A stretch of DNA of 64,000 nucleotides from Pandoraea capi (GTDB lineage Bacteria > Pseudomonadota > Gammaproteobacteria > Burkholderiales > Burkholderiaceae): assembly GCF_902459735.1 (NCBI RefSeq), contig NZ_CABPRV010000001.1:434001-498000 (forward strand). Direction: 5' to 3'. The notes beneath the pieces were generated by a model. That model was not told the DNA's origin and ran no database searches. It worked only from the letters and a program-made list of their open reading frames with translations. The translations under genes were made by a program, and so were the position numbers. Positions 1-64,000 of the stretch are shown here, piece after piece. The stretch's first letter is position 1. Every line of letters starts with the position of its first letter.

Positions 1-1999
1 CCGTCACTTCAGTCACCTCGCCATCCGCAACGACCGAAGTCTCGGCCTCGGCACGCGCCACATCGGCCGCGACCGATGACGGGTCGGCCGCATCGGCCAA
101 CGTCACGGAAGCCGCCGACGCCGCCTCCATCAGACGGCCATACCGCCGCGTGAGCACCTGACGCATCGCCGCGTAGTCGTCGCCCGGCGTAATGCCAGCG
201 ATGTTGTAGCGCCGGTACTCGCTCGTCTGCATCTTGTGATGATGGAAGACGACGCACGACGCCTGCGTGGCTTCGCCCTGCGTATGGCTGATGTCGAAGC
301 ACTCGACGCGCAGCAACGCCGGATCGTCGATATCGAGCCCGATCGTCTGCACCAGATCACGCGTTCGCGCCTGCTGGCTGCCTTGCTCGGTCAACAGACG
401 CGTCAGTGCCAGTTGCGCCCCCTGCTGCGCCATGTCAAGCCACGCGCGACGTTGTCCCTGCGGTTGCCGCACCATCGCAATACGACGGCCGGCCTGCTCC
501 GACAACGCGGCCAGCAACTCGTCGTTGGGCAGTGCGTGGCTCACGACCAGCACCGGGGGCACCGACTGCCCCAGATAGTGCTGCGCGACGAAGGCTTCGA
601 GCAGTCGCGATTCGAGCGACGCCGATGGCGTATCCGACGGCATCTCGCCAGCGATCTCGCCTTCGTTGAGGGTCGCGTCCTTCGGCGGGTCGCCGGAGGC
701 ATCCTGCGCCAGCACCTCGTCTTCCTCGAACTCGTCGGCAATGCCGCCCTCGACACCGCGCTCAACGTGCGCCGGGAAATACGCCTTGTCGCCCAGGTGA
801 CGCCCGCCGCGCACCATCGCGAGGTTCACGCATGCGCGCCCGCCCGCGTACGCGACGGCCAGAATGTCGGCATCGACATCCCCCGCCGTCTCGACGGATT
901 GCTGCTGGAGAACGCCGGACAACGCCTGCATCTGATTGCGTACCACCGCCGCCTGCTCGAACTGAAGCGCCTCGGCATACGTCATCATCTTGGCTTCCAG
1001 CGCGCCGAGCACCTCGTTCTGGCGTCCGGAGAGGAATGCCGCAGCGTTTTGCACGTCGCGCGCGTAGTCCTCGTCCGTAATCGCCCCCACGCATGGCGCG
1101 CTGCATCGCTCGATCTGATTCAACAGACAAGGCCGCGTGCGGTTCGAGAAGACGGAGTCTTCGCATGTCCGCAGTTGGAAGACCTTTTGCAGAATCTGGA
1201 TGCTTTCGCGCACCGCCCATGCGCTCGGGAATGGTCCGAAATACTGTCCACGACGATCCACCGAACCCCGGTAGTACGCCATGCGCGGATATTTGTGCTG
1301 CGTGAGTTTTAGGAACGGATACGACTTGTCGTCGCGAAACAGGATGTTGTAACGCGGATGCAGCGCCTTGATCAGATTGTTCTCAAGCAGCAGCGCCTCG
1401 GTTTCCGAGCGCGTCACGGTTGTTTCGAGCTTCGCGATACGCGCGACCATCAACGCAATGCGCGGCGAGAGCTGCGTCTTGTTGAAGTAGCTCGATACGC
1501 GCTTCTTGAGATTGCGCGCTTTGCCCACGTAGAGGACGTTGCCCGCTGCGTCGTAGTAGCGGTAGACGCCCGGCAGGTTCGGCAATTGTGCGAGGACCTT
1601 GCGGGCATCGAACAGTGGGGCGTCGTTGGCGTCGCCGGTTTGGGAAGCGGTGTCAGTGCTATCGACGTTACCGGCTTTGCGGGCGCGCGTCGTCTTGCTG
1701 GCCTTGGCCGGTTTTGTGGTAACCGGTGCGTCGCTCGCCGCGGCCGTCGTGCCGCTCGTGTCCACTTCGGCCGCGTCGGTCGCCTTAGCGGTCCCGGTGG
1801 GTTCGTCAGCCGGCGCCGATACTCGCGGCGCGACGCCCTCTCCCGGTTCGACTACGCCGGTGCCAGACTGCGCGACGGAATCGTCGACCGACGCCGACGT
1901 CTTCGTCGGCTGAGCGACGGTCTTCCCCGACTCGGCTTGAGCGGCTCTGGCTTTGCGGGACTTGCGCGGCGGCGTGACGTCGTGGGCGTCTTCGGTCAT
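1..1999 (-). CDS. uvrC: Excinuclease ABC subunit C (C-terminus cut by window edge)
   Basis: UvrC makes both incisions around a lesion in UvrABC nucleotide excision repair. The frame reads from the ATG at 1999 off the left edge of the window. The GIY-YIG nuclease domain starts near residue 140 ([20 protein letters not shown]). The start of the RNase H-like second nuclease domain is also visible ([13 protein letters not shown], with the Asp and Ser-His of the family). About 125 residues rich in Ala, Thr, Ser and Asp precede the nuclease domain, whereas UvrC normally begins about 20 residues before it. I saw no internal ATG that would remove the extension. The gene diverges from earP across about 160 bp. 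Confidence 0.97.
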
Positions 2000-2161
2000 G
2001 AACTGTGATGATCGGTGCGTCCCCGGGAAACGGCGCGATACGACGGCAGCGGTGACGTCGACACCGGTGTTTGCACCGGGCGCGTCGCCGCAAGATGACA
2101 TCGTCACGCGTCACAGGGACTAAAATCAGGAGTTTAGACCAATCCGCGTTTCCGCTTCTCA

Positions 2162-3394
2162 ATGTCCCTGCCTGTCACGCCGTCCTCCGTCGCCCCGATC
2201 TCAGGCGCCCTTCCTCCGGTACCGCGCTGCGATCTGTTCTGCACGGTCGTCGACAATTTCGGCGATATCGGCGTGTGCTGGCGGCTTGCGCGTCAACTCG
2301 TGCGCGAGCACGGCTGGTCGGTCCGGCTGTGGGTCGACGACCTCGCAAGCTTCCGTTATCTGCGCCCTGACATCGATCCGACGTCGCCCCGGCAGCGCTG
2401 CGACGGCATCGACGTGCGTCGCTGGGATGCCGACTTCGGTGCCATCACCGACGACAACGCTCCCGGCGACATCGTCATCGAAGCCTTCGCCTGCTACCTT
2501 CCGGACAACTACATCCAGGCGATGCACGCCCGCAAGCAGGCCGGTCGCGCGCCGATCTGGATCAACCTCGAATACCTGAGCGCGGAAGCATGGGTCGACG
2601 ACTTTCATTTGCAGAAGTCGGTCCATCCGCAACTGGGGCTCGTCAAAACGTTCTTCCTGCCCGGCTTTACGCCCCGTACGGGTGGTCTCGCCCGCGAGCG
2701 CGAGTTGTTCTCTCGTCGTGACGCTTTTCTCGCGTCTGACGACCTTCGCAACGCATGGTGGCAACGCACGCTGGGGCTACCCGCCGCCCCGCAGGATGCG
2801 CTGATTGTCTCGCTCTTCGCGTACGAAAACGCGGCGCTGCCGGGACTGCTCGCCCAGTGGGCGGCCAGCCAGACGCCCATTGTCTGCCTCGTGCCCCAGG
2901 GACGTATCGCCCCCGCCGTTGGCGAGTGGTTCGGCCGCGCGGCGTTTGCGCCGGGAGAATCGGCCACGCGCGGGGCGCTCACGGTGTATGGCCTGCCTTT
3001 CGTCCCGCAAACCGAGTTCGACGCCCTGCTCTGGGCCTGCGATCTCAATTTCGTACGCGGCGAGGACTCGTTCGTCCGGGCGCAATGGGCCGCCAAGCCA
3101 TTCGTCTGGCATATCTATCCGCAGGACGAAAATGCGCATCACGTGAAGCTCGACGCGTTCCTCGAACGCTACCTGGACGGCACGACGCCCCCGCTCGAAC
3201 AGGGTGCGCGAGAGGCCTTGCGCACCTTCTGGCACCTCTGGAACGGCTACGCGAGCACGGCGCCCGACTGGGCAGCGCTGGCGTCGGCCTTACCCGCGCT
3301 GCATCGCCATGCGCAGGCATGGGCGCAGGCTCAGGCGAGCCTCCCGGACCTTGCGCGACAGTTGGCAAGCTTCGCGGAAAATCAGGTAAAATAG
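2162..3394 (+). CDS. earP: EF-P arginine rhamnosyltransferase EarP
   Basis: EarP transfers rhamnose from dTDP-rhamnose to an arginine of elongation factor P, activating it for translation through polyproline stretches. The 410-residue product carries the family's N-terminal signature FCTVVDNFGDIGVCWRLARQ from about residue 24, and near the C-terminus the segment NFVRGEDSFVRAQWAAKPFV, which includes the family's acidic catalytic/nucleotide-binding region. It lies 140 bp upstream of efp on the same strand. That pairing, with an arginine at position 32 of EF-P, is the hallmark of the EarP pathway rather than the EpmA lysine pathway. About 20 extra N-terminal residues precede the conserved start, so the exact initiation codon is not certain. 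Confidence 0.97.
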   Translation: MSLPVTPSSVAPISGALPPVPRCDLFCTVVDNFGDIGVCWRLARQLVREHGWSVRLWVDDLASFRYLRPDIDPTSPRQRCDGIDVRRWDADFGAITDDNAPGDIVIEAFACYLPDNYIQAMHARKQAGRAPIWINLEYLSAEAWVDDFHLQKSVHPQLGLVKTFFLPGFTPRTGGLARERELFSRRDAFLASDDLRNAWWQRTLGLPAAPQDALIVSLFAYENAALPGLLAQWAASQTPIVCLVPQGRIAPAVGEWFGRAAFAPGESATRGALTVYGLPFVPQTEFDALLWACDLNFVRGEDSFVRAQWAAKPFVWHIYPQDENAHHVKLDAFLERYLDGTTPPLEQGAREALRTFWHLWNGYASTAPDWAALASALPALHRHAQAWAQAQASLPDLARQLASFAENQVK

Positions 3395-3534
3395 CTGGTT
3401 TTTCAACGCTTTGCTGCTGAACCTGCTGCCCCGGAGACCGTTCCGGGCGGACGCGGGAATCAAGCGGCGAATGGGCGTATGGAAGCGCTCAACAAGCGGC
3501 AAATCGCTTATTTCGTCACAGGATCTCGTTTTTT

Positions 3535-4092
3535 ATGAAAACCGCTCAAGAACTCCGCGTCGGTAACGTCTTCATTCTCGAGAATGAACCGAACGTCGTG
3601 CTCCGCACCGAATTCGTCAAGTCGGGCCGCAACTCCAGCATGGTCAAGCTGAAGTACAAGAAGCTGCTGAAGGAAGGCCGTGGCGAATTCACGTACAAGG
3701 CAGACGAAAAGTTCGACACCGTCACGCTCGACAAGAAGGAAGTGACGTACTCGTACTTCGCCGATCCGATGTACGTGTTCATGGACGCTGAGTACAACCA
3801 GTACGAAGTCGAAGCGGAAAACATGGACAACGCGATCAAGTACCTTGAAGCCGACATGCCGTGCGAAGTCGTGTTCTACAACGAGAAGGCTATCTCGGTC
3901 GAACTGCCGACCACGCTCGTGCGCAAGGTCGAGTACACCGAACCGGCCGTCAAGGGCGACACGTCGTCGGGCCGCGTTCTGAAGAACGCCAAGATCAACG
4001 ACCTGCTGGAAATTCAGGTGCCGCTGTTCGTCAACACCGACGACATGATCGAAATCGACACGCGTACCGACGAATACAAGAGCCGCGTCTAA
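3535..4092 (+). CDS. efp: Elongation factor P
   Basis: EF-P binds between the ribosomal P and E sites and relieves stalling at consecutive prolines. The product has 185 residues, the usual length, with the three-beta-barrel family sequence throughout. The domain I tip loop reads KSGRNSS and places Arg at residue 32, where EpmA-type organisms carry a modified lysine. This fits rhamnosylation by the EarP encoded just upstream. The 140-bp gap after earP leaves room for a separate efp promoter, but I did not find a convincing one. A strong hairpin terminator follows about 50 bp after the stop codon. Confidence 0.99.
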
Positions 4093-4142
4093 TCGACGGC
4101 TTGCGAGCGCGGCGCCTTCGGGTGTCGGGCTCGTCAGGTAAC

Positions 4143-4180
4143 AAAAAAGCGCTCGTCCCTTCGGGGTCGAGCGCTTTTTG
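4143..4180. terminator. Bidirectional intrinsic terminator between efp and nagZ
   Basis: The arms AAAAAGCGCTCG and CGAGCGCTTTTT enclose a short loop. The T run follows the stem on the plus strand and the A run gives a T run on the minus strand, so it can stop transcription from efp and from the converging nagZ operon. Confidence 0.9.
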
Positions 4181-4205
4181 TTTGAGTGCCCGGATTTGCG
4201 TTTCG

Positions 4206-5240
4206 TTACCCGCCGAACGTCTCCGCGATCAGACGCTTCGCCGCCTGATATTCCGGCTGCGCCAGCAGCTTCTCCCAGCCATGCACCTTGCCACGGCCCT
4301 GGAGATGTTTGATACGACGCTGCGAGACCGTATCGGCAACCGGTTTCATCTCGCGCAGCAGGCGATCCGCCTTCTCCGGACTATTGCAGATGAGCACCAT
4401 GTCGCAGCCGGCATCCAGTGCTGCATGCGCCGCCGTCACGACATCACCCGCCGCGCTCGCCCCTTGCATCGACAGATCGTCGCTGAAAATCACGCCGTCG
4501 AACCCGTACTTGCCTCGCAGGATTTCTTTCAGCCATTTGGCCGAAAAACCTGCCGGATTCGGATCGACCTGCGGATAGATCACGTGCGCCGGCATCACGG
4601 CCGAAAGCGACATCCCCAGCCAGTCGTACGGCTGCGCGTCGACGGCAAGAATCTCGTCGAGCGAACGCTCGTCGACGGGAATCTCGTGATGCGAATCGGC
4701 CGCCACAAAACCGTGCCCCGGGAAATGCTTGCCGCAGTTCGCCATCCCGGCCAGCAGCAATCCGTGATTGAGGCTCTTGGCCAGCATGGCCACAACGCGC
4801 GGATCGCTGTCGAATGCGCGGTCGCCAATCACGGTGGACGTGCCGTAATCGAGATCCAGCACCGGCGTGAAACTCAGGTCGATGTCGCACGCCCGCAGTT
4901 CCGACGCCAGCACGTAACCCACAGCGGTCGTCACGCGCGTCGCCTTGAACACGTCGTCATGCCAGAGCTTGCCCAGCTTGCCCATTGCGGGCAGATGCGT
5001 GAAGCCATCGGTACGGAAGCGCTGCACGCGTCCGCCTTCGTGATCGACCGCGATCAGAATGTCGTCGCGCACGTCGCGAATCTGCTTCGTGAGCGAACAC
5101 AGTTGTGCACGATCGTCGAAGTTGCGGGCGAACAGAATGACACCCCCGGTCAACGGATGGTCGATGCGACGGATGTCATCTTCGCTGAGGGTCAGCCCGA
5201 CGACGTCCAGCATCACCGGGCCCGGCCTGCGCTTCGTCAT
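4206..5240 (-). CDS. nagZ: Beta-N-acetylhexosaminidase NagZ
   Basis: NagZ is a cytoplasmic family 3 glycoside hydrolase that removes N-acetylglucosamine from anhydro-muropeptides during peptidoglycan recycling. The 344-residue product has the family motifs in order: AVDHEGGRVQRF (about residues 64-75), the signature KHFPGHGFVAADSHHEIP (about 173-190, including the catalytic-loop His), and FSDDLSMQGA, whose Asp is the nucleophile. The length matches single-domain NagZ. It is the last gene of the rnc-era-recO-pdxJ-acpS-nagZ operon. Its ATG shares one base with the acpS stop codon, which suggests translational coupling. Confidence 0.98.
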   Translation of the reverse strand: MTKRRPGPVMLDVVGLTLSEDDIRRIDHPLTGGVILFARNFDDRAQLCSLTKQIRDVRDDILIAVDHEGGRVQRFRTDGFTHLPAMGKLGKLWHDDVFKATRVTTAVGYVLASELRACDIDLSFTPVLDLDYGTSTVIGDRAFDSDPRVVAMLAKSLNHGLLLAGMANCGKHFPGHGFVAADSHHEIPVDERSLDEILAVDAQPYDWLGMSLSAVMPAHVIYPQVDPNPAGFSAKWLKEILRGKYGFDGVIFSDDLSMQGASAAGDVVTAAHAALDAGCDMVLICNSPEKADRLLREMKPVADTVSQRRIKHLQGRGKVHGWEKLLAQPEYQAAKRLIAETFGG

Positions 5241-5815
5241 TACGTTTTCTCCGATGCAATATGGCTTGCGTTGCTTGAGTTATCCAAATGGCGCGAGGCG
5301 ATCGCAAACGCGACCGCATAGTCTTTTTCGTCGGTGATCGAGATCTCGATCGACAGTTGCCGGTCCGCCAGCCACTGCACCAACTCGCCGGACGCCACGA
5401 CCACCGGCTTGCCCGACGGCGCGTTGAGCGTCTGTACCGCGCGCCACGTCATCGGCCAGCGCATGCCGAGGCCGATAGCCTTCGACACCGCCTCCTTCGC
5501 GGCGAACCGCGTGCACAGGTAGGCAAGTCCGCGTACCTCGGAGCGCTTCTGACGGGCGTAATAAACCTTGAGTTCCTCGGGCCCCAGCACGCGCTCGGCA
5601 AATCGGCCCTTGGTGCGTGTCATGACGCCGACCACCCGGCTGATTTGCAGAATGTCGGTGCCGACACCGTAGATCCCTGTCGCGCCTTGCATCGGGGCGA
5701 CAACGTGCCCGCGCTGCACCGACGTATCCGGCGATGCAGACACGTCGGACGAGGCCGACGAAGCCGACGGAACCGACGAAATGGGCCGGGAGGACGAGGG
5801 TGTCGTATCGCTCAT
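5240..5815 (-). CDS. acpS: Holo-[acyl-carrier-protein] synthase
   Basis: AcpS attaches the 4'-phosphopantetheine arm of coenzyme A to the serine of acyl carrier protein (AcpP is encoded further along this window). The conserved part begins [14 protein letters not shown] near residue 47, with the metal-binding Asp of GTDI, and continues with the [14 protein letters not shown] motif, whose Glu is the second metal ligand. The 191-residue frame is longer than the usual 120-145. The first 41 residues are Ser/Pro-rich and could be untranslated: an ATG at 5692 would give a 150-residue enzyme. I kept the longer start because it leaves a 56-bp gap after pdxJ rather than about 180 bp, but neither start has a clear ribosome binding site. 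Confidence 0.95.
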
Positions 5816-5871
5816 GAGTATCGCGTCGCGTTATCGCGAATTTGGCGCTGGCGAAAAGAAAAGTCGCACGC

Positions 5872-6633
5872 TCAACCGCGCGCCGCGATACGGCTGGCCA
5901 CCATGATGGCCTTCATCTCGCGCACCGCATTTTCCCAGCCGGCGAACAGGGCATGCGCAACGATGGCGTGACCGATGTTCAACTCGGAAATGCCTTCGAT
6001 CGCGGCGATCGGCTGCACGTTTTCGTAATGCAGACCGTGACCGGCGTTGACACGCAACCCGAGCGAAACGCCCAGCGCGACCGCGCGCTCGATGCGAGCG
6101 AACTCCGCCTCGCGTGTCGCTTCGTCGTGCGCTTCGGCGTAACGCCCCGTATGCAGCTCGACCACCGGTGCGCCCATGCGTGCCGCAGCTTCGATCGCCG
6201 CCGCATCCGGATCGATGAAGAGCGACACGCGGCTACCCGCTTCGCCAAGTTGCTGCGTTGCCGCCGCGATACGGTCATACAGACCCACGACATCCAGACC
6301 GCCTTCGGTCGTCAACTCCTGACGGCTCTCAGGCACCAGGCAGACATCGTGCGGCTTCACGCTGCACGCAATCTTCAGCATCTCTTCCGTGACCGCGCAT
6401 TCGAGGTTCATGCGCGTGATCAGCTTGTCGCGCAGATTCGTCACGTCCGCGTCGCGAATATGGCGACGGTCTTCGCGCAAATGCAGCGTAATGACATCGG
6501 CGCCCGCCTCTTCAGCCAGCAATGCGGCCCGGATCGGGTCGGGATACCGCGTACCGCGCGCATTGCGCACCGTCGCAACGTGATCAATGTTCACCCCGAG
6601 GTCGATGGGGTTGCCTTGGAAGAAGAGGCTCAT
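5872..6633 (-). CDS. pdxJ: Pyridoxine 5'-phosphate synthase PdxJ
   Basis: PdxJ condenses 1-deoxy-D-xylulose 5-phosphate with 3-amino-2-oxopropyl phosphate to make pyridoxine 5'-phosphate, the last ring-forming step of DXP-dependent vitamin B6 synthesis. The 253-residue TIM-barrel protein shows the typical N-terminus [32 protein letters not shown], the CLVPE segment with its catalytic Glu, and the C-terminal phosphate-binding stretch [10 protein letters not shown]. Its ATG overlaps the recO stop codon by 4 bases, so the two are probably translated together. The pairing of pdxJ with recO and acpS is conserved across proteobacteria. Confidence 0.98.
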
Positions 6634-7631
6634 AGTTTTTGCAGATCAAGCAGGATCTGCCGGGTGTTGAGCGGCACGCCGCCCAAATGGTGGTTGAGAA
6701 GAAAGCGCATGAGCAGCTTGCTTTGCTGCACGGTCTGCGCCCGTGAATAGTCGTCTTGCTCCATGTCGAGCAGTGTCTGGCCAATGACCACGGGCCAGTC
6801 TGACGGCTCGTCGCCACGCGCCGGGCGTACGCCCCAGTCGGGATGAAACACGTAACGGCGATCCGACGTGACCTTGCCGCGCGTTTGCGTGCAACGGTCG
6901 AACGCCACGGCATAGCCGGTCTCGCGCAACAGCACGCGCTCGAACGCACGCAGGATGATGCCTGCCGGCTCGCCGTGTGCCAGATGATGGAGTGTCGTCA
7001 GATAGTGCTGGAACAGTTTGTCGTGCGGATCGTCGCGCGCACAAAACTTCACCAGCAGTTCGTTCAGATAGAAGCCCGAGAGCAACGCGTCGCCTTCCAG
7101 CGGACGCAACCCGCCCACCCATTCGGCTTTCGTCAGCGTACGCAGCTCGCCTTTTCCCAGCCAGGCCAGCGAGAGCGGCTGAAAGGTCTGAAGCACGCCG
7201 CGCAAGGCGGAATGCGGACGCTTCGCGCCCTTCGCAACCAACGCGATACGGCCATGATCTCGCGTGAGCACGTCGATGATCAGGCTGGTTTCGCGGTAGG
7301 GATAACTGTGGAGCACAAAGCCGGGTTGTTCCGTCACCCGGCTCTGCTCGCGCTCAGCCACCCGGGCGGGTGACGGCGCACGCCGAACGCGCTTGGTTTC
7401 GCGTTTGGCATCACGACCGGCGTTCTCGACATTGGCCTCGGCCTGCTGAAAAGCTTCCGAGGCTTCGTCGTCCACGGCGCGTGAGCGCGGACTACGGGAC
7501 TGACGCGTGGGCCGCGCCCCTGTCGCCGATGACGAGGACCCACGCGACGTTCGCGACGCGTTGCCCGCCGGGGTTACCTCGGCGGGTGCAGCGATGTCGT
7601 CGTGTGAAGTTTCGAGCTCACTCGTAGCCAT
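6630..7631 (-). CDS. recO: DNA repair protein RecO with long N-terminal extension
   Basis: RecO anneals single strands and helps load RecA at gaps in the RecFOR pathway. The conserved OB-fold starts near residue 103 ([20 protein letters not shown]) and is followed by [19 protein letters not shown] and a helical C-terminal domain. The first 100 residues are Arg/Ser/Ala-rich, low in complexity and absent from ordinary RecO, which is about 240 residues long. The start codon overlaps the end of era by 14 bases, so the extension is at least partly forced by the compact operon. An internal start near the OB-fold cannot be excluded, but I see no ATG there. Confidence 0.94.
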
Positions 7632-8511
7632 ATGCCCGCAGGCCGGCTTCGTTGTCGGCCCAGCCGCCCTTCACCTTGATCCAGACTTCCAGATACACCG
7701 GCCCATCGAAAAGCTTCGCCATATCCAGACGCGCATCGGTCGAAATCTGCTTGAGCTTCGCGCCCTTGTTGCCGATGATCATCGCCTTGTGGTTATCGCG
7801 GTCGACCAGAATCGTCGCGAAGATACGGCGCAGATTCCCTTCTACCTCGAACTTGTCGATGATGACGGTGCTCGTGTACGGCAACTCGTCGCCGGTCCAG
7901 CGGAACACCTTCTCGCGCAAAATCTCTGCCGCCATGAAGCGTTCGCTGCGATCGGTCAGATCATCTTCGCCATAGATCGGATCGCCTTCGAGCAGATACG
8001 GGCGCAGCACGCCGAGCAGGCGCTTGATGTCATCCGCACGCTTCGCGGACAGCGGCACGATTTCCCGGAAATCCCGCACTTCACCCACCTTGCGCAGGAA
8101 CGGCAGCATTTCCGCCTTGTCGTTGATGCGATCGAGTTTGTTCACGATGAGCAGCACCGGCGTGGTCTCCGGCAACAGCTTGAGCACCTTCTCGTCGTCC
8201 GGCCCGAAATTACCCGCCTCGATCACGAACATCACGACATCGACGCTCGAGAGCGTGGAAGTGACCGCACGATTGAGCGAGCGGTTCAGTGCCGTGGCGT
8301 GACGTGTCTGGAATCCCGGCGTGTCGACGAAGATGTACTGCGCATCTTCCGTGGTGTTGATGCCGGTAATGCGATGTCGCGTCGTCTGCGCCTTGCGCGA
8401 CGTAATGCTGATCTTCTGACCGACGAGGGCGTTGAGCAACGTCGACTTGCCGACGTTCGGACGCCCGACGATCGCCACGGTACCGCAGCGAAAATCCGTC
8501 TTATCGTTCAT
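7618..8511 (-). CDS. era: GTPase Era
   Basis: Era is an essential GTPase that binds the 3' end of 16S rRNA and assists 30S assembly. The G motifs are clear: GRPNVGKST (G1), the threonines of the [10 protein letters not shown] switch region (G2), DTPG (G3) and NKLD (G4). The C-terminal KH domain contains [12 protein letters not shown] place the start at 8511 ([10 protein letters not shown], 297 residues) because an AAGAGAG ribosome-binding sequence lies about 10 bases upstream. The frame is open for 16 further codons to 8559, but those residues do not look like Era. It sits 55 bp after rnc and overlaps recO, the usual rnc-era-recO order. Confidence 0.98.
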
Positions 8512-8566
8512 GTTTGGAAACTCTCTTGAAAAGGGGCAGCGCGTTGCGCTCGCCCCCAAATGGGAC

Positions 8567-9622
8567 TCAGGCTGCTGCCGGAGGCTGCTTGGCGGCGTCG
8601 ACCTTCTCTGCCGGCTTGTCGGCAGCTTTTTCGGCAGCCTTCTCGGCGGGCTTCTCCGAAGATTTTTCCGCGGGCGCTGCCGTGCCGCGCGGCGCAGCGT
8701 GGCTCGACGCCGTCATCGCCGGTGCCGCCGACGATCCCGTCGCGACATCACGCGCGTCCTTCGGCTCTCGCGACTCCTTGATGTCCTTGAGGTCCTTCGC
8801 GTCTTTCGCTTCGACTGGCTGTGCCCCCGTAGCATTCGTGGCACTCGCCGCCTTCTCCGCCTTTTTCGCTTCGGACGCCGCAGCCTTGGCCGCACGCTTT
8901 TTGGCGGCCTTGGCGCTCTTCTCGGCCTTCGGCTTGGCCAGCGCGGGCATCTTCTGTACCTCTTCCAGCGCCTTCTTGGCAGCGGCTTGCTCCGCCGCCC
9001 GGCGGCTCGCGCCCGAGCCACCGACCTTGATGTCGAGCTTCGGCACCGTGCACTCCACCTCGAACTGCTGGTTGTGTGCGGCGCCATGGGTGGCGATCAC
9101 CGTGTACTGCGGCAGTGCGATCTTGTGCCCTTGCAGGTACTCCTGGAGCAGCGTCTTGGCGTCTTTGCCGAGCGTCTTCGGATCGACGTGTTCGAGCACC
9201 GGCGTGTACAGACGCTCGATGACCGCGTAGGCCGCTTCGAATCCACCGTCGAGGTACATGGCGCCGAACAGGGCTTCGAGGGTATCGGCCAGAATCGACG
9301 GGCGACGGAAACCGCCGCTCTTGAGCTCGCCTTCGCCCAGGCGAAGGAAATCGGAAACACCAAGCGTCTGCGCGATCTCGTACAACGACTGTTGCTTCAC
9401 GAGATTGGCACGCACACGAGAGAGGTCGCCTTCGTCGAGCTTGCCGTAGCGACGGAACAGAATCGCTGCGACCGAACAATTCAGAATGGAATCGCCGAGA
9501 AATTCCAGCCGCTCATTGTTGGCGGCACTATGGCTACGGTGCGTCAGTGCTTGGCAAAGCAATTCCGCATCGTGGAAACGGTACTGGAGGCGTTCTTCCA
9601 GTTGGTTCAGTGATTGAGGCAT
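8567..9622 (-). CDS. rnc: Ribonuclease III with long Ala/Lys-rich C-terminal tail
   Basis: RNase III cleaves double-stranded RNA, including the rRNA precursor. From the ATG at 9622 the product has 351 residues. The endonuclease signature [11 protein letters not shown] lies near residues 37-47, the second acidic cluster is [15 protein letters not shown], and the double-stranded-RNA-binding domain runs from about residue 155 to 226 ([11 protein letters not shown] through [13 protein letters not shown]). The remaining 125 residues are almost only Ala, Lys, Glu, Asp and Pro, whereas typical RNase III has about 230 residues in all. The frame extends upstream to a GTG at 9715, but that part does not resemble RNase III. 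The gene heads the rnc-era-recO-pdxJ-acpS-nagZ operon. Confidence 0.97.
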
Positions 9623-9628
9623 GGCGCA

Positions 9629-9634
9629 AGTATA
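9629..9634 (-). promoter_or_regulatory. Possible -10 element giving a leaderless rnc transcript
   Basis: The minus strand reads TATACT six bases before the rnc ATG. A start 7 bases downstream would coincide with the A of the ATG. No ribosome binding site is visible, and no good -35 element is present, so this is tentative. Confidence 0.3.
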
Positions 9635-9799
9635 GCGCGACGCTCCCGCCCCGGCGTGCGTCGTCGCCAAGAAACGACGGGCTTTACCCCCGTCCAGCGG
9701 GCTTTTCGGACTCACGTGAGGGCAGTGGATCGGACAATACCGAGGTCAGGACAGACGCTTCCCACCGGTAGTCATCCCCCGTCGCATCTTTTATTTCTT

Positions 9800-9849
9800 A
9801 TTTAAAAATAATAATGCGGAAATCGACGAAATTACGTCAATTTCCGCAT
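9800..9849 (-). terminator. Intrinsic terminator after lepB
   Basis: The arms ATGCGGAAATCGACG and CGTCAATTTCCGCAT pair over 15 positions with a single G-U wobble on the minus strand and enclose a 6-base loop. The stem is followed on that strand by TATTATTTTT. It lies about 50 bp beyond the lepB stop codon and separates lepA-lepB from rnc. Confidence 0.8.
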
Positions 9850-9897
9850 CAATTCAATGCATATCGAAGGAGACGATCTCCTCCGGGACATCAAGAC

Positions 9898-10812
9898 TTA
9901 CTGGAAGCTACCCAGACGCTTCAGATTCGAGAAGTTCATCCAGATAAAGAATGCGCGGCCGACGATGTTCTGCTCCGGCACAAAGCCCCAGTAGCGGCTA
10001 TCCGCGCTGTTGTCGCGGTTGTCGCCCATCATGAAATAGTTGCCCGGCGGCACCTTGCAGATCACGCCCTGGCTGTTGTACTGGCAGTTCTGCTTGTTGG
10101 GGAAGTCGTCGGCGCCCATGATGTACGGCGGCACGTTCGGATCGTTCAGAATCCGGTTCTTGACGCCCCCCACGGTCTCCTCGAACTGCTTGAAGTAAGC
10201 GATGTGTTCGTCGTCGAAGAAATCCGGCAAGGCCGTTTCCGGCACCGGCTGACCGTTGATCGTGAGCTTCTTGTTCTGATACGCCACGACGTCGCCCGGC
10301 ACACCGATCACACGCTTGATGTAGTCCATCGACTCATCTTTCGGATAACGGAACACCACGACATCGCCACGCTTCGGCTCGCCGAGATCGATGATCTTCT
10401 TGTTCACCACCGGCAGACGAATGCCGTAGTCGAACTTGTTCACGAGGATGAAATCGCCGACGAGCAGCGTCGGAATCATCGACCCGGACGGGATCTTGAA
10501 CGGCTCGACCACGAACGAGCGCAGCACGAACACCGCCAGAATCACCGGGAAGAAGCTGGCCGAATATTCCAGCCACCACGGTTGACGGAGCTTCTCGTCC
10601 CGCAACTTTGCACGGGCGCTCGCCAGTGCATTGCCTTCCTGCGCGCCAGAGCCCTGAATGCCGGAACCCTGCAAGGCCAGTTGCTGCTGATCGAACTGCG
10701 ACACAGCGTCTTGTGCTGCCCGGCGGCGCGCCGGTTGAAACACCAACTTGTCGGCCACCCAGGCCACCCCGGTCACCAGCACCAGGATCAAAAGAATCAG
10801 GGCGAAATTCAT
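9898..10812 (-). CDS. lepB: Signal peptidase I
   Basis: LepB is the inner-membrane peptidase that removes signal peptides from exported proteins, using a Ser-Lys dyad. The 304-residue protein begins with a membrane segment (MNFALILLILVLVTGVAWVA) and has a second one around residues 85-102. The nucleophile box is SGSMIPTLLVGDFILVNKF. The lysine lies in YIKRVIGVPGD, and the C-terminal signature is GDNRDNSADSRYWGFVP. It follows lepA by 18 bp on the minus strand and is probably cotranscribed with it. A terminator follows it. Confidence 0.99.
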   Translation of the reverse strand: MNFALILLILVLVTGVAWVADKLVFQPARRRAAQDAVSQFDQQQLALQGSGIQGSGAQEGNALASARAKLRDEKLRQPWWLEYSASFFPVILAVFVLRSFVVEPFKIPSGSMIPTLLVGDFILVNKFDYGIRLPVVNKKIIDLGEPKRGDVVVFRYPKDESMDYIKRVIGVPGDVVAYQNKKLTINGQPVPETALPDFFDDEHIAYFKQFEETVGGVKNRILNDPNVPPYIMGADDFPNKQNCQYNSQGVICKVPPGNYFMMGDNRDNSADSRYWGFVPEQNIVGRAFFIWMNFSNLKRLGSFQ

Positions 10813-10830
10813 GCGGGACCCGTCGCTACG

Positions 10831-12636
10831 TTATTTATCTTCGACTTGCAAAATGGCAAGGAACGCTTCCTGGGGAATTTCAACGCTCCCCACCTGCTTC
10901 ATGCGCTTCTTACCTTCCTTCTGTTTCTCGAGCAGCTTCTTCTTACGCGTGATGTCGCCACCATAGCACTTTGCCAACACGTTCTTGCGCAATGCCTTGA
11001 TGTTTTCACGGGCAATGATGTTCGCACCGATCGCCGCCTGAATCGCCACATCGTACATCTGGCGCGGAATGATTTCCCGCATCTTCGATGCGACCTGCGC
11101 ACCCCGACGACGGCTCTCCGAACGGTGAACGATGATCGACAGCGCGTCGACCTTGTCGCTGTTGATGAGCATGTCGACCTTGACCACATCCGACGCGCGA
11201 TATTCCTTGAACTCGTAGTCCATCGACGCATAACCGCGCGATACCGACTTCAGACGATCGAAGAAGTCGAGCACGATTTCGGCCATCGGAATTTCGTAAA
11301 TCAGACGGACCTGACGGCCGTGATACTGCATGTCGATCTGAATGCCGCGTTTCTGCTGGCACAACGTCACGACCGAGCCGACGTACTCCTGCGGCATATA
11401 GAGGTTCACGGTCACAATAGGTTCGCGAACTTCTTCAATACGGCCCGGATCCGGCATCTTCGACGGGTTTTCCACCGACACGACCGTACCGTCGCGCTCC
11501 GTCACCTCATAAATCACGGTCGGCGCCGTGGTGATGAGGTCCATGTCGAACTCGCGCTCCAGACGCTCCTGCACGATTTCCATGTGCAGCAGCCCCAGGA
11601 AGCCGCAACGGAAGCCGAAGCCCAGCGCCTGCGACACTTCCGGTTCGTACTGGAGCGAGGCATCGTTGAGCTTGAGCTTTTCGAGGGATTCGCGCAGCGC
11701 GTCGTACTGGTTCGCTTCGACCGGGTAGAGGCCGGCGAACACCTGCGGCTTGACTTCCTTGAAACCGGGCAGCGGCGCGTCGGCCGGCTTGGTCGTCGTC
11801 GTGACGGCATGCGTCACCGTATCGCCCACCTTGGCTGCGCCCAGCTCCTTGATGCCCGAGATGATGAAGCCCACCTGACCGGCCGACAGCGACGTACGCT
11901 GCTGCGACTTCGGTGTGAACACGCCCACCTGCTCGACCAGATGGCTCGAACCCGTAGCCATCAGATGAATCTTGTCCTTCGGCTTGAGCGTGCCGTTGAC
12001 CACACGGACCAGCATCACCACGCCCACGTAGCTGTCGAACCACGAGTCGATGATCAGCGCCTGCAGCGGTGCGTTCGCATCGCCCTTGGGCGGCGGCACC
12101 TTGGCGATCAGCGCTTCGAGCACATCCTCTACGCCGAGACCGGTCTTCGCCGAGCATCGCACGGCGTCGGTCGCCTCGATCCCGATGACGTCCTCGATCT
12201 CCTGAATCGCGTTTTCCGGCTCCGCCGACGGCAAATCGATCTTGTTGAGCACCGGCACCACTTCCACGCCCAGCTCGATGGCGGTGTAGCAGTTGGCAAC
12301 GGTCTGCGCTTCCACGCCCTGCGAGGCGTCGACCACGAGCAGCGCACCTTCGCATGCGGACAGCGAGCGGCTCACTTCGTACGAGAAGTCGACATGTCCC
12401 GGCGTATCGATGAGGTTGAGGTTGTAGACCTTGCCATCGCGCGCCTTGTATTGCAGCGCGGCGGTCTGCGCCTTGATGGTGATGCCACGCTCGCGTTCGA
12501 GGTCCATCGAGTCGAGGACCCGCGATTCCATTTCACGATCGGACAAACCGCCGCTAAGCTGGATGATGCGATCGGCCAAGGTGGATTTCCCATGGTCGAT
12601 GTGGGCGATGATCGAAAAATTGCGAATATGGTCCAT
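10831..12636 (-). CDS. lepA: Elongation factor 4 (LepA)
   Basis: LepA is a ribosome-associated translational GTPase that affects initiation and can back-translocate ribosomes. From the ATG at 12636 the product has 601 residues, close to the 599 of E. coli. The G motifs are AHIDHGKST, the RGITIK switch, DTPGH and NKIDLP. The elongation-factor domains follow, then the LepA-specific C-terminal domain ending KMRE..PRQMYDV..QAAIG and [19 protein letters not shown]. The frame is open 24 codons further upstream, but the family start [16 protein letters not shown] decides the initiation codon. A 230-bp gap separates it from the glutaredoxin gene upstream; I see only a weak TAAAAT element there. Confidence 0.98.
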
Positions 12637-12868
12637 GAGACGGGCTATAGAAAAGTCGGTGCCATCGGATTCGGCTCGGCAGCGGCTTTCGAGAGAATCG
12701 GCAAACACGACATTTTAGCCGAAAGCGCACCGATGCCGCCCGGAATCACGTCGCTATTGCATGTTTCGCACGTCGTTGACGTTGCAAATGTTTCGCGGCA
12801 ATACGCTGGAAATGGCGGGAAGGTATGGGAGACGTCCGTGGAAGGCGTGGCAGGCGGGGTCGGTAGCG

Positions 12869-13114
12869 TCAAGCCGACTGGAACACCGTCGCGACGGCAT
12901 CGACATCGAATCGATACCGGCACACCTCCCGCTCCCCCAGCGCCAGCACCGGCACGATCTCGTCGTACCGGGCCTCGAGCACGGGGTCGCTGTCGACATC
13001 GACGACCGTTACCGAAAAATCCCACGCCGGACGCATCGCTTCGAGCGCCGCAAGCATGTCATCGCATAGATGACACCACTTGCGGCCGTAAAGCGTGAAC
13101 GCCGGCGCGGTCAT
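12869..13114 (-). CDS. Glutaredoxin-family protein
   Basis: This 81-residue protein has a thioredoxin-like fold signature: a beta strand (FTLYGRKWCHLCDDML) whose CHLC is a CxxC redox pair at residues 14-17, and a VPVLALGEREV segment matching the cis-proline loop. It belongs to the short glutaredoxin family (DUF836-type) often found beside mucD and lepA in Burkholderiales. It probably reduces disulfides in the cytoplasm, but the partner is unknown. It begins 8 bp after the mucD stop codon on the same strand, so it is likely the next gene of the rpoE-rseA-rseB-mucD transcript. Confidence 0.88.
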   Translation of the reverse strand: MTAPAFTLYGRKWCHLCDDMLAALEAMRPAWDFSVTVVDVDSDPVLEARYDEIVPVLALGEREVCRYRFDVDAVATVFQSA

Positions 13115-13122
13115 GGGCAGAA

Positions 13123-14634
13123 TTACTTGCCGCTGGGCGCGCGCGGGCGCAGCGGCACGAACTGCGTAGCGTCGCCACGGCGCACGAGGATCGGGACCAG
13201 ACGCTTCGGATCGAGCGCCTTGACCACTTCCTCGAACTGCTTGGCGTTGGCAATATCGGCGTCGCCGACGCGCAGGATGATGTCACCCTGCTGAAGCCCC
13301 GCACGCCCTGCCGGACCCTCTGCCAGTTCGACCTGCACGCCGCCGCGCAGCTTCAAGTCCTTCTTCTGCGCCTCGGTCAGATCGGAGACGACCAGGCCCA
13401 GCGCATTCGGATGCGGCGTATCCGCGGCCCCACCCTGCGCCTTCGACGCCTTGGGCGTATCGGCGTCAGCCTCGGCAATCGTGATCTTCAGATCCTGATT
13501 CTTGCCCTTACGCAACACTTGCAGCGTGGCGCCGGAACCCGGCTTGGTCTCACCGACCATACGCGGCAGGTCCGTGGCATGGTCGACGGGGCGGCCCTCG
13601 AACTTCATGATGATGTCGCCCGGCTGCACGCCCGCCTTCTCGGCAGGGCTGCCCGGCTCGACACTGCGCACCAGCGCGCCTTGCGCACGCGGCAAGCCCA
13701 GCGAATCGGCCACTTCCTTGCTGACTTCGCTGATCGCCACACCGATACGGCCGCGCACGACCTTACCGGTCTTCTTGAGCTGATCGACCACACGCATGAC
13801 TTCGTCGATCGGAATCGCGAACGAAATGCCCATGAAACCGCCGGTCTGGCTGTAGATCATCGAGTTGATGCCCACGACCTCGCCGCGCATGTTGATGAGC
13901 GGGCCGCCCGAATTCCCCGGATTCACCGCAACGTCGGTCTGAATAAACGGCAGATAGTCACCAGTATCACGGCCCTTGGCCGACACGATGCCCGCCGTTA
14001 CCGTATTTTCGAGACCGAATGGCGAGCCGATGGCCACCACCCACTCGCCGACCCGCAGCTTGTTCGAGTCGCCGACGGGCACCGTCGGCAGATCCTTGGC
14101 TTCGACCTTGACCACCGCCACGTCGGTACGCTTGTCGGCCCCGATCAGTTTCGCCTTGAACTCGCGCTTGTCGGTCAGGGTGACGTAAATGCTGTCAGCA
14201 CCATCGACGACGTGCGCGTTCGTGAGAATGTAGCCGTCGTTCGAGACGATGAAGCCGGATCCCACGCCACTGTTCTGCTCTTCATCCGGCTGCGGCTGGC
14301 CACGGCGCGGCGTGCCGCCCTTCGGGCCCGGCTGCTGCGGCATCGGCACGCCGAAGAATCGACGGAACAGCTCGGCCATATCGTCGTCCATTCCCGGTGG
14401 CAAGCCTCGCTGCGAACGGCTGACACGCTCGGTCGTACGGATGTTCACGACGGCCGGCCCGACACGGTCGACGAGTTGCGTGAAATCGGGAAGATTGCTG
14501 ACGAGGGGTGCGTTGGACGCCGTTGAACCGCTGCTCGGCGCTGAAGCCGGTGCGGCATAGGCGGCGGGCACTCCCGCCAATTGAACGGCAATGGCGCCGC
14601 CGAGGATGACACGAAGCAGGAGAGTCTTCTTCAT
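13123..14634 (-). CDS. mucD: Periplasmic Do-family serine protease/chaperone (DegP/MucD)
   Basis: This HtrA-type protease degrades or refolds damaged envelope proteins. The 503-residue precursor starts with a signal peptide (MKKTLLLRVILGGAIAVQLA, cleavage near AYA-AP). The trypsin-like domain carries the triad in TNAHVVDGAD (His), RTDVAVVKVE (Asp) and GNSGGPL (Ser). Two PDZ domains follow, starting about residues 285 and 400. Its place directly after rpoE-rseA-rseB is the algU-mucA-mucB-mucD arrangement, which supports the mucD name over degQ. The 130-bp gap after rseB may hold its own signals, but none is clear. Confidence 0.96.
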   Translation of the reverse strand: MKKTLLLRVILGGAIAVQLAGVPAAYAAPASAPSSGSTASNAPLVSNLPDFTQLVDRVGPAVVNIRTTERVSRSQRGLPPGMDDDMAELFRRFFGVPMPQQPGPKGGTPRRGQPQPDEEQNSGVGSGFIVSNDGYILTNAHVVDGADSIYVTLTDKREFKAKLIGADKRTDVAVVKVEAKDLPTVPVGDSNKLRVGEWVVAIGSPFGLENTVTAGIVSAKGRDTGDYLPFIQTDVAVNPGNSGGPLINMRGEVVGINSMIYSQTGGFMGISFAIPIDEVMRVVDQLKKTGKVVRGRIGVAISEVSKEVADSLGLPRAQGALVRSVEPGSPAEKAGVQPGDIIMKFEGRPVDHATDLPRMVGETKPGSGATLQVLRKGKNQDLKITIAEADADTPKASKAQGGAADTPHPNALGLVVSDLTEAQKKDLKLRGGVQVELAEGPAGRAGLQQGDIILRVGDADIANAKQFEEVVKALDPKRLVPILVRRGDATQFVPLRPRAPSGK

Positions 14635-14764
14635 TGGAAGATCGTGGTGCGCGAAAGTCTCGGAATCCCTGAGGGCAGTGCGGCACCCGACGCATCATCG
14701 CGTCTCATAAGCGCCTCGCTACCCGGACCGCGCCGTTACCGGTCGCGGCCCACCCGACAGCCGG

Positions 14765-15823
14765 TCACTTCGCCGGCTGTTTGTACTCGATACTGGAGGC
14801 GAATTGTTGCAGAGTGGTCTGCGGCACTTCGCCGAGCAAGGTCAGCCAGAAGTCGCCATAGCGCTTGATGAGGATGTTCGTCGCCCCCGCGCTACCGTGG
14901 CCTTCCTTGCGCTCACGCGTGGCCGGCTCGATGAACACCGAAAGTCCCGCCATGCCGTCGGAATATACCACCTGCTGGACTTCCAGCGGCTTGCTGTCCG
15001 CCGAAGAACGCATCGTGCGGCGCACTTCGCGCACAGCCTTGAATCCCGGCACCTTCTTGTCGACGTCGATGCTCCAACCGGCATCGGACAGCCGCGTCGA
15101 GGCGATTTGCGGCTTGACGACATGCCACCCGTGCGTCGCCTGGATCGCGTGAACGACGCGCGCCTTGTCGTTCGGCACGCCGATCGAAATTTGCGAAAAC
15201 GCCGCCTGCTCCAGCAGATGACCTTCCGCGTCGAGCGTCTGCGCACGCAACAACAGGCCGGTATTGCGATCGGCCCACAGGCGATACCCGAAACGGTACT
15301 CATCCTTCGGCGAAAGCTCGATCACCATGCAGTCGAAGCCCGCCATCCGCTCGTTCGGCAGCAGCTTCGGTGCGTAATAGTCGAGTACGTCGCGATTGGG
15401 CGTGGCGAGCAACGCGGGGAAAGAATCCTTGCTCTCGCGCTTTTCCTGGAAAACGGTCTTCTGCTCGGGAATCAGCGTGTAGACGTCGTCGTTCTGACGA
15501 AGAATGCGGCGCTGACGTCCGTCGAGCGTTTCGAGTTCTTCGTACTCGTTCCCCTTATCGGCGAAATGACTGATCTTCGACGAACGCATGGTCGAGCCAC
15601 GCTGGTAGACGAAGGTGCCGATGTAGTTCTGCGTCTGCGCCGCGCGGTGGATCTTGTTGAGCCAGGCGCTGACTTCACGCTTCTCGATCAACGGATCGGT
15701 GGACGGCGCGGACGCCTGGGCCCACGCCTGCGTTTGCAGCGTGGTCGCCAACAGGAAAGCGAACAGGAAGAAAGTGCGCCCGATGGGCGCACGCGGCAAG
15801 GATTCGATACTCAGGCGCTGCAT
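14765..15823 (-). CDS. rseB: Sigma-E factor regulatory protein RseB/MucB
   Basis: RseB is periplasmic, binds the RseA periplasmic domain and protects it from proteolysis until lipopolysaccharide or lipoprotein signals displace it. The 352-residue precursor has a signal peptide in its first 36 residues (hydrophobic FFLFAFLLATTL, then AWA-QA). The MucB/RseB N-terminal lipoprotein-carrier-like domain contains YIGTFVYQRGSTMRSSKISH, and the smaller C-terminal domain begins around residue 240. The ATG directly abuts the rseA stop codon with no spacer, a sign of translational coupling. Confidence 0.95.
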   Translation of the reverse strand: MQRLSIESLPRAPIGRTFFLFAFLLATTLQTQAWAQASAPSTDPLIEKREVSAWLNKIHRAAQTQNYIGTFVYQRGSTMRSSKISHFADKGNEYEELETLDGRQRRILRQNDDVYTLIPEQKTVFQEKRESKDSFPALLATPNRDVLDYYAPKLLPNERMAGFDCMVIELSPKDEYRFGYRLWADRNTGLLLRAQTLDAEGHLLEQAAFSQISIGVPNDKARVVHAIQATHGWHVVKPQIASTRLSDAGWSIDVDKKVPGFKAVREVRRTMRSSADSKPLEVQQVVYSDGMAGLSVFIEPATRERKEGHGSAGATNILIKRYGDFWLTLLGEVPQTTLQQFASSIEYKQPAK

Positions 15824-16516
15824 TTATTCGTCCGCTTGCGCCGAGGCTCGCATGTAAGGGGAAACGCTCTGGCCGATAGGGGCCGGTGCGTATTGCTGGT
15901 GAGCCGCCAGATACTGGTCGAGACGCGCATCGCGCAGCACGATCAGATCGTTCGGCCCGCCGGTGGCGGCGCCGTTGGCAGCCACGGCGGCCTGGGGTTG
16001 CTGCGAGAGCGCCACACGCGTCAGGCTGGAGCCACCGGCTGCGGGAGCCGCCTGAGCGAGCACCTGCGGTTGTGCGCCACCGGCCGGGTGGTCCTGCAAA
16101 CGCGGCACCACGACCCACGACAGCGCAGCGACGGCCGCAGCGGCCGCAGCCGTCGGCAGAACGCGGCGCACCCGCAGGAACGGATTGATACGCGTAACGC
16201 GCGAGCCGGCAGCTTTCGCATCCGGCGCGGCCACAGCCTGCGCATCAGCCAGCGCGGCCGGTGCGAGCAGGTGCGGCTCAGCGTCGAGACGCGCTGCGAA
16301 GGACGCCATGAAGGCAGACTCCGAACGCGGCAGCGTCAATTCATCGGAGCGCAATGCGTCCCCGATCAGGTGGTAGTCGTCCCACAGAGGCCGGCCCGAG
16401 GTGTCAGCCTCGTCCAGCAGGGCGGCCAGTTCGTCCGGATCGAATTCCCCGTCCATCAACGCGGAAATCCGCTCGGCTTGCAGCCCCCGCTGCGTTTGCA
16501 CCGTCGCTGATCCCAT
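15824..16516 (-). CDS. rseA: Anti-sigma-E factor RseA/MucA
   Basis: RseA holds sigma-E at the inner membrane and is cleaved stepwise under envelope stress. From the ATG at 16516 the product has 230 residues. The cytoplasmic RseA N-terminal domain includes ERISALMDGEFDPDELAALL and WDDYHLIGDALR. A single membrane segment (LPTAAAAAAVAALSWVVV) lies near residues 110-128. The periplasmic tail holds LRDARLDQYLAAHQQY, the kind of segment RseB binds. I chose 16516 over the upstream ATG at 16558 because GTTGGGGGA lies 5-7 bases before it and the earlier start would overlap rpoE. Confidence 0.94.
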   Translation of the reverse strand: MGSATVQTQRGLQAERISALMDGEFDPDELAALLDEADTSGRPLWDDYHLIGDALRSDELTLPRSESAFMASFAARLDAEPHLLAPAALADAQAVAAPDAKAAGSRVTRINPFLRVRRVLPTAAAAAAVAALSWVVVPRLQDHPAGGAQPQVLAQAAPAAGGSSLTRVALSQQPQAAVAANGAATGGPNDLIVLRDARLDQYLAAHQQYAPAPIGQSVSPYMRASAQADE

Positions 16517-16554
16517 GATATCCCCCAACGAAAATAACTTTCCCGGCGGCGCGC

Positions 16555-17154
16555 TCACCAGCGCTTACCGTCAGGCGTGTCCAGCAGCGGCCTCAGCCGG
16601 CTGGCAATCGCTTCACGCGCCCGGAAAATTCGCGAACGGACCGTTCCGATCGGGCACCCCATGGCTTCGGCGATCTCTTCGTAGCTCAGACCCTCGATTT
16701 CTCGCAGGGTGATCGCCGTCCGAAGTTCATCGGGCAAAGCCTCCATCGCTGTGTTGACCGTCTGAGCAATCTGCTTGCTCATCAGCATCGACTCAGGCGT
16801 GTTGATATCCCTTAGTTGATCGGCCTCGGCAAAAGTTTCCGCTTCTTCAGCGTTCGCTTCAGTCGAAGTCGGTGCACGGCGTCCCTGCGTTGCCAGGTGG
16901 TTTTTCGCCGTGTTGACAGCAATACGATACAACCAGGTATAGAACGCCGACTCGCCACGAAATTGCGGCAAGGCGCGGTAGGCCTTGATAAAGGCCTCCT
17001 GCGTCACATCCTCGACCTCGGCGGCGTCGCGCACGAGCCGCGATACGAGGCGGATGATTTTGCGGTGATATTTCGCGACCAATAGCTCGAAGGCGGCTTT
17101 GTCGCCCTTTTGCACGCGCTCAACGAGCGCCTGGTCGATTTCTCGTTCACTCAC
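16555..17154 (-). CDS. rpoE: RNA polymerase sigma factor RpoE (AlgU-type)
   Basis: This ECF sigma factor directs the envelope stress response. From a GTG at 17154 (VSEREIDQALVERVQKGDKA) the product has 199 residues, the family length. Region 2 reads FIKAYRALPQFRGESAFYTWLYRIAVN and binds the -10 element. Region 4 ends LSYEEIAEAMGCPIGTVRSRIFRAREAI with the DNA-contact helix. The frame is open to an ATG at 17274, but those 40 residues are unlike any sigma factor, so I prefer the GTG although its ribosome binding site is weak. RseA, RseB and MucD follow; fabF lies 168 bp upstream on the same strand. Confidence 0.96.
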   Translation of the reverse strand: MSEREIDQALVERVQKGDKAAFELLVAKYHRKIIRLVSRLVRDAAEVEDVTQEAFIKAYRALPQFRGESAFYTWLYRIAVNTAKNHLATQGRRAPTSTEANAEEAETFAEADQLRDINTPESMLMSKQIAQTVNTAMEALPDELRTAITLREIEGLSYEEIAEAMGCPIGTVRSRIFRAREAIASRLRPLLDTPDGKRW

Positions 17155-17295
17155 CTGATATGGATCCGTATTTTCTCTGGCCTGCCAGGCCCCGGTCGGG
17201 CCCGATTGCACCACGGCGGCAATCGCCACCGTAGCTGGAAGTGTCTTTGACGCCGCACGCCCGGGCACACTCACCGGAGCGTGGGTCAGCGGGAC

Positions 17296-17316
17296 GGGAC
17301 GCCTGCGCGGCGTCCC
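17296..17316 (-). other. Stem-loop just after fabF
   Basis: The arms GGGACGCC and GGCGTCCC enclose a 5-base loop directly downstream of the fabF stop codon on the minus strand. There is no T run, so it may be a pause or mRNA-processing structure between fabF and rpoE rather than a full intrinsic terminator. Confidence 0.4.
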
Positions 17317-17322
17317 GCGAAC

Positions 17323-18561
17323 TTAGACGCGCTGGAAGACCAGCGTGCCGTTAGTCCCGCCAAATCCGAAAGAGTTCTTCAACGCGACATCAATTTTCAT
17401 ATCGCGAGCCGTGTTTGCGCAGTAATCGAGGTCGCAAGCCGGGTCTTGATTGAAGATATTGATCGTCGGCGGCGATTTCTGATGGTGAACGGCCAGCACG
17501 GTGAACACCGACTCCAGACCGCCGGCGCCGCCCAGCAAGTGGCCAGTCATCGACTTGGTGGAGTTCACCACGACGTTCTTGGCTGCATCGCCCATCAGGC
17601 GCTTGACCGCGACCGTCTCGGCGATATCGCCCAGCGGCGTCGACGTGCCGTGTGCGTTCACGTAATTGACGGCATCAGCGTTGATACCGGCATCGCGCAG
17701 CGCGTTCGTCATGGCCCGCAGCGCACCGTCGCCATCTTCGCAAGGCGCGGTCATGTGGTAGGCGTCCGCGCTCATGCCGAAGCCCTTGATCTCGGCATAG
17801 ATCTTCGCGCCGCGCGCCTTGGCGTGCTCATACTCCTCGACCATCATCACGCCAGCGCCTTCGCCCAGCACGAAACCGTCGCGATCCTTGTCCCACGGAC
17901 GGCTCGCCGTCGCCGGGTCGTCGTTGCGCGTGGACAGAGCCGTCATCGCGGCAAAACCGCCAATGCCCAGCGGCGACACCGTCGATTCGGCACCGCCGGC
18001 GAGCACTGCGTCCGCATCGCCATACTGAATCATGCGCGCTGCCTGACCGATACAGTGCAGACCGGTCGTGCAAGCCGTGACGATGGCGAGGTTCGGGCCT
18101 TTCAGACCGTACTTGATGGACAGATGGCCGGAGATCATGTTGATGATCGAACCCGGCACGAAGAATGGGGAAATCTTGCGCGGACCGCCATTGAGCAGAT
18201 CGGTCTGCGTATCCTCGATCATCGGCAGGCCGCCGATGCCGGAGCCGACCAGCACCCCGACGCGCTCGGCGTTCTCTGCGGTGATTTGCAGGCCGCTGTC
18301 TTCGAACGCCTGAATGCCGGCTGCAAGGCCGAAATGGATGAACGTATCCATGCGGCGCGCTTCCTTGGCCGACAGATACTTCTCGGTATCGAAGTTTTTG
18401 ACTTCGCCTGCAAAGCGAACCTTATGGTTGCTCGCATCGAACTTCGTGATGTTGGCGATGCCCGAACGACCTGCGACCAGATTCTCCCAACCCTCGGCAA
18501 CGGTGTTGCCGACCGGCGAGATCAGGCCCAGACCGGTAATGACGACGCGACGACGACTCAC
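17323..18561 (-). CDS. fabF: 3-oxoacyl-[acyl-carrier-protein] synthase II
   Basis: FabF (KAS II) extends acyl-ACP chains with malonyl-ACP and makes cis-vaccenate precursors. From a GTG at 18561 ([18 protein letters not shown]) the product has 412 residues, the family length. Catalytic residues are visible: the Cys in [11 protein letters not shown], His in [11 protein letters not shown], the Lys of [16 protein letters not shown] and the second His in that segment. GGGGAG sits 5 bases before the GTG, which decides the start against the ATGs at 18615 and 18588. It follows acpP by about 145 bp and ends the fatty acid series before rpoE. Confidence 0.98.
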
Positions 18562-18705
18562 GATACTCCCCTTCTTCTGCTGGGTCATACAAAACAAAAG
18601 CCACAGAGGCGACAAGGTCCGACCCTGCGCTCCCTGCGGCTGACAGGCAGGCCTGACGCCAGGAGCCGGTCGGCATCCCGGCCAGTCAGGCGATCCGTAG
18701 GCGTA

Positions 18706-18945
18706 TTAGGCCTTCGACTGAGCCTGGGCGAAATCGATGGCTTGCTGCACGGTGGTGATCTTTTCTGCGTCTTCGTCCGGGATCTCGATCTCGAACTCTT
18801 CTTCCAGAGCCATCACCAGCTCAACCGTGTCGAGCGAGTCAGCGCCGAGATCGTTCACGAAGCTGGATTCGTTCTTAACGTCGGCTTCAGCCACGCCAAG
18901 TTGTTCCGCGACGATCTTCTTGACGCGTTGCTCAATGTTATCCAT
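18706..18945 (-). CDS. acpP: Acyl carrier protein
   Basis: AcpP carries growing acyl chains on a phosphopantetheine arm for fatty acid, lipid A and phospholipid synthesis. The 79-residue acidic protein has the attachment motif [18 protein letters not shown] with the modified Ser at residue 37, and the usual helical pattern. AcpS, which installs the arm, is encoded in the adjacent operon. An extended -10 promoter candidate lies about 40 bp upstream in the fabG-acpP gap, consistent with the separate high-level transcription of acpP known in other proteobacteria. Confidence 0.99.
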
Positions 18946-18984
18946 TCAAACCCTCCGGGGTAGTTAGTTCAGACAAGTGCGCGC

Positions 18985-18993
18985 ATTTTAACA
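18985..18993 (-). promoter_or_regulatory. Extended -10 promoter candidate for acpP
   Basis: The minus strand reads TGTTAAAAT, a TGn extension followed by TAAAAT, about 40 bases before the acpP ATG. The -35 region is weak. It would let acpP be expressed more strongly than the fab genes upstream. Confidence 0.5.
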
Positions 18994-19080
18994 GGTTTGC
19001 CAAGCAAAGTTAGCATGCGCCAAATAATGTTCAATGTCGCGCAAATACGTGCAATTTCCACATATCCGCGCACATCTTCC

Positions 19081-19830
19081 TTAATTCATGAACATGCCGC
19101 CGTTCACGTGCAGCGTGACGCCGGTGATGTAGCCAGCCTGCGGGGACGCAAGGAACGCCACCGCATTTGCGATGTCTTCCGGCGCACCGAGTCGGCCAAG
19201 CGGAATCCGCGCCTTCAGCACGTCTTGCTGCGCTTCGGGCAACGCCTTCGTCATATCCGTATCGATGAAGCCGGGGGCAACGCAGTTGACCGTAATGTTC
19301 CGACTGCCGATTTCGGCGGCCAGCGAGCGAGACATGCCCGCAACGCCCGCCTTGGCGGCAGCGTAATTGGCTTGCCCCGGATTGCCGGCCGAACCGACAA
19401 CCGACGTCACATTGATGATCCGGCCGCTGCGAGCCTTCATCATCGGCTTGATCACCGCGCGCGAGAGACGGAAGATCGCCTTCAGATTCGTGTCGATGAC
19501 GTCGTCCCACTCGTCGTCCTTCATGCGCATCGCAAGGTTATCGCGCGTGATGCCTGCATTATTGACGAGAATGTCGAGCTTGCCGTGTTGCTTCAGGATG
19601 TCGTCCAGTGCTGCGGCCACGCCCTCGGGGTCGGTCACATTCAGGACAATGCCCTTACCGGCAACGCCGGCTTCCGCAAAGTAGGCGTCGATTCCTTGCG
19701 CGCCGGCTTCGCTGGTGGCGGTACCCACGACCGTTGCCCCCTGACGAGCGAGCTCGAGAGCGATGGCGCGGCCAATGCCGCGCGAGGCGCCCGTCACCAG
19801 AGCCACGAGGTTGTCGAGTTGCTTGCTCAT
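19081..19830 (-). CDS. fabG: 3-oxoacyl-[acyl-carrier-protein] reductase
   Basis: FabG reduces 3-oxoacyl-ACP with NADPH in each elongation cycle. From the ATG at 19830 the product has 249 residues. It is a classical short-chain dehydrogenase: the cofactor motif TGASRGIGRAIA near residues 12-23, the NNAG motif (LVNNAGITRDN), the catalytic Ser in NVTSVVGSAGN, and the YAAAKAG segment with catalytic Tyr and Lys. The frame runs upstream to 20004, but that part overlaps fabD and is a shadow. It begins 23 bp after fabD. Confidence 0.98.
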   Translation of the reverse strand: MSKQLDNLVALVTGASRGIGRAIALELARQGATVVGTATSEAGAQGIDAYFAEAGVAGKGIVLNVTDPEGVAAALDDILKQHGKLDILVNNAGITRDNLAMRMKDDEWDDVIDTNLKAIFRLSRAVIKPMMKARSGRIINVTSVVGSAGNPGQANYAAAKAGVAGMSRSLAAEIGSRNITVNCVAPGFIDTDMTKALPEAQQDVLKARIPLGRLGAPEDIANAVAFLASPQAGYITGVTLHVNGGMFMN

Positions 19831-19853
19831 GAAAAAAATACCCTTGCTATAGC

Positions 19854-20783
19854 TTACGAGAGTTGGGCGCGCACATCGGCGAGCGACGCCGGATCCGTGA
19901 TCGCCAAACCCGTGAGATTGCCGTCGATGCGCTTGGTCAGGCCAGTCAGCACCTTGCCGGGACCGCATTCGACGACCTGGGTCACGCCTTGCGCGGCGAG
20001 CCACTTCACCGATTCGACCCAGCGCACGGGCGCGGCAGCCTGACGCACCAGCGCATCCTTGATGCGGGCCACGTCGGATTCGACGGCCACATCGACGTTA
20101 TTGACGAGCGGGATCTGCGGAACGTTAAACGTCACGTTCGCCAGATACTCGCGCAGACGATCCGACGCCGGCTTGAGCAGCGACGAATGGAACGGCGCCG
20201 ACACCGGCAGCACGAGCGCGCGCTTCGCGCCGGCAGCCTTGGCCAGTTCACAAGCCTTCTCCACGCCAGCTTTCGCGCCAGCGATCACGACCTGCGCCGG
20301 GGCGTTGAAGTTGACCGCCTCGACCACACCTGCGACCGACGCTTCGGCGCAGACGTTGCGCACAGCGTCATCGTCCAGACCGAGCACAGCAGCCATGCCG
20401 CCTTGCCCGACCGGCACCGCTTCCTGCATGGCTTGCGCGCGGAAGCGCACCAGCGGCACGGCGTCCTTGAATGCGATCACACCTGCGGCGACCAGCGCCG
20501 TGTATTCGCCGAGGCTATGACCTGCGACGAATGCCGGCTTGGCGCCGCCGTCGGCCAGCCATGCGCGGTACATCGCGTAGGCGGCGGTGAGCATCACCGG
20601 CTGAGTGTTCGTGGTCAGATTCAGATCTTCGGCCGGGCCAGCGGCAATCAGCTTGGCCACGTCCTGCCCGAGGGCGTCCGAAGCTTCGGCGAGCACTTCG
20701 CGCACGGCCGCGTTATCTGCGAACGCGTCGAGCATGCCCACCGATTGGGAGCCTTGTCCCGGGAAAACGAAAGCGAATGTCAT
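19854..20783 (-). CDS. fabD: Malonyl-CoA:ACP transacylase
   Basis: FabD moves malonyl from coenzyme A to ACP, supplying the extender unit. From the ATG at 20783 the product has 309 residues, beginning MTFAFVFPGQGSQSVGMLDAF with the oxyanion-hole Gln. The nucleophile Ser is in VAGHSLGEYTALVAAG near residue 91, and the catalytic His is in SAPFHSSLLKPA near residue 200. An upstream ATG at 20816 would add 11 residues with no family match. It lies between fabH and fabG in the usual order. Confidence 0.98.
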   Translation of the reverse strand: MTFAFVFPGQGSQSVGMLDAFADNAAVREVLAEASDALGQDVAKLIAAGPAEDLNLTTNTQPVMLTAAYAMYRAWLADGGAKPAFVAGHSLGEYTALVAAGVIAFKDAVPLVRFRAQAMQEAVPVGQGGMAAVLGLDDDAVRNVCAEASVAGVVEAVNFNAPAQVVIAGAKAGVEKACELAKAAGAKRALVLPVSAPFHSSLLKPASDRLREYLANVTFNVPQIPLVNNVDVAVESDVARIKDALVRQAAAPVRWVESVKWLAAQGVTQVVECGPGKVLTGLTKRIDGNLTGLAITDPASLADVRAQLS

Positions 20784-20922
20784 AGCGCCTGGTTTTGCAG
20801 TCAGATTCAGAAACATGTCGGCGCATAGTCGCGCGCCGACATAACGCGCACGAGAGCCTCGCCACGAACCGCGCGCTCAAGGGAGCGCAGCCGGTTCGCA
20901 CGGCGCTCCCGCGCCGGGAAAG

Positions 20923-21909
20923 TTACATGCGGAACAGCACCGCGCCCCACGTGAAACCGCCGCCCACGCCTTCGATCATGACGTTATGCCCCGCCTTGAT
21001 GCGGCCATCGCGAACCGCGACGTCGAGCGCGAGTGGAATCGAAGCCGCAGAGGTGTTGCCGTGCTGGTCGACGGTCACGACCATCTTCGCTTCGGCGTCC
21101 AGCTTGCGTGCGGTACTCGTCATGATGCGCAAATTGGCCTGGTGCGGAATCAGCCAGTCGATTGCCTCCGCCTCCAGCCCGGCCTTCTCGAGGGCCTCGT
21201 GAGCCACCTTCTCGAGCACCTTGACGGCCAGCTTGAACACCGCCTGACCATCCATATAGAGGAACGCTTCGCCCTGAACCGCACCGGCATTTACGTTACC
21301 CGGCACGCAGAGGATGTTCGAATGGCTACCGTCCGCATGCAAGGCGCTCGACAGAATGCCCGGCTCGCTGGACGCTTGCAGCACGACCGCGCCGGCGCCG
21401 TCGCCGAACAGCACGCACGTCGTACGGTCATTGAAATCGAGGATGCGGGAGAACGTCTCGGCGCCGATCACGAGCACGTTGCGATACGCGCCCGAGCGAA
21501 TGAAGTTGTCGGCCGTCGCCATTGCATAGGCAAAGCCCGAGCAGACCGCTTGAATGTCGAACGCCGCGCAGCCGTTCGTGATGCCCAGCTTGCTCTGCAC
21601 GAGGCAGGCGGTGCTGGGGAACACGAAGTCCGGCGTCGACGTGGCGACCATGATCAGGTCGATCTGGTCGGCGCTCAATCCGGCCATGTCGAGCGCGCGC
21701 CTGGCGGCTTCCACCGCCATGTCGCTGCTGGTCTGGTCGGGCGCGGCGAAGTGACGTGCCTGAATGCCGGTACGCGCGACGATCCACTCGTCACTCGTCT
21801 CGATGCCTCGGGCGGCAAGCTCGTCTGCCAACTGCTGATTGGTCACGCGTCGTGCCGGCAGATAGCTGCCGGTGCCGATGACACGGGAATAAATCGCGGA
21901 CTGGGTCAT
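20923..21909 (-). CDS. fabH: 3-oxoacyl-[acyl-carrier-protein] synthase III
   Basis: FabH starts each fatty acid by condensing acetyl-CoA with malonyl-ACP. The 328-residue protein begins [20 protein letters not shown]. The catalytic triad is visible as Cys in [19 protein letters not shown], His in [11 protein letters not shown] and Asn in [13 protein letters not shown]. The typical C-terminus [13 protein letters not shown] is present. It follows plsX by 37 bp on the same strand and precedes fabD. Confidence 0.98.
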
Positions 21910-21946
21910 CTTATGATCGGTTAGCGCACCGGGGCGGGCACCGGTT

Positions 21947-22999
21947 TCAGAGCGCCGGAATGGCGCTCACCGGCTTGGTGTCCTGGAGCTGGTTCTGATT
22001 CTCTTGCATGGCGCGCGACAAACGGTCCAGCACGCCATTGCGAACTGCATCATAGCCGCGTTTGATGGCCCACTCAAACGAGTAGGCATCGGCGGACCCG
22101 TGGCTCTTGATGACGAGCGCACGCAACCCGAGCAACGCAGCGCCGTTGTAACGACGATGGTCGACGCGGTTTTTGAAGCGGGTAAGAATCGGCAGCGCAA
22201 TGACGGCAATCACCTTCGTCCACCAGGTGCGGGTGAACTCTTCACGGATCATGTCGCCGAGCATTTGCGCCAGGCCTTCGGAAGTCTTGAGTGCGACGTT
22301 GCCGACGAAACCATCACATACGACGATGTCGGTCGTGCCGCGATAAATGTCGTTGCCTTCCACGTTGCCGTAGAAGTTGAGCGTCGAGCCACGCAGCAGC
22401 TCGCCTGCCTGCTTGATGACGTCGTTGCCCTTGATGACTTCTTCGCCGATGTTGAGCAGACCGATCGACGGACGCTCCTTGCCATCGACCGCCGCAACGA
22501 GCGCATGGCCCATCTCGGCGAATTGCAGCAGGTGGGTCGGCTCGCAGTCCACGTTCGCGCCCAGATCGAGCATCGTCGTGTAGCCGCCCAGTTGATTCGG
22601 CAGCACCGTGGCAATCGCCGGGCGCTCGATACCAGGCAGCGTCTTGAGCACGTAACGGGAAACGGCCATCAGCGCGCCGGTATTGCCGGCGGACACGCAA
22701 GCCTGCGCGCGCGCCTCCTTGACCAGATTGAGTGCCACGCGCATCGAAGAGTCTTTCTTCTTGCGCAGCGCGGTCTCGACGGAGTCGTCCATGGCGACGA
22801 CTTCGCTCGCATTGACGACGGACAGGCGCGGGTGATCCGTCACACGCAACTTCGCGAGCTGCGCGTTGATGATCTCCTGCTGCCCGACCAGCACAAGTTC
22901 GACATCGTCGGTAGATTGCACGAAGCGAACCGCAGCCGGCACCGTCACCGATGGGCCGTGATCTCCGCCCATACAATCGATCGTCAGGGTGACTGTCAT
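21947..22999 (-). CDS. plsX: Phosphate acyltransferase PlsX
   Basis: PlsX makes acyl-phosphate from acyl-ACP, the donor for PlsY in phospholipid synthesis. From the ATG at 22999 the product has 350 residues. It shows [18 protein letters not shown] at the N-terminus, the [10 protein letters not shown] motif near residue 99 and [17 protein letters not shown] near 232, all family hallmarks. The frame continues upstream to 23065, but that segment contains a transcription terminator, so the ATG at 22999 is the likely start. It heads plsX-fabH-fabD-fabG. Confidence 0.97.
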
Positions 23000-23030
23000 G
23001 TCGACGTGATTGGCTTGCGGTACAGGTAAC

Positions 23031-23060
23031 AAAAAAAGCGGCAGGATGAGTGCCGCTTTT
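23031..23060 (-). terminator. Intrinsic terminator between rpmF and plsX
   Basis: The arms AAAAGCGGCA and TGCCGCTTTT enclose a 7-base loop, and on the minus strand the stem runs into seven Ts. It lies 58 bases after the rpmF stop codon and 31 bases before the plsX ATG. Confidence 0.85.
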
Positions 23061-23117
23061 GCCACATCGGACGATCAAACTGCGCCATGATGGGCGCGTA
23101 TCGCCTGGAGGGCCGAA

Positions 23118-23297
23118 TTAGTCGTTCTTGGTCTTGATGACCTTGCGACCACGGTAGAAACCGTTCGGCGAGATGTGGTGACGCAGGTGCGTCTCACCCG
23201 ACGTCGGTTCGACGGCGGTCGACGGTGCGGTCAGGAAATCGTGCGAACGGTGCATGCCGCGCTTCGACGGCGACTTCTTGTTCTGTTGAACGGCCAT
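23118..23297 (-). CDS. rpmF: 50S ribosomal protein L32
   Basis: This 59-residue basic protein begins [20 protein letters not shown], the L32 signature, and ends [14 protein letters not shown]. The zinc-binding cysteines of some L32 proteins are absent, as in other Burkholderiales: the [12 protein letters not shown] segment holds His residues instead. It lies between yceD and plsX, the conserved arrangement. It is too short to appear among long reading frames, but the ATG at 23297 and stop at 23118 are clear, with GGAG a few bases before the ATG. Confidence 0.98.
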
Positions 23298-23425
23298 GAT
23301 AACTCCTCAAAATATCGCGAAATTTTAACACAGTTCGAGCGCCGCCCTACGGTGTCGGCCTGTCGGCCCGACCTGTGCGACTAACGCAAACATGTACTTT
23401 GGTGAGCCGGAAATCCGGCCGCACA

Positions 23426-24028
23426 TTACTTTCCGTCCTTGTCCGGCGAGCGCTTGAGCGCTGCCAGCGCCGCGAACGGAGACGGCTTATCCTCTTCTTC
23501 CGGTGCCGGGGGCGGTTCCGCCAACCCGTCGCTACCGGTGGCCAGACTATCGTGAACACTCGGACAAACCTCATGTTTCGGGACGATAGGCAAAGCCAAC
23601 AGCAATTCTTCTTCGATCAACTCGCGCAAATCGAAATGTTTGGAGCCGACCAGCGCTTCGAGTTCATCTTCGTCGAGCGGACGATCTTCCGCGGCCGCTT
23701 CGTCGTGCACGATCTCGAAAGTCGTTTCCGAGGCGAGCGGCGCTTCGTACGGTGTCAGGCAGCGCTGGCATTCGAGCCACATCGGCCCTTCGACCGAGAG
23801 CGTCAGAAACTGCACCACGGTCGGCTTGCCATCCGCGCGCAGCACCGGCTTTTCCGAACCTTCGGCGCGCCAGTGGAACATGCCCTGCGCACGCCCCGAT
23901 GCCGAGACTTCGGCAGGCACTTCGGTTACCATGCGCGGCAATGCCGCAAGTTGCACGTCACCTTCCGCCACCCGGCCGGTACGCGCGAATTCGAACAGAT
24001 CGACGATATATTCGTTCATCACGCTCAT
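23426..24028 (-). CDS. yceD: YceD/DUF177 large-subunit rRNA accumulation protein
   Basis: YceD-family proteins are needed for normal 23S rRNA accumulation; the biochemical activity is not settled. The 200-residue product has the DUF177 core with LECQRCLTPYEAPL near residues 85-98, a CxxC pair, followed by an acidic region (DEDELEALVGSKHFDLRELIEEEL) and the LALPIVPKHEVC segment with a third cysteine. The C-terminal 30 residues are Pro/Glu-rich. It is the first gene of yceD-rpmF, 128 bp before rpmF, and has a good promoter candidate upstream. Confidence 0.93.
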   Translation of the reverse strand: MSVMNEYIVDLFEFARTGRVAEGDVQLAALPRMVTEVPAEVSASGRAQGMFHWRAEGSEKPVLRADGKPTVVQFLTLSVEGPMWLECQRCLTPYEAPLASETTFEIVHDEAAAEDRPLDEDELEALVGSKHFDLRELIEEELLLALPIVPKHEVCPSVHDSLATGSDGLAEPPPAPEEEDKPSPFAALAALKRSPDKDGK

Positions 24029-24163
24029 CCTTGCCTTGGCGCATCTGGCCGCATTTCAACGTCCCCTGCCACTCGCAGCGCCTTGATCCGACGCCACTTT
24101 CGAGCGTTCGAATCGGTATCGCGCAGACTGGCGGGACCGAGCGCCAGATTGCAAAAGCCGTGA

Positions 24164-24192
24164 ATTCTAAATAGTTTTTCGTTTCTCGTCAA
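24164..24192 (-). promoter_or_regulatory. Sigma-70 promoter for yceD-rpmF
   Basis: The minus strand reads TTGACG at 24192-24187 and TAGAAT at 24169-24164, separated by 17 bases. Both hexamers are one mismatch from consensus. The predicted start lies about 130 bases before the yceD ATG. Confidence 0.7.
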
Positions 24193-24205
24193 ACACTTAA
24201 ACCCG

Positions 24206-24826
24206 ATGACCGTACAGCCCCTGCCACCGCTGATCCTGGCCTCCGGATCGCGCTATCGCCGTGAACTGCTGGAGCGCCTGCGCTTGCCGTTCTCGGTCGA
24301 TGTTCCGGACATCGACGAAACCCCCATTCCCGGCGAAACGCCCCATGAGACGTCGCTGCGCCTGTCGCGCGAAAAGGCACAGGCCGTGGCGATCCGCCAT
24401 CCGGGCGCCGTCATCATCGGCTCCGATCAGGTCGCCACCTTCGAGGGTCGCCAGATCGGCAAGCCCGGGAATTTCGAGAATGCCATGACGCAACTGCGCG
24501 ACATGCGCGGCAAAGTCGTCGAATTCCACTCGGCGCTTTGTGTCCACGACGCCCGCACCGCTCAGAGCCAAGCCACAGACGTCGTCACACGCGTGAAGTT
24601 CCGCGATCTGCCTGACGACGTGCTCGCCGCCTATCTCCATGCCGAAACGCCCTACGACTGCGCGGGCAGCGCCAAATCCGAAGGATTGGGCATCATGTTG
24701 CTCGAAACCATCGAAAACGACGATCCGACGGCGCTCATCGGTCTCCCCCTGATCGCCCTGACGACGATGCTGATGCAGGTCGGCATCGCCCTTCCGGGCC
24801 CCGGTCTGAACGGAGCGACGGCATGA
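24206..24826 (+). CDS. Maf-family nucleotide pyrophosphatase (YceF-type)
   Basis: Maf proteins hydrolyse modified or non-canonical nucleoside triphosphates; the YceF subgroup prefers 7-methyl-GTP. The 206-residue protein begins LILASGSRYRRELLERLRLPF with the phosphate-binding SxxR, then VDIPDIDETP-like VPDIDETPIPGETP, LSREKAQAVA, and IIGSDQVATFEG with the catalytic-base Asp. CAGSAKSEGLGIMLLE near residue 155 completes the pattern. It diverges from yceD, as in E. coli where yceF and yceD are also neighbours. Its end overlaps the next gene by 4 bases. Confidence 0.94.
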   Translation: MTVQPLPPLILASGSRYRRELLERLRLPFSVDVPDIDETPIPGETPHETSLRLSREKAQAVAIRHPGAVIIGSDQVATFEGRQIGKPGNFENAMTQLRDMRGKVVEFHSALCVHDARTAQSQATDVVTRVKFRDLPDDVLAAYLHAETPYDCAGSAKSEGLGIMLLETIENDDPTALIGLPLIALTTMLMQVGIALPGPGLNGATA

Positions 24827-25539
24827 GCGGCACGCTGTATCTGATCCCCAACACTCTCGGCACGAACACCCGCGGCGGCTTGCCGGCCGTGCTGCCCGAG
24901 GAAGTGCGCGCCGTGACCGCCGGCCTGAAGTATTTCGTCGGCGAACAGGCCAAAAGCACGCGCGCGTTCCTGAAGCTGGTGGGCGTGAGCACCCCGATTC
25001 AGGAAATCGACATCCGCGAACTGAACGTCAATACGCCGAACGCGGCGATCGATGCCCTGCTCGCGCCCATTCTCGCCGGCGCAGATGGCGGCCTCGTGTC
25101 GGAAGCGGGATGTCCGGCCGTGGCCGATCCGGGCGCATTGCTCGTGCGACGCGCCCACGAAAAGGGCGTCCGGGTCGTACCGTTCGTCGGTCCCAGCTCG
25201 ATTCTTCTCGCCCTGATGGCCAGCGGCCTGAACGGCCAGAGCTTCGCCTTCCACGGTTACCTGCCGACCGATGCGGGCGAGCGTAGCAAGCGTCTGCGAG
25301 AACTGGAACAGCGCTCGCGCAAGGAAAAGCAGACGCAGATCTTCATCGAAACGCCCTATCGCAATAAAGCCATGCTCGACGCGCTGCTGCAAAGCTGCGA
25401 CGCCTCGACATTGCTGTGCGTGGCGGTCGATGTCACGCAAGATGGCGAGCAAATCGTGGCGCACCGCGTAAAAGGCTGGCCGCATGCGAGCGTCGATCTG
25501 CACAAACGGCCCGCGATCTTCCTGTTTCTGGCGCAATAA
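24823..25539 (+). CDS. RsmI-like SAM-dependent methyltransferase (tetrapyrrole methylase family)
   Basis: The 238-residue protein has the tetrapyrrole methylase fold of RsmI, the 16S rRNA C1402 2'-O-methyltransferase: GTLYLIPNTLG at the N-terminus, the cofactor segment GGLVSEAGCPAVADPGALLVRRAHEKGVRVVPFVGPSSILLALMASGL split over residues 83-130, and IFIETPYRN near 173. It is shorter than true RsmI (about 280-290) and lacks its C-terminal domain. It is probably a paralogue rather than RsmI itself, and the substrate is unknown. The ATG overlaps the maf stop codon (ATGA), so the two are translated together. Confidence 0.9.
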   Translation: MSGTLYLIPNTLGTNTRGGLPAVLPEEVRAVTAGLKYFVGEQAKSTRAFLKLVGVSTPIQEIDIRELNVNTPNAAIDALLAPILAGADGGLVSEAGCPAVADPGALLVRRAHEKGVRVVPFVGPSSILLALMASGLNGQSFAFHGYLPTDAGERSKRLRELEQRSRKEKQTQIFIETPYRNKAMLDALLQSCDASTLLCVAVDVTQDGEQIVAHRVKGWPHASVDLHKRPAIFLFLAQ

Positions 25540-25562
25540 CAGCCCGAACCGAACAACCAACA

Positions 25563-25598
25563 AAAACCCCACGGACATCCGAATTTCCGTGGGGTTTT
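25563..25598. terminator. Bidirectional terminator between RsmI-like gene and sppA
   Basis: The arms AAAACCCCACGGA and TCCGTGGGGTTTT pair perfectly over 13 bases around a 10-base loop, with T runs on either strand. It serves both converging transcripts. Confidence 0.92.
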
Positions 25599-25643
25599 GC
25601 GTCTATTACCGGCATCTTCGCCATCGATCAGGCGAAAACCGCA

Positions 25644-26696
25644 TTATTTCATTGTCAAGGCAGTGCCCATGAGCATCGTCTTCATGGCTGCCGTGCCCAC
25701 GGCCGCACCGAAGCGACGCGCCATGCGCTCAGGCAGATTCTCCTTGACGGTGTAGTCGACGAGATCGGGCGCCTTGAGCATGTCGCGAGCCACCGAATCG
25801 ACCGTACCCAGACCGTCCGCCAGCCCAAGCTCCACGGAACGCTGCCCCGTCCAGAACAGGCCGCTGAACAGATCCGGATCGTCCTTCAGGCGGTTGCCAC
25901 GCCCTTTCTTGACCGCACCGATGAATTGCTGGTGCACCTGCTCAAGCATGTCGAGGGCGTACGTCTTCTGCTGATCCGTCTGCGGTGAGAACGGATCGAG
26001 GAAGCCCTTGTTGCGGCCCGCCGTCAGCAGACGGCGCTCCACGCCCAGCTTGTCCATCAGGCCGGTAAAGCCGAAACCATCCATCAGCACGCCAATGGAC
26101 CCGACGATGCTCGCCTTGTCCACGTAAATCTTGTCGGCCGCCGCTGCCACGTAATAACCGCCCGAAGCGCACATTTCCTCGACGACGACATAAATCGGCT
26201 TCTTAGGATATTTCGTGCGCAAACGGGTGATGTCGTCGTAGATCATGCCGGCTTGTACCGGACTGCCGCCAGGGCTGTTGATCCGCAGAATCACTCCGGC
26301 AGCCGACTTGTCTTCGAACGCCGACTCCAGTGCCGCGTTGATTTTCTGCGCGCTGGCCTGACCGTCCGCCGAAAGCTCACCGCTCAGCGAAACGAGCGCG
26401 GTGTGCTTGCCCGAGGCCGATCCGGCCGACGTCGTACTGCCGCCGTCAAAATCGAAGATCGACCAGACGGCGAACGCGATGATCGCCAGAATCAGCAGCC
26501 GGAAGAAAATCTTCCACCGGCGCGCCGCCCGCTGTTCGCGGATACCCGCCATCAAGACCTTTTCCAGCATCTCGCGCTCCCAAGGCCTGACCTCATGGGG
26601 ATCGCGGACCGCACCGCCACCGGTGGGCGGACGCCCGCCAGGCGGCGGAAAACCGGGTTCGGTGCGAGGGGAATCGGGCGGCAGAGAGTCGGCCAT
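25644..26696 (-). CDS. Signal peptide peptidase SppA-type S49 protease
   Basis: S49 proteases in the inner membrane digest cleaved signal peptides, with a Ser-Lys dyad. The 350-residue protein has a Pro/Gly-rich cytoplasmic N-terminus, one membrane segment near residues 65-82 (FFRLLILAIIAFAVWSIF), and the S49 core: RINSPGGSPVQAGMI, EEMCASGGYYVAAAADKIYVD with the nucleophile Ser, and GSIGVLMDGFGF. It is the short single-domain (SohB/bacterial SppA 36K) type, not the 67-kDa E. coli SppA. It is the last gene of rluC-HAD-Rieske-sppA. Confidence 0.93.
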   Translation of the reverse strand: MADSLPPDSPRTEPGFPPPGGRPPTGGGAVRDPHEVRPWEREMLEKVLMAGIREQRAARRWKIFFRLLILAIIAFAVWSIFDFDGGSTTSAGSASGKHTALVSLSGELSADGQASAQKINAALESAFEDKSAAGVILRINSPGGSPVQAGMIYDDITRLRTKYPKKPIYVVVEEMCASGGYYVAAAADKIYVDKASIVGSIGVLMDGFGFTGLMDKLGVERRLLTAGRNKGFLDPFSPQTDQQKTYALDMLEQVHQQFIGAVKKGRGNRLKDDPDLFSGLFWTGQRSVELGLADGLGTVDSVARDMLKAPDLVDYTVKENLPERMARRFGAAVGTAAMKTMLMGTALTMK

Positions 26697-26755
26697 ACGT
26701 TATCCAGGACTTGGGAAATTGACGTTAGAGACGTGTGAGACCGGATGCCGCGCGC

Positions 26756-27163
26756 TCACGAAGACGCCGCTGCCGGGGCCTCAATATAAGTGTCGGGCCA
26801 CCAGACCACGGTCGTGGCCTCGCCCGGTGCCGCAGCGGGCTGCTCCTCGACGCGAACCGCCTGCAAGGCGCCACCACGACACGGACCACCGACACACAAC
26901 CCGGTGTCCGGCTCGTAGGTCGCGCCATGCGTCGCGCACATCAAGTATAAGCCGCCCGTCTCGAAGAACTGCCCCTCGGACCAGTCGAGCTCCATCGGCA
27001 CATGTGCGCACTGATTGAGGTAACCGTAGACACGCCCGTCATACCGGATCACGAACGCTGGCGTAGGACGCCCGCCCACGCGCACCTCGAAGCGCACGCC
27101 GCGTCCGCCGTCTTCGAGGACGTCACCCGGACAGATCGGCAACGGTACGGCAACGTCGCTCAC
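26756..27163 (-). CDS. Rieske [2Fe-2S] domain protein
   Basis: The 135-residue protein is little more than a Rieske domain. The cluster ligands are visible as CAHVPM (Cys-x-His, near residue 50) and CATHGATYEPDTGLCVGGPC (Cys-x2-His, near residue 76). No oxygenase catalytic domain is attached, so it resembles stand-alone ferredoxins or assembly-type Rieske proteins. The electron partner is unknown. It overlaps the HAD gene upstream by 4 bases, so the two are co-translated. This gene pair next to rluC is common in Burkholderiales. Confidence 0.92.
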   Translation of the reverse strand: MSDVAVPLPICPGDVLEDGGRGVRFEVRVGGRPTPAFVIRYDGRVYGYLNQCAHVPMELDWSEGQFFETGGLYLMCATHGATYEPDTGLCVGGPCRGGALQAVRVEEQPAAAPGEATTVVWWPDTYIEAPAAASS

Positions 27164-27822
27164 ACGCGCTCCAGTAACCAGTCGCGCAGCTCGGCCACGC
27201 TTGCCGCGCAGTAGGCGGGTTCGAGCGCCACCAGTTGCTCACGCGGATGCGCGCCACCGTAGGCAACGCCCACGCCGGCAGCCCCGGCGCTGCGCGCCAT
27301 CTGCAAATCGTGCGTCGTATCGCCGATCATGACCGTACGGCGCAGATCCTGACCCAGTTCGCGCGTCAGTTCCTGCAACATGGCCGGGTGCGGCTTGGAA
27401 AATGTCTCATCCGCGCAACGCGTGGCGTCGAACATCCGCATCAGCCCTGCCGATTCGAGTGCGCGGTTCAGGCCCACACGGGATTTGCCCGTGGCGACGG
27501 CCAGAAAACGTCCCCGCGAGCGCAATTCTTCCAGCAGCTCGCGAACGCCGGTGAACAGCACCGTCTCCTTGTCGCCCACGAGATAGTGGAAGCGGTAGCG
27601 CTCGGATAGGCGCGGATAGTGCGCAGGATCGAGCGACGGGACGGCCATTTGCAGGGCGTCACGCAGCCCGAGGCCGATCACATGGCTCGCGAGTTCGTCA
27701 GTCGGTACCGGCAGACCGAGATCCCGGCAGGCCGCCTGGATGCAGCGGGTAATCGTGGGCGTCGAGTCCATCAACGTCCCGTCCCAGTCGAACACGACCA
27801 GGTCAAATTCAGGGCTTGGCAT
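27160..27822 (-). CDS. HAD-superfamily hydrolase (phosphoglycolate phosphatase-like)
   Basis: The 220-residue protein is an HAD subfamily IA phosphatase. Motif I is VVFDWDGTLMDS with the nucleophile Asp and general-acid Asp, motif II is AVATGKSR, the motif III Lys is in FSKPHPAMLQE, and motif IV is MIGDTTHDLQMA. A helical cap lies between motifs I and II. It resembles Gph, which removes 2-phosphoglycolate, but family similarity does not fix the substrate. It overlaps the end of rluC by 14 bases and the Rieske gene by 4. Confidence 0.92.
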   Translation of the reverse strand: MPSPEFDLVVFDWDGTLMDSTPTITRCIQAACRDLGLPVPTDELASHVIGLGLRDALQMAVPSLDPAHYPRLSERYRFHYLVGDKETVLFTGVRELLEELRSRGRFLAVATGKSRVGLNRALESAGLMRMFDATRCADETFSKPHPAMLQELTRELGQDLRRTVMIGDTTHDLQMARSAGAAGVGVAYGGAHPREQLVALEPAYCAASVAELRDWLLERV

Positions 27823-28813
27823 CGGCGGTGGTGGTTCGAAGTTGATTCAGGAATTGCTCACATTCTGGCGGTAACGCCGCTTCCAAGGCAATCGGCGTAT
27901 CAAGTACCGGGTGCGTGAACTTCAACCGGTAAGCATGCAGGAACATCCGCTTGATGCCCGGGCGCGCATTCGGACGCGCCAGATTCTTGTTCAGCGTGAA
28001 GTCGCCGTACTTGTCGTCGCCCACGATGGGCGTGCCGCAATGCGCCAGGTGAACGCGAATCTGATGGGTGCGCCCCGTTTTCAGTTCCGCTTCGAGCAAC
28101 GTATAAGGCGGAAACGATTCCACCATGCGAAATACGGTGTGCGATGCCTGGCCGTCTTCCTGCACCCGCACCCGGCGCTCGCCCTCCGCCGTGACATATT
28201 TATATAGCGGTGCTTTCACTGCGCGCTGACGGTCGCGCCATTCGCCGGTGACGCAAGCCAGATAGCGCTTGTCCATCCGGTTGTGACGAATCTGCTCGTG
28301 CATGCCAACGAGTGCCGCCCGCTTCTTCGCGAGCAGCAGAATGCCGGACGTTTCACGGTCCAGCCGGTGTACCAGCTCCAGGAATTTCAGATGAGGCAAC
28401 GCCCGGCGCAGTTGCTCGATTACCCCGAACGACACCCCGCTGCCGCCGTGCACAGCCACGCCGGCCGGCTTGTCGATGGCCATCAGATAGTCGTCTTCGA
28501 AGAGGATCGGGAAACTTGCGGCCGGTACGTGGGCTTTCGCCTCGGGATCGGGCGTCGCCATCCGGACGGGCGGTATGCGGACGATATCGCCAAGGACGAG
28601 TCGATAGGCTGCGTCTACCCTTCCTTTATTTACGCGGACCTCACCGCTACGCAGAATGCGGTAAACGTGGCTCTTGGGAACCCCTTTGCACTCACGCAGG
28701 AGGAAATTGTCGATGCGCTGACCGGCCGAACCATCGTCGACTTCGACGAGCTTGACCTGCGGCGCGGACGCCGGCGCAACCATTTTCTGCCGACTTTTGC
28801 CTAACTCATTCAT
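27809..28813 (-). CDS. rluC: 23S rRNA pseudouridine synthase RluC
   Basis: RluC makes pseudouridines 955, 2504 and 2580 in 23S rRNA. From the ATG at 28813 the product has 334 residues. An S4 RNA-binding domain (RIDNFLLRECKGVPKSHVYRILRSGEVRVN) precedes the RluA-type catalytic domain, whose signature LVHRLDRETSGILLLAKKR holds the catalytic Asp. GRTHQIRVHLAHCGTPIVGD follows. The upstream 51 codons of the frame to 28966 overlap the rne leader and look non-coding. The rluC-rne divergent arrangement is the same as in E. coli. Confidence 0.95.
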   Translation of the reverse strand: MNELGKSRQKMVAPASAPQVKLVEVDDGSAGQRIDNFLLRECKGVPKSHVYRILRSGEVRVNKGRVDAAYRLVLGDIVRIPPVRMATPDPEAKAHVPAASFPILFEDDYLMAIDKPAGVAVHGGSGVSFGVIEQLRRALPHLKFLELVHRLDRETSGILLLAKKRAALVGMHEQIRHNRMDKRYLACVTGEWRDRQRAVKAPLYKYVTAEGERRVRVQEDGQASHTVFRMVESFPPYTLLEAELKTGRTHQIRVHLAHCGTPIVGDDKYGDFTLNKNLARPNARPGIKRMFLHAYRLKFTHPVLDTPIALEAALPPECEQFLNQLRTTTADAKP

Positions 28814-29435
28814 TATGAATATAATTTGTCCGACAGAGATGGCGGTAGCGGGAATCATGCCAAATCCCCACCTCTGTCCGGTGCATACCCCAAAACGGTA
28901 TTTTACTTGCACCCCGGGCAGGCTGCTCGTCCGGTGACCCTGGAGCAGCGAGCGCACGCACGTCACGCAGCGTCGGCAGGAAGTCGGCCCATAGGCCGCT
29001 TCGGTCGCAGCGCGCGGGACGCGGATAGAGTTGGTGGTTATAGAATTTTTTGGTGATCAGCCCGGACGACATTGCCCGAGCTGATCGCTTTGTGAATATC
29101 GTTCGCGCAAAAAGTCGAAGTGAGGCGCCGTCACAAGAAGAATAAGTGTCGGCAGGCGCCCCGAGAAAACGCTGATGAAGTTTCTCGTCCAGTTTCTCTT
29201 GGTATGGACTGCAAGCCCGAAGTGATCCGCGCCGAGCCGGAATTTTTCCGGTGGCCCGGCGGATCCGGGTGAGCGCGAAAACGTATTCCTGGCGCCATAG
29301 CGTCCGTCGGCCTCATCGCCCGGACCCCCCGGCAATTCTTCCACCCCCGGCTCGAACCTCGCGTGTTGGATAACTCGAGTGATACGTGCCCGACGCACTG
29401 CGCATTGGCAACTGCGGCGGGTGGGAGTCGTTTTC
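28814..29435 (+). promoter_or_regulatory. rluC-rne intergenic region with structured rne leader
   Basis: These 620 bases carry no gene I can support. A TATAGAAT element at 29039-29046 could start rne, though its -35 is poor, giving a leader near 390 bases. Two stem-loops follow. One is at 29055-29086 (GATCAGC/GCTGATC). The other is at 29224-29265 (outer arms GATCCGC/GCGGATC, inner arms CCGGAA/TTCCGG around TTT). Leader hairpins mediate RNase E autoregulation in E. coli; the same role here is inferred. Confidence 0.55.
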
Positions 29436-32400
29436 ATGAAACGCATGTTGTTCAACGCCACGCAGCAGGAAGAACTGCGCGTGGCAATCGTCGATGGGCA
29501 GAAACTCATCGACATCGATATCGAGACGGCCGGACGCGAACAGCGTAAAGGCAATATCTACAAGGGTATTATCACCCGTATCGAACCCTCTCTCGAAGCC
29601 TGCTTCGTCAACTACGGCGAAGGCCGCCATGGCTTCCTGCCGTTCAAGGAAGTCGCCCGCGCGTACTTCCGCGAAGGTGCCGATGTGCGCAATGCGCGCA
29701 TTCAGGACGCCCTGTCCGAAGGCCAGGAACTCATCGTTCAGGTCGAAAAGGAAGAGCGCGGCAACAAGGGCGCAGCCCTCACCACGTTCATTTCCCTGGC
29801 CGGCCGCTATCTGGTGCTGATGCCGAACAACCCGCGTGGCGGTGGTGTTTCGCGTCGTATCGAAGGCGAAGACCGTCAGGAACTGCGCGAGACGATGGGT
29901 CAGCTCGAACTGCCGGAAGGCATGAGCATCATCGCCCGCACCGCCGGTATCGGCCGCTCGGCCGAAGAACTCCAGTGGGATCTGAACTACCTGCTGCAAC
30001 TCTGGCACGCCATCGAAGGCGCCGCCCATAACATCGAACTGCCGCGCGACTCGGCGCTGATCTATCTCGAGTCGAGCCTCGTTATTCGCGCCATCCGCGA
30101 CTACTTCCAGCCGGATATCGGTGAAATCCTCATCGATACGGAAGAAATCTCCGAACAGGCACGCAACTTCATGCAGGTGGTCATGCCCGACCACCTCAAC
30201 CGCGTGAAGCAGTACCGTGACGACGTGCCGCTGTTCTCCCGCTTCCAGATCGAACACCAGATCGAGACGGCCTATTCGCGTCAGGTGCCGCTGCCCTCGG
30301 GCGGCGCGATCGTGATCGATCACACCGAAGCGCTCGTCTCCATCGACGTCAACTCGGCACGCGCCACCAAGGGCGCCGACATCGAAGAAACCGCCCTGCG
30401 CACCAACCTGGAAGCTGCCGACGAAGTCGCGCGCCAGTTGCGTCTGCGCGACCTCGGCGGCCTGATCGTGATCGACTTCATCGACATGGAGTCGGCCAAG
30501 AGCCAGCGTGAAGTCGAACAACGTGTCAAGGATGCGCTCAAGCACGACCGTGCGCGCGTCCAGATGGGCAAGATTTCGCGTTTCGGCCTGATGGAGCTGT
30601 CGCGTCAGCGCCTGCGTCCGTCGCTGTCGGAAGGCACGCACGTGACCTGCCCGCGCTGCAACGGCACCGGCCACATCCGCGACGCCGAATCGTCGGCGCT
30701 GCAAGTCCTGCGCATCATCCAGGAAGAGGCGATGAAGGAGCACACGGCAGCGATCCACTGCCAGGTGCCGGTCGAAGTCTCGGCGTTCCTGCTCAACGAA
30801 AAGCGTCAGGAAATCAACAAGATCGAAGCGCGCTTCAAGGTTGGCGTGCTGCTGATCCCGAACAAGCACCTCGAAACGCCGCATTACAAGCTTGAGCGTC
30901 TGCGTTTCGACGACCCGCGTCTGGATGCCCCGAAGGCCAGCTACGCGCTCGCCGAAGAGGCGGCCCGTTCGCTGGAAGAAGATCCGGCCGGTTACAGCAA
31001 GAAGAAGGAAGATACGCGTCCGCGTCAGGAAGCGGCCGTCAAGGGCATCACGCCCGAGCAGCCGGCACCGGCCGCACAGCCGCGTCCGGAACCGGTTGCC
31101 GCAACGGCGCCTGCCGCAGCCGCACAGTCCAGCGGTGGCGGTTTCTTCGGTTTCCTCAAGCGTCTGTTCGGCGGCGGTGCTGCCGCACCGGCACCCGCGA
31201 AGGCCGAAGAGCCGGCCAAGCCGACGGCTCGCCCGCCGCGTGAGCGTCACGAGCGTCCGCATCAACAAAACCGCAATCGTCGTGGCAACGCCCGCGACGA
31301 CAACAAGTCGGGCAAGGACAACGCCGGTCAGCCGGTGCGCGAAGGTCGCGGCACGCGTCCGGAACGCGCGGAGCGTGCAGACCGTGGCGAGCGCAACGAA
31401 CGCAATGAGCGTCAGGAAGGCCGCGACAACCGCGATAGCCGGGATAACCGCGACAAGCGCGAGCGCGACGACGCCCAGCGTCAACCCGCACAGGACGTGC
31501 GTGCCGAGGAAGGTCGCGAGCCGCGTGAAGGCCGTGAGCGCGGCAGCCGCCGTGAACGCGGCGAGCGCCGTGACCGCCGTCAGGGCGAAGGCGCTGAAGG
31601 CCAACAAGCCGCACCGCAACGCGTCGCTCAGGCCGCAGCACCGCTGAACGCCGAGCAAGAACCGCTGGATCAGGATCGTCTCACGGCACAGGTCGAAGGC
31701 GCACCGCAAACGGCGGGCGAAGAAGGCGAACAAGGGGGTGAAGAGCGCCGCCGCAGCCGTCGTCGCGGTCGTCGTGGCGGCCGTCGTGAGCGTGAAGCCG
31801 GCGAGCAGCAACTGAATGCCGACGGCGAGCACATCGAGACGGAAGGCGCAGAAGCGCTGGAAGCCGAGAAAGGTCCGCACGCCCTGGTGCTGAGCGACAA
31901 CGCAGTTGAGAATGCTTCGACCGAAACCCTCGCCCGTGCCGCAGCGCCGGTAGCAGCGCCTGAGTTTGCAGCCGCCGCCACGCCGGCACCGACGGCACCG
32001 GCGGCTCATGCCGAACCGACGCCGGTGCGTGCCGAGCCCATGGAAGCCCCGGCAGCGCCGGTCGCCACGGTGAGCGAAGCCGCCCCTGTCGCTACGCCGG
32101 AAGTGCCGTCGCACGTTATCGCCGAGCCGGTCGCACAAGCACCGCAGGTGGGTGCGCCCGTCGCACCGATCAACGTTGCCCCGCTGCCCGCGGCCGAAGT
32201 GGCCGCCGCACCGGTCGTGCCGCAGGTCAGTGCCCCGCTGCCGGTCACGTCGGCTGCGCCGGCCCAACCGACGGTGCCGGCCGGGGCCCTCGCCGAGATT
32301 GCCGCCACGGCCGCTGTCGCAAGCGCCCCGGCAGATGTCGCACCGGCAACGCAACCTGCGCAAGCCGCCGCTGCCCCGATCGAAATGGTCGAGACCGCGA

Positions 32401-32735
32401 AGCCGGTGCAGGCCGCACCCGAAGCACCGGTGCAGGTGAGTACGGCAGTGCCGGTCGCCCCGGAAGCCGCTGCCGCCGCAACGGAAGTCGTGACGCAGGC
32501 CGTCGCACCGGCCGCCGCTGCTCCGACGCTGGAGCGCGGTGCACTGGAATCGACGCTGGCAAGCGTCGGGCTGGTGTGGGTTCACACGGATGCCGACAAG
32601 CATCGCGCCGCCAAGGAAGCCGCTGCGCAAGTCGCACCGGCACCGCACGTGCCGCGTGAGCGCCGTGCGTCGACGCCGCTCAACAGCGGTCCGATGGAGC
32701 AAGTGGAAACACGCTCGGCCAATCACGTTGCCTGA
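29436..32735 (+). CDS. rne: Ribonuclease E
   Basis: RNase E is the main endonuclease of mRNA decay and rRNA/tRNA processing and scaffolds the degradosome. From the ATG at 29436 ([20 protein letters not shown]) the product has 1099 residues; GGGAG lies upstream. The catalytic half has the S1 domain near residues 37-120, the DNase I-like region with [21 protein letters not shown] and VIDFIDME, and the Zn-link [12 protein letters not shown]. After about residue 530 the protein is low complexity: [15 protein letters not shown] (a likely membrane-binding helix), a long Arg/Asp/Glu-rich RNA-binding region, then some 300 residues of Ala/Pro/Val-rich sequence. The end [20 protein letters not shown] is conserved in the group. 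Confidence 0.97.
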
Positions 32736-32753
32736 CAGGCACGTGTGAGGTAG

Positions 32754-32781
32754 AAAAAGGAGGCTTCGGCCTCCTTTTTTG
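32754..32781 (+). terminator. Intrinsic terminator after rne
   Basis: The arms AAAAAGGAGGC and GCCTCCTTTTT close on a TTCG tetraloop and run into six Ts, 18 bases after the rne stop codon. Confidence 0.95.
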
Positions 32782-32979
32782 CTTTTGGGGGCGACGTCAC
32801 GCGATACAACCCGCATTGTCCCGACTTGTGCCAACCGCACACGCCCCGTATCGTCTGCCTCAGTACGGGTTTGACGTCTCACAACGAATTCTCGGTACCG
32901 TTATCCGATGCCCGATGGGGTCGCCTCGGCGACATTTGGGCCAATTCGTTAGAATGGAGACGCAAGCTAAGGCCCCACC

Positions 32980-34107
32980 ATGACTGAAACGATCATCAGA
33001 CTCACCGATTTGCGTAGCGACGCCCGTTATGCGACGCACTCGCCGCAGATCCCCGCACAAGTGCGCACCGCCACCGGCCATCTCGAAGATGCGTTGGCGC
33101 GGCCCCTGCACGACCTGCGGATCTCGGTGACCGATCGTTGCAACTTCCGCTGCGTCTACTGCATGCCGAAGGACGTGTTCGACAAGGACTACGCCTTCCT
33201 GCCGCAATCCTCCCTGCTGTCATTCGAAGAAATCGAGCGTGCTGCGCGCCTGTTCGTCGAACATGGCGTGGAGAAGCTGCGTCTGACGGGCGGAGAGCCG
33301 CTGCTGCGCAAGCACATCGAACGCTTGATCGAAATGCTGGCCCGTCTGCGCACGCCGTCGGGCAAGCCGCTCGACATCACGCTCACGACCAACGGCTCGT
33401 TGCTGGCACGCCGGGCGCAATCGCTCAAAGATGCGGGCCTCACGCGCGTTACCGTCAGCCTGGACAGTCTGGACGATAAGATTTTCCGCCAGATGAACGA
33501 CGTCGACTTCCCCGTCGCGAACGTGCTCGAAGGAATTGCCCAGGCGCAGCACGTCGGCCTCGGGCCGGTCAAAGTCAACATGGTCGTCAAGCGCGGCACC
33601 AACGATTCAGACATCGTGCCGATGGCGCGTCATTTTCATGGCAGCGGTGTCGTGCTGCGTTTCATCGAATACATGGACGTCGGCACCTCCAATGGCTGGC
33701 GCATGGACGAAGTCCTGCCGTCGGCCGAGGTCATCGCGCGTCTGAACGACGCCCTGCCAGTCGAGCCCATGGAGCCGAATTACCCCGGCGAAACGGCACA
33801 ACGCTGGCAATATCGCGACGGCGGCGGTGAAGTCGGCGTCATTTCGTCCGTCACCCGTGCATTTTGCGGCACTTGTTCGCGTGCCCGATTGTCTACGGAA
33901 GGCAAGCTGTATCTCTGTCTGTTCGCCAGCTCGGGGTATGACTTGCGAACGCTGCTGCGTAGCGGCGCGAGCGACGCGCAGATCTCGACCGTCATCGGCG
34001 ACATCTGGCACGCCCGCACCGACCGTTACTCGGCCTTGCGTACGGCGGCCACCGGCCTGCCGGAAAACGCACCACCGAAAGTGGAGATGTCTTACATCGG
34101 CGGATGA
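32980..34107 (+). CDS. moaA: GTP 3',8-cyclase MoaA
   Basis: MoaA is a radical-SAM enzyme that converts GTP to 3',8-cyclo-GTP, the first step of molybdenum cofactor synthesis. The 375-residue protein has the SAM cluster motif [10 protein letters not shown] near residues 52-61, [11 protein letters not shown], and the second-cluster cysteines in [21 protein letters not shown] near residue 290. It ends SYIGG, with the C-terminal Gly-Gly needed for activity. About 40 residues precede the conserved core, slightly long for the family. mobA and moeA follow, separated by one exported protein. Confidence 0.97.
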
Positions 34108-34348
34108 AAGTCCGGGACACGGCCGGACCGCGACCAGACATGCCTCAGTGATCTGATTGCCCGGTTACCCCGCGATCGTCGACGCTTCCGCACCCCTTTC
34201 GATTTACCGAATTCCTTCTCGACTCATGATTGCTTTTGCCCCGGGCGCCAGCCGCGCCCGAGACACCCTCACCGTCCCAGCGTCCAGCGCCGCGTCCGCC
34301 CCCCATCAAGGCGTGCGTCACACACGCGTGAGCCGCCCTTCGCATCGC

Positions 34349-35146
34349 ATGCAGCGCCTCGTTGCCGCCAGTCTGAGCGCGCTGACGTTGCTGTTAGCGG
34401 CGTTCGCGTCCACTGCGGCCTACGCTGATTGCGACCCATCCGATCGCAACATCGCCAATCACCTGATGACGTACAGCGGTCAGCTCGGCGAGCGCAATCC
34501 GCTGCGACTCGTGCTGCGCCCCACCTCCGGCGGCAAACTGGAAGGGCGCTACGCCAACGCGTCGTCGCAAAGCGATACGCAGCTCACCGGCAAGATCGAT
34601 AGCAAGTCGCATGTGCACCTGACCGAGTTCGACGCCGGCGGCATGCCGCGCGCGACCTTCGACGGCGAATTCGCCTCGGCGGACGACGTCAATCGCCAGC
34701 AAGGTGCATCGGCGGCATGCGAAGTCATTTCGGGCCAATGGAAGGACTTGCGCAGCGGCCGCACGGTGCCGTTCGAGCTTGCGCTGTCCAGCATTCAGAC
34801 GGGCAAGATCGACCATCTGTACGGCGTTGCCGGGGTGAGCGACGACGAAACCGTCAATCGCGCCGCCACGCAATTCCGCAAAGGGGTGCTCGACGACCGG
34901 CGCGATGTCGTCGCACAATCGATCCGTTACCCGTTGCATGTCTCTCTGCGGGGCAAGACACTGATCCTTCGGAACCCGAAGTCGTTGCTCGCCCGCTATA
35001 ACGAAATCTTTTCCGACGGATTCGTTCGTACCATCGGTGCCGCCGTGCCTCGACTGATGTTCGCGCGCGATCAGGGCGTGATGCTTGGCGACGGCGCCGT
35101 CTGGTTCGACGCGGCGGGTCGCGTCATCGCCCTTAACCGCCCCTAA
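34349..35146 (+). CDS. Exported protein of unknown function in the molybdenum cofactor cluster
   Basis: I do not recognise this protein. From the ATG at 34349 it has 265 residues and starts with a signal peptide (MQRLVAASLSALTLLLAAF, cleavage near YA-D). The mature part contains two cysteines (positions near the N-terminus, ADCDPSDR, and AACEVISG) that could form a disulfide. The C-terminus, YPLHVSLRGKTLILRNPKSLL through RDQGVMLGDGAVWFD, resembles a segment I associate with small periplasmic proteins of enterics and Burkholderiales. The frame is open 64 codons upstream to 34157, and no start has a clear ribosome binding site. It ends 9 bp before mobA, so it may be cotranscribed. Confidence 0.75.
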   Translation: MQRLVAASLSALTLLLAAFASTAAYADCDPSDRNIANHLMTYSGQLGERNPLRLVLRPTSGGKLEGRYANASSQSDTQLTGKIDSKSHVHLTEFDAGGMPRATFDGEFASADDVNRQQGASAACEVISGQWKDLRSGRTVPFELALSSIQTGKIDHLYGVAGVSDDETVNRAATQFRKGVLDDRRDVVAQSIRYPLHVSLRGKTLILRNPKSLLARYNEIFSDGFVRTIGAAVPRLMFARDQGVMLGDGAVWFDAAGRVIALNRP

Positions 35147-35155
35147 CCCCTTCCC

Positions 35156-35794
35156 ATGACGACAACGTCCATCCTGCGCAGCGACATCACCGGCCTGATC
35201 CTCGCAGGCGGGCGTGGGCAGCGTATGGGCGGACGCGACAAAGGCCTGCAACGGCTCGCCGACCGACCGCTCGCGGCCCATGTCATCGAGCGCCTGCGTC
35301 CGCAGGTCGGTGCGTTGCTCATCAGCGCGAATCGGAATCTCGATGCCTATGCGGCATTCGGCGCAGACGTCGTGAGCGACGAGACGCAGGACTTCGCAGG
35401 ACCGCTCGCGGGCATGCTGGCCGGCTTGCGCGCGGCACGTACGGAATATGTCCTCACCGTGCCGTGCGACTCGCCCTACCTGCCGACCGATCTCGGCGTT
35501 CGGCTCAGCGCCGCACTCGACGTATCGGACGGACGCGACGTCTCTCCCGGCATCCCGGCAGCGCGACCGCTGGCCGCTTATGCCGCGACGGCACAAGGCC
35601 CGCATCCGGTATTTGCTCTTTTGCACCGCTCGCTGGCCGACGATCTCGCGGCCACACTGCGCGCCGGGGAGCATCGCGTGCGAGCGTGGCTCGCGCGCCA
35701 CAAGGCCGTACAAGTTAACTTCGGTGACGAGCGTCCGTTTTACAATGTCAACACGCTGGACGACCTCCATACCGATTCGCCGCGCGCCCGCTAA
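35156..35794 (+). CDS. mobA: Molybdenum cofactor guanylyltransferase MobA
   Basis: MobA links GMP to molybdopterin to form the MGD cofactor used by DMSO reductase-family enzymes such as nitrate reductase and formate dehydrogenase. The 212-residue nucleotidyltransferase has the signature GLILAGGRGQRMGGRDKGLQ at residues 11-30 and the metal-binding TVPCDSPYLP near residue 102. FAGPLAGMLAGL is also typical. It sits between the exported protein and moeA on the plus strand. Confidence 0.96.
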   Translation: MTTTSILRSDITGLILAGGRGQRMGGRDKGLQRLADRPLAAHVIERLRPQVGALLISANRNLDAYAAFGADVVSDETQDFAGPLAGMLAGLRAARTEYVLTVPCDSPYLPTDLGVRLSAALDVSDGRDVSPGIPAARPLAAYAATAQGPHPVFALLHRSLADDLAATLRAGEHRVRAWLARHKAVQVNFGDERPFYNVNTLDDLHTDSPRAR

Positions 35795-35848
35795 GACATT
35801 CCGGGCACCGACGCGGCCCGATTCGTCGCCACCGCATTTTTGAGATCC

Positions 35849-37180
35849 ATGCATGTGATGCATGCAGCACATGTGCCGGATGACGACGCCATACCGATGA
35901 CAACACTAGACGACGCCTTGGCCGGCTTGCCGGACTACGACCCCAACCATATGACGGTCGAAGCGGCGCGCGCCGTCATTGCGCGCACCGCGAGCCCGGT
36001 GTCCGCCATCGAGCAGGTGGCGGTACGCAGTGCGCTGGGCCGCGTGCTCGGTCGCGATGTCGTTTCTCCGCTCGACGTCCCCGCTTTCGAAAACGCCGCC
36101 ATGGATGGCTACGCCTTCGCCGGCAGCGCGCTGGCGGCTGGCGGCGAAGTGCGTCTGCGCGTGGCGGGGCGTTCTTTCGCGGGCCGTCCGTTCGATGGCG
36201 TCGCCGCTGCCGGTGAGTGCGTGCGCATCATGACCGGTGCGCTGCTGCCGGCCGGTTGCGACACGGTCATCCCGCAAGAACAGGTGCAACGCGAAGGCGA
36301 CACCGAATTCATTCGCTTCGACGCCGGTGCCGTTACGCCCGGCCGTCATGTACGCCATATCGGGGAAGACCTGGCCGCCGGTCATCCGGCGCTGCACGCG
36401 GGCAAGCGTCTTCGTCCGGCCGCCCTCGGTTTGCTCGCATCGCTCGGCATCGCCGAAGTGCCGGTGCGCCGTCGCATACGCGTGGCCTTCTTCTCGACCG
36501 GCGACGAACTGCGCTCCGTGGGTGAGCCGCTCGTGCCCGGCAATCTGTACGACAGCAATCGCTACACGCTCTTCGGCATGTTGCAACGGCTGGGCGTGGA
36601 AGTGCTGGATTTGGGCGTCGTGCGCGACGACCCGCAAGCCATCGAAGACACACTACGTACGGCATGTCGTGAAGCCGACGCCGTCATCACCTCGGGTGGC
36701 GTGTCAGTCGGCGAGGCCGATTTCACACGCGAAATGATGACGCGTCTGGGCAACGTGGTGTTCTGGAAGATGGCGATGCGCCCGGGCCGGCCGTTCGCAT
36801 TTGGCGAACTGGAAAGTGAAGGCAAGCGCGCCTTGTTGTTTGGTCTGCCGGGAAATCCGGCCGCAGTGATGGCGTCGTTCTACCATCTCGTGCGCGACGG
36901 ACTATTCGTGCTGATGGGCGCCGAACCGCAAATCACGCCGAGCCTGCCCGTGCCGACGGCAACCGCCATTGCCAAGCGCCCCGGGCGCACCGAATTCCTG
37001 CGCGGCATTCTGGCCGTCGATGCTCAGGGCCGATGGCAAGTCACCGTCGCCGACGCACAGAGTGCAGGCATTCTACGCACGATGAGCGAAGCGAACTGCT
37101 TCGTGACGCTCGGCACCGAGCGTGGTGACGTGGCTGCCGGTGAACTGGTCGACGTCATTGCCTTCGACGGGCTGGTCTGA
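35849..37180 (+). CDS. moeA: Molybdopterin molybdenumtransferase MoeA
   Basis: MoeA inserts molybdate into adenylylated molybdopterin. From the ATG at 35849 the product has 443 residues. The N-terminal domain carries PAFENAAMDGYAFAG, a hallmark with the key Asp, and IMTGALLPAGCDTVIPQE. The MogA-like domain has FFSTGDEL, DSNRYTLFGML and ITSGGVSVGEADF. The C-terminal part includes FGLPGNPAAVMASF. Several starts are possible: TTG 35840, ATG 35849 and ATG 35897 (MTTLDDALAGLPDYDP, nearest the family start). The ATGCAT repeats at 35849-35866 fall over the first of these. Confidence 0.95.
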   Translation: MHVMHAAHVPDDDAIPMTTLDDALAGLPDYDPNHMTVEAARAVIARTASPVSAIEQVAVRSALGRVLGRDVVSPLDVPAFENAAMDGYAFAGSALAAGGEVRLRVAGRSFAGRPFDGVAAAGECVRIMTGALLPAGCDTVIPQEQVQREGDTEFIRFDAGAVTPGRHVRHIGEDLAAGHPALHAGKRLRPAALGLLASLGIAEVPVRRRIRVAFFSTGDELRSVGEPLVPGNLYDSNRYTLFGMLQRLGVEVLDLGVVRDDPQAIEDTLRTACREADAVITSGGVSVGEADFTREMMTRLGNVVFWKMAMRPGRPFAFGELESEGKRALLFGLPGNPAAVMASFYHLVRDGLFVLMGAEPQITPSLPVPTATAIAKRPGRTEFLRGILAVDAQGRWQVTVADAQSAGILRTMSEANCFVTLGTERGDVAAGELVDVIAFDGLV

Positions 37181-37330
37181 CGTTCGCCCTTATTCGAATC
37201 GACTAGATCCACCGAACGCGAGTCTGTACACGAATTTCACCCCAAAAGCGAAGCAACGAATCAGCAAAACATTGCCCGCGTCGGCGCTTCGACGACACGG
37301 GCGCCACACAAGCCGAAAGCACACACGTCA

Positions 37331-37615
37331 ATGACAACGAAAAAACAGATCACGTACATCAGTCCCGGCCAGACGGCCAAAGCACTGGTGCTGGTCTACC
37401 TCACATTCAGCATCCCGCTCGTTCTGCTGGCATTCCTCGCGGCGTTCATCCGCTACGGTGAGTTGCCGGGCCTGGCGATCATCTCCGCACTGGTGCTTAA
37501 CGCCATCGTGGGCTTCGTGCTGCTCTGGATCGCCTGCCACCTTTACAACTGGGTGGCGGTCAAATTCGGCGGCATCGAAATCGCACTGAGCGACGCTCCC
37601 GAAGAAGAGTACTGA
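37331..37615 (+). CDS. Small two-helix membrane protein (DUF3566-like)
   Basis: The 94-residue product has two membrane segments, near residues 17-40 (ALVLVYLTFSIPLVLLAFLA) and 48-68 (LAIISALVLNAIVGFVLLWI), and then the amphipathic tail HLYNWVAVKFGGIEIALSD. The YN...GGIE...L pattern recalls DUF3566 proteins of actinobacteria, but this is from memory and the function is unknown. It stands alone between moeA (150 bp upstream) and a GNAT gene (115 bp downstream), with no clear ribosome binding site. Confidence 0.75.
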   Translation: MTTKKQITYISPGQTAKALVLVYLTFSIPLVLLAFLAAFIRYGELPGLAIISALVLNAIVGFVLLWIACHLYNWVAVKFGGIEIALSDAPEEEY

Positions 37616-37729
37616 GCGTCCCGACGTCGATCCACGTCGTTCCGGCGGCGACTGACGGCGGCCTCATCCCCGCCGCAGCGCCGCTTTTCTCATTTTTCAG
37701 CCCCCTCCCACGTCTCTTGCGCTCCGACC

Positions 37730-38224
37730 ATGTCCCTGACCCTGCGTACTGCCACTGCCGACGACGTCGGCGCCATTCATGGCCTGATGCGAGAACTGGC
37801 CGTCTTCGAAAAGCTGCTGGATATCTTCGAAGCCACGCCCGAGAGCGTGCACGAAGCGCTGTTTGGCAAGACGCCGGCCGCAGAATGCCTGATGGCGGAG
37901 TGGGATGGGCAGCCGGTCGGCTACGCGCTGTTCTTCCACAATTTCTCGACCTTCCTCGGACGGAGAGGTCTGTATCTGGAAGACGTCTACGTGCAGCCGA
38001 CGATGCGAGGTCGTGGCGTGGGACAAGCGCTGCTGCGTCGGCTCGCCCGCATCGCCATCGAGCGCAACTGCGGACGCTTCGAGTGGACGGTGCTCGACTG
38101 GAATCAGCCGGCGATCGATTTCTACACATCGCAAGGCGCGACGGTATTGCCCGACTGGCGCGTGGTGCGTATGACCGGCGATGCGCTGACGCAATTCGCG
38201 AAGCAGGACGACGGCGCGCAGTGA
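37730..38224 (+). CDS. GNAT-family N-acetyltransferase
   Basis: The 164-residue protein is a single GNAT domain. Acetyl-CoA is bound by motif A, VQPTMRGRGVGQALLRRLA, near residues 88-106, preceded by LYLEDVYV. The C-terminal WTVLDWNQPAIDFYTSQGATVLPDW resembles the spermidine/diamine acetyltransferase subgroup. The substrate could be a polyamine or a small amine, but this is only family inference. It converges with rmuC. Confidence 0.88.
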   Translation: MSLTLRTATADDVGAIHGLMRELAVFEKLLDIFEATPESVHEALFGKTPAAECLMAEWDGQPVGYALFFHNFSTFLGRRGLYLEDVYVQPTMRGRGVGQALLRRLARIAIERNCGRFEWTVLDWNQPAIDFYTSQGATVLPDWRVVRMTGDALTQFAKQDDGAQ

Positions 38225-38331
38225 GCGCTTAGTGGCGTCGTGCGCATGCAGACGCCACCTGACTCAACCGCGAACCGTCCTGAAGTCCTCTAGAGCCTCG
38301 ACTATCGAGGTTCCCGAGGCCTTCGTACCGC

Positions 38332-39795
38332 TCAGGCGTCCTCGTCCGGGTCCAGTTCCACACCGAGCAATTCCACGGCCTGATCGCCGGGCAACGCCTC
38401 CACGGCCTTGAGTTGACGGGCCATGGCACGGGTACGGACTTCGGCTTTGTCGATGGAGCGCGTGACTGTCTCCAACTGCGATTTCGTCTTGGCGAGCACG
38501 TCGCCAAACTTCGTGAACTCCGTCTTCACTGCGCCGAGCACCTGCCAGACTTCGCTGGAGCGACGTTCGATCGCCAGCGTGCGGAACCCCATCTGAAGAC
38601 TGTTGAGCAGGGCCGTCAGCGTCGTCGGCCCGGCCACCGTCACGCGATATTCACGTTGCAGCAGATCGGAGAGGCCCGGGCGCCGCAACACTTCCGCGTA
38701 AAGTCCTTCCGTCGGCAGGAACAGCAGCGCAAAGTCCGTGGTGTGCGGCGGCGCCAGATACTTGTCGGCAATCGTCTTCGCCTCCAGACGAATGCGGGTC
38801 TCCAGCGCCTTCGATGCCTCCTCGACCGCGACCGGATCGGCACGCTCCTGCGCGTCGAGCAGACGCTCATAATCTTCGCGCGGGAACTTGGCGTCGATCG
38901 GCAGCCAGACCGGCTGATGGCTCTCGCCGTTCTGCCCCGGCAGCGCAATAGCGAATTCCACCCGCTCGGTGCTGCCCGGTCGGGTTGCCACGTTCTTCGC
39001 GAACTGCTCGGGCGTGAGCAATTGTTCGAGCAACGCCTGCAACTGCACCTCGCCCCAAGTCCCTCGCGTCTTCACGTTGGTCAGCACACGCTTGAGATCG
39101 CCCACCCCGGCGGCCAGCGTCTGCATCTCGCCCAGCCCGCGATGCACCTGTTCGAGACGATCCGAGACCAGCTTGAACGACTCGCCCAGACGCTGCTCCA
39201 GCGTCGCGTGCAGCTTCTCGTCGACCGTGCGGCGCATCTCTTCGAGCTTCGTCGCGTTGTTGACTTCGATGTCCTTGAGTTTTTGTTCGAGTGTTGCGCG
39301 CACTTCGGCCAGACGACGTTCGTTGCCCTCGGCGAGTTGCGTGAGTTGCTGATGCTGCGCCTCACCGAAACGCCGGAGTGTCGACGCCTGTTCCTCGCGC
39401 ATCTGCTGAGCGTTGAGCACAAGACTCTGACGTACGGCCTCGATCTGCGTGGCGTTCGACTCGGTGAGCTTGGCGAGTTGCTGCGCGAAGCCGTCGATCT
39501 GACTGTTCTGGACGGTGGCCACGCTCGTCATCTGTGCGGCGAGTGTCTGCTGGAACTGCGCCATTTGAGCGCTCTGCTCGCCCCGTCCCGCGCGGGCCGT
39601 CTCTGCGAACTCCTGACGCAGCCCTCGCTCGCTGCGATCCGCCGCGTGCAGCAGATCGTCGCGCACCTGAGCGAGCGAATCGACGAGCGTGTCGCGCAAC
39701 GACGCGTCGCCGCCGCGTTGCCAGACCTTCACCGCAAGCGCGATCATCACCAACAAATTCAGCGCCGCCAGCGCCACCAACACCATCTCGACCAT
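38332..39795 (-). CDS. rmuC: DNA recombination protein RmuC
   Basis: RmuC limits inversions at short repeats and is thought to act as a nuclease. The 487-residue protein begins with one membrane segment (MVEMVLVALAALNLLVMIAL). A long coiled coil rich in Glu, Gln and Ala runs from about residues 45 to 210, and the RmuC domain follows, with LTNVKTRGTWGEVQLQALLEQLL, LPIDAKFPREDYERLL and TDFALLFLPTEGLYAEVL. Its length and order match the family. It stands as a single gene between the converging GNAT gene and the dehydrogenase gene. Confidence 0.95.
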   Translation of the reverse strand: MVEMVLVALAALNLLVMIALAVKVWQRGGDASLRDTLVDSLAQVRDDLLHAADRSERGLRQEFAETARAGRGEQSAQMAQFQQTLAAQMTSVATVQNSQIDGFAQQLAKLTESNATQIEAVRQSLVLNAQQMREEQASTLRRFGEAQHQQLTQLAEGNERRLAEVRATLEQKLKDIEVNNATKLEEMRRTVDEKLHATLEQRLGESFKLVSDRLEQVHRGLGEMQTLAAGVGDLKRVLTNVKTRGTWGEVQLQALLEQLLTPEQFAKNVATRPGSTERVEFAIALPGQNGESHQPVWLPIDAKFPREDYERLLDAQERADPVAVEEASKALETRIRLEAKTIADKYLAPPHTTDFALLFLPTEGLYAEVLRRPGLSDLLQREYRVTVAGPTTLTALLNSLQMGFRTLAIERRSSEVWQVLGAVKTEFTKFGDVLAKTKSQLETVTRSIDKAEVRTRAMARQLKAVEALPGDQAVELLGVELDPDEDA

Positions 39796-39866
39796 CGCCT
39801 TGCGACTCCCGTTGACTCTTGCCTTCCGACGCTTCCGACGCTTCCGAGGCCCCCGAATCTACCGAC

Positions 39867-40856
39867 CTACGCCCGACGCGCAGCAGGGTTGAGCAGACAC
39901 GGCGGCTTACCGGCCGCCGCGCCGAAGCCCAGCGCCGCAATCAGATTGTCGGCCGCGAGACTCGCCATGCCACGACGCGTTGCCGCCGACGCACTGGCGA
40001 TATGCGGCGTCAGCACGACATTCGAAACCTTGAGCAAGTCGGGATGCACCTTCGGTTCGCCTTCGAACACGTCGAGCCCCGCAGCGGCAATCTGCTTTTT
40101 CGCCAGCGCTGCGGCCAGCGCCGTATCGTCGACGATGCCGCCGCGTGCCAGATTGATCAGCGTGGCCGTCGGCTTCATGAGCGCCAGTGCTTCGGCATCG
40201 ATCGTGTGATGCGTCGCCGCCGAATACGGCAGCACGAGAATGACGTGATCGGCGGTTCGCAGCAGCACATCCTTATCGACGTAGCTCGCCTTGCATGCGG
40301 CCTCCGTCTCGGCATCCAGACGCGAGCGGTTGTGATACACCACTCGCATGTTGAAGCCCATCGCGCGACGCGCAATCGCCTGCCCGATGCGCCCCATGCC
40401 GATGATGCCCAGCGTGCTGCCGTGCACATCGGCGCCGAGGAACATGTCGTATGCCCACTTATCCCAATGCCCTTCGCGCAGCCAACGCTCCGACTCGGTG
40501 ACACGCCGCGCCGTCGCCATCAACAACGCCCAGCCGAAATCGGCGGTCGTCTCGTTGAGAACGTCGGGCGTATTCGTGGCCATCACACCGGCCGCCGTCA
40601 TCGCGTCGATATCGAAGTTGTTGTAGCCCACGGCCATATTGGCCACCACACGCAGATTCGGCGCGCCAGCGAGCACGGCGGCATCGATACGCTCGCTCGC
40701 CGTGGTGATCGCGCCCGCCTTGTCGGCCAGCCGTACGCGGAGTTCGTCGCTCGAAAACACCGTGTCGGCATCGTTACGCTCGACATCGAAGTACTGCGCC
40801 AGACGCTCGATCACGTCCGGGAAAATGGCTCGGGCTACCAGGATCTTCGGTTTCAC
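39867..40856 (-). CDS. D-2-hydroxyacid dehydrogenase (GhrB-like glyoxylate/hydroxypyruvate reductase)
   Basis: From a GTG at 40856 (VKPKILVARAIFPDVIERLA) the product has 329 residues. The NAD(P)-binding motif GIIGMGRIGQAIARRAMGF lies near residue 150. The catalytic Arg is in LINLARGGIVDD, the Glu in GLDVFEGEP and the His in LTPHIASAS. The pattern matches glyoxylate/hydroxypyruvate reductase B rather than phosphoglycerate dehydrogenase. CGAGAC lies before the GTG, and the longer frame to 40955 would overlap the antiporter gene by 58 bases. Glycolate oxidase genes further along the window use related metabolites. Confidence 0.92.
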   Translation of the reverse strand: MKPKILVARAIFPDVIERLAQYFDVERNDADTVFSSDELRVRLADKAGAITTASERIDAAVLAGAPNLRVVANMAVGYNNFDIDAMTAAGVMATNTPDVLNETTADFGWALLMATARRVTESERWLREGHWDKWAYDMFLGADVHGSTLGIIGMGRIGQAIARRAMGFNMRVVYHNRSRLDAETEAACKASYVDKDVLLRTADHVILVLPYSAATHHTIDAEALALMKPTATLINLARGGIVDDTALAAALAKKQIAAAGLDVFEGEPKVHPDLLKVSNVVLTPHIASASAATRRGMASLAADNLIAALGFGAAAGKPPCLLNPAARRA

Positions 40857-40897
40857 CAGTTGTCTCGCAGAGATTGGCCGCGTGGCAATATCGCGGC

Positions 40898-42316
40898 TCA
40901 GAAAAATATGAGGGTCATCAGGACGAACAGCGGCAGCAGAATCGCGCCCGACCACAGCATATAGCCAAAGAAGCTCGGCATGCGAATGCCGCGTTGCTCT
41001 GCAATGGCTTTCACCATGAAGTTCGGTGCATTGCCGATATACGTGTTGGCGCCCATGAACACCGCCCCCGCCGAAATCGCCGCCAGCGTTGCGGCGCCGG
41101 TCGTCATCAGCGTTGCGGCATCGCCACCCGCCGTATTGAAGAACACCAGATAGGTCGGCGCGTTATCAAGGAACGATGACAGCAGCCCGGTCGCCCAGAA
41201 ATACATGACGTTGTCAGGCGCGCCGCCCGGCCCCGTCACCAGACGGATCACCCAGCCCAGCGCCCCCGCCTCGCCCGCCCGCAGGATCGCGACCACCGGA
41301 ATGATCGTCAGGAAGATGCCGGCGAACAGCTTCGCCACTTCCTTCATCGGCTCCCAGTTAAACCCGTTGCCTTCGCGCGCGGTGCGCGGCGTGATGGCCA
41401 GCGACATCAGCGTCACGACGATCAGACCGGCATCACGCGCGAGGTTTTGCAGCGCCACTGGGGTGCCGAACACGTCGAACTCGATGCCCGGTTTCCAGAT
41501 GCCGCTCATCAGCACCAGCCCCACGGCCGCTGCCAACAGAATGAAGTTGCGCTTGCCTTCGAGTCGCACGGGCGCGGCATGCGGCGTCGGATCCAGCGCG
41601 TCGATCTGACGCTCGGTCTTCTGACGGAAGTAATACGCGTCGATCACGAAGAACAGCACCAGCAACACCGTGCAGATGAACAGCGTCTCAGGCCAGATAT
41701 GCGCCGTCGTCCAGAAGAAATCGACGCCTTGCAAAAAGCCGAGGAATAGCGGCGGATCGCCCAGCGGCGTGAGCGAGCCACCCGCATTTGCCACCAGGAA
41801 GATGAAGAACACCACGACGTGTACGTTGTGCTTGCGGTTGTCGTTCGCACGAATGAGCGGACGAATCAGCAGCATGGCGGCCCCGGTCGTTCCCATAATG
41901 CTCGCGAGCACGGTGCCCAGCGCCAGCAATCCGGTATTGAGCCACGGGCCACCTCGCAGGTTACCGTGCACGCAAATACCGCCCGCAGTGGTGAACAGCG
42001 CCGTGAGCAGCACGACGAACGGAATGTACTCGGCGACAACGGCGTGAACGGCGCCATACCAGGCAGCGCCCGCGCCGAAGACCAGCGCGAACGGCAGCAG
42101 AAATGCCGCGCCCCAGAACGCGGCGATCTTGCCGAAGTGGTGATGCCAGAACGCCGGCGCGAGCAACGGCCCGAGCGCAATCGAGAGCAGCAGCCCCGCG
42201 AACGGCGCGCCCCACCAGGCGACGAGTTGTGCGCCGTCCGGTCCCGCAGCGAACGCCGCAGGGCTCGCCAATGCCAGCCCGGCCACAGCCAATGCCCCCC
42301 AAATCCCCTTATGCAT
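40898..42316 (-). CDS. Sodium:proton antiporter (NhaD/ArsB-type ion transporter superfamily)
   Basis: The 472-residue protein begins with a signal-like hydrophobic segment (GIWGALAVAGLALASPAAFA) and has about a dozen further membrane helices. VANAGGSLTPLGDPPLFLGFL near residue 180 is characteristic of NhaD-type antiporters, as is the late FLDNAPTYLVFFNTAGGD. The ion specificity cannot be read from the sequence. It may share a transcript with the 2-hydroxyacid dehydrogenase gene 41 bp downstream. Confidence 0.88.
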   Translation of the reverse strand: MHKGIWGALAVAGLALASPAAFAAGPDGAQLVAWWGAPFAGLLLSIALGPLLAPAFWHHHFGKIAAFWGAAFLLPFALVFGAGAAWYGAVHAVVAEYIPFVVLLTALFTTAGGICVHGNLRGGPWLNTGLLALGTVLASIMGTTGAAMLLIRPLIRANDNRKHNVHVVVFFIFLVANAGGSLTPLGDPPLFLGFLQGVDFFWTTAHIWPETLFICTVLLVLFFVIDAYYFRQKTERQIDALDPTPHAAPVRLEGKRNFILLAAAVGLVLMSGIWKPGIEFDVFGTPVALQNLARDAGLIVVTLMSLAITPRTAREGNGFNWEPMKEVAKLFAGIFLTIIPVVAILRAGEAGALGWVIRLVTGPGGAPDNVMYFWATGLLSSFLDNAPTYLVFFNTAGGDAATLMTTGAATLAAISAGAVFMGANTYIGNAPNFMVKAIAEQRGIRMPSFFGYMLWSGAILLPLFVLMTLIFF

Positions 42317-42552
42317 TGTTTCTGGTTCCTAGTGATTGATGGTCGACTGCGTACGAGTCGTCATCCGCGCAAGAGTGCCCATCGTCGCGTTAGCTTGGGA
42401 GATATCCCAAAGCAAAGTAAGGAATCGCCCGAAAACGTCGAACCCATCGACCTTGGGGCGTTTTCCGAAAGCCTTGCATCCCGCGATCGTGTAAGCGCGC
42501 GAGCGGAAAAGCTTCGTGGCCGATCAGCGCCGCCGCGGCGGCGCAGCGTCAA

Positions 42553-43215
42553 TCAGGCGCCGTCGACGATGATGAGGTGAACGCGGTACGGGCCATGCGC
42601 CCCGAGCACCAGCGTTTGTTCGATGTCTGCGGTACGCGACGGTCCCGCAATGAAATTGGTGGCGCGCGAGAGCTGACCGCGCTCGCTGCGCATGAGCGCG
42701 AATCCGTCTTCATGCCCGGCCACGACGCGCGAAGCAGGCACAACGGCAATGTGCGTCTCGGGCAACAGCGTGGCTGACGCAAACGTCTCGGGGCCCGACA
42801 TCATCATGAGTGCGCCGGTCTCAGCAATGGCGCAGAAGCAGCCGGTAATGCCGACGAGATCGTCCCCGTGCGGCTTGCGAAATTCGACGTGACATCCGGC
42901 GCCGGTCCAGTCCAGCTCTCGCAGCGTCGGCCAGCCGACGGCCTGCGTCGTGAGACCGTTCGCCTGCAAATACGTGGCGGCAGCCGCCGGTACGTCCTGC
43001 ATGGCGGGCACGCGGGAAATCGTCGTAGAAAGGGCTTCGGCCTTGGCAATGAAGGTCGCGATGAGATCGGCGGACATCGCCGGACGCGGCCCTTGCGGGT
43101 GTCGCGCCAGATAATCCTCAGCCGCCGCCTGCTCGTTCGCACGTGCGACATCGTGGCGATGTTGTGCGTTGCGAATGCGGGCAAAGATGCGATTGCGGGC
43201 GTCTGAGGTATCCAT
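42553..43215 (-). CDS. LUD-domain protein, LutC/YkgG family
   Basis: LutC is one of three proteins (LutABC) that oxidise L-lactate to pyruvate in many bacteria. From the ATG at 43215 (MDTSDARNRIFARIRNAQ) the product has 220 residues. It shows the LUD pattern: GITGCFCAIAETGALMM near residue 134, then LLPETHIAVVPASRVV and FIAGPSRTADIEQTLVLGAHGP. The frame is open upstream to 43329, but that part overlaps the intergenic region and is not LutC-like. No lutA or lutB partner lies beside it: the neighbours are pncB and an NhaD-type antiporter. Confidence 0.9.
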   Translation of the reverse strand: MDTSDARNRIFARIRNAQHRHDVARANEQAAAEDYLARHPQGPRPAMSADLIATFIAKAEALSTTISRVPAMQDVPAAAATYLQANGLTTQAVGWPTLRELDWTGAGCHVEFRKPHGDDLVGITGCFCAIAETGALMMMSGPETFASATLLPETHIAVVPASRVVAGHEDGFALMRSERGQLSRATNFIAGPSRTADIEQTLVLGAHGPYRVHLIIVDGA

Positions 43216-43406
43216 GAGCTGTCCTGTGAAGCCAACGCGCCGGTCTGCGGCCGACGTCGTCACGTGTCGTCTCTCGAGGCCGCCGGCACTCGGTCCGGCG
43301 GGCGATGGGCAATTATAGCGGCTGGGCAACGCCGCGCGACCGGCGTTCGCGCACTATCGGAATCGTCTGCCCGTGCGCTCGGACCGCACCCCAGGCGTCC
43401 ACGCCG

Positions 43407-44612
43407 TCAGTTTCCCTTGGACGAGATCGGCGCGGGCTCCGGCGCAATGTCGAAGACCTGCCGCAGGTAGGCCAGATAAGCATCGTCGTCGCACATGTTC
43501 TTGCCCGGCGAATCGGACAGCTTTGCCACCGGCTGGCCGTTGCAACGCACCATCTTGATGACGATTTGCAGCGGTCGATAGCCCAGATCGTTGGTGAGGT
43601 TGGTGCCGACACCGAACGCCAGCCTGCATCGATCGCGAAAGCGTTCGAACAGTTGCAACACCTTGGGAATGTCGAGGCCGTCCGAGAAGATCATGGTCTT
43701 GGTGCGAGCGTCGACGCGGTTTTGCGCGTAGTGCTCCAGCAGGCGCTCGCCCCAGGCGAACGGGTCGCCGGAGTCGTGACGCGCGCCGTCGAACAGCTTG
43801 CAGAAGTACATGTCGAAGTCGCGCAGGAAGGCGGACATGCCGTAGACGTCCGAGAGCGCAATGCCAAGGTCGCCGCGATATTCCTTCGCCCACGTCTCGA
43901 AGCCGAATATCTGCGAATCGCGCAGACGAGGGCCCAGCGCCTGACACGCCTGAAGATACTCGTGCGCCATCGTGCCAAGCGGCGTGAGGCCGAGCTTCGA
44001 TGCGTAATACACATTGCTCGTGCCCGCAAACTGCTCACCGAGTTCGTCGCACAACGTCTGAATGACTTCCTGGTGCCACTCTTTGGAGAAGCGTCGACGC
44101 GTTCCGTAATCGGCGATCTTGCAGTCACGGAAGTCCGGCCGCTCGGCCAGCATGCAGATCTTGTCCCTGAGTCGCTGACGGCCTTCCTCATACGCCGGCG
44201 TACGCTGGGTATTGCGGAAATACACCTCGTTGACGATGGCAAGCACCGGAATCTCGAACAGAATCGTGTGGAGCCACGGCCCGCGAATCGTAATGTCGAT
44301 CTCGCCGTTGCCTTTGGGCGACGGCTGCACGGTGATGTACTTCTCGTTCAGGTGGAACAGATCGAGGAAGTCGATGAAATCGCTCTTGATAAAGCGCATG
44401 GCGCCGAGATAGCGCAATTCCGACTCGGTAAACCGCAGCCCGCACAGCAGGCGGATTTCGTCGCGAATCTCATCGACGTAGGGAGTGAGGTCGACGCCGT
44501 CGGTGCGGCACTTGAAGCGATATTCGACCTGCGCGGCGGGGAAATGGTGCAGGACGACCTGCATCATCGTGAACTTGTAGAGATCGGTATCGAGCAGCGA
44601 CGTGATGATCAT
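43407..44612 (-). CDS. pncB: Nicotinate phosphoribosyltransferase
   Basis: PncB converts nicotinate and PRPP to nicotinate mononucleotide in NAD salvage. The 401-residue protein shows the family pattern: N-terminal [40 protein letters not shown] near residue 167 including the conserved His region, [22 protein letters not shown], and [18 protein letters not shown], which binds the ribose phosphate. It lies about 190 bp upstream of the lutC-like gene on the same strand and diverges from fdxA. Confidence 0.97.
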
Positions 44613-44932
44613 GACGACAGGCTCCGCGAGGAGCGCTCACGAGAAAGCATCGGACGCTGCCGGGTGCGCACATGCGGATGCGGGATTCGCACGTTCATAC
44701 GGCGCGAGGCAGCGCACAGGAACATCGAACATCGTACCGCAAAGCGGTGTCACGCATGACGTCATGGCCCATTTCGTACAATCCGACATGGTGCCGGTGC
44801 CGTTTGTGCCGGAATGAAACGCAATGCCGGCTTCGTCGCCCAGCTCTCGCACCTGTGAACGCGGGCTGCGCTACAATACCCGTTTTAACGGCCGATCGAA
44901 GCCGTTTCGCGCCCTACTCCGGAGTTGTTGGC
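44613..44932. other. pncB-fdxA intergenic region
   Basis: This 320-base gap carries the divergent promoters for pncB and fdxA. A TACAAT -10 candidate for fdxA lies at 44872-44877 with a poor -35. No gene or repeat is visible. Confidence 0.5.
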
Positions 44933-45256
44933 ATGACGCACGTTGTCACCGAAAGCTGCATCAAATGTAAATACACCGACTGTGTGGACGTTTGCCCCGT
45001 GGATTGCTTCCGCGAAGGCCCGAACTTCCTCGTCATCGATCCGGACGAGTGCATCGATTGCGCGGTCTGTGTGGCCGAGTGTCCGGCGAATGCCATTTAT
45101 GCCGAAGAAGACGTGCCGGGCGACCAACAGCACTTCACCGCGCTGAACGCCGAACTGACGCCGGGCTGGCCGAGCATCACCAAGACGAAACCGTCGCTGG
45201 CCGACGCCGACGACTGGAAGGACGTCAAGGAAAAGCTCCATCTGCTCGAGCGCTGA
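44933..45256 (+). CDS. fdxA: Seven-iron ferredoxin FdxA
   Basis: FdxA carries one [3Fe-4S] and one [4Fe-4S] cluster and serves as a low-potential electron carrier. The 107-residue protein has [18 protein letters not shown] near residues 9-26 and [17 protein letters not shown] near 40-56. The C-terminal extension of about 45 residues is typical of the Azotobacter FdI type. GGAG lies 9 bases before the ATG at 44933, which decides this start; the open frame upstream to 44672 is non-coding. Confidence 0.97.
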
Positions 45257-45317
45257 TCCGCGAGCGTGACTCTGGCGGCTTTCTCGCTGTGAACGCAGAA
45301 AAAATGCGTTCCCGGTG

Positions 45318-45347
45318 TTGACAGTGTGTAAAAACCGCCACTATAAT
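45318..45347 (+). promoter_or_regulatory. Consensus sigma-70 promoter for the tRNA-Asn genes
   Basis: TTGACA at 45318-45323 and TATAAT at 45342-45347 are both exact consensus, with an 18-base spacer. The predicted start lies about 9 bases before the first tRNA. Confidence 0.93.
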
Positions 45348-45362
45348 CGCTTTCTCTTTTGA

Positions 45363-45438
45363 TCCCCGATAGCTCAGTTGGTAGAGCGCCGGACTGTTAA
45401 TCCGTAGGTCCCTGGTTCGAGCCCAGGTCGGGGAGCCA
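45363..45438 (+). tRNA. tRNA-Asn (GTT), copy 1
   Basis: The 76-base gene folds as a full cloverleaf. The acceptor arms are TCCCCGA/TCGGGGA with an encoded 3' CCA, the anticodon is GTT at 45396-45398 within CTGTTAA, and the T arm contains GGTTCGAGCC. It lies 16 bp downstream of a consensus promoter. Confidence 0.99.
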
Positions 45439-45524
45439 AGAATACCGAAGCGATGGCCTCGCTACAGCGAGGCCTTTGTTTTAGTCGACATACCGCGATG
45501 GCGATGTGCGACTGCCAAGTTTGA

Positions 45525-45600
45525 TCCTCGATAGCTCAGTCGGTAGAGCGCCGGACTGTTAATCCGTAGGTCCCTGGTTCGAGCCCAGGTCGAGGAGCCA
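45525..45600 (+). tRNA. tRNA-Asn (GTT), copy 2
   Basis: This 76-base gene is nearly identical to copy 1 and has the anticodon GTT at 45558-45560. It differs by a compensated acceptor pair (TCCTCGA/TCGAGGA) and one D-loop base (TCGG for TTGG). CCA is encoded. The 86-base spacer after copy 1 has no promoter of its own, so the two are probably one transcript. Confidence 0.99.
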
Positions 45601-45608
45601 AAACACGA

Positions 45609-45636
45609 AAAAGCCCGTCTTTGACGGGCTTTTTTC
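45609..45636 (+). terminator. Intrinsic terminator after the tRNA pair
   Basis: The arms AAAAAGCCCGTC and GACGGGCTTTTT enclose a TTT loop 8 bases after the second tRNA and run into a T-rich stretch. Confidence 0.95.
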
Positions 45637-45757
45637 GTTTTCTGCGTCCGCGCAGCGAGCGAGATGAGTTTTCTAGCTGGCCCATCGTCTATCTGACGTC
45701 TATCCGATCGATGGATGAGACGGCCACACAACGGCGCCTCATCACCCCAACGAAAAC

Positions 45758-45779
45758 GGGGCGCCATCGCTGGCGCCCC
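45758..45779 (-). terminator. Terminator after the oxalate/formate antiporter gene
   Basis: The arms GGGGCGCCA and TGGCGCCCC enclose a 4-base loop, and the minus strand continues GTTTTCGTT. It lies about 90 bases past the antiporter stop codon. Confidence 0.75.
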
Positions 45780-45870
45780 GCTTCTGTCCTTCCGACGGAC
45801 TCACGTCTTACCTCATCTCAATCACCGGCCAGATGCCTCACGGCAATCTGTCCGATGTCGAGCGTGACAC

Positions 45871-47199
45871 TCACTCGCTGGCCGGTGCGCCGATGGCAAC
45901 CGACGGGCTTGTGGACGCTTGTGCAGCGCTATTGCTGTTCTCCGACTCGATCCAGCGACGGCGCATCGGTGCGAGCAGGAACTTCGCCGCCACCGCCGCC
46001 GTGATGCTGATCACCGCAGCCGCAATGAACACACGATCCCAGTGACCGCCCACGGCGAGCACCGAAGCCAGCGGCACCAGCAAGGCTGCCGTGCCCTTCG
46101 CGGTGTACAACGTGCCCGCGTTCGATGCCGCATTCTTGCTACCGAACGTATCGGCACACAGCGCCGGGAAGATCGAGAAGATTTCGCCCCAGCACAGGAA
46201 CGTCATCGCAGCGAAGAACACGAACATGTACGGGTTCTGACCGAAGTGCATCAGGCCCAGCATCGCCACCCCTTCCCCAAGGAAGATGATGAACATCGCG
46301 TTCTCACGGCCGATCTTGTCCGAGACGAAACCACACAGCGGACGCGTGAAGCCGTTGCACAGGTTGTCGATCGACAGTGTCATCGTCAGCAGCGGCAGCG
46401 TGGCGCCGAACAGCGTCATCGGCATCGATGCAATGCCATAGTCCTTCGCGATCGGCCCGATCTGTGCCGTCGCCATCAGACCGCCAGCGGCCACGGCAAC
46501 GAAGCAGACGTAGATCACCCAGAACACCGGCGTGCGAATCATCTGGCCCGACGTGTAATCCTGCTTCGTCGCCAGATTGCGGCGCGACGCACTGACACCC
46601 TTCGGTGCACGCGGCTTGACCAGCAACAGCGCGAGGATGAAGATCGCCACACCCTGCACGATACCGAAGTTGAAGAAGGCCGCTTCGTAACCCGATTCGC
46701 GAATCATGTTCGCAATCGGAATCACCGTGATGGCCGCACCGGCACCGAAGCCTGCTGCCGTCAGACCGGCAGCCAGACCGCGCTTGTCCGGGAACCACTT
46801 CAGCGCGTTACCCACGCAGGTGCCATACACGCAACCCGCACCGATACCGGCGATGACAGCGGCCGTGTACAGCACGGTCAACGTCTCGGCGTACGAGTAC
46901 ATGATCCACGACAACGCCACGCAAATCGCGCCGCCCGCGACCACCGGGCGCGGCCCGAAGCGATCGACCAGCCAGCCCTCGATCGGGACCAGCCACGTTT
47001 CCACCACGATGAAAATCGAGAATGCCACCTGAATGGCCGCCACACCCCAATGGTGTTTGGCTTGCATCGGCTCGACGAACAACGTCCACGAATACTGCAA
47101 ATTGGCCACCAGGCCCATACAGATGATGCCGATCACCAGTTGTGACCAGCGCCCTCCCAGAAAAGAGGTCTTCTCCTCCGGTTGCGCAGCTGCTTGCAT
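45871..47199 (-). CDS. MFS transporter, oxalate/formate antiporter family
   Basis: OxlT-type carriers exchange oxalate for formate. From the ATG at 47199 (MQAAAQPEEKTSFLGGRWSQ) the product has 442 residues and twelve predicted membrane helices. It shows the MFS loop motif GWLVDRFGPRPVVAGG and the OxlT-type features NLQYSWTLFVEPM, GCVYGTCVGNALKWFPDKRG and FCWGEIFSIFPALCADTFG-like LCWGEIFSIFPALCADTFG. AGGAGG lies 7 bases before the ATG, so the upstream frame to 47364 is not used. No oxalyl-CoA decarboxylase or formyl-CoA transferase lies nearby, so the true substrate could be another organic acid. Confidence 0.88.
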   Translation of the reverse strand: MQAAAQPEEKTSFLGGRWSQLVIGIICMGLVANLQYSWTLFVEPMQAKHHWGVAAIQVAFSIFIVVETWLVPIEGWLVDRFGPRPVVAGGAICVALSWIMYSYAETLTVLYTAAVIAGIGAGCVYGTCVGNALKWFPDKRGLAAGLTAAGFGAGAAITVIPIANMIRESGYEAAFFNFGIVQGVAIFILALLLVKPRAPKGVSASRRNLATKQDYTSGQMIRTPVFWVIYVCFVAVAAGGLMATAQIGPIAKDYGIASMPMTLFGATLPLLTMTLSIDNLCNGFTRPLCGFVSDKIGRENAMFIIFLGEGVAMLGLMHFGQNPYMFVFFAAMTFLCWGEIFSIFPALCADTFGSKNAASNAGTLYTAKGTAALLVPLASVLAVGGHWDRVFIAAAVISITAAVAAKFLLAPMRRRWIESENSNSAAQASTSPSVAIGAPASE

Positions 47200-48206
47200 G
47201 ACTTGCCTCCTGTTCCTGTCAGACGATTGACGCCGACCCGCGATTCGTTGTGCGGTGCCCGACGTCATCGCGTGCTGCCGCGCGTCCCCGACGGGGATAT
47301 GCGCAGACGGCACGCCTCCTGGCGTTGCGTGCGGCTCATGCTTGGCCGCTTGATCGCGGAGCACTGCCTGGCGGCAGGCTCGCAGGGCTTAAGCCCCGGC
47401 TGACTGACTCTCGGAAGTGCCAAAGGACACTTCCGGCCCCCACCTCGGCGCGGCGACGCAGACTTTTCAGGGTCCGCGCCGGCAAGTTGCCGGCTGCCAA
47501 GGGGTGACTGGTAAATAAATTCGAGTGCGGACCGGCTTGCGCTGTCGGCGTATCACGATGGATCGCATAGATCGCATCGCAAGCCAGATCCCATCACTCA
47601 GGCGGGCGCGCCTCGCGGACGCGTGATCGCCAGATCGCCTGCCCGGGACAGGCAGCAGGCCGGTGAGGAACACCCCAGCGCACGAACGACTTCCGTGAAC
47701 ACTGAAGGCGGATACGACAGGGCAGCCGGTGCGTCACAACCGTCGCACGAGGACTGCCCGAAAGAAAATGCGTGCTTACCCAACTGATGTCTCCGATGAA
47801 TGCCGTGCCGACTCGACCACCACCCGGCAATTTCACGGGCACTTCCAGGGGCCGGTTCGTCACTTTGAATCTGATATACAAGATTCAATATATCGAATTA
47901 AGTATTTTTTATGGTTCCAAAATTAGTCCATGGCCGAACCACTGTCAACCCGAGAGCGCCCGCATACGGGAGACAAACGCCGGGCACGCGAGGGCGACTG
48001 CGCGTTCGCTGGTAAGCGCTCGATAACTTGAAAACCGAGGTAAACCGTGCCATTGCGGGGTGCGACACCCCTGGGAGACGAGGGGACGGCATTCAGGCGA
48101 CGGGCGTCGCCGGATGCGCGAGTCAGGGAAAACGATGAGGGTTTGGCGGGATTCTTTTGCCCTCGGGCGAGGGCCCGCCAGCAGGAAAAATCGGGGTCAG
48201 ACGGGA
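47200..48206. other. One-kilobase region without a supported gene
   Basis: Reading frames here are short and lack family features or ribosome binding sites. The region contains a 12-bp palindrome GGGCTTAAGCCC (47385-47396), a stem-loop CGGAAGTG/CACTTCCG (47412-47435), and an A+T-rich patch (about 47860-47930) with a 24-bp inverted repeat. It may hold a distant promoter or leader for the antiporter gene, or an unrecognised small RNA. Confidence 0.5.
47865..47888. promoter_or_regulatory. Operator-like inverted repeat in A+T-rich patch
   Basis: Perfect 7-base arms TTGAATC and GATTCAA flank TGATATACAA. The A+T-rich surroundings contrast with the rest of the window. The layout is like a GntR-family operator, but the regulator and target are unknown. 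Confidence 0.5.
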
Positions 48207-49064
48207 TCAGGCGGGATCGACGTCGCCCGAATTGTTGCGGATGAAGGTCAGATGCTCATGCAGCGATCGCTGCGCGCTGGCCGCATCGTGAGATGCCACC
48301 GCATTGAAGATACGACGATGCTGATCGATCAGTTCGGCCAGATCGGCGCCATGCCCGACGATTGCCCGGTAGTTATCAACCACGGAGCCACGCAGCAGCT
48401 CGAAGATCGCATGCATCAGATGCACCAGCACGAGGTTATGCGTCGCCTCGGCCAGCGCCAGATGGAAGTGGGCGTCGAGTTCAGGCACTCGGGTCAGCAA
48501 CGACTGCCCGCGGGCGTCGCCCTCGCCGTCGCGTCCGTCACGCCCCGCCGCAAAGGCGGCTTCCAGCGCTTCGAGCGCCTGTGCGAGACGGGCGATATCC
48601 TCGGGCGTGGCGCGTTCGGCGGCCAGTTCCACGGCCTTCGCTTCAAGCACTTCGCGCATTTCCAGCACGTCGTCGACGGTCTTGCTGTGACGCGACATCA
48701 GTTGCGACAACGGCTCCGCCAGCAGCGGCTGGCTGGCGTTGGCGACCAGATACCCGCCCCCGGCGCGGCCGACGATCAGCCCGCGCGACTCCAACCGCAG
48801 CAGCGCCTCACGCAACGACGGACGCGACACGCCCATCTGCTGCGCCAGATCGCGCTCCGACGGCAGCGCCGAGCCCGGCGCCAGCCGACCTTCGACGACC
48901 ATCGTCTCCAGTTGCTCGTACACCATGTCGGACAGACGCAGACGCGGCGGTGGCGTGACCGGTGCAAAGCTTGCGACGGCGCCCGGCAAATCGCCGGCAG
49001 TCGGCGAAGTCGGGGAAGAAGACGAGAGAGAGGACATAGGCAGGGACGACTCGTTGGACGGCAT
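48207..49064 (-). CDS. GntR/FadR-type transcriptional regulator (GlcC/LldR-like)
   Basis: FCD-domain GntR regulators respond to hydroxy-acids. The 285-residue protein has a low-complexity N-terminus of about 38 residues. The winged HTH (LSDMVYEQLETMVVEGRLAPGSALPSERDLAQQMGVSRPSLREALLRLESRGLI in outline) lies near residues 44-97, and the all-helical FCD ligand domain follows, with metal-type ligands in AHFHLALAEATHN and DQHRRIFNAVASHD. It diverges from glcDEF across about 250 bp containing several dyads, so it most likely controls glycolate oxidation, like GlcC. The start at 49064 lacks a clear ribosome binding site; 49037 is an alternative. Confidence 0.92.
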   Translation of the reverse strand: MPSNESSLPMSSLSSSSPTSPTAGDLPGAVASFAPVTPPPRLRLSDMVYEQLETMVVEGRLAPGSALPSERDLAQQMGVSRPSLREALLRLESRGLIVGRAGGGYLVANASQPLLAEPLSQLMSRHSKTVDDVLEMREVLEAKAVELAAERATPEDIARLAQALEALEAAFAAGRDGRDGEGDARGQSLLTRVPELDAHFHLALAEATHNLVLVHLMHAIFELLRGSVVDNYRAIVGHGADLAELIDQHRRIFNAVASHDAASAQRSLHEHLTFIRNNSGDVDPA

Positions 49065-49220
49065 AGTCGGCTTCGGTTCTCGACGGAAAAATCACAGACG
49101 CCACGATACAGGATGCGGCTTCGCTCAGGGCAGGCACACGGCCTCGCCTCCAGCACCGCTAGAGGATCTCCCTCAAATTACGGGTTAACCCTGTAGTTGA
49201 AATCGGATCATTCCCTTTAC

Positions 49221-49274
49221 GATGACGTCATCCGACAACTGGTCGACCAGTCTACCAGTAGACCAATAATGGTC
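49221..49274. promoter_or_regulatory. Operator cluster between the GntR regulator and glcD
   Basis: Four dyads lie in 54 bases. They are GATGACGTCATC (49221-49232, perfect palindrome), CTGGTCGACCAG (49239-49250, perfect palindrome), TCTAC-CA-GTAGA (49251-49262) and GACCA-ATAA-TGGTC (49261-49274). The TGGTC/GACCA units resemble half-sites of FadR-family regulators (PdhR, LldR). They end 41 bases before the glcD ATG. Confidence 0.75.
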
Positions 49275-49315
49275 AAATGTCCCATCACGTCAACGATCGT
49301 CCGAGAGCAAGCCCG

Positions 49316-50914
49316 ATGACATCGAATGCGTCGCCCCTGACTTCTGCGCCGACTGCACCGTCCACTAGCGCGATGCCGCCCGTTCCTCTGTCACCACCGT
49401 CGTCGCTCCCAGCCACTGCGGTGCGTACCGACGAGCCGGTTTTCGACGCGCTGAGCGCCGCCACTCGCGACGCCCGACTGGCCGCCTTGCGCGCTGCGGT
49501 GCCGGACGCTCACTGGCTCACCGACCGCGAGCAGATCACGCCGTACGAGTGCGACGGCCTCGCTGCGTACCGCAAGTTGCCGTTGGCCGTCGTGCTGCCC
49601 GCCGACGAGGATCAGGTCTGCCGCATCCTGCGCGCCTGCCACGCGAACAACGTGCCGGTCGTGCCGCGTGGCGCCGGCACGGGGCTCTCCGGCGGCGCCA
49701 TGCCGATCACCGACGGTATCGTGCTTTCGCTGGCCAAGTTCAAACGTATTCTCGATGTCGACGCCTACGCCCGTACCGCCACCGTGCAGCCGGGCGTGCG
49801 CAACCTCGCCGTCTCGGAAGCCGCCGCGCCTTACGGCCTTTACTACGCGCCGGACCCGTCGTCGCAGATCGCCTGCACCATCGGCGGCAACGTCTCGGAG
49901 AACTCCGGCGGCGTGCACTGCCTGAAGTACGGCCTGACGGTGCACAACGTTCTGCGCGTGCGCGCCGTGACGATGGACGGCGAGATCGTGGAGTTCGGCT
50001 CCCACGCGCTGGACACCCCGGGCCTCGACCTGCTGTCCGTCTTCATCGGCAGCGAAGGCATGTTCTGCGTGGTGACGGAAGTGACCGTGAAGCTCGTACC
50101 GAAGCCGCAGGTCCAGCAGGTCATCATGGCGAGCTTCGACGACGTGGAAGCCGGCGGCAACGCTGTTGCGGCGATCATCGCGGCGGGCATCATTCCGGCA
50201 GGGCTGGAGATGATGGACAAGCCGGCCACACAAGCCGTCGAAGAGTTCGTGCACGCCGGTTACGACCTCGACGCCGCCGCCATCCTGCTCTGCGAATCGG
50301 ACGGCACACCGGAAGAAGTCGCCGAAGAAATCGCACGCGTCTCCGCAGTGCTGCGCGCTTCGGGCGCGACGCGCATCCAGGTCTCCGCCTCCGAAGCCGA
50401 ACGCCTGCGCTTCTGGTCGGGACGCAAGAACGCCTTCCCGGCCGCCGGGCGCATCTCCCCCGATTACTACTGCATGGACGGCACGATCCCGCGCCGGACC
50501 ATCGGCACCCTGCTCAAACGCATCGAGGCGATGGAAGCGCAATACGGCCTGCGGTGCATCAACGTCTTCCATGCCGGCGACGGCAACATGCATCCGCTGA
50601 TCCTGTTCAACGGCAACGATCTGGACGAATGGCATCGCGCCGAAGCCTTCGGCAGCGACATTCTCGAGGCCTGCGTGGAACTCGGCGGGACGGTCACCGG
50701 CGAGCATGGCGTGGGCATCGAAAAGATCAACTCGATGTGCGTGCAGTTCTCGCCCGAAGAGCGCGATGCGTTCTTTGCCGTCAAGCGCGCTTTCGATCCG
50801 GCCGGTCTGCTCAACGCCGACAAGGCCATCCCCACACGGGCGCGCTGCGCCGAGTACGGCAAGATGCACGTACGCGGCGGGCTGCTGCCCCATCCCGATT
50901 TGCCGAGGTTCTGA
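49316..50914 (+). CDS. glcD: Glycolate oxidase FAD subunit GlcD
   Basis: GlcD is the FAD-linked catalytic subunit that oxidises glycolate to glyoxylate with GlcE and GlcF. From the ATG at 49316 the product has 532 residues. The FAD-binding domain has VPRGAGTGLSGGAMP near residue 120 and TIGGNVSENSGGVHCLKYG near 190. The C-terminal FAD-oxidase domain has INVFHAGDGNMHPLILF and TGEHGVGIEK. GAGAG lies 9 bases upstream of 49316; an ATG at 49277 would add 13 residues but lies within 3 bases of the operator cluster. The stop codon overlaps glcE by one base. Confidence 0.96.
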   Translation: MTSNASPLTSAPTAPSTSAMPPVPLSPPSSLPATAVRTDEPVFDALSAATRDARLAALRAAVPDAHWLTDREQITPYECDGLAAYRKLPLAVVLPADEDQVCRILRACHANNVPVVPRGAGTGLSGGAMPITDGIVLSLAKFKRILDVDAYARTATVQPGVRNLAVSEAAAPYGLYYAPDPSSQIACTIGGNVSENSGGVHCLKYGLTVHNVLRVRAVTMDGEIVEFGSHALDTPGLDLLSVFIGSEGMFCVVTEVTVKLVPKPQVQQVIMASFDDVEAGGNAVAAIIAAGIIPAGLEMMDKPATQAVEEFVHAGYDLDAAAILLCESDGTPEEVAEEIARVSAVLRASGATRIQVSASEAERLRFWSGRKNAFPAAGRISPDYYCMDGTIPRRTIGTLLKRIEAMEAQYGLRCINVFHAGDGNMHPLILFNGNDLDEWHRAEAFGSDILEACVELGGTVTGEHGVGIEKINSMCVQFSPEERDAFFAVKRAFDPAGLLNADKAIPTRARCAEYGKMHVRGGLLPHPDLPRF

Positions 50915-52104
50915 TGTCGCAAGCCTTCCAAGCCACGACACCGGCATCGTCCGTGTCCACGTGCGCCGACAGCGAAGCGAGCGCCGCCGCGCAGGCGCTC
51001 GCCGGGATTCGCGAACGCGTGATCGCCGCCACCGCCAGCGGTGTGCCGCTCGATATCCACGGCGGCAATACGAAGCGCTGGTACGGCGAGACGCCGATGG
51101 GCGAACCGCTCGACATGCGTGCGTATCACGGCATCGTCTCGTACGACCCTGCCGAACTCGTGATCACGGCACGCGCGGGCACACCGCTCGCCGAGATCGA
51201 AGCGGCGCTGGCCGAACGCGGCCAGATCCTGCCGTTCGAGCCGCCGCACTTCGGCTCCGGCGCCACGCTCGGCGGCTGCATCGCCGCCGGACTCGCCGGC
51301 CCGCGTCGCCCCCATGTGGGCGCGCCGCGCGACTTCGTGCTCGGCGCGGTCGTCATGAATGGTCAGGGACAGGTCCTGCATTTCGGCGGGCAAGTGATGA
51401 AGAACGTCGCGGGTTACGACGTCTCACGTGTACTTGCGGGCGCGCTCGGCACGCTCGGCGTGCTGCTCGAACTCTCGATCAAGGTGCTGCCCTGCCCGGT
51501 GGCCGAAGCCACGCTGCGCTTCGAACTACCGCAGGCGCAGGCCATCGACCAGCTCAATCGGTGGGGCGGCCAGCCGCTGCCATTGATGGGCTCGGCGTGG
51601 CACGACGGCGTGCTGAGTGTGCGTCTGGGCGGCGCCGCAGCTGCCATCGACGCCGCACGTGCCGCGATGGGCGGTCGCCATGTCGACGCCATCGAAGCGC
51701 ATCATTTCTGGGTGTCACTGCGCGAACAGACGCACGCGTTCTTTGCGGCAGCGCCGGTGCCGGTGGCGCCGATCGATGTGGCAGATGACGCACAGCCCCT
51801 GTGGCGCCTGTCGGTTCCGCCGACGACACCGCCGCTTGCGCACGGCGACGAGCATCTCATCGAATGGGGCGGCGCGCAGCGATGGTGGATCACGCGGCGT
51901 TCGGCGTCCGAAATTCGCGCAATCGCCGCAGCGGTCGGCGGGCATGCTACGCTGTTTCGCCATGGCCGTCGCGCAACCGGCATGTCGACCGACGCGGAAC
52001 GTGTGTTCACACCGCAACCGGCAGCGCTGCGCGCCATCGGCGAGCGTCTGCAACAAGCCTTCGATCCGAGCCGCATCTTCAACCGTCATCGGTTGTACCG
52101 GTAA
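50914..52104 (+). CDS. glcE: Glycolate oxidase subunit GlcE
   Basis: GlcE is the second FAD-binding subunit of glycolate oxidase. The 396-residue product contains the FAD-binding motifs PLDIHGGNTKRWYG, PFEPPHFGSGATLGGCIAAG and GGQVMKNVAGYDVSRVLAGALGTLGVLLE (in outline near residues 165-190), and ends with AFDPSRIFNRHRLYR. The ATG shares a base with the glcD stop codon (TGATG), so the two are translationally coupled. The same reading frame is open far upstream within glcD, but that part is a shadow. Confidence 0.96.
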   Translation: MSQAFQATTPASSVSTCADSEASAAAQALAGIRERVIAATASGVPLDIHGGNTKRWYGETPMGEPLDMRAYHGIVSYDPAELVITARAGTPLAEIEAALAERGQILPFEPPHFGSGATLGGCIAAGLAGPRRPHVGAPRDFVLGAVVMNGQGQVLHFGGQVMKNVAGYDVSRVLAGALGTLGVLLELSIKVLPCPVAEATLRFELPQAQAIDQLNRWGGQPLPLMGSAWHDGVLSVRLGGAAAAIDAARAAMGGRHVDAIEAHHFWVSLREQTHAFFAAAPVPVAPIDVADDAQPLWRLSVPPTTPPLAHGDEHLIEWGGAQRWWITRRSASEIRAIAAAVGGHATLFRHGRRATGMSTDAERVFTPQPAALRAIGERLQQAFDPSRIFNRHRLYR

Positions 52105-52122
52105 ATCGCCAGATATAAAACG

Positions 52123-53391
52123 ATGCAAACGAACCTCGCAGAATTCCTCCGTCAGACACCGGACGGCGACGAAGCCGAAGCCATTCTCCGCAAATGCGTG
52201 CATTGCGGATTCTGTACCGCGACCTGCCCCACGTATCAGTTGCTCGGCGACGAGCTCGACGGCCCGCGCGGACGCATCTATCTCATCAAGCAGATGGTCG
52301 AAGGCCAGAGCGTGACGCGCGAGACGCAGCGTCACCTGGACCGTTGCCTGACTTGCCGCAGTTGCGAATCGACCTGCCCGTCGGGCGTGCAATACGGCCG
52401 TCTGGCCGACATTGGCCGCCGTCACATCGATGCCAAGGTCGGCCGCCCCGCCCGTGAACGCGCCGTGCGCTGGACACTCGCCCACGTGCTGCCCAACCGC
52501 ACGCTGTTCTCGCCCGCGCTGCGCCTCGGTCAGCAGTTCCGTGGACTGCTGCCGCGCGCCTTGCGCGAGAAAGTGCCGCACCGCCAGCGTTCGGGGAGCT
52601 GGCCGCAGACGAAACACACGCGCCGCATGCTGATGCTCGAAGGCTGCGTGCAGCCGTCCATGCTGCCCAACGTCAACAAGGCAACCGCGCGCGTGCTCGA
52701 CGCCCTCGGCATCGAGATGCTGCGCCCCTCGTCGGCCGGATGCTGTGGCGCCATTCGTCTGCATCTGAACTATCACGACGACGGGCTCGACGACATTCGC
52801 CGCAACATCGACGCCTGGTGGCCCGAGATCGAAGCGGGCGCCGAGGCGATCGTGATCAATGCGTCCGGTTGCGGCGCGACGGTCAAGGAGTACGGCCATC
52901 TGCTGCGCCACGATTCCCAGTACGCAGGCAAGGCGCAACGCGTCTCTGAACTCGCGAAAGACCTGTCGGAAATCCTGCTCGACAATCTCGAAGCGCTGCA
53001 AAAGCGTGTGCCGAATCATAAGAACAGCAAGAACGGCAAGGCCGGCAAGATCGCCTATCACCCGCCCTGCACGTTGCAACACGGCCAGCAGTTGAAGGGC
53101 GTGGTCGAGAAGGTGCTCGCCGGTGTGGGGGTGAGCGTCATGCTGCCGCAGGACAGTCACATCTGCTGCGGCTCGGCAGGCACCTATTCCGTCACCCAGC
53201 CGGAACTGTCCCATCAACTGCGCGATGCCAAGTGGAAGTCGCTCGACGCGCTCGATCCCGAACTCGTCGTGTCGGCCAACGTCGGCTGCATCTGCCATTT
53301 GCAGGCGACCGCCAAGGGCGAACACGCCCGCGACCACGCGCCGGTGCAGCATTGGGTCGAACTGCTCGACCGGATGATCGCATCGGCCTGA
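52123..53391 (+). CDS. glcF: Glycolate oxidase iron-sulfur subunit GlcF
   Basis: GlcF passes electrons from the flavin subunits to the respiratory chain. The 422-residue protein carries two [4Fe-4S] motifs: CVHCGFCTATCPTY near residues 25-38 and CLTCRSCESTCPSGVQYG near 76-93. Two cysteine-rich CCG domains follow (EGCVQPSM..., SAGCCGAI and HPPCTLQHG, HICCGSAGTY). It begins 18 bp after glcE and completes glcDEF. No malate synthase or glcG follows. Confidence 0.97.
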   Translation: MQTNLAEFLRQTPDGDEAEAILRKCVHCGFCTATCPTYQLLGDELDGPRGRIYLIKQMVEGQSVTRETQRHLDRCLTCRSCESTCPSGVQYGRLADIGRRHIDAKVGRPARERAVRWTLAHVLPNRTLFSPALRLGQQFRGLLPRALREKVPHRQRSGSWPQTKHTRRMLMLEGCVQPSMLPNVNKATARVLDALGIEMLRPSSAGCCGAIRLHLNYHDDGLDDIRRNIDAWWPEIEAGAEAIVINASGCGATVKEYGHLLRHDSQYAGKAQRVSELAKDLSEILLDNLEALQKRVPNHKNSKNGKAGKIAYHPPCTLQHGQQLKGVVEKVLAGVGVSVMLPQDSHICCGSAGTYSVTQPELSHQLRDAKWKSLDALDPELVVSANVGCICHLQATAKGEHARDHAPVQHWVELLDRMIASA

Positions 53392-53443
53392 GCGACCGAA
53401 CGGGCGACGCCGCCCGCCTCCCTGCTCGGTGTGTGTCATCCCC

Positions 53444-53476
53444 GATTGATTGTCCCGATGATCGGGACAATCAATC
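53444..53476. promoter_or_regulatory. Perfect 33-bp palindrome upstream of doxX
   Basis: The two 16-base arms, GATTGATTGTCCCGAT and its exact complement, meet at a single G. There is no T run, so it is not a typical terminator. The centre (53460) lies about 65 bases before the start predicted from a TAGAAT element at 53513-53518, the place where LysR-type activators bind. Confidence 0.8.
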
Positions 53477-53512
53477 CCTCCCCCGCCCGTTTATCTGTAC
53501 GATCCCGCTCCC

Positions 53513-53518
53513 TAGAAT
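53513..53518 (+). promoter_or_regulatory. -10 element for doxX
   Basis: TAGAAT is one mismatch from consensus. The -35 region (around 53490) is poor, as expected of a promoter that needs an activator. The leader to the doxX ATG would be about 85 bases. Confidence 0.5.
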
Positions 53519-53610
53519 CGGGGCTAAGTCAGTCGTCGGCGTCGTTGAAGACGCCGCACGGCTGAGCCGACCCTTAGCCCGTACTACCGATTCCCTCACC
53601 GGAGCCCGTC

Positions 53611-54015
53611 ATGATCGATACCAAAACTGCCCCGTACGCCGCCCTGCTGCTGCGCGTCTCGCTGGGTATCCTGTTCCTCGCCCACCTGTCGCTCAAGGTG
53701 TTCGTCTTCACCATTCCCGGCTTCGTCGGCTTCATGGGCTCGCTAGGTCTGCCGCCGGTGCTCGCCTATGTCACGATGGCGCTTGAGCTGATCGGCGGGC
53801 TGATGCTGATCACCGGGTTCTATGCACGCTGGGCCGCCCTGCCGCTCGCCGCGCTGATGCTCGGTACCATCGTCTCGGTGCATGGCCACAACGGCTGGTT
53901 GTTCACCAACAAGGGCGGCGGCTGGGAATTCCCGGCGTTCTGGCTCGTCGGCCTGCTGTCGGTCGCCTTGCTGGGCGATGGCGCCTTCGCCATTCGCCGC
54001 GCTCGCGCCGAGTGA
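53611..54015 (+). CDS. DoxX-family membrane protein
   Basis: The 134-residue protein has four membrane helices and the DoxX pattern LLRVSLGILFLAHLSLKVF, then VTMALELIGGLMLITGFYARWAALPL, and WEFPAFWLVGLLSVALLGDGAFAI. DoxX-like proteins are linked to redox and thiol stress or to quinone chemistry in several bacteria, but their activity is poorly defined. It is the first gene of doxX-dioxygenase-LysR, behind the 33-bp palindrome. Confidence 0.9.
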   Translation: MIDTKTAPYAALLLRVSLGILFLAHLSLKVFVFTIPGFVGFMGSLGLPPVLAYVTMALELIGGLMLITGFYARWAALPLAALMLGTIVSVHGHNGWLFTNKGGGWEFPAFWLVGLLSVALLGDGAFAIRRARAE

Positions 54016-54044
54016 TCCAGGCCGATGCCATCGCCCCTTCATTG

Positions 54045-54065
54045 CCCCGTCAGGGGATGACGGGG
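54045..54065 (+). other. Stem-loop between doxX and the dioxygenase gene
   Basis: The arms CCCCGTC and GACGGGG enclose a 7-base loop in the 134-base gap. There is no T run, so it may modulate mRNA stability between the two genes rather than terminate. Confidence 0.4.
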
Positions 54066-54149
54066 TGATGGCGATGCCAGTCCGTCGTTACCGCTGATTC
54101 GCGACGTCATGTCGCAACGTCGATTCGCTGTTTTGCAGGAGTGATTGCC

Positions 54150-54977
54150 ATGTCTGCCCTTCCGACCCTCTTCGTCTCCCACGGCTCGCCGCTGCTCGCG
54201 GTCGATCCGGGCCGCACCGGCCCGTTGCTGACGGCGCTGGGGCGTGCGGTGCCGCGTCCCAAGGAAATTCTCGTGATTTCCCCGCATTGGTCGACGCCCG
54301 CACCGCGCGTGGGTAGCCTCGCGCAGCAACGCACGATCCACGATTTCGGCGGTTTCCCGCGCGAACTCTACGAACTGGAATATCCGGCGCCGGGCGCGCC
54401 GGCGCTGGCCGAGCGCACGGTGCAACGCCTGCGCGACGTCGGACTGCCAGCGGTGACCGACGATCAATGGGGACTCGATCATGGCGCATGGGTGCCGTTG
54501 AGCTATCTGTTCCCGGACGCCGATATCCCCGTCACGCAGTTGTCGCTCCAGCGGCACATGCGTCCGGAATATCAGTATCGGCTCGGGCAAACGCTAGCTC
54601 CGCTCGCCGACGACGGCGTGCTGATCGTGGCGTCCGGCAGCTTCACGCACAATCTGCATGAGGTGTTCCGCGCGCCGTCGGAGGATCGCGCCGAAGCGCC
54701 GTATCTGGCCGAATTCGTCGCCTGGTTCACCGAGCATCTGGCGAAGATGGATCTCGACGCGCTGTTCGACTACCGGGCACGCGCGCCGCACGCCGAGCGC
54801 GCCCATCCGACCGACGAGCACCTGCTGCCGATCTACATCGCGATGGGCGCGGCCGACAATGCGCTCAGCCAGACGCACTTCGACACCGGCTCGACCTACG
54901 GCGCGCTGCGCATGGACGCCTTTGCCTTCGGCAACGCGGCGCCGTCGCTCGCGCGCGCAAACGCGCTGGCACAATAG
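54150..54977 (+). CDS. LigB/DODA-type extradiol dioxygenase family protein
   Basis: The 275-residue protein belongs to the class III extradiol dioxygenase family that includes plant DOPA dioxygenase and E. coli YgiD. The likely metal ligands are His in FVSHGSPLLAV (residue 12), ISPHW (near 46) and SGSFTHNLHEV (near 168). GLDHGAWVPL near residue 108 is also typical. AGGAG lies 9 bases before the ATG at 54150. Whether it opens aromatic rings or oxidises another phenolic is not known. The doxX-dioxygenase-LysR neighbourhood recurs in proteobacteria in my recollection. Confidence 0.9.
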   Translation: MSALPTLFVSHGSPLLAVDPGRTGPLLTALGRAVPRPKEILVISPHWSTPAPRVGSLAQQRTIHDFGGFPRELYELEYPAPGAPALAERTVQRLRDVGLPAVTDDQWGLDHGAWVPLSYLFPDADIPVTQLSLQRHMRPEYQYRLGQTLAPLADDGVLIVASGSFTHNLHEVFRAPSEDRAEAPYLAEFVAWFTEHLAKMDLDALFDYRARAPHAERAHPTDEHLLPIYIAMGAADNALSQTHFDTGSTYGALRMDAFAFGNAAPSLARANALAQ

Positions 54978-55064
54978 CGACAATGACAGCGACGGCGGAC
55001 GTGGGTTGTCCGCCATCGCTGTCGTGCCATCTCATCGCACGACTCAGAGGAGCATCGCCCCGGC

Positions 55065-56012
55065 ATGAACAAACTTCGCGAGATCGAGTGCTTCATCGCC
55101 GTGGTCGAATCGGGCAGCTTCGTGAAGGCGGCCGATTCGTTGGGCATCTCGAAGACGGCCGTCTCGCGCTACGTTGCCGACCTCGAAGCGCGTCTGGGCA
55201 CGCGCCTGCTTCAGCGCACCACGCGACGCCTGTCGCTGACCGAGCCCGGCCAACGTTATGTCGAGCGCTGCCGCCAGATCCTCGCGGAGCTGGACGAAGC
55301 CGACGCCATGGCTGGCGAGCAGGACGGCGAGCCCGCCGGCGCGCTACGCATCAACGCGCCCCACACCTTCGGCGTGCTGCATCTCGCGCCTCTCTGGCCC
55401 ACGTTTCTCTCGCAGTTCCCGCAGGTCTCCCTGGACATCACGCTGAGCGACCGGCTCGTCGATATCGTCGACGAAGGTTACGACCTCGCCATCCGCATCT
55501 CACGCCTGCCGGATTCGTCCCTTGTGCATCGGCGGCTGGCCGGCACCCGCTTGCTGCTATGCGCATCACCGGGCTATCTCGCGCAGCACGGCACACCGGC
55601 GCATCCCAGCGAACTCACCCGTCACGAGACCGTCGGCTACAGCAACTTCCTGCACCGCCGCGAATGGCATTTCGACGGTCCGGACGGCCCCGTCTCCGTA
55701 CAGACACATGCCCGGCTGATTGCCGACAATGGCGACACGTGCGTGGCGGCGGCCATTGCGGGCAGCGGCATCATCCTGCAACCGGCGTTTCTGGTGCAGG
55801 ACGCCGTTCGCGACGGTCGCCTCGTCGAATTCCTGCCCGAGTACACGCAGGGTGAGCGCGGCATCTATGTGGTCTACCCGTCGCGCAAGTACCTGAGTGC
55901 GAAGGTCCGCGCGATGATCGACTTCCTCGTCGAGGCGTTCGCCATGCCCGGCTGGCTGGCGCTGGACCGGCCTGTCGCAAACCTGCCTGCATCCACCGCG
56001 AAAGCCCCTTGA
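55065..56012 (+). CDS. LysR-family transcriptional regulator
   Basis: The 315-residue protein has the LysR N-terminal HTH (LREIECFIAVVESGSFVKAA, then ISKTAVSRYVADLEARLG) and the periplasmic-binding-like ligand domain from about residue 90. It sits 87 bp after the dioxygenase gene on the same strand, with GAGGAG before the ATG. In this arrangement the regulator commonly controls the adjacent genes. The 33-bp palindrome before doxX is the best candidate for its site, although the T-N11-A core of LysR sites is not diagnostic here. Confidence 0.93.
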   Translation: MNKLREIECFIAVVESGSFVKAADSLGISKTAVSRYVADLEARLGTRLLQRTTRRLSLTEPGQRYVERCRQILAELDEADAMAGEQDGEPAGALRINAPHTFGVLHLAPLWPTFLSQFPQVSLDITLSDRLVDIVDEGYDLAIRISRLPDSSLVHRRLAGTRLLLCASPGYLAQHGTPAHPSELTRHETVGYSNFLHRREWHFDGPDGPVSVQTHARLIADNGDTCVAAAIAGSGIILQPAFLVQDAVRDGRLVEFLPEYTQGERGIYVVYPSRKYLSAKVRAMIDFLVEAFAMPGWLALDRPVANLPASTAKAP

Positions 56013-56115
56013 ATCACCTGCGAACGGTTGGCAAAACACCGCGAGACCACGGATATTTATTGGCGACGGCGTTTGTCACTTATACTGGTGGGCCTGTCGT
56101 CCCATCACTGATATT

Positions 56116-57474
56116 TTGGAAAACTTCTTACTGATCGTCGCTGCGATCCTGCTGGTGTTGCTCAACGGCTTCTTCGTGGCGGCGGAATTCGGCCTCGTCA
56201 AACTGCGCCAGACGCGCGTTCATGTCATTGCCCGCCAACGGGGTTGGCGCGGCCGTATCCTGGCCAAGGTCCACGGCCAACTCGATACTTATCTCTCTGC
56301 GTGCCAGCTCGGCATCACCCTCGCCTCGCTCGGTCTTGGCTGGATCGGTGAACCCGCCTTCGCACGTATTCTCACGCCGCTGTTCGAACTCGTGGGCGTG
56401 AGCTCCCCGGAGCTGATTCACGCGCTGGCGTTCTTCATCGCGTTCTTCACGATTTCGTACCTGCACATCGTCGTGGGCGAACTCGCGCCGAAATCGATGG
56501 CGTTGCGCATGCCGGAAGCCGTCTCCGTATGGACAGCCGCGCCGCTGTACGGCTTCTACTGGCTGATGTATCCGGCCATCTGGGTGCTCAACCACAGTGC
56601 CAACCGTCTGCTGCGCTGGACAGGGCTCGATCCGTCGCACGGCACCGACGCGCACTACTCGGCCGACGAGATCAAGCTGATCGTGCGCCGGGGCGCCTCC
56701 AGCGAAAAGCTCTCGCGCGACGACTGGAACGTAGTCGCCTACGCCATCGACTTCAGCGATCTGACGGTGTCCGACCTGATGCGTCCGATGAGCGAAGTGG
56801 CAGCCTTCCGTCGCAACGCCACGTTCCGGGAGAACATGGACACGGCCTATCGCCATCGCTACAGCCGCTATCCGTTCTTCGACAATGACGGCGAAACCGT
56901 GCTCGGCGTGGTCCACCTGAAGGATCTGTTCCTTGCCGAACACCACGGTCAGTCCATCGAGGATCTGGGCAGCATGGCGCGTCCGGTCGAACGCGTGAAG
57001 CCCGATATGCCGGCGCGCGAGCTCTTCAGCCGCTTCCGCCGGGGTGCGCCGCACTTTGCCATCGTGGGATGGCCGGACCAGAAACCCATCGGCTTCCTCA
57101 CGCTCGATAACCTGCTCTCCGCGCTGGTCGGCAAGATCCGCGACGAATTCCGTCAGACGGAAGACGACTGGACCCGCATGGAAGACGGCACGCTCATCGG
57201 ACGCGGCAGTCTGCCGATCCTGACGCTGGAACGCGCGCTCGGCCTCGACATTCCGAGCGAGCATGCCGAATCCGTGGGCGGTCTCATCATGAACGCGCTG
57301 GGCTATCTGCCGCGCGAGGGGCAGAAGGTCGATTTCGACGGCTTCTCGGTGGTCGTCAAGAAGATGCAAGGCCCGCGCATCGTGCTCGTTCGCATCTACC
57401 CCGACGGCGTACGTGAGGCGCGCGGCGAGGCCCCCGTCGCTCACGATGTGGCGGTGCAACAACGCGAGCATTGA
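56116..57474 (+). CDS. CorC/HlyC-family CNNM-domain membrane protein (TTG start)
   Basis: The 452-residue protein has the CNNM/DUF21 membrane domain (residues 1-190, with VLLNGFFVAAEFGLVKLRQTR and the ELAPKSMALRMPE motif), a pair of CBS domains (about 215-335, SDLMRPMSEVAAF and RYPFFDNDGETVLGVVHLKDLF), and the CorC/HlyC C-terminal domain. Such proteins are linked to Mg2+/Co2+ resistance or transport. I see only a TTG at 56116 to begin the conserved MENFLLIVAAILLVLLNGFF. A possible promoter (TTGGCG at 56060, TATACT at 56081, spacing 15) lies just upstream. Confidence 0.92.
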   Translation: MENFLLIVAAILLVLLNGFFVAAEFGLVKLRQTRVHVIARQRGWRGRILAKVHGQLDTYLSACQLGITLASLGLGWIGEPAFARILTPLFELVGVSSPELIHALAFFIAFFTISYLHIVVGELAPKSMALRMPEAVSVWTAAPLYGFYWLMYPAIWVLNHSANRLLRWTGLDPSHGTDAHYSADEIKLIVRRGASSEKLSRDDWNVVAYAIDFSDLTVSDLMRPMSEVAAFRRNATFRENMDTAYRHRYSRYPFFDNDGETVLGVVHLKDLFLAEHHGQSIEDLGSMARPVERVKPDMPARELFSRFRRGAPHFAIVGWPDQKPIGFLTLDNLLSALVGKIRDEFRQTEDDWTRMEDGTLIGRGSLPILTLERALGLDIPSEHAESVGGLIMNALGYLPREGQKVDFDGFSVVVKKMQGPRIVLVRIYPDGVREARGEAPVAHDVAVQQREH

Positions 57475-57614
57475 TCCCCGATTGATGGCCGTGATATCGC
57501 TTGCCAGAATACCCACTATGCGTGACATCGCCCGACAGAGGCCAACGTAAAGGTTACGCAAGGCGTTACTGGACACGGCAACGGTAGTTCGTCGAAACAG
57601 AGCCAGGGGAGGCG

Positions 57615-58757
57615 ATGGTGGACGGCACGGGGAAGATGTCTCTCGATGCGCTGATCGGCACCTGCTATGACGGGGTGCTCGACGACGCGCGCTGGGATCA
57701 GGCGTTGCGCGATTTCAATCAGTGGGCCGGCGGCATGGGGTTCCACTCGGTCACATGGGATCGCGCGCGTCACTGTGCCACGCGCGACTCCAATTCGCTC
57801 GATGCCTCACCAGATCTCATCCGCGAGTTCGTCGAGAAGCTCGCGCCTACCGACCCGCGCGTCGCGCTCATGCTGCGTCAGCCCGTCGGGCATGCCCTGC
57901 GGTGCCACCATCACCTGAGCGACCGCTACGTCGCGCGCAGCGAGCTGTTCAACGACTTCCTCATTCCGAACGGCGTGCGCTACACCTACGGCCTGCATCT
58001 CGATGGCGCGGACGGTACCAGCGAGTTGCTCGCCATCCTGCGCAGCCCGGATCACGCGCCGTTCGAAGAAGCCGACAACGCGCCTGAACTGGAAATCCTG
58101 ACGAAGCACATCGCACGCGCTGCGCGCTTGCGGGCCGGCACACGGCATCTGCAGGCCCAGGCGGCGATCGGCATGGCCGTGCTCGATCATCTCGAGATGG
58201 CCATCGTCATCACCGACGACACCAGTCACGCGCACTACTTGAATGTCGCGGCACACCAGATCCTCGGGAAGACGCGCAACGTCGGCATTCGTGGCGGGAA
58301 GTTCTCGGCGCTGCTGCCGAGCGACGATCAGGCGGTGCGACGCCTGATCACCAACGCAACGGCGGCGATGCCCGTGGCAGGAAGCCATCGATTGCATGGG
58401 GACAACCAGCACCACTGGGTGGTCACGGTGCTGCCGCTGCGCGAGTCGCACGCCTGCTCGGCGCCGTGGCAACGTCCGATGGCCATGCTGACGATCGGTG
58501 AACTGGACCGTCGCATGACGCTCGGCCCGTACACGCTCAAGGTGCTGTTCGGTCTGTCGCCGGCGGAGGCTCGCCTCGCCCAGGCACTGGCAGAAGGCCG
58601 CGAACTGGCCCAGTACGCGCAGGACGCCAATGTCGCCATCAACACCGCACGAACGCAACTGCGTCACATCTTCGACAAGACGGGCTGCCGCCGGCAGGCG
58701 GATCTGCTGCGACTGCTGCACGCGATTCCGGCACTGAGGATACAGGCGGCGGGTTGA
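57615..58757 (+). CDS. LuxR-type HTH regulator with uncharacterised sensor part
   Basis: The 380-residue protein ends in a LuxR-type HTH (LSPAEARLAQALAEGRELAQ, then VAINTARTQLRHIFDKTGCRRQADLLRLL). The N-terminal 300 residues do not match a response-regulator receiver or an autoinducer domain that I recognise; the segment near residues 190-260 (AIVITDDTSHAHYLNVAAHQIL) looks PAS-like. GGGGAGG sits 5 bases before the ATG. The signal and targets are unknown. It lies between the CorC-type gene and ycgR. Confidence 0.88.
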   Translation: MVDGTGKMSLDALIGTCYDGVLDDARWDQALRDFNQWAGGMGFHSVTWDRARHCATRDSNSLDASPDLIREFVEKLAPTDPRVALMLRQPVGHALRCHHHLSDRYVARSELFNDFLIPNGVRYTYGLHLDGADGTSELLAILRSPDHAPFEEADNAPELEILTKHIARAARLRAGTRHLQAQAAIGMAVLDHLEMAIVITDDTSHAHYLNVAAHQILGKTRNVGIRGGKFSALLPSDDQAVRRLITNATAAMPVAGSHRLHGDNQHHWVVTVLPLRESHACSAPWQRPMAMLTIGELDRRMTLGPYTLKVLFGLSPAEARLAQALAEGRELAQYAQDANVAINTARTQLRHIFDKTGCRRQADLLRLLHAIPALRIQAAG

Positions 58758-58795
58758 CGTTCGGCAGCGTCTGCGAAGCGCTGCGGCAAAGACAA

Positions 58796-58820
58796 AAGGG
58801 CGACCGAGGGTCGCCCTTCT
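58796..58820. terminator. Bidirectional terminator between the LuxR-type gene and ycgR
   Basis: The arms AAGGGCGACC and GGTCGCCCTT enclose a 3-base loop, with CTTGCTTTTG on the plus strand and TTTTG on the minus strand. It serves the two converging genes. Confidence 0.85.
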
Positions 58821-58887
58821 TGCTTTTGCCGATCGCGGGGATCAGTGGCGTCGCTTCGCTTGGCCGTTAGTCGTTAGCCGCTAACCG

Positions 58888-59655
58888 TTATCCGCGCGCG
58901 AACGCCTTGCGATTGAGTTCAAGCTGCGTGATGAGCTTTTGCAGGCGCGACTCGGCCGTGCGCGAGAGCGCAATGAAGCGGCAACCGATGTGGTACTCGA
59001 TATCCTTCGCGAGCGGCACGGCACGCACCGCGCAGACTTCCAGATCGACCTGCACCGTGCCGTAGTCGCGCAGCTCGATGTCCACGTGCATGAGCATCGA
59101 GCCCTTCGGAATCTCGGCAGCCGCCTCCGCTTTCGTACGCAGACCGACACCGCCCAGCGAAAGATCGAACACCGCCAGACGCATCGGCGTGTCGTCCGGG
59201 AATTTGACCGTGCATTGATACGGATCCAGGATCGGCGTCTTCACACGGAAATAGTCGCGGCGCTGCAAGCGCACGAGCGTTTCCGGATACGACGAATAGA
59301 ACGCCGGATAGCCTTCGTATTCGCGTTCCTCGACATCGCCGATGGGGAAATGCACCTGAATGCCTTCGGGCACACCGACGAACAGCGCGCGCTTGTTGGC
59401 GAGCAATGCGCGGTTCTCCGTCTCGATGCCGCCCCAGTCGAAGTAGAAACCGCGGGCTTGCGGCTCGACCTTGAGCAGACGCGTGACGAGCTGACGCTGG
59501 CCGTTCGCGAAGTACACCGTCATGAAGTCGCCGCGGGTCGCCAGATGACGCAGCACGCCGCCGATCTCCAGCGGGTTGCTGATGCGATACGAGTCATGCA
59601 GTTGAGACTCTTCGTCCGTGGGCGCCGGTGTCACCTGCGGTTCTGTCGTTTCCAT
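58888..59655 (-). CDS. ycgR: YcgR-type PilZ-domain protein (flagellar brake)
   Basis: YcgR binds cyclic di-GMP and slows the flagellar motor. From the ATG at 59655 the product has 255 residues. The N-terminal YcgR domain spans about residues 20-125 (IGGVLRHLATRGDFMTVYF), and the PilZ domain follows. The binding motifs are RRDYFR (RxxxR, near residue 132) and DLSLGGVGL (DxSxxG, near residue 170). The frame is open upstream to 59784, but the conserved sequence starts at METTEPQ. No flagellar genes lie in the window. Confidence 0.93.
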   Translation of the reverse strand: METTEPQVTPAPTDEESQLHDSYRISNPLEIGGVLRHLATRGDFMTVYFANGQRQLVTRLLKVEPQARGFYFDWGGIETENRALLANKRALFVGVPEGIQVHFPIGDVEEREYEGYPAFYSSYPETLVRLQRRDYFRVKTPILDPYQCTVKFPDDTPMRLAVFDLSLGGVGLRTKAEAAAEIPKGSMLMHVDIELRDYGTVQVDLEVCAVRAVPLAKDIEYHIGCRFIALSRTAESRLQKLITQLELNRKAFARG

Positions 59656-59967
59656 ACCTGATCTTCTATTTGTCCCCGTGACGGCCGCGCGCAACCACGC
59701 GATCCGTACGTAATAAAGCCGCTGCGATGCGCAACGCCAAGGCAACTCCCCGCCCATTGGCTCCGGCACCGCGTATCGGGTCATGAACGTTAACGGTCAC
59801 CGACCGGAAATATTGAGTGCTCCGGTGCGCCAGCATACTGCTCCCCGTGCCGCGCGCCACACCCGGGCCTTTCCAGAGCCCTGCCATCGCCTTCACATCC
59901 TTATTGCCCGGCGCCGTTACCCAAGCCGCCGTCACATCTGCATCACCCGCGCACTCCCCGAAGCCGA
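59656..59967. other. Intergenic region upstream of ycgR
   Basis: Reading frames in these 312 bases are shadows. I see no terminator, repeat or clear promoter for ycgR. Confidence 0.4.
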
Positions 59968-60606
59968 TCAGCGATGCACCGCTGCCATCAACGCGCCGAA
60001 GCCCATGAACACGCCGCCGCTGATGCGGTTGAACGCCTTGAGCACGCGCGCTTCGCGCAGATACGGCGCAATGCGCAGGCCGCCAGTCGCGTAGACCATG
60101 TACCAGCTCACCTCGATGACGGCGAAGGTGCTGAGCAGAATCGCGAACTGCGGCAGCTTGGCAGCCGTCGGATCGATGAACTGCGGCAGGAAAGCCGCTG
60201 CGAAGAGAATCGCCTTCGGGTTGCTGGCCGCGACCAGGAAACCGGACTTGTACAGCTTGCCGAAGCTCGAATCGGCGGCCAGCGCCGGCGTAGCGAGCTT
60301 CGCCGCCTCATCCTGCGTGTTCACCGGCGAGCGCCAGCTCTTGTAACCGAGATAGACGAGATAGGCCGCGCCGATATAGCGCAGCGTGTCGAACAGCATC
60401 GGCCAGGCCTTGAGCAGTGCGCCCAGACCAGCCGCCGAGATCGACATCATGGCGATGAGCGCCGTCATGCAGCCGGCCATCGTCCCCAGCGACGCGCGCA
60501 ATCCGTGGCGTGCGCCGTGCGTCATGACGAGCAGCATGTTCGGCCCCGGCGTTGCCGAGACAAAAAAAGTGGTGACTATGAACAGCCACCAGGTTTGCAG
60601 GCTCAT
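59968..60606 (-). CDS. LysE/RhtB-family amino acid exporter
   Basis: The 212-residue protein has six membrane helices and the family pattern: FVSATPGPNMLLVMTHGARHGLRASLGTMAG at residues 16-46 in outline, YIGAAYLVYLGYKSWRSP near 81, and FLVAASNPKAILFAAAFLPQFI near 132. LysE/RhtB carriers export amino acids such as lysine, threonine or homoserine lactone; the substrate is not readable here. It stands alone, 65 bp upstream of nothing else on its strand before ycgR. Confidence 0.92.
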   Translation of the reverse strand: MSLQTWWLFIVTTFFVSATPGPNMLLVMTHGARHGLRASLGTMAGCMTALIAMMSISAAGLGALLKAWPMLFDTLRYIGAAYLVYLGYKSWRSPVNTQDEAAKLATPALAADSSFGKLYKSGFLVAASNPKAILFAAAFLPQFIDPTAAKLPQFAILLSTFAVIEVSWYMVYATGGLRIAPYLREARVLKAFNRISGGVFMGFGALMAAVHR

Positions 60607-60782
60607 GATTGCCCCGGAAAAATGCGTATGCGTGCGCGAATGGAAATGGGATCAGGCATTGTAGCGTCGAACCGTGACGGTGGCATCGTCCGCGTGCACG
60701 TCCGATACGATTCTGCATGTTCTGGGAACGTATGCGTCAGGCAGTCAAAATACGACGGGGAAATACGACAGGCAGAAAACAA

Positions 60783-60814
60783 ACAGGCCCGATGACTTTC
60801 GTCATCGAGCCTGT
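60783..60814 (-). terminator. Terminator after the cold-shock gene
   Basis: The arms ACAGGCCCGATGAC and GTCATCGAGCCTGT pair over 14 positions with one G-U wobble on the minus strand and enclose a 4-base loop, then TTGTTTTCT. It lies about 60 bases past the csp stop codon. Confidence 0.82.
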
Positions 60815-60874
60815 TGATCGCGGGACATCGCCTCGCCCGAAAGCGAGCGCGACATCACGAGAAGCGGTCAGCCC

Positions 60875-61078
60875 TTAGATGGGCTTGATGTTCGCAGCTT
60901 GCTTGCCCTTCGGGCCAACCTTGACTTCGAACGAGACCTTTTGGTTCTCTTGCAGCGACTTGAAGCCGTCGACCTTCACTTCCGAGAAGTGAGCGAACAG
61001 GTCTTCACCGCCGGCGTCCGGGGTGATGAAGCCGAAGCCCTTTGCGTCGTTGAACCACTTAACAGTACCGGTTTCCAT
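60875..61078 (-). CDS. Cold-shock protein (CspA family)
   Basis: The 67-residue protein is a single cold-shock domain that binds single-stranded nucleic acid. It begins [20 protein letters not shown], with RNP1 (KGFGFI), and has RNP2 as DLFAHF near residue 26. It has a 17-base-spaced consensus-type promoter about 150 bases upstream and so a long leader, as in E. coli cspA, where the leader acts as a cold sensor. It is likely to be constitutive or cold-induced; the sequence does not tell which. Confidence 0.97.
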
Positions 61079-61224
61079 GTTTTTTCCTAATAAAACAATA
61101 GCTTGAGGTCGGAATGACCTCGTGAAGCGCTGACAATCAAGGGAAAATGAAGGACTAGAAACCAGCGAGAAGCAGGAAAACTACGTCTGACAACAACTTC
61201 GCGGCTTGACAATCTGCAGTTGGT

Positions 61225-61253
61225 TTTATACGTGTCGCGCCGACGCTTGTCAA
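61225..61253 (-). promoter_or_regulatory. Sigma-70 promoter and long leader for the cold-shock gene
   Basis: The minus strand has TTGACA (61253-61248, exact) and TATAAA (61230-61225, one mismatch), 17 bases apart. The predicted start at about 61218 gives a leader of about 140 bases. The rest of the gap to 61527 shows no gene. Confidence 0.88.
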
Positions 61254-61527
61254 CAGGGGAAATACCGCAAATTAAGTAACAAATTCCGCAAATAGGCGGG
61301 AATTTGGGCGCTCTTCGAATGTCCGACGGCCTGTCGACGCCCGTACAATGGGCGTTTTGTCCCGCGCCTATGCCGTTGTCGCGCGTCCAGCCCGAGTTTT
61401 GTGCTGTCCGGAACCGTTTTCCGACGTTTTTCCCCTATTCGACGCACACACCCGAAAAGTGCCATGGCTGGCACGCCATGCAACCGCCAGCGGGTCTCCA
61501 CCCTCAGAATTTTTTACCTGCCCACGG

Positions 61528-62397
61528 ATGGAGCCTAATCGTCTTTTCCGCTTTTTGAGGCCGCTACCTCTTCTGCGACCTCTGCGACTGTTGCCTTTGC
61601 TGCAAACTTCGCCATCGCAAGCCGACGTCGGCACGCCCGCCTGGTCTCACAGGTTCGCGCGCTGTCGCACCCATCTGCTCAGCCTGACCGTGTGCGCCAC
61701 GCTGGCCGCCTGTGCCGGTTCGCCGACGTATGGCCCGGTACCCGCCGGCAGCTATCGTGTGCAGTCCGGTGACACGCTCTATGGCATCGCTCGCGCGAAC
61801 AACACCAGCACGGCCAATCTGGTGAACTGGAACAGTCTGGCCGACGCCGACAAGATCGAGGTCGGGCAGGTGCTGCGTGTCGTGCCGCCGCCGGGGGCTG
61901 CGAGCACGCCGGCGCCGGTGGCATCGGCCGGCCGGAGTTCGCCGTCGACGGCGTCACGTCCGCGTGCGCAAACCCGCCCCGCGCCGAAACCTGCGCCGGT
62001 GCCCGCCGCACCGCGCACGGCCACGAACAAGATCCCCATGACGTGGCCCGCCACCGGCAACGTGCTGGCGAACTACAACGGCAGCAGCAACAAGGGCATC
62101 GATATCGGCGGCAAGGCCGGTGATCCGATTTACGCGGCGGCGGCCGGCAAGGTGGTCTATGCGGGCAACGGGCTGCGCGGCTACGGCAACCTCGTGATGG
62201 TGCAGCACGAGAATGGCTACCTCACGGCTTACGCGCACAACAGCGCGTTGCTCGTGAAGGAAGGAGCGGCCGTCACGAAGGGACAGCAGATCGCAAAGAT
62301 GGGCGACACGGACTCGCATGGCGTCGTGAAGCTGCACTTTGAAGTCCGTCAGAAAGGCACGCCGTTCAATCCGAGCGACTTCCTGCCGCCGCGCTGA
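61528..62397 (+). CDS. NlpD-like lipoprotein: LysM plus degenerate LytM (M23) domain
   Basis: NlpD-type proteins activate periplasmic amidases at the division site. From the ATG at 61528 the product has 289 residues. A lipobox-type signal ends SLTVCATLAACAGSP near residue 60 (LAAC). A LysM domain follows (YRVQSGDTLYGIARANNTST), then a Pro/Ala linker and the LytM domain. The catalytic M23 residues are lost: KGIDIGG replaces the HxGxD motif and KLHFEVR replaces HxH, as in NlpD/EnvC activators. The start lacks a clear ribosome binding site, and upstream frame to 61348 is probably non-coding. It is followed by a terminator. Confidence 0.88.
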   Translation: MEPNRLFRFLRPLPLLRPLRLLPLLQTSPSQADVGTPAWSHRFARCRTHLLSLTVCATLAACAGSPTYGPVPAGSYRVQSGDTLYGIARANNTSTANLVNWNSLADADKIEVGQVLRVVPPPGAASTPAPVASAGRSSPSTASRPRAQTRPAPKPAPVPAAPRTATNKIPMTWPATGNVLANYNGSSNKGIDIGGKAGDPIYAAAAGKVVYAGNGLRGYGNLVMVQHENGYLTAYAHNSALLVKEGAAVTKGQQIAKMGDTDSHGVVKLHFEVRQKGTPFNPSDFLPPR

Positions 62398-62488
62398 CAA
62401 ATCGCAGCACCCCACAGACAACGCGCAGACACCCGATACGCAACGGCACGCCGGACGTTCTCGGTCCTGTCAGCCGATCGGCACAAAC

Positions 62489-62522
62489 AAAAACGGCAAG
62501 GCGCGAAGCCTTGCCGTTTTTT
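62489..62522. terminator. Bidirectional terminator between the NlpD-like gene and opgH
   Basis: The arms AAAAACGGCAAGGC and GCCTTGCCGTTTTT pair over 14 bases around a 5-base loop, with T runs on each strand. It ends both converging transcripts. Confidence 0.93.
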
Positions 62523-62562
62523 ATCGTGCAATCGAAGTGGCGTCAGGCCGCCTCAACCGACC

Positions 62563-64000
62563 TCATGCCGACGCCAGAAATCCCTGCGACAGTCCGTTGG
62601 CGCGCGCATCACACCACTCCGGGTGCGCACGGGGATCGGTCCACACGAGCAAGTGAAGCGCCGCAAGTGCACGTGGATCGTTGAGCAACTCCCACTTCTG
62701 CGTGTTCGTCAGCTTGGTCGGGCCTTTGAGCAACGCGGTCTCGACACGTCCCGCACGCAGCGCATCGCGCTTCGCATCGTCGAGTGTCGGCTTCACGCTC
62801 GACGCGACGAGCGCGTTGGCCATCGGGTCGATCACGGCGTCGACGAACCCGACATGCTTGCCTGCCTCGGCGGTGTACTTCTCCGTCATCCGCAATTCCT
62901 TCGGCGGCCACGACTCTTCCGGAATGAGGAACAGACGGGCGCGCTTGAGACCGCGTCCGAGCGAGACCCGGCTGGAGAACACCGACACCGGGATCGAGAT
63001 CATCATCGAGCCCACGATCGGCATCAGCCACCAGATGAAGTCAGGGTTGAGCCAATAGACGATACCGCCCCACGCCATCCCGATCACGGTCTGCAACCCA
63101 TGGCGGCGAATGGCTTCGCCCCAATGCGTTTCTGCATCTTCGCGCGGCGGCGACTTCCATTGGATCGCAATGCCCGTGAGCGCGGCCAGCACGAACTGCG
63201 TGTGGAACAGCATGCGCACCGGGGCGAGCACTGCGGAAAACACCATCTCGATGAACATGCTCACCGTCACGGCGAACCAGCCGCCGAAGCGTTTCGCGCC
63301 CTTCACCCAAATCAGCAGCACCGCCAGGATCTTCGGCAGGAACAGCAACGTGGCCGTGGCCGAGAACAGCGCCAGCGCACGCTCCGGATGCCACTCGGGC
63401 CAGACCGGGAACAACTGACGCGGCGCCGTAAAGTATTCGGGCACCACCAGCGTGTGCTTGGCCAGCAGACACGTCGAGAGAATCAGGAAGATGAACCACA
63501 GCGGCGCCGACACGTAGGCCATTGCGCCCGTGACGAACACCGCGCGATGCACCGGGTGCATGCCTTCCGCGAGGAACAGACGGAAGTTCATCAGGTTGCC
63601 CTGACACCAGCGACGGTCACGCTTGAGTTCGTCGAGCAGGTTCGGCGGCATTTCTTCGTAGCTGCCGGGCAGGTCGTAGGCGATCCACACGCCCCAGCCC
63701 GCACGACGCATGAGCGCCGCTTCGACGAAATCGTGCGACAGGATCGCGCCCGACATCGCGCCCTTGCCCGGCAGCGGCGCGAGCGCGCAGTGCTCCATGA
63801 AGGGCTTCAGACGAATGATGGCGTTGTGCCCCCAGTAATGCGATTCGCCGAGTTGCCAGTAGTGCAGGCCGGCGGTGAACAGCGGGCCGTAAACACGTCC
63901 GGCGAACTGCTGCAGGCGGGCATAGAAGGTTTCGCGTCCTGCTGCGAGCGGTGCCGTCTGGATCAGCCCTGCGCTCGGGTGCGACTCCATCATGCGCACC
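62563..64000 (-). CDS. opgH: Glucans biosynthesis glucosyltransferase OpgH (N-terminus beyond window)
   Basis: OpgH/MdoH polymerises the beta-1,2-glucan backbone of osmoregulated periplasmic glucans at the inner membrane. The window holds the C-terminal 478 residues or more. Family features visible are [15 protein letters not shown], the [28 protein letters not shown] acceptor/QxxRW region (given in outline), at least five membrane helices in the middle, and the cytoplasmic C-terminus. The family start lies off the right edge. It converges with the NlpD-like gene. opgG, its usual partner, would lie upstream outside the window. Confidence 0.96.

Follow-up and report, generated by a model that had tools for sequence, protein, structure and literature searches.

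A palindrome ahead of a doxX–dioxygenase–lysR module

The window analysed here (the whole 64-kb stretch of Pandoraea capi DNA) contains a 33-bp palindrome that lies about 50 bp past the stop codon of a glcF homologue and ahead of a module of three genes, which is followed in turn by the gene for a CNNM/CorC-type protein (Table 1). The identities originally proposed for the first two products, a DoxX membrane protein and a LigB/DODA-type dioxygenase, were borne out by Pfam (DoxX, 1.4e-19; LigB, 9e-36). The DoxX protein matched the HvfX model under that model's cut-off. The dioxygenase aligned with a PDB chain named 4,5-DOPA dioxygenase extradiol (9.9e-59); its score against the 4,5-DOPA extradiol dioxygenase model NF007914 was 201.9 bits, below the equivalog cut-off of 233, and by sequence it belongs to the wider LigB family. 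The third product combines an N-terminal helix-turn-helix (Pfam HTH_1, 5.1e-22) with a C-terminal LysR_substrate domain (1.2e-44), the architecture of a LysR-type regulator. Its best NCBIfam score was to the YafC model NF040888 (239.2 bits, equivalog cut-off 470). Because the best NCBIfam models fall below their cut-offs, we do not name the dioxygenase and the LysR protein more closely. The original prediction had placed lysR three genes downstream; its position can be refined to that of third gene in doxX-dioxygenase-lysR.

Both gaps inside the module contain inverted repeats. Between doxX and the dioxygenase gene there is a long imperfect hairpin (−53.4 kcal/mol, z −2.45 for the intergenic region as a whole), a possible processing or attenuation element, and between the dioxygenase gene and lysR a hairpin of 16 bp that holds one mismatch (−37.3 kcal/mol, z −1.92, again for the whole region), which may limit read-through into lysR. 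A terminator pattern was found at neither hairpin.

Table 1. Features of the locus, in window coordinates.
Feature	Position	Strand	Remarks
glcF homologue	52123-53391		upstream of the palindrome
33-bp palindrome	53444..53476	.	candidate LysR recognition binding site (RBS); centre 53460, at about -65; arms 53444-53459 and 53461-53476
Conserved part of the RBS	53449..53471	.	ATTGTCCC 53449-53456; variable 7-bp core 53457-53463; GGGACAAT 53464-53471
Right half and flank, GGGACAATCAATCCC	53464..53478	+	exact in 26/27 close Pandoraea promoters
TTTATCTGTACGAT	53490..53503	+	probable activation binding site over the -35 position; TTTATCT and ACGAT in 27/27 close Pandoraea promoters
-10 TAGAAT, doxX promoter	53513..53518	+	exact in 26/27 close Pandoraea promoters
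Predicted transcription start	53525..53526	+	7 bp past the -10
doxX	53611..54015	+	DoxX-family membrane protein, 134 aa
Hairpin, doxX/dioxygenase gap	54026-54073		
Dioxygenase gene	54150..54977	+	LigB/DODA-type extradiol dioxygenase, 275 aa from ATG
Hairpin, dioxygenase/lysR gap	54985-55023		
lysR	55065..56012	+	LysR-type regulator, 315 aa; third gene of the module; proposed palindrome binder

The palindrome is exact and exceeds chance

When recomputed, the arms of the palindrome were 16 nt each and 100% complementary around a single central base, exactly as first described. No other perfect palindrome in the 64-kb window has arms of at least 16 with 9 or fewer bases between them, and this one is also the longest among those with such a gap. 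Shuffling the window 20 times with dinucleotides preserved never produced a perfect arm above 12 (longest arms 9–12), and in 100 shuffles the 25-bp centre of the palindrome had no match with up to three mismatches, in agreement with the earlier view that the repeat is beyond chance. Further perfect inverted repeats in the window lie at 62489 (14-bp arms, 5-base gap) and 45608 (12-bp arms, 3-base gap). Searches at the palindrome found no terminator pattern and no match to the sigma-70 consensus promoter, and no T run follows it, as had been noted from the start.

Within its own 5.85-Mb genome, the half-sites in the form ATTGTCCC-N7-GGGACAAT have a single exact copy. Ten further places carry the pattern, all with three mismatches; the reversed control pattern gave four such places, and an N5-core variant, used as a spacing control, gave five places with three mismatches each. 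In 200 genomes drawn evenly from the order, the exact N7 pattern turned up nowhere but in the own genome. The exact letters are therefore peculiar to the genus, and it is the relaxed layout that travels.

The site is kept before doxX in 31 of 32 Pandoraea genomes

With up to two mismatches allowed, the N7 pattern occurred in 31 of the 32 Pandoraea genomes, the own genome included, compared with 2/32 for the reversed control. Only G194 lacked it, a genome of 1.2 Mb in which LysR had no match at the cut-off used (E at most 1e-75). The search for the arms upstream of the orthologous module, which the original prediction had proposed as a check, hence comes out in its favour. A doxX and a dioxygenase gene lie downstream of the site in all 31 genomes, and lysR comes next in 23 of them (L084-L105 and the window); in the remaining eight the fetched stretch stops short of the lysR position.

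The unit conserved in the genus is ATTRTCCC-N7-GGGAYAAT together with its right-hand flank. In the 27 closest Pandoraea promoters, the mean information was 1.86 bits for the left half-site and 1.97 for the right, and 0.51 for the 7-bp core; the left outer arm is partly kept (0.86 bits). Of the three possible core pairs, a mean of 0.96 was matched in the 27 close sites, which is about the chance level. Because the core varies and pairs no better than this, the perfect 33-mer gives an exaggerated picture of the functional symmetry: on these alignments, what the window holds is a conserved operator whose core happens to pair, and its perfection is partly luck.

An inverted repeat in this position could also work at the RNA level, as a terminator or as a processing or stability hairpin ending the glc genes. 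The RNA fold of the stretch gives a 15-bp hairpin (−24.2 kcal/mol, z −6.67), and it sits close behind glcF. However, besides the missing T run, perfect 13-bp arms occur in just 14 of the 31 sites (perfect 8-bp arms in 16), with the left outer arm decaying while the right one stays fixed. Furthermore, four of the 31 sites, those of P. terrae and of three genomes with about 65% DoxX identity, are kept with no glcF match upstream in the fetched stretch, indicating that the site belongs to doxX. Nor would a hairpin explain why TTTATC and the -10 keep their distance from the site. For the lack of a T run, the decay of the left outer arm and the retention of the site without glcF we rejected an RNA role, which we hold to be very improbable.

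A second element and the -10 stand at fixed distances from the dyad

TTTATC begins exactly 18 bp after the dyad, and TAGAAT begins 23 bp after the start of TTTATC, with 17 bp separating the two. The corresponding parts of the 27 closest promoters carried a mean of 1.82 bits for columns 41-54, which hold the TTTATC element, and 1.96 for the -10; the spacer before TTTATC carried 1.09, the stretch from TTTATC to the -10 1.49 and the region past the -10 0.99. Since the -10 lies at one fixed and conserved offset, the dyad centre would lie at about -65 and TTTATC at -35. This agrees with the earlier estimate that the palindrome centre precedes the start implied by TAGAAT by about 65 bp (53460, with +1 predicted near 53525). 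LysR recognition sites usually sit at -65. The description of the -35 region as simply poor needs amending, as it overlooked TTTATC, which is probably an activation site; also overlooked were the variable core and the divergent lysR that, in most relatives, has the site at its own start.

The symmetric box of the palindrome is T-N13-A, running from T53453 to A53467, and does not follow the classical T-N11-A. An excerpt of a paper on LysR regulators names the box variants T-N10-A, T-N12-A and, for IlvY, T-N13-A, and sets out a model of recognition and activation sites with one tetramer lying over both (PMC12609908). Because N10, N12 and N13 variants are described in that excerpt, we do not take T-N13-A as excluding a LysR operator. 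The weaker second site near -35, in fixed phase, that characterises LysR operators is present as TTTAT at the 18-bp spacing in 31/31 Pandoraea sites. Together, the conserved dyad, the 18-bp spacing and the fixed -10 fit a LysR recognition site with an activation site, and not an RNA hairpin or terminator.

The same layout accompanies many relatives of this LysR protein outside the genus

Searching 399 genomes of the order with the LysR protein (E at most 1e-75) yielded 82 matches beyond the own genome. The scored set comprised 64 relatives: 58 of the best 59 of these 82 (L139 came without upstream DNA), together with six loci that a doxX search had supplied (L028, L030, L037, L038, L039 and L041). 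Upstream regions were scored by a rule derived from Pandoraea, ATTRTCCC-N7-GGGAYAAT-N18-TTTATC, with a maximum of 22, and a composite was called where at most one of 200 mononucleotide shuffles reached the score. A composite was found beside 40 of the 64 relatives, so that the dyad lies by lysR or its target, as in LysR operators; it accompanied 28 of the 36 relatives whose lysR diverges from a dioxygenase or doxX gene, and 12 of the other 28. The order itself contributes 37 of the 40, from 20 of its families (some genomes give two), and three further loci make up the rest. In 36 of these 40 loci no more than about 15 bp separates the site from the lysR start. At the 36 divergent loci the mean best score was 16.97 of 22 at spacing 18, 12.83–14.89 at 26 other spacings and 11.62 in shuffles; spacing 18 reached the maximum in 32 of the 36.

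Certain columns of the 40 outside sites belong to the selection rule, namely T at column 4 (40/40), A at column 18 (38/40) and TTTATC at columns 41-46. Other regularities lie outside it. T at column 26, the column of 53475, occurs in 35/40, as in Pandoraea, and TANNNT at columns 64-69 occurs in 17/40, compared with at most 1/40 at each of 63 other offsets. There is also a weak preference for C and then A at columns 75-76 (26/40 and 20/40).

Several loci show how the arrangement varies. The betaproteobacterial MAG L038 has a divergent lysR (54%), and ATTATCCC-N7-GGGATAAA lies in the gap between it and doxX-dioxygenase. Two loci with a non-divergent lysR have a site before the target gene: G178, whose gene order is that of Pandoraea, carries one before doxX (17 of 22) with TACAGT at the -10 offset, and G410 carries one between lysR and the dioxygenase gene (18 of 22); both were scored without shuffles. 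Six other loci of 8–10 kb scanned in the same way (L122-L126, L143) had no place scoring at least 15.

The threshold was missed by 24 of the 64 upstream regions. In eight of these misses lysR diverges from doxX or a dioxygenase gene (L037, L039, L074, L075, L080, L083, L129, L156), and no composite was found at L128 or L131, the two scored relatives that belong to the window's family but not to its genus. The exact ATTGTCCC precedes doxX in none of 18 non-Pandoraea doxX loci (L027-L044), and other palindromes precede doxX in L029, L031, L032 and L034-L036, whose LysR proteins are 26–35% identical and lie outside the scored set. The window's own lysR start has no such site (best 11 of 16), nor has the upstream region of E. 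coli yafC a composite (best 13 of 22).

We also asked which of the first 62 LysR residues covary with the half-sites. For each of four half-site positions the top residue was 30, 29, 31 and 35, respectively, relatedness being uncorrected. Among the six best residues per position, 12 of 24 fell at 28-36, which we take as the recognition helix, and 12 of 24 elsewhere (e.g. 46, 50 and 12), again with relatedness uncorrected.

A probable LysR switch for the doxX-dioxygenase operon

Comparison of these genomes bears out the site, its spacing, the -10 and their association with this LysR group and its targets. We propose that the palindrome is the recognition site of the neighbouring LysR protein, which together with an activation site at -35 would serve to activate the doxX-dioxygenase operon, and we put the probability of this reading at roughly 0.9. 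The original prediction of a LysR operator for doxX-dioxygenase is thereby supported by the 31/32 genus genomes and by the 40/64 LysR relatives. The LysR protein would hold the palindrome with high affinity as its recognition binding site, presumably as a tetramer with one dimer on the ATTGTCCC-N7-GGGACAAT dyad at -65 and the other on TTTATC at -35; the 41 bp between the starts of the two elements correspond to about four helical turns. On binding an inducer, LysR would then activate the TAGAAT promoter of doxX-dioxygenase, with which lysR may be co-transcribed. The operon itself probably removes quinone- or catechol-like compounds.

Activation by LysR has to be weighed against the possibility that the protein mainly represses doxX here, or that TTTATC is a mere weak -35. 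In favour of these alternatives, TTTATC occupies the exact position of a -35, with 17 bp between it and the -10; LysR proteins are able to act both ways; and a symmetric activation site would have a second half, for which no conservation was seen (in columns 49 to 63, none is above the limit for listing). Yet TTTATC is nearly invariant across families while being far from TTGACA, and it resembles the TTATC of the half-site ATTATCCC. Additionally, the lack of a sigma-70 consensus match at the doxX promoter is what would be expected of a promoter needing an activator. We regard repression or a plain weak -35 as unlikely.

A same-layout promoter precedes a rubredoxin gene

The own genome holds a second promoter of this layout, at G000:C1:685536-685582 with two mismatches (L163, L170), which precedes a gene with a rubredoxin domain, divergent from an EamA transporter gene. 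The rubredoxin-type site occurs also in L106, from position 1980, and in its relatives. A non-doxX site of the same layout is present in 26 of the 32 genus genomes; the 19 of these that were fetched all lie before a rubredoxin gene and have TACAAT or TAGAAT at the -10 offset. Two other rubredoxin-like matches of the own genome (L171, L172) have no such site. Using tblastn at 1e-5, no LysR relative was found near the rubredoxin site in seven stretches of 3–4 kb from other Pandoraea (L048, L106-L109, L112, L113). In the own genome the composite, taken as a slightly degenerate pattern, occurs at one exact place, at one with two mismatches and at six with three (the reversed control gave none), and on these counts we rejected a global regulator.

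The rubredoxin promoter bears on whether the palindrome could instead be the operator of a different regulator of doxX, such as a paralogous LysR protein or a repressor from some other family. As no LysR relative adjoins it in those seven stretches, some regulator would act on the layout from a distance; a first look at the own genome gives 166 candidate LysR-like genes, and pirin-like genes in some Pandoraea are preceded by related but different sites. On the other hand, the layout adjoins relatives of this particular LysR protein in 20 families of the order and at three further loci, and searches with the genes of the window as queries revealed no other regulator that constantly accompanies the module. 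We consider control by a different regulator improbable, and the neighbouring LysR protein the preferred candidate.

Likely function and nearest known systems

Read from their translations, the divergent partners of site-bearing LysR genes include FMN-dependent azoreductase-like proteins (L144, L150, L158), NADPH-dependent FMN reductase-like proteins (L136, L148) and NADP-binding oxidoreductase-like proteins (L061, L081). Off this theme are a transporter-like protein (L133), a cytochrome b561-like protein (L138) and short or unrelated frames (L134, L145, L149). The gene company hints at a quinone or catechol response as the likeliest function. We tentatively suggest a broader reading, in which one LysR group would run a quinone/catechol-electrophile detoxification regulon through one rigid promoter layout (a T-N13-A dyad, 18 bp, TTTATC at -35 and the -10 23 bp on) in 20 families and at three further loci, as a Gram-negative counterpart of the Bacillus cat/mhq response. 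Such a regulon would comprise DoxX, the DODA-type dioxygenase, azoreductase-like and FMN-reductase-like enzymes and, in Pandoraea, the rubredoxin with its divergent EamA transporter.

The arrangement shares with classical LysR operators the dyad, the second element near -35 and the adjacent lysR gene, but has T-N13-A in place of T-N11-A and lysR third in the cluster in place of a divergent lysR. The second-best solved structure for the LysR protein was 3hhg (1.6e-49), which we take to be CrgA; likewise, we assume CatD of Bacillus subtilis to be a DoxX-family protein. According to an excerpt of one report, CrgA of Neisseria binds the crgA/mdaB promoter region and uses T-N11-A, and CrgA of Pseudomonas uses mirror repeats (PMC6422896); as described there, both differ from the window LysR protein in box type and target genes. 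The catDE operon of B. subtilis consists of two genes, both acting in catechol detoxification, and encodes an extradiol catechol dioxygenase; an excerpt of its description names the repressors CatR, YodB and Fur and no LysR protein, whereas the window operon is paired with one (PMC6212828). CatE is a catechol 2,3-dioxygenase, in contrast to the LigB/DODA-type enzyme of the window. By analogy, and as far as these excerpts describe them, Bacillus catDE and Neisseria crgA/mdaB would be the nearest functional parallels.

Judging from the comparison, which supports it well, the switch is very probably ordinary in kind, a LysR-type recognition site with an activation site, and it leaves ideas on how LysR regulators work unchanged. 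Its value is that a doxX-dioxygenase operon now has concrete candidates for operator and regulator, and that a sequence rule (half-sites, 18-bp spacing, TTTATC and -10) lets the targets of a large LysR group be read from genomes. As far as literature searches went, this group is seemingly little studied: among open-licence PMC articles we found no paper on LysR with DoxX, and none on DoxX with quinones or a dioxygenase.

Related dyads elsewhere in Pandoraea

Dyads with two mismatches to the doxX half-sites, and no TTTATC at the 18-bp spacing, were seen in L110 and L111; in L110 a gene for an IclR-family regulator lies near the dyad. Related dyads of the form ATTGTC..-N7-..GACAAT, with ATTGT or GTTGT replacing TTTAT, occur in L114, L115, L117, L118 and L119. 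They precede pirin/quercetinase-like genes (confirmed by Pfam in L115 and L119), and the dyad of L114 adjoins a LysR gene of 41% identity. These dyads are perhaps the operator of a sister LysR protein.
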